Translations under genes and position numbers: made by a program | Notes under the pieces: model-generated | Seen by the model: only the letters and a program-made list of their open reading frames with translations | Databases searched by the model: none | What the model was told of the DNA's origin: nothing | Shown: in pieces, positions 1 through 14,217 of the stretch | How the letters are laid out: every line of letters starts with the position of its first letter | Numbering within the stretch: position 1 is the stretch's first letter | Assembly (NCBI GenBank): GCA_002170735.1 | Contig: NHIV01000047.1 | Location: 5,409 to 19,625, forward strand | DNA length: 14,217 nucleotides | Source: a bacterium TMED198 | GTDB taxonomy: Bacteria; Fidelibacterota; Marinisomatia; SCGC-AAA003-L08; D37C17 | Direction: 5' to 3'

Positions 1-1088
1 CCAACAGGTATTGCACTGTTCTTGGCATATTGAACAAAGTCTTGAGTAATTAAAAAATATCCAGCAAAACCCATTTTTTTAATTACACCAAGTTCATAGT
101 CAAGGCGTTGCATAGCTACTGCATGGTGCTCTTCTTTATACTTACTTTTAATGCCTTCAACACATATTTTTTTTAGGTAGTCATCAGGATTGTTGAGCGC
201 TTCATTATCAGGTATGGGAAAGTTGGGAAGATGATATTGATCCATATCAATTGTTACATTACACTGTTCAGCTATTCTAAGAGAATTTTCAAGAGCTCCT
301 GGCGTATCTTTAAAAATTGCATGCATTTCATCTAAAGATTTAATGTAGAACTGCTTTTCCGCATACTTTGGCCTATTTATGTCGCTTTTATCTTTTCCCA
401 TTCCAAGACAAAACAAGGTATCATGGGCATCGGAATGCTCTTCATGAGAGTAGTGACAATCATTTGTTGCTACCAGAGGAATATCTAATTCGGAAGATAA
501 TTTTTTTAAGATTTTATGAGAAGACAGCTCACCATTAATTCCATGATTTTGTATTTCTATATAAAATCGATTTGGGAAAATTTCACAATATTCTAATGCT
601 GCCTCCTTTGCCTTTTCGTAGTTTCCAACTGAAGCATAATGAGTTACTTCGCCAGCCAAACATGCAGATGTTGCAATTAATCCTTCATTATATTGCCTAA
701 GTAGATCTTTGTCTATTCTTGGTCTGTAGTAATACCCTTCAAGGTATCCAATAGATACTAGCTTCATAAGATTGCTAAATCCAGTATTATTCATCGCAAG
801 CAGAACCAAATGGTGGTATCCCCATTTTTTTACACCCTCTAAATTCTGCAACTTCTTTTCCTTATATGATCCTACAGAAACATAAACCTCACACCCCAAA
901 ATAGGCTTTATGCCTGCTGCCTTAGCACTTTTATAGAAAGGAATTAGCGAAAAAAGGTTGCCATGCTCAGTCACAGCAATAGAGTCCATTTTTAAATCAC
1001 TTAGCCTGCTGACCATTGATTCTACTGACTGAGCCGCATCTAAAAGCGAATAGTCAGTATGATTATGAAGATGCACAAAATCTGACAT
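1..1088 (-). CDS. dnaE: DNA polymerase III alpha subunit, N-terminal part (runs off left edge)
   Basis: This is the replicative polymerase catalytic subunit; only about the first 362 residues are present, because the gene leaves the window in frame. The translation begins MSDFVHLHNHTDYSLLDAAQ and continues with TEHGNLFSLIPFYKSAKAAG and then IKPILGCEVYV. These are the PHP-domain signatures of bacterial DnaE, with the HxH metal motif near residues 8-10 and TEHGN near 40-44. Further on come YYRPRIDKDLL, a TSACLAGEV-type segment, and DCHYSHEEHSDAHD. The last visible residues, AKNSAIPVG, lie just before the palm region, so the catalytic aspartates are outside the window. An AAAGG ribosome binding site lies seven bases before the ATG. 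The gene follows the Rieske oxygenase gene by 33 bases on the same strand, so it may be read from the upstream operon or from its own promoter. Identification is from conserved family motifs and is secure. Confidence 0.95.
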   Translation of the reverse strand, partial: MSDFVHLHNHTDYSLLDAAQSVESMVSRLSDLKMDSIAVTEHGNLFSLIPFYKSAKAAGIKPILGCEVYVSVGSYKEKKLQNLEGVKKWGYHHLVLLAMNNTGFSNLMKLVSIGYLEGYYYRPRIDKDLLRQYNEGLIATSACLAGEVTHYASVGNYEKAKEAALEYCEIFPNRFYIEIQNHGINGELSSHKILKKLSSELDIPLVATNDCHYSHEEHSDAHDTLFCLGMGKDKSDINRPKYAEKQFYIKSLDEMHAIFKDTPGALENSLRIAEQCNVTIDMDQYHLPNFPIPDNEALNNPDDYLKKICVEGIKSKYKEEHHAVAMQRLDYELGVIKKMGFAGYFLITQDFVQYAKNSAIPV

Positions 1089-1121
1089 TTAAATACCTTT
1101 ATTTAACAGGGGGGCGTTAAT

Positions 1122-2123
1122 TTAAAAATAATTTAGAATAAGTTGATGAAATTTTTTCACGCCCTTTTCATATTGATCAGATAAAGAGGGTTGATTAAAC
1201 AAAGAAGAATGTAACCCTTTTTGCACGCTCTCAACAGCCTTTTGATCTTCTAGTTCAACATTTAAAACACTTGCATCATCATCAGCAATAGCAGCATTTG
1301 GAAATTTATAAACAAAGTACTGAATTTTGGTTTTTTGTATTTCTAGAGCGGTTACAATATTAACGGACAAGCCCCAAGGATAGTAATTAAGCATAATTCC
1401 TGGGAAAATCCAAAAATAGTATGCACCAATATTTGAATTTACAAATGAATCTTGATTGGGGTGTGCTTCAGCTTGCTGTAAAACAAAATTCTTCTTAACA
1501 AAAGTTTTATATGATGCAATATTGATATGCTTTGCAAGGCCCTTGTGTACAAATGGTATGTGCAAACCCTCAAGATAGTTTTCACAATAAAGAGCCCAGT
1601 TAATATCATAAACAAATGTTTTTGATAGAGCTTTTTCATATATTAAATCATCATGATCAAAAAAACTCATCGTTTTTTTAATTGCATTAAATATATGCTT
1701 TAATTCAAAATCAGGCTTTATACTGTAAAAAAATAAATCTAAAAATTGATATTGATTAAGGTTTAAAAGATTATTTTTTGAATTCTTTAATTCTTCTTTT
1801 GAAAAACCAGGAGATGATTGACACCTGCCATCCAAATCAAACCGCCTACCATGGTATGGACATCTAATGCAGTTGCTATTAGTTTTTTTATCCAATAGTA
1901 TATGTGCCCTATGAGTGCAAACATTGGAAAGAAGGTTTAGTTTGTTACCATTATATGAAAGAAGCAAAGGAGTGTTATAGTGCTCAATGGGAATGCAGTC
2001 ATTTTGATTCATAGAGTTTTGATTTAGTTGAAAACAAGACCAAGTAGAATCAAAAATTTTTTGAGTTATAGGCTGAAATATAGTTTTATCAAAATAATAT
2101 GCTTTTGGAATTAAAGTGTCCAT
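1122..2123 (-). CDS. Rieske 2Fe-2S non-heme iron oxygenase, alpha-subunit type
   Basis: A 333-residue ring-hydroxylating-oxygenase-like protein. The Rieske cluster ligands are visible as C69-x-H71, sixteen residues, then C88-P-Y-H91. The catalytic domain carries ENYLEGLHIPFVH (181-193), giving H188 and H193 as iron ligands. D293 in LEDQKAVESVQKGL is the likely third ligand. The usual bridging Asp of naphthalene-dioxygenase-type enzymes is Glu185 here. The segment CPYHGRRFDLDGRC resembles flavobacterial and choline-monooxygenase-like members of the family. The frame stays open upstream to 2234, but the ATG at 2121-2123 is preferred. It sits one base after the stop of the prolyl oligopeptidase gene and gives a normal Rieske N-terminus; the longer form would overlap that gene by 110 bases. 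There is no clear Shine-Dalgarno site, so translational coupling is likely. No ferredoxin or reductase partner lies nearby, and the substrate is unknown. Confidence 0.9.
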   Translation of the reverse strand: MDTLIPKAYYFDKTIFQPITQKIFDSTWSCFQLNQNSMNQNDCIPIEHYNTPLLLSYNGNKLNLLSNVCTHRAHILLDKKTNSNCIRCPYHGRRFDLDGRCQSSPGFSKEELKNSKNNLLNLNQYQFLDLFFYSIKPDFELKHIFNAIKKTMSFFDHDDLIYEKALSKTFVYDINWALYCENYLEGLHIPFVHKGLAKHINIASYKTFVKKNFVLQQAEAHPNQDSFVNSNIGAYYFWIFPGIMLNYYPWGLSVNIVTALEIQKTKIQYFVYKFPNAAIADDDASVLNVELEDQKAVESVQKGLHSSLFNQPSLSDQYEKGVKKFHQLILNYF

Positions 2124-2124
2124 T

Positions 2125-4263
2125 TTAATAAGGATTAATGCCCATATTGTAAAATAAAAAAGACCACATATCTGTTCTTTCTTGAATAATCTTAGATATT
2201 GGTTTGCCTGCACCATGCCCAGCATTTGTTTCAACTCTTATAAGTAATGGTAGCTTGTTTTTTTTCTTTATTTTTTGTAGCTGAGCTATATATTTAAAAG
2301 AGTGCGCCGGAACAACCCTATCATCATGATCTCCCGTTGTTACCATAATGGCTGGATATTGATTATATGGATTAATGTTATGAAGAGGAGAGTATGCTAA
2401 GAGCGTTTCAAATTGATCTTGATACTCACTTGATCCATATTCTACGGCCCAAGCCCAGCCAATTGTGAACTTATGATATCTAAGCATATCTAGCACCCCA
2501 ACAGCTGGAAATGCAACCTTATACAAGTCTGGTCTTTGATTAACAACAGCTCCAACTAATAAACCTCCATTAGACCCGCCCTGTATTGCCAAATAATTTG
2601 GTGATGTATAGCCTTGATTAATCAAATATTCAGAAGCCGCAATAAAATCATCAAAAACATTTTGTTTTTTATCTAGCATTCCATCTCTGTGCCATTTTTC
2701 ACCATATTCACCACCACCTCTCAAACAAGCCCTGGCATAGACTCCTCCATTTTCAAGTAATACAATGCTATTACTACTGAATCCAGGAGTAATGCTAATA
2801 TTGAAACCGCCATATGCTCCGAGTAAGGTTGGATTTTCAGCGTTAAGATTTAAGTTTTTTTGATGAGTAATGAATATAGGAATCTTGGAGCCATCTTTGC
2901 TGATACAAAACTCACGTTTAGTTATATATTTGGATGAATCAAAGTGTATATTTGATTTTTTATATATGAAAGATTTATTAATAGTAAAGTCATACCTATA
3001 TATGGTTGAAGGCATGTTGTATGAACTGTAGCTATAAAAAGTTTCCATATCATTTGGATCTCCCGTAAAACCCCAGGCTGAACCCAAGCCGGGCAGTTTT
3101 ATATTATCAATTTTATCACCATTATAACTATAAACATGAATTTCTGCAGCAACATCTATAAGATACTTCACTACTATTGATTTGCCTACAAAGGATACGC
3201 TTTGAATGACATGGTCAGATTCTGGAATAATTGTTTTCCAATTTCGTATGTCAGGCCTATCAATATCAACAAGCAAAACCTTTTTGTTAGAGGCATTCTC
3301 ATTTGTAATAATAAAAAATTTATTTCCCAAATTATGTAAAACAGATATATCACTATCAAAATTGTTATTAATCATAGTAAACTTTTTATCTTCTACCCGC
3401 TTAATTGACAAGGTGTTCCCATGAGTCCCCTTACTTTCATAGAGAATCAGATAGTCTTCATCATCAGTAACGCCAATATATGGCGAAGCCAAACTATCTG
3501 TTATATTTTCATAAATTAAAATATCTTGATCCTGACTTGTATTAACTGCGTGGTAGTATATTTTTGGCGGATCATTTTTTGAAGATAATTTATTTTTTTC
3601 ATCAACCTCAGAATATCTAGAATAGTAAAATCCATTCCCACTCCAAGACATTCCAGAAAACTTTATCCACTTCAAATTATCATCTATTATTTCTTTTGTA
3701 TTAAGGTTCATAATTAAAAATTCTTTCCAATCGGATCCAGAAGAGCTTTTTCCAAAACCCAGGTACTTTCCATTGTTGGAAAAATGAGTTCCTCTCATAG
3801 ATATTGTGCCATCAGCTGACCATTTGTTTGGATTAATAATTTCAATTCCTTCACAGTTTAGGCAAGAAGATTGGTAAAGAGTAGAGTGGTTTTGCTTCCC
3901 ATCATTGTAGTAGTAGTAGTACATATTATTTTTTTTAAATGGAGTGGATGTTCTTGTATAATCAAGCATTGTTTTTATTTTATTTTTCAGCTTGGTTCGA
4001 AATGGAATTTTTGAAAGATATTGTGAGGTCACTTGATTTTGTTTATAAACCCAGTTTTTAGTTTCCTTTGTATGATCATCTTCAAGCCATCTAAAAGGAT
4101 CCTTTATTTTAGTTCCAAAATAGTCATCTAAAACATCAACCTCTTTTGTTTTAAAATATTTTACTCTATACGTAGACGTTGGCTTTTCCATAAACAAAAA
4201 AAGAATCAAAAGAAACCCGAAAATTCCTAGCGCTAGAGTATTATAAAACTTGTTTACTTCCAT
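2125..4263 (-). CDS. Prolyl oligopeptidase family serine peptidase (S9A), membrane-anchored
   Basis: A 712-residue S9A peptidase, which cleaves short peptides after proline. After a hydrophobic segment at about residues 8-25 comes the usual start of the beta-propeller domain, DYFGTKIKDPFRWLEDD (47-63). The alpha/beta-hydrolase domain carries the triad: Ser564 in GGSNGG, Asp647 in GDHDDRVVP, and His683 in AGHGAGKP. Arg649 matches the proline-site arginine. GGFNIS and RGGGEYGEKWH are also typical of the family. The N-terminal helix has no lipobox cysteine and no clear cleavage site, so I infer an anchor in the inner membrane with the enzyme in the periplasm. A GGGAGG ribosome binding site eight bases upstream supports the start. 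The first ten bases overlap the DUF457 gene, and its stop lies one base before the Rieske gene. The family call is secure; a role in scavenging external peptides is inference. Confidence 0.95.
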   Translation of the reverse strand: MEVNKFYNTLALGIFGFLLILFLFMEKPTSTYRVKYFKTKEVDVLDDYFGTKIKDPFRWLEDDHTKETKNWVYKQNQVTSQYLSKIPFRTKLKNKIKTMLDYTRTSTPFKKNNMYYYYYNDGKQNHSTLYQSSCLNCEGIEIINPNKWSADGTISMRGTHFSNNGKYLGFGKSSSGSDWKEFLIMNLNTKEIIDDNLKWIKFSGMSWSGNGFYYSRYSEVDEKNKLSSKNDPPKIYYHAVNTSQDQDILIYENITDSLASPYIGVTDDEDYLILYESKGTHGNTLSIKRVEDKKFTMINNNFDSDISVLHNLGNKFFIITNENASNKKVLLVDIDRPDIRNWKTIIPESDHVIQSVSFVGKSIVVKYLIDVAAEIHVYSYNGDKIDNIKLPGLGSAWGFTGDPNDMETFYSYSSYNMPSTIYRYDFTINKSFIYKKSNIHFDSSKYITKREFCISKDGSKIPIFITHQKNLNLNAENPTLLGAYGGFNISITPGFSSNSIVLLENGGVYARACLRGGGEYGEKWHRDGMLDKKQNVFDDFIAASEYLINQGYTSPNYLAIQGGSNGGLLVGAVVNQRPDLYKVAFPAVGVLDMLRYHKFTIGWAWAVEYGSSEYQDQFETLLAYSPLHNINPYNQYPAIMVTTGDHDDRVVPAHSFKYIAQLQKIKKKNKLPLLIRVETNAGHGAGKPISKIIQERTDMWSFLFYNMGINPY

Positions 4264-4718
4264 AATCTAAACCTCCCATCAAGGACTAAGTGTGAGAAAT
4301 AACCAGTCAACGCAGCAATATAATAAGGTGCGCCAGATAAATCAAAAATTCCACTATTATATATTGGGTAAATTAATAATGGTGAAGGGACTAAAACCAT
4401 TGCTGGAACACTATGTGTCCATCCACCATGTTTTGCTAGGACAGGTAAAATAATTATTAAGCCAAAGTAGGCGGCCACTTTGTATTCGTGCATAATAATC
4501 AAATAGGCATCTGTAATAAAAAAAACAGAATAAAAAAACTTTTGTCCAATTGACTTAATATCAACATCTGGCCAAACAGCGAACATTAATGCTATTGAAA
4601 TATAAAGTATTATATCAATTGGAGATGGGGAAAAAAAATAATTAGTAATGATATGAAGGAAAAGTAGTGCAAATAGAAAACCTCCTGCCAGATGACCCTT
4701 ACCACTTGCCATTATCAT
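4254..4718 (-). CDS. DUF457/YdjM-type membrane-bound predicted metal-dependent hydrolase
   Basis: A 154-residue integral membrane protein with about four hydrophobic segments (near 11-27, 34-50, 62-76 and 80-95) and a further one near 130-146. The conserved acidic and histidine residues of the family are present: H9 in GKGHLAGG, D51-x-D53 in WPDVD, H97 and H102 in HGGWTHS, and H143 with D147 in FSHLVLDG. In this family they are thought to bind metal, but no reaction is established. The usual HRGxTHS is HGGWTHS here. The start codon overlaps the stop of the upstream small membrane protein in an ATGA arrangement (4715-4718). A start two codons later (ATG at 4710-4712) is possible. The 3' end overlaps the prolyl oligopeptidase start by ten bases, so the three genes are surely cotranscribed. 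Confidence 0.8.
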   Translation of the reverse strand: MIMASGKGHLAGGFLFALLFLHIITNYFFSPSPIDIILYISIALMFAVWPDVDIKSIGQKFFYSVFFITDAYLIIMHEYKVAAYFGLIIILPVLAKHGGWTHSVPAMVLVPSPLLIYPIYNSGIFDLSGAPYYIAALTGYFSHLVLDGRFRLWK

Positions 4719-4993
4719 TGACCTTGTTCTGGAATGTCGTATTGAAGATCTTTAATTGTTTCCTTTGCACCCTCAATTAGCTCCTTACCTTTTTGCATAG
4801 TCTCATCAGTAGCATCTTCGTAGGACATACCTTCAACTTGAGTTAAATATAGAACATATAAAACCGCTATAGCTATTACAACGCCTAAGAATTTAAACAA
4901 TTTTTTTAGAATACTAAATACAACAAGTATTGCAATTAATACAGCTACACCCATTAGAATAGGATCGTTCATCACTTTATTTAGAATATCCAC
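4715..4993 (-). CDS. Small two-helix membrane protein, unknown function
   Basis: A 92-residue protein I do not recognise. It has two hydrophobic stretches, about residues 12-29 and 37-50, separated by the basic linker KKLFK. A soluble acidic tail of about 40 residues follows (51-92), rich in Glu, Asp and Lys and probably helical in DATDETMQKGKELIEGAK. The start codon is GTG, chosen because an AAGGAA ribosome binding site lies six bases upstream. The next in-frame ATG (residue 8) would remove the N-terminal leader but keep both helices. It is the first gene of the leftward operon and overlaps the DUF457 gene by four bases, so the two may act together in the membrane. The coding call rests on length, the ribosome binding site and the coupling. 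Confidence 0.75.
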   Translation of the reverse strand: MDILNKVMNDPILMGVAVLIAILVVFSILKKLFKFLGVVIAIAVLYVLYLTQVEGMSYEDATDETMQKGKELIEGAKETIKDLQYDIPEQGQ

Positions 4994-4999
4994 AGTTGG

Positions 5000-5005
5000 T
5001 TCCTT
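5000..5005 (-). promoter_or_regulatory. Ribosome binding site supporting a GTG start
   Basis: The minus-strand AAGGAA lies six bases before the GTG at 4991-4993. It supports that codon as the start of the small two-helix membrane protein rather than an internal ATG seven codons on. Confidence 0.65.
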
Positions 5006-5019
5006 AAATTTTTATTTTT

Positions 5020-5047
5020 AATATAAACACATGAAAAGATTGTACAA
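5020..5047 (-). promoter_or_regulatory. Candidate promoter of the leftward operon
   Basis: Read on the minus strand, TTGTAC (5042-5047) is followed by a 16-base spacer and TATATT (5020-5025). The -10 box matches the TATAAT consensus at five of six positions and the -35 at three of six. Initiation would fall about 20 bases before the GTG start, leaving room for the AAGGAA site at 5000-5005. The -35 lies inside the 16-base palindrome. This rests on consensus matching only. Confidence 0.4.
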
Positions 5048-5051
5048 TCTT
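5036..5051. promoter_or_regulatory. Perfect 16-base palindrome, operator candidate
   Basis: AAGATTGTACAATCTT equals its own reverse complement over all 16 bases. It ends one base before the ATG of the FAD oxidoreductase gene and covers the candidate -35 box of the leftward operon. With no loop it would make a poor RNA hairpin, so a DNA site for a dimeric regulator is more likely. The core TTGTACAA contains the TGTACA half-site that I recall for light-responsive MerR regulators of the LitR/PplR group. A second half-site at the expected spacing is not clear, so that link is weak. Confidence 0.5.
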
Positions 5052-5052
5052 A

Positions 5053-6621
5053 ATGAACAATTCTAAGAATAACATATTAAATAAACAATACGATTTTATT
5101 GTTATAGGATCAGGAATTAGTGGCCTTTGCTCAGCAGCCTTGCTTTCAAAGAGAGGATTTAAGGTTCTTGTACTTGAAAAGCATTTTAAGGCTGGAGGGT
5201 TTACCCATACCTTTAAAAGGCAGGGCTATGAGTGGGACGTTGGTATACACTATATAGGCGATGTTCATAGGCCTTATTCACTTTCAGGGGCATTGTTTAG
5301 ATATATATCTGAAGACAGGTTGCAGTGGAACAAAATGAGTGATAACTATGATAAAATAGTATTTCCAGATAAGGAATATAATTTTTTTTCTCCTAAAGAA
5401 AGGTTTGTAAATGATTTAAAAAATTATTTTCCAGAAGAAAAAAAAGCTATTGATAAATATATGGATTTGCTAGATGTCGTAGCTAAAGCTGGAAAAGCTT
5501 TCTATGCAGCCAAGGCAGCTCCAAAGTTTGTATATAAATTAACCTATTCTATTACCAGCAAGCCATTTATAAAGTTTGCATCGCAAACTACCATGGAAGT
5601 TTTATCTTCGCTTACTACTAATAAAAAACTGATAGGGGTGCTATGTGGACAATGGGGTGATTATGGGCTTCCACCATCGCAAAGTAGTTTTGTAATGCAT
5701 GCCATGGTTGCTCGACACTATCTTGATGGTGCAAACTATCCAATAGGGGGGTCCTCATCAATTGCTGCTTCTATTGTTCCAACAATTCAAAAGAACGGAG
5801 GCCATGTAGTCGTTAGTGCAGGAGTAAAAAAAATAATATGTGAAGGAAAACGAGCTGTAGGAGTTATGCTTGAAGATGGAACAGAAATTGCAGCTAATAA
5901 AATTATAAGTAGTTGTGGGGTGACTAATACCTTTGAGAGGCTATTAAGAGATCAAAGTATCAAAGAGTATGATCAAATTAAGAAGGTTAGTATTTCTGGT
6001 GGCCATCTTTGCCTTCACATTGGAATAAACAGCTCATATAAAAAACTAAACTTAACCGATACTAATATCTGGCTCTATCCAGGATATGATCACGATAAAA
6101 ATGTATTAAATCATAGCCAAAATATGAACTCTGATTTTCCACTTATATACTTTTCATTTCCATCTGCAAAAGATCCAAAGTGGCAGCAAGATCATCCTAA
6201 TAAAACAACCATAGAATTGATTACTATGTCACAGTATGAATGGTTTAAAAGGTGGAGTCAAAAACCATGGAAAAAACGGGGAGAGGAATATGAAAGCACA
6301 AAAGAAGCTCTTAGCATTAGGTTGCTTGATAGAATGTATGAGCATCTTCCTCAACTAAAAGGAAAGGTAGACTACTATGAGTTATCCACACCGCTATCAA
6401 CACGAGACATGTCTCATTATCAGCGTGGTGAGCTTTATGGGCTTAACCATACACCTAATAGGTTTAATCAAAAAAGCTTAACACCTAGAACGAGTATTAA
6501 AAATCTATATTTAACGGGTCAAGATATTGTTAGCGTTGGGTTAACAGGGGCATTATCGGCCGGAGCATTGACAGTCTCCGCAATACTGAGAAAAAATATT
6601 CTTAAAGATTTACGTAAGTAA
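5053..6621 (+). CDS. FAD-dependent oxidoreductase, retinol saturase / carotenoid isomerase (phytoene desaturase-like) family
   Basis: A 522-residue flavoenzyme of the CrtI/RetSat superfamily. The N-terminus holds the dinucleotide-binding fold DFIVIGSGISGLCSAALL (14-31), with Glu42 at the end of the second strand (LVLEK) and then the AGGFTHTF loop. GYEWDVGIHYIGD (58-70) is typical of the RetSat/CrtISO branch, as opposed to classic phytoene desaturases. Near the C-terminus, NLYLTGQDIVSVGLTGALSA is the usual second FAD-binding motif. Members reduce or isomerise polyene chains such as carotenoids and retinol, but many bacterial ones are untested. No phytoene synthase or other carotenoid gene is seen here, so the substrate is open. 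It starts the rightward cluster directly after the 16-base palindrome and has no Shine-Dalgarno site. A 98-base gap separates it from the next gene, so it may form its own transcript. Confidence 0.88.
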   Translation: MNNSKNNILNKQYDFIVIGSGISGLCSAALLSKRGFKVLVLEKHFKAGGFTHTFKRQGYEWDVGIHYIGDVHRPYSLSGALFRYISEDRLQWNKMSDNYDKIVFPDKEYNFFSPKERFVNDLKNYFPEEKKAIDKYMDLLDVVAKAGKAFYAAKAAPKFVYKLTYSITSKPFIKFASQTTMEVLSSLTTNKKLIGVLCGQWGDYGLPPSQSSFVMHAMVARHYLDGANYPIGGSSSIAASIVPTIQKNGGHVVVSAGVKKIICEGKRAVGVMLEDGTEIAANKIISSCGVTNTFERLLRDQSIKEYDQIKKVSISGGHLCLHIGINSSYKKLNLTDTNIWLYPGYDHDKNVLNHSQNMNSDFPLIYFSFPSAKDPKWQQDHPNKTTIELITMSQYEWFKRWSQKPWKKRGEEYESTKEALSIRLLDRMYEHLPQLKGKVDYYELSTPLSTRDMSHYQRGELYGLNHTPNRFNQKSLTPRTSIKNLYLTGQDIVSVGLTGALSAGALTVSAILRKNILKDLRK

Positions 6622-6638
6622 AAATTTAGTAAGAAAAA

Positions 6639-6673
6639 TAGTGGCTCTAAACCGCTAATTTAGTTAAACTAAA
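6639..6673. repeat. Two adjacent inverted repeats between the oxidoreductase and DoxX-like genes
   Basis: TAGTGG (6639-6644) pairs with CCGCTA (6652-6657) around a seven-base loop, with one G-U pair. Directly after it, TTTAGTTAAACTAAA (6659-6673) is a perfect inverted repeat with seven-base arms and a single central base. No T-run follows either, so neither is a standard intrinsic terminator. They may be a weak attenuating structure or an operator for the downstream genes. Confidence 0.35.
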
Positions 6674-6707
6674 AGTTATAAGATTAAATAAATAGGGAAC
6701 CCTCACT

Positions 6708-6713
6708 AAGGAG
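6708..6713 (+). promoter_or_regulatory. Ribosome binding site that decides the DoxX-like start
   Basis: AAGGAG ends directly before an ATG at 6714, which is too close for initiation, but lies six bases before the in-frame ATG at 6720-6722. The start is therefore placed at 6720. Confidence 0.75.
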
Positions 6714-6719
6714 ATGTTA

Positions 6720-7058
6720 ATGTTAGAGATACAATACATGGTTGAGTCAGTTAAAATAATTGCCACAGTTGCTATATTTTTTATATGGTTTATTAGGTAT
6801 GATAATATTAAAAAAGAATTTTTCGAATATGGATACCCAACATGGTTTAGAGATTTAGTGGGAATTTTAAAAATTTCTTTTTCAATTATGCTTCATTCAT
6901 CCTTAGACAACGTAGTAGCAATTGGTTCGATAGGAATAGCAACGCTTATGTCAGGAGCAGTTCTTACTCATATTAAGGTTAAAAGTAATTTTAGAAAGTA
7001 TATAGCATCTGTTGCAATGCTTTCCGTAAGTGCTTTTATACTTTTCAATTCTATTTAA
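6720..7058 (+). CDS. DoxX-like family small membrane protein
   Basis: A 112-residue protein with four predicted membrane helices, near residues 8-23, 42-57, 65-82 and 92-110. The arrangement fits the DoxX-like (DoxX_2) family: EYGYPTWFRDLVGILKIS (36-53) matches the family's 'fGyP.w.r.lvGilei' segment, and LMSGAVLTHIKVK (75-87) its 'M.gAv.tHl' segment before the last helix. Members are often linked to redox or thiol stress but their function is not established. The start follows the AAGGAG site. The stop lies 16 bases before the next gene on the same strand, so it probably belongs to the same transcript as the unknown protein and fumarylacetoacetase. The family call is from pattern memory and is moderately sure. 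Confidence 0.7.
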   Translation: MLEIQYMVESVKIIATVAIFFIWFIRYDNIKKEFFEYGYPTWFRDLVGILKISFSIMLHSSLDNVVAIGSIGIATLMSGAVLTHIKVKSNFRKYIASVAMLSVSAFILFNSI

Positions 7059-7074
7059 TTTTTCAACGCTTAAT

Positions 7075-7956
7075 ATGTTTATACAAAGATCATCATCATA
7101 CTTCTTTAATCAAATCATTGATTATGCAGGATTTTTTCCTCCGTCTCAATTGCCAATAGAAGAGGCCTTCTATAATTTTTTAGATTATCAATATGAAGCT
7201 CATAACAGAATGCTATCTAGATTTATTTGTCCGGCACAACACCTTCAAACGATTTATGATCTATCAATACAGAAAGATACCTCAAATATACCTATTATCA
7301 TTGTAGGTTCAGTGAAAGATATTGAGAATCAAATTCATTGGATGACTATGCATAAGGATATACTGTCCTTTTCAGCAGCTGAAACAAAGTTTGATTACAG
7401 AAAAGATGGCCTTACAAGCGTTGAAAAAATAATCAATAATGATATTAACCTTAATAAAATATTTTTAGAATCTGATATTGATTTAAAAGATTTCAGGTTT
7501 ATATCATTCTTAGATAATATATCTAAGAATACTTCCTTTGGTTTGAAAATTAGATGCGGCGGAGCAATAGCTAAAAGCGTGCCACATGTAAACCTCCTTT
7601 CAAAATTATTTATACTATGCGCTGAAAGAGCTATACCTTTAAAATTTACTGCAGGCTTACACCGTGCAGTTAGACACATTAACAATTACAATAATATAGA
7701 GCATGGTTTTATTAATGTTTTTTTAGGAGGAATTGCAGCATATAGTGGCATCAAAGATGAGATATTTATTTCGAGTATTATAGAATGCCAAAATAAAAAT
7801 AAATTTGTTTTTTCTGATAGTGGAATTAGTTTTGAAAATATTCAAATTAAAGTGGCTGATATAAAAAAAGCACGAGAAAAAGTTACAAGTTTTGGAAGTT
7901 GTAATTTTATTAAACCAATTGAGGATCTAACAAATATGGAGTTAATTGTAAAATGA
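7075..7956 (+). CDS. Conserved protein of unknown function coupled to fumarylacetoacetase
   Basis: A 293-residue protein, soluble by its composition, with no signal peptide. It matches a conserved uncharacterised bacterial family that I recall only by its motifs. These are IDYAGFFPPSQLPIEEA (15-31), SRFICPA (48-54), GLKIRCGG (156-163), PLKFTAGLHRAVRH (188-201), HGFINVF (210-216) and FGSCNFIKPIEDL (273-285). The alternation of strands and helices, with K158/R160 and K190/H196/R200 at strand ends, suggests a TIM-barrel-like enzyme; this is inference. The frame is open from 7030, but that start would overlap the DoxX-like gene. The ATG at 7075 gives the family's usual N-terminus, though without a Shine-Dalgarno site. 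Its stop overlaps the fumarylacetoacetase start in ATGA, so the two are translationally coupled. A role in homogentisate breakdown, for example an isomerase or aldolase step, is a hypothesis. Confidence 0.8.
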   Translation: MFIQRSSSYFFNQIIDYAGFFPPSQLPIEEAFYNFLDYQYEAHNRMLSRFICPAQHLQTIYDLSIQKDTSNIPIIIVGSVKDIENQIHWMTMHKDILSFSAAETKFDYRKDGLTSVEKIINNDINLNKIFLESDIDLKDFRFISFLDNISKNTSFGLKIRCGGAIAKSVPHVNLLSKLFILCAERAIPLKFTAGLHRAVRHINNYNNIEHGFINVFLGGIAAYSGIKDEIFISSIIECQNKNKFVFSDSGISFENIQIKVADIKKAREKVTSFGSCNFIKPIEDLTNMELIVK

Positions 7957-9188
7957 AATCTTTTTTAAAAATTGATCCAGACTCACACTTTTCAATACAC
8001 AACCTTCCTTATGGAGTGTTTAAAACGACTGACAACCAGAATTCAAGAGTGGGGGTAGCAATAGGGAATAAGGTTTTAGATCTCAGCGTAATTGAAAATG
8101 CAGGATATTTTGATAGTATACTTTCAAAAACAGTTTTTTCTTGTGGATCACTTAATCCATTTATATCACTTGGTAAAAGTGTGTGGAGTCAGATTAGATT
8201 AAAAATCCAGAGTCTACTATCTGATGATAGTGATCTAAAAGACAACTTGGAGCTTATTAATAGATGTTTGATTCCAATGCCCCTTGCAGTGATGTGTTTA
8301 CCATGTAAAATTGGTGATTACACAGATTTCTACTCTTCAAAGGAACATGCTACCAACGTTGGAACAATGTTTAGAGGTAAGGATAATGCTTTAAATCCTA
8401 ACTGGCTGCACCTTCCTGTTGCGTACCATGGCAGATCAAGCTCTATAGTAGTAGGTGGTACACAAATCAAACGACCTTACGGACAGATTTTAGATGCTGA
8501 AAATAAACCTAAGTTTTCCTTGTCTAAATTGATGGATTTTGAGCTTGAGATGGGATTTTTTATTGGAAAGGAAAATACTATGGGAAGTCCCATTGAAATA
8601 GAAAATGCAACTGACTCAATTTTTGGAATGGTTATAGTCAATGATTGGAGCGCTAGAGACATTCAGAAATGGGAGTATGTTCCTCTTGGACCATTTTTAG
8701 GTAAAAACTTTGCAACCTCTATTTCCCCTTGGGTTGTAACAATGGAAGCATTGGAGCCCTTTAAGGTGGAGGGGCCACTTCAAAACCCACAGCCCCTTAA
8801 TTATTTAAAAAGAAAAGAATATAACTCCTATGATATTAAACTAGAGGTATCTTTAAAGATTGATGGTTCTAATCAACCTAAAGTTATATCAAGAAGCAAT
8901 CACAAGTATTTATACTGGGATGTTGCACAGCAGCTAGTTCATCATTCTGTTAATGGATGCAAGATGCAGATTGGTGATTTACTTGCATCTGGCACAATCA
9001 GCGGCCCTGATAGAACGTCTCTTGGAAGTATGTTAGAAATTTCCTGGAAGGGTACAAGGCCCATTAAATTTGAAAATGGAATTCAAAGAAAGTTTTTACA
9101 AGATAAGGATTCTGTTGTAATGACTGGATATTGTCAGGGAAATGGCTATAGGGTTGGTTTTGGAGAGGTTGAAGGAACTATCATATGA
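7953..9188 (+). CDS. fahA: Fumarylacetoacetase (fumarylacetoacetate hydrolase)
   Basis: It hydrolyses 4-fumarylacetoacetate to fumarate and acetoacetate, the last step of tyrosine/homogentisate breakdown in the cytoplasm. The 411 residues match the full-length FAH family, with an N-terminal domain starting DSHFSIHNLPYGVF (10-23). The catalytic part shows IGDYTDFYSSKEHATNVG (120-137), with metal ligand D125 and catalytic H132. MDFELEMGFF supplies E197 and E199, DWSARDIQKWE supplies D231, and K251 lies in LGKNFATS. These correspond to D126, H133, E199, E201, D233 and K253 of the mouse enzyme. The start overlaps the preceding stop by four bases, with a weak GGAG eleven bases upstream. The methyltransferase start overlaps its own stop in ATGA. 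Homogentisate dioxygenase and maleylacetoacetate isomerase are not in the window. Confidence 0.96.
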   Translation: MKSFLKIDPDSHFSIHNLPYGVFKTTDNQNSRVGVAIGNKVLDLSVIENAGYFDSILSKTVFSCGSLNPFISLGKSVWSQIRLKIQSLLSDDSDLKDNLELINRCLIPMPLAVMCLPCKIGDYTDFYSSKEHATNVGTMFRGKDNALNPNWLHLPVAYHGRSSSIVVGGTQIKRPYGQILDAENKPKFSLSKLMDFELEMGFFIGKENTMGSPIEIENATDSIFGMVIVNDWSARDIQKWEYVPLGPFLGKNFATSISPWVVTMEALEPFKVEGPLQNPQPLNYLKRKEYNSYDIKLEVSLKIDGSNQPKVISRSNHKYLYWDVAQQLVHHSVNGCKMQIGDLLASGTISGPDRTSLGSMLEISWKGTRPIKFENGIQRKFLQDKDSVVMTGYCQGNGYRVGFGEVEGTII

Positions 9189-9802
9189 CCGTAAAAAAAC
9201 AAAAAGATTTTATTTGGTCTGAGTATTACAAAATTCATCATGAGAGGCCTCCAAATCATACACTTGTTAAGGGTCTAGAATTTTTTATTTCTAATACTAA
9301 GATTTTACCTAAAACAGCTGTTGATATTGGCTGTGGCAATGGTCATGATACTGTAGAACTATTAAAAAATAATTTTTCTGTATTGGCTATGGATAGGGAG
9401 GATGAAGCGATTAACCTTTTAATGAGCAATATTAATCAAAAATCTTCATTTTTAAAAACAGAGGTATCATCAATGGAAACATTTGTAGTTCCAGAGGTTG
9501 CGTTAATAAATGCTAGCTATAGCCTACCATTTTGCAATCCATCTGTATTTGGTTCATTTATGAATATGATAAAAAATAACATACTAGATGGGGGTGTATT
9601 TTGTGGTCAATTGTTTGGGGTTGATGATGATTGGAGCTATCGAAATGATATGAACTTTCATACAAAAGAAGAAGTTAAAGAAATTTTCAAAAACTTTGAT
9701 TTAATTTTATTTGAAGAAGTTAATGAAGATAGTACAATCGCAGATGGCAGTCCAAAGCATTGGCATCTTTTTCATGTTGTTGCATCCAAAAATAATGTTT
9801 AA
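9185..9802 (+). CDS. SAM-dependent class I methyltransferase, substrate unknown
   Basis: A 205-residue Rossmann-fold methyltransferase. Motif I is [11 protein letters not shown] (46-56), followed by an acidic strand end at VLAMDRE (66-72). NASYSLPFC (109-117) is the motif IV region; [10 protein letters not shown] (141-150) and [15 protein letters not shown] (188-202) close the domain. The layout is TehB-like, and the KHWH..FHVV ending is one I associate with a widespread uncharacterised subgroup. The ATG overlaps the fumarylacetoacetase stop and has an AAGGAA site seven bases upstream (9172-9177). Its last eight bases overlap the acetyl-CoA synthetase start. The coupling suggests a function tied to aromatic amino acid or acetate metabolism, but the methyl acceptor cannot be told from sequence. 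Confidence 0.85.
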
Positions 9803-11720
9803 GAATAGCTATAGAGATCAGGATAAAGCATTTATTAAGTCCTCTAGAAACTATGATGAAATATATACAAAGTCTATTGACAAATCTGATCAATTTTGGT
9901 CGGAGGTTGCCAAAAGAATATCATGGTTTAAGAGTTGGGACAAAGTCTCAAGTGTTGATTTCAATTCTGCTGATATAAAGTGGTTTGAAGGCGGGAAGCT
10001 TAATGCCTGCTATAATTGTATAGACAGGCACATTGAATCTGGACACGGAGATCAAACTGCATTAATATGGGAGGGCAATGATCCAGATGAAGATAAGCGC
10101 TTCACGTATAATCAACTATATAAAGAAGTATGTAAGACAGCCAATCTATTAAAAAAGAATGGAGTAAAGAAAGGAGATAGAGTTTGCATCTATATGCAAA
10201 TGATTCCAGAGCTTGCTTTTGCGATGCTTGCATGTGCTAGAATTGGAGCAGTACATTCAATTGTTTTTGGTGCATTTTCTTCTGATGCCCTTAGAGATAG
10301 AATAAACGATTCAAAGTGTAAAGCATTAATGACCCAGGATGCTGGAGTAAGAGGACTTAAGTATGATATACCAATGAAATCAAATGCTGATGTAGCACTA
10401 CAAGAATGCCCTTCAATAAAAAAAGTTATTGTAGTTCAAAGAACAGGTGCAGATATATCAATGCTAAGAGATAGAGATATATGGTTGCATGATGGAATGA
10501 ATTCTGTGAGCTCAGATTGTCCAGCAGAGCATATGGATGCAGAAGATCCGCTGTTTATATTATATACTTCTGGATCAACAGGAAAACCAAAAGGAGTACT
10601 ACATACAACTGGGGGATATATGGTCTACACCTCATACACTCATGAAATAATTTTTGACTATCATCCAGATGATGTTTATTGGTGTACGGCAGATATAGGA
10701 TGGATAACTGGTCATTCATATATTATATATGGTCCTTTATCAAACAGGGCCATTAGTATTATGTTTGAAGGCGTTCCAAACTACCCAGACTTTGGACGTT
10801 TTTGGCAGGTGGTAGAAAAACATAAAATTAATATTTTTTATACAGCTCCAACAGCTCTTAGAGCGTTGATGAAGGAAGGCAACGATTTTGTTGCCAAGCA
10901 TGACAGATCCTCATTAAAACTTTTAGGTAGTGTGGGTGAAACAATTAAGGAACCAGAGTGGAGATGGTACTATAATGTTGTAGGAGAAAAAAGATGTCCA
11001 ATAGTTGATACTTGGTGGCAAACAGAAACAGGCGGCATCTTAATAACTCCACTTCCTACTGAAAAAAATTTAAAACCAGGATCAGCATTCAAGCCTTTTT
11101 TTGGTATTGAACCTATCATATTAAATGAAAAAGGTGAGGAGATAAAGACTAATGATACAGAAGGACTGCTTGCCATTAAGCACTCATGGCCGGGACAAAT
11201 GCGGACTGTATATGGTGACCATCAAAGGTTTTTTGATACATATTTTTCTCAGTTTAGAGGTTACTACTTTACAGGTGACGGCGCTAAAAGAGATAAAGAT
11301 GGTTGTTACTGGATAACAGGCAGGGTAGATGATGTTTTGAATGTATCCGGTCATCGTTTAGGAACGGCAGAGATTGAAGGAGCAATTGGAAAACACCCAA
11401 TGGTTGCTGAAGCTGCAGTTGTTGGATATCCTCATGATGTAAAAGGTGAGGGTATATATGCATTTGTTACTTTAATGACAGGCAAGAAAAATAATGGTTC
11501 AATAGATGCAGAAATAAAACTTAAGGTGCGTAAAATAATAGGACCACATGCCTCACCAAATAAAATTCAATTTTCTGATGCTCTGCCTAAAACACGATCA
11601 GGAAAGATCATGCGAAGAATACTTCGTAAAATTGCAGAGAATAAAATAAATGAGCTTGGGGACACCTCAACACTGGCTGATCCAAGTGTGGTTGATAGCC
11701 TTATATCAAACAAGAAGTAG
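9795..11720 (+). CDS. acsA: Acetyl-CoA synthetase (AMP-forming)
   Basis: It activates acetate with ATP and CoA through acetyl-AMP, in the cytoplasm. From the ATG at 9795 the protein is 641 residues, close to the family's usual 650. Motifs in order are an N-terminal ACAS segment, [11 protein letters not shown] (257-267, nucleotide loop), [10 protein letters not shown] (405-414, with the Trp that limits the acyl pocket to acetate), [30 protein letters not shown] near 490-520, and the terminal [12 protein letters not shown] with the catalytic, acetylation-regulated Lys near 604. The frame is open from 9711, but starts before 9795 lie inside the methyltransferase gene. The chosen start overlaps that gene by eight bases and has no Shine-Dalgarno site. 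The WWQTETGG pocket argues for acetate rather than acetoacetate. Its TAG is followed at once by a stop codon on the other strand. Confidence 0.95.
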
Positions 11721-11777
11721 TTACAGTTTTTTTATAAGTTCAATATGCTTTGGAGATGTTCCGCAACACCCGCCTGC
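11721..11777 (-). pseudogene. Out-of-frame true C-terminus of the homocysteine S-methyltransferase gene
   Basis: In the frame shifted by one base from the main reading frame, this stretch encodes AGGCCGTSPKHIELIKKL followed by TAA. That is the canonical zinc-binding end of the family (GGCCGT.P.HI). The match is too exact to be chance and marks a one-base deletion at or next to 11777-11779. No slippery heptamer is present at the junction, which reads GCTAGTGTGCAGGC on the coding strand, so programmed frameshifting is unlikely. Confidence 0.85.
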
Positions 11778-12568
11778 ACACTAGCACCAAGGCTTAAAGC
11801 CTCTCTTGCAACAGATACAAATTCTTCATCTTTAGCATATTCATCTATCACTCCATCAAGACTAGGCTCACCAATACCAAGGTTGGGATAGATTCCCCAT
11901 TTAGTAGAACAATTATTGGCTAGAACTGACATTGCATCTTTAGTTCTATTTAATTCATTGCAGTTTAGCAATACACAGTTAACATTAAATTTTTTTATTG
12001 AATCAAGTGCCAAGTTAAGTTTTTCTCCAGATTGGAGGTGATTTGAATTTTTCAGGTTAAAGGATACCCAAGTTAAAGGATTGTATCTTTTAATTGATTC
12101 AAGGCATGCAGTGGTTTCAGAAATATTGTTCATAGTTTCAAGAATTAATCCATCTACACCAGCAAGAATCAATGCCTTTCCTATTAGTGAAAACTCATTT
12201 TTGGCTTTTTCATATCCAGGATATAGATCAGGTGAGTAGCAATCTTCAAGAGGAGCAATGGCACCCAATACCTTGGCTTGTTTTTTTGCAGATTCAAGGG
12301 CAATTGATACAGCTGTCTTCATTGACTCATGGGCCATAATCTTTGCTTTTTCCAGGCTTATCTTTGTTTTTATATATGCTCTTGCAGTTGTTCTAAAGGT
12401 ATTGGTAGTTATATAGTTGCAACCTGAATCAACATATTCATCGTGAATTTGTTTTACCAGGTTAGGGTGTGTAGTATTAGCCCACGCCGACCATATATAC
12501 TTTGGTAATTTAACCCCTCTTTTAATTATCTCAGAGCCCATTGCACCATCAAGTATATAAGGGGCCAT
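11732..12568 (-). CDS. Homocysteine S-methyltransferase family protein, C-terminus frameshifted
   Basis: A betaine/S-methylmethionine-type homocysteine methyltransferase TIM barrel, 278 residues as read. It begins with the family's ILDGAMGSEIIKRG (5-18), followed by ITTNTFRTT (53-61), ETMNNISET (144-152) and LLNCNELN (200-207), where C203 is the first zinc ligand. The family should end with a GGCCGT motif carrying two more zinc cysteines. Here the frame instead reads GASVQAGVAEHLQSILNL and stops. One frame over, starting at 11777, the DNA reads AGGCCGTSPKHIELIKKL and then a stop at 11721-11723. A single missing base near 11777-11779 explains this; the repaired protein would be 282 residues. 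As read, the enzyme would lack two zinc ligands and be inactive. A sequencing or assembly error is the main alternative. The start lies three bases after the glycyl-tRNA synthetase stop, so it is the operon's last gene. Confidence 0.85.
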   Translation of the reverse strand: MAPYILDGAMGSEIIKRGVKLPKYIWSAWANTTHPNLVKQIHDEYVDSGCNYITTNTFRTTARAYIKTKISLEKAKIMAHESMKTAVSIALESAKKQAKVLGAIAPLEDCYSPDLYPGYEKAKNEFSLIGKALILAGVDGLILETMNNISETTACLESIKRYNPLTWVSFNLKNSNHLQSGEKLNLALDSIKKFNVNCVLLNCNELNRTKDAMSVLANNCSTKWGIYPNLGIGEPSLDGVIDEYAKDEEFVSVAREALSLGASVQAGVAEHLQSILNL

Positions 12569-12571
12569 AAA

Positions 12572-14032
12572 TTAGGAGTTCATGGATTCAGACAATGCAG
12601 CCTTTATTTGATTGATACTAATTCTTTTTTGCTCCATCGTGTCTCTATCCCTAAGTGTAACAGTTTGATCTTCAATCGTATCATGGTCAACAGTAATACC
12701 AAAAGGAGTGCCAGCTTCATCTTGGCGTCTATACCTCTTTCCTATAGAGCCTCCTGCATCGTAGAATGAGCTAAACTCTGATCTCAGATCATCAACAATT
12801 TTTTGAGCAATCTCTGGCATGCCCTGCTTGTTCATTAATGGAAAAACAGCAACAGTTACAGGAGCAATTTTTGAAGAAAGCTTTAGGACGTTTCTAGTCT
12901 CTCCATTAATTTCTTCTGTGGTAAATGCATCGGCAAGTACCGTAAGCATAGCCCTATCAACGCCGGCTGATGCTTCAACAACAGCTGGGGTAATATGCTC
13001 ATTGTTGGATTGATCAAAGTAAGTTAGTTTCTTATTGCTGTGCTCCATATGCTTGCTTAGATCATAGGTTCCCCTATCAGCAATTCCCTCAAGCTCTGAC
13101 CATCCAAAATCAAAACGATACTCAATGTCATAGCAAGCAGATGAATAGTGGGCCAATTCGTCACTACCATGAGCCCTAAGTCTTAGTTTTTCAGAATTGA
13201 TTCCTAAACTTTTAAACCAGTTTAGCCTTTCTTGCTTCCAATAGTCAAGCCATTTACTAGTTTCATCTTCTTTACAAAAGAACTCCATCTCCATTTGCTC
13301 AAATTCTCGAGTACGAAAAATAAAGTTACCAGTTGTAATTTCGTTTCTAAAAGCCTTACCAATTTGGCCTATTCCAAAGGGGAGCTTTTTACGGGACGTT
13401 GTCTGTGCATTAATAAAATTAACAAATATTCCTTGAGCAGTTTCCGGTCTTAGATAAACAACAGAGCCAGAGTCTTCAACAGGACCTGCAAATGTTTTAA
13501 ACATTAGGTTAAACTGTCTCATGTTTGTCCAGTCACCCACATTGTTATCTTCAGGATCAATTACACCACTATCTATCAATATTTCTCCACTTTGTTGAGA
13601 AACTTTATTTAATGATGTAACGATTGATTGGACAATTTCTTCATTAATTTTTTCAGGGGCTTTGAGCTTTAGCATGTTACATAGCTCTTTAATAATCGTA
13701 ATATCCTGTGACTCAATTAGATGATCAAGCCTGTATCGCTTTTTAGTTTCTTTGTTATCAACTAGAGGATCATGGAAATTATCAACATGCCCACTCGCCT
13801 CCCAAACTTTTGGATGCATAAGTATTGAGGCATCCATTCCAATAACATTTTCTCTTGCTGTTACAACGCTTTTCCACCAATAATTTTTTATATTTCTTTT
13901 TAATTCAACTCCTAATGGGCCGTAGTCCCATGTTGATCCAAGCCCTCCATATATTTCACTACTTTGAAATACAAATCCCCTTTGCTTAGATAGAGAAGTT
14001 AAAACATCTAGTATTGAGGTTTCTTTTTTCAT
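12572..14032 (-). CDS. glyQS: Glycyl-tRNA synthetase, single-chain dimeric (class IIa) type
   Basis: It charges tRNA-Gly with glycine in the cytoplasm. The 486-residue protein is the eukaryote/archaeal-type homodimeric enzyme, not the alpha2-beta2 type common in Proteobacteria. Visible signatures are SSEIYGGLGSTWDYGPLGVE (24-43), VYLRPETAQGIFVNF (192-206), motif 2 from AFRNEI (227-232) through FRTREFEQMEMEFF (239-252), and motif 3 AGVDRAMLTVLADAF (356-370). The C-terminal anticodon-binding domain begins near PVTVAVFPL (391-399) and includes RYRRQDEAGTPFGITVD. Length is normal and no key motif is missing. The ATG overlaps the topA stop in ATGA, with no separate Shine-Dalgarno site. The homocysteine methyltransferase gene follows three bases after the stop. 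Confidence 0.96.
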   Translation of the reverse strand: MKKETSILDVLTSLSKQRGFVFQSSEIYGGLGSTWDYGPLGVELKRNIKNYWWKSVVTARENVIGMDASILMHPKVWEASGHVDNFHDPLVDNKETKKRYRLDHLIESQDITIIKELCNMLKLKAPEKINEEIVQSIVTSLNKVSQQSGEILIDSGVIDPEDNNVGDWTNMRQFNLMFKTFAGPVEDSGSVVYLRPETAQGIFVNFINAQTTSRKKLPFGIGQIGKAFRNEITTGNFIFRTREFEQMEMEFFCKEDETSKWLDYWKQERLNWFKSLGINSEKLRLRAHGSDELAHYSSACYDIEYRFDFGWSELEGIADRGTYDLSKHMEHSNKKLTYFDQSNNEHITPAVVEASAGVDRAMLTVLADAFTTEEINGETRNVLKLSSKIAPVTVAVFPLMNKQGMPEIAQKIVDDLRSEFSSFYDAGGSIGKRYRRQDEAGTPFGITVDHDTIEDQTVTLRDRDTMEQKRISINQIKAALSESMNS

Positions 14033-14217
14033 TTTTTCATTTTTTTCCGCTTTATGAGATCTTGGCCTTTTTCTTCAGTCATATCAGCTACTTCCATGTC
14101 ATTTGGAAATTTTACATTCGTTTTTCCATCAGAAATATACATACCATAACGCCCTTCTTTTATTTCAATTTTTCCTAAAGACTTAACTACGGCTGATTTT
14201 GATCTATTTGATTTTTT
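14029..14217 (-). CDS. topA: DNA topoisomerase I, C-terminal end (runs off right edge)
   Basis: Only the last 62 codons are inside the window. The translation includes SLGKIEIKEGRYGMYISDGK, then NVKFPNDMEVADMTEEKGQDLI and a basic tail RKKMKK. The GRYGxYI..G..NV..P segment and the following 'lT.e.g..li' helix match the C-terminal repeat domain of bacterial topoisomerase I proteins. That domain binds single-stranded DNA, and the basic tail would suit this. The frame is open to the window edge, and the TGA stop overlaps the glycyl-tRNA synthetase ATG by four bases, so the two genes are coupled. Because the catalytic part is outside, the call rests on this short domain, but the match is good. Confidence 0.82.
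   Translation of the reverse strand, partial: KKSNRSKSAVVKSLGKIEIKEGRYGMYISDGKTNVKFPNDMEVADMTEEKGQDLIKRKKMKK

Follow-up and report, generated by a model that had tools for sequence, protein, structure and literature searches.

Enzymes of the homocysteine S-methyltransferase (HMT) family bind zinc through three cysteines, one on an Asn-Cys strand and two in a GGCC motif. Among the nearest described systems to the gene treated here are the single-domain NCBIfam model NF007020/PRK09485 and a solved relative, 5dml, which matches its product with E 5.8e-16. The gene lies in an N-free stretch of 14.2 kb (the window, i.e., the whole of the DNA analysed; positions 5409-19625 of contig 4, with Ns at 5408 and 19626) in the draft genome of a member of a Marinimicrobia family. 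Its main frame, 11732..12568 on the minus strand, encodes 278 aa, and the sole Pfam match is PF02574 (E 2.1e-40; 139.9 bits against a curated cut-off of 22), from which methyl transfer activity is predicted. Scored against NF007020 (MmuM-like equivalog), the product reaches 110.1 bits and the product of an intact relative (L002) 151.9 bits; since both fall below the curated cut-off of 215, the subfamily name is unwarranted for either. Unlike stand-alone PF02574 HMTs, the gene has an in-frame product without the C-terminal Cys-Cys, the codons for which are found one frame over.

The first-pass annotation had claimed that the main frame has no Cys-Cys motif at its end and that the same DNA read one base over gives the canonical end of the family and a stop, and both statements are borne out. 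The main-frame product ends GASVQAGVAEHLQSILNL. N202 and C203 are kept, the same pair being aligned in 79/79 relatives, and we take C203 to be the first zinc cysteine. The GGCCG segment, which presumably supplies the second and third, is absent from the main frame, where V268 and A269 occupy two columns that hold Cys in all 79 relatives. In the −1 frame, 11721..11780 (minus strand) reads GGCCGTSPKHIELIKKL and then a stop (CAGGCCGTSPKHIELIKKL plus stop, as the first-pass annotation has it), that is, the remainder of the gene with its GGCCG zinc motif and canonical tail. A 24-position profile built from the tails of the 79 relatives was searched against the 933 six-frame segments of the window that have at least 8 residues between stops: the −1 tail scored 39.3 bits (E 1.9e-11), the runner-up had E 0.088, and the main-frame segment did not appear at E ≤ 10. 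The match of the out-of-frame tail is thus above chance. Directly upstream of this tail the −1 frame has a TAG at 11783-11781; with the GGCC codons downstream, the change of frame is therefore confined to about 11775..11783 (minus strand). The stop of the tail abuts, with zero gap, that of the convergent acetate-CoA ligase gene (9711-11720; TIGR02188, 974 bits against a cut-off of 725), while the gene on the other side of the HMT, 12572-14032, is, judging from its sequence, presumably a glycyl-tRNA synthetase.

For comparison at the 3' end, named bacterial genomes were scanned with a 12-homologue alignment, and the best 80 of 84 relatives were kept, 56 of them with Marinimicrobia or Neomarinimicrobiota in their titles. 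The scan was unselected for the CCG motif, because its two patterns sit elsewhere in the protein. By motif search, 70 of the 80 have the in-frame CCG end; of the remaining 10, nine have CCG behind another residue and the last, L090, is truncated where its contig stops. All 79 judgeable relatives among the best 80 of 84 therefore carry CCG in frame, and no assembly but this one shows the break. In a second set, L002-L030, the CCG end is present in 28 of 29 loci, the exception, L029, being a MetH for which the end retrieved lies at another place. Because several of its contigs recur among the 80 named loci, this second set is no independent sample. The best relatives in the scan, from Candidatus Marinimicrobia bacterium Ct9H_300m.P24 (L069) and ERR598971_bin.15 (L063), match at E 1e-94, their best segment (residues 5-278 of the query) being 52% identical, and both end in frame with VVGGCCGSNPKHIELLKNL, a close likeness of the out-of-frame tail of our gene. 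When genome contigs were scanned with a single protein, 35 stretches matched, and an alignment scan of viral contigs gave 12 matches; no relative was confirmed in either scan. Among the genomes examined, this draft alone represents its genus.

The body of the gene shows no sign of decay, frame shift aside, in agreement with the first-pass view that the rest is intact. Aligned with the 79 relatives, it departs at one of 26 near-invariant columns; among the relatives themselves, 52 have no departure, 23 have one and four have more. Identity to the nearest same-family homologues is 53%, inside the range of about 30 to 75% for other genes of the contig.

The source draft comprises 1,138,084 bases in 80 contigs and is 65.86% complete. 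Although the window has no N, and the nearest N is 2.4 kb from the frame shift, scattered and mostly single Ns occur elsewhere: the first 11 stretches sampled (L052-L062) hold 235, of which 226 fall in ORFs of at least 100 codons, and third codon positions account for 135 of these 226. This pattern looks like the signature of merged variant strains, i.e., of a multi-strain consensus; 20 stretches of relatives (387,936 bases) contain no N. Among the 80 named loci, 14 contain Ns, as single runs (100, 99, 8 and 2) in four and scattered in 10. All 10 of the latter come from isolates named NAT, SAT, MED, RS, SP or TMED and are likewise biased to the third position, where 292 of their 426 ORF Ns fall, but the link to isolate name is not absolute, since L087, L092 and L116, with like names, and MED-G176 and MED-G177 are N-free. 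The TMED genomes are, we assume, part of the related Mediterranean set of PMC5507172. Nine of the 10 scattered-N loci have accession prefixes within the ranges of PMC5769542, where primary contigs were merged by Minimus2 at 95% identity and a contig cut-off of 7.5 kb is given for the Mediterranean set; the smallest of the 30 contigs of the draft that were seen (7568 bases) is near that cut-off. From this we infer that the draft belongs to the Minimus2-merged series. Given an N-free 14.2 kb and 2.4 kb to the nearest N, however, the shift probably lies in the sequence of one primary contig and does not stem from merging.

A sample of the draft was also searched for further indels (331,379 of the 1,138,084 bases; 59 gene places, or 56,877 bases, the HMT included). 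No two-frame split was found at any of the 59 places matching a relative, so indels do not abound in the draft as a whole, although the test has little power close to the ends of genes, where the HMT itself shows only as an early end. Early ends, defined as an unaligned query tail of more than 30 aa at identity above 40% and away from a contig edge, gave five rows at four places: the HMT; L057, a 68-residue match within a 902 aa query; L165, where the frame is open for 61 codons further; and L166, with two rows and no stop found. A second break among the last three is possible. Ten short neighbouring ORFs, chosen by eye in the first sample, were compared with Pfam; five matched and five did not, and no domain was split across frames.

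A search of the draft for MetH returned the HMT gene and one short match under the cut-off (E 2.5e-6 over 93 profile positions), with about a third of the genome missing, and no MetE was found in the 65.86% that is present. Because no MetH beyond these two and no MetE turned up in this partial genome, a real loss of the HMT might be costly. On the other hand, 16 of 22 sampled same-family genomes have no match to a stand-alone HMT, so its loss is tolerated in the family. As a separate observation, among 23 same-family genomes (17 of them at least 80% complete), MetH exceeds the curated cut-off in five, which belong to a single genus (g6), and MetE turned up in none. Classical methionine synthase of any kind may be missing from most of the family. 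Our literature searches found no paper on a frameshifted or pseudogene HMT losing zinc binding, and on Marinimicrobia methionine auxotrophy or MetH gave a match on thiazole synthases only.

Two overlapping frames, both in good condition, raise the thought of programmed −1 ribosomal frameshifting or another form of recoding that would join them into the full enzyme, and slippery-type heptamers are indeed present. These, AAAAAAA and AAAAAAC at 11733-11726, are the only double-triplet heptamers, and the site of the only homopolymer of at least four bases, in 11840-11721; their position, at and past the stop of the main frame and on the downstream side of the GGCC codons, means that a slip on them could not bring the motif back. 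At the junction there is neither a slippery heptamer, as the first-pass annotation had also noted, nor a homopolymer, and the predicted RNA fold around and after it is unremarkable (z −1.09; equalled or bettered by 26 of 200 shuffles). The comparison with relatives that the first-pass annotation had proposed as a check leaves a programmed shift unsupported, the 79 loci reaching the 3' end all being in one frame, with no conserved two-frame layout. With neither a junction heptamer nor such a layout, the candidacy of the locus as a programmed −1 frameshift gene was rejected, and we regard recoding of any kind as highly improbable. Hardly more credible is a functional, zinc-free derivative in which the shortened protein has taken up a new role: the conserved body would suit it, but recency or error explains that conservation equally well, and we rejected the idea because no examined relative shares the shortened end.

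What is left are the two readings that the first-pass annotation had offered, a sequence error or a fresh inactivation, and absence of the shift from 79/79 relatives supports that pair. We lean slightly, at little better than even odds, to an error in the draft: an ordinary stand-alone Marinimicrobia HMT gene would be intact in the living population, the draft would be off by one base, and the break would remove two of the three zinc-binding cysteines on paper only. This is consistent with Cys at both columns, in frame, in every relative that reaches the 3' end, with an other-frame tail that is still canonical (E 1.9e-11) and with a body that keeps 25 of 26 near-invariant columns, a single departure being found in 23 of the 79 relatives as well. 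The draft itself, in 80 contigs and 65.86% complete, with third-position Ns as in merged variant strains, points the same way, as does the scattered-N pattern shared by 10 loci among the 80 named ones, nine of them with accession prefixes in the ranges of PMC5769542 (Minimus2 merging); nor is there a clear substitute enzyme (MetH or MetE) in the incomplete genome. The same draft, however, has its shift in an N-free 14.2 kb stretch, 2.4 kb from the nearest N and at a junction without a homopolymer, has no two-frame split in 59 gene places of a 331 kb sample, comes from a family that tolerates the loss (16 of 22 genomes without a stand-alone HMT), and is itself placed in the Minimus2 series by inference.

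Those points favour instead a genuine loss-of-function allele of recent origin, in which the strain or population sampled has changed by one base and the gene has had no time to decay, and to which we give somewhat less than an even chance; the two readings thus carry nearly equal weight. The lack of an N within 2.4 kb, of a homopolymer and of two-frame splits (0/59) and the patchy occurrence of stand-alone HMT in the family speak for the allele; the still canonical tail frame and body, the position of this draft as the only genome of its genus among those examined, and the failure to find another full homocysteine methyltransferase in an incomplete genome speak against it. Were the allele real, the product would keep C203 and lose the Cys-Cys pair, and because of that loss it should neither hold the catalytic zinc nor activate homocysteine. 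A more specific version, in which the only homocysteine methyltransferase detected in a strain of this Marinimicrobia genus has just been lost and the strain, caught before further decay, lives on the methionine of its neighbours, seems to us unlikely. Overall, we read the HMT break as either a draft-genome error or a very recent, unremarkable loss. If the former, it cautions that one base in a consensus draft can erase the zinc-binding end of an enzyme from the annotation, and metabolic reconstructions would then mis-score such an enzyme; a real allele would mark a new step towards methionine dependence in a marine lineage.

Two minor observations concern other sequences. Within the window, a 308 aa ORF at 7030-7956 (plus strand), just upstream of the fumarylacetoacetase gene, matches nothing in Pfam or NCBIfam at E 0.001. 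Elsewhere in the draft, L056 (4740-4895), L062 (8350-8530) and L060 (556-750) carry alike short C-terminal segments on different proteins, e.g., LDIVILVNFILE, which to our eye resemble a dockerin-like or sorting tail.
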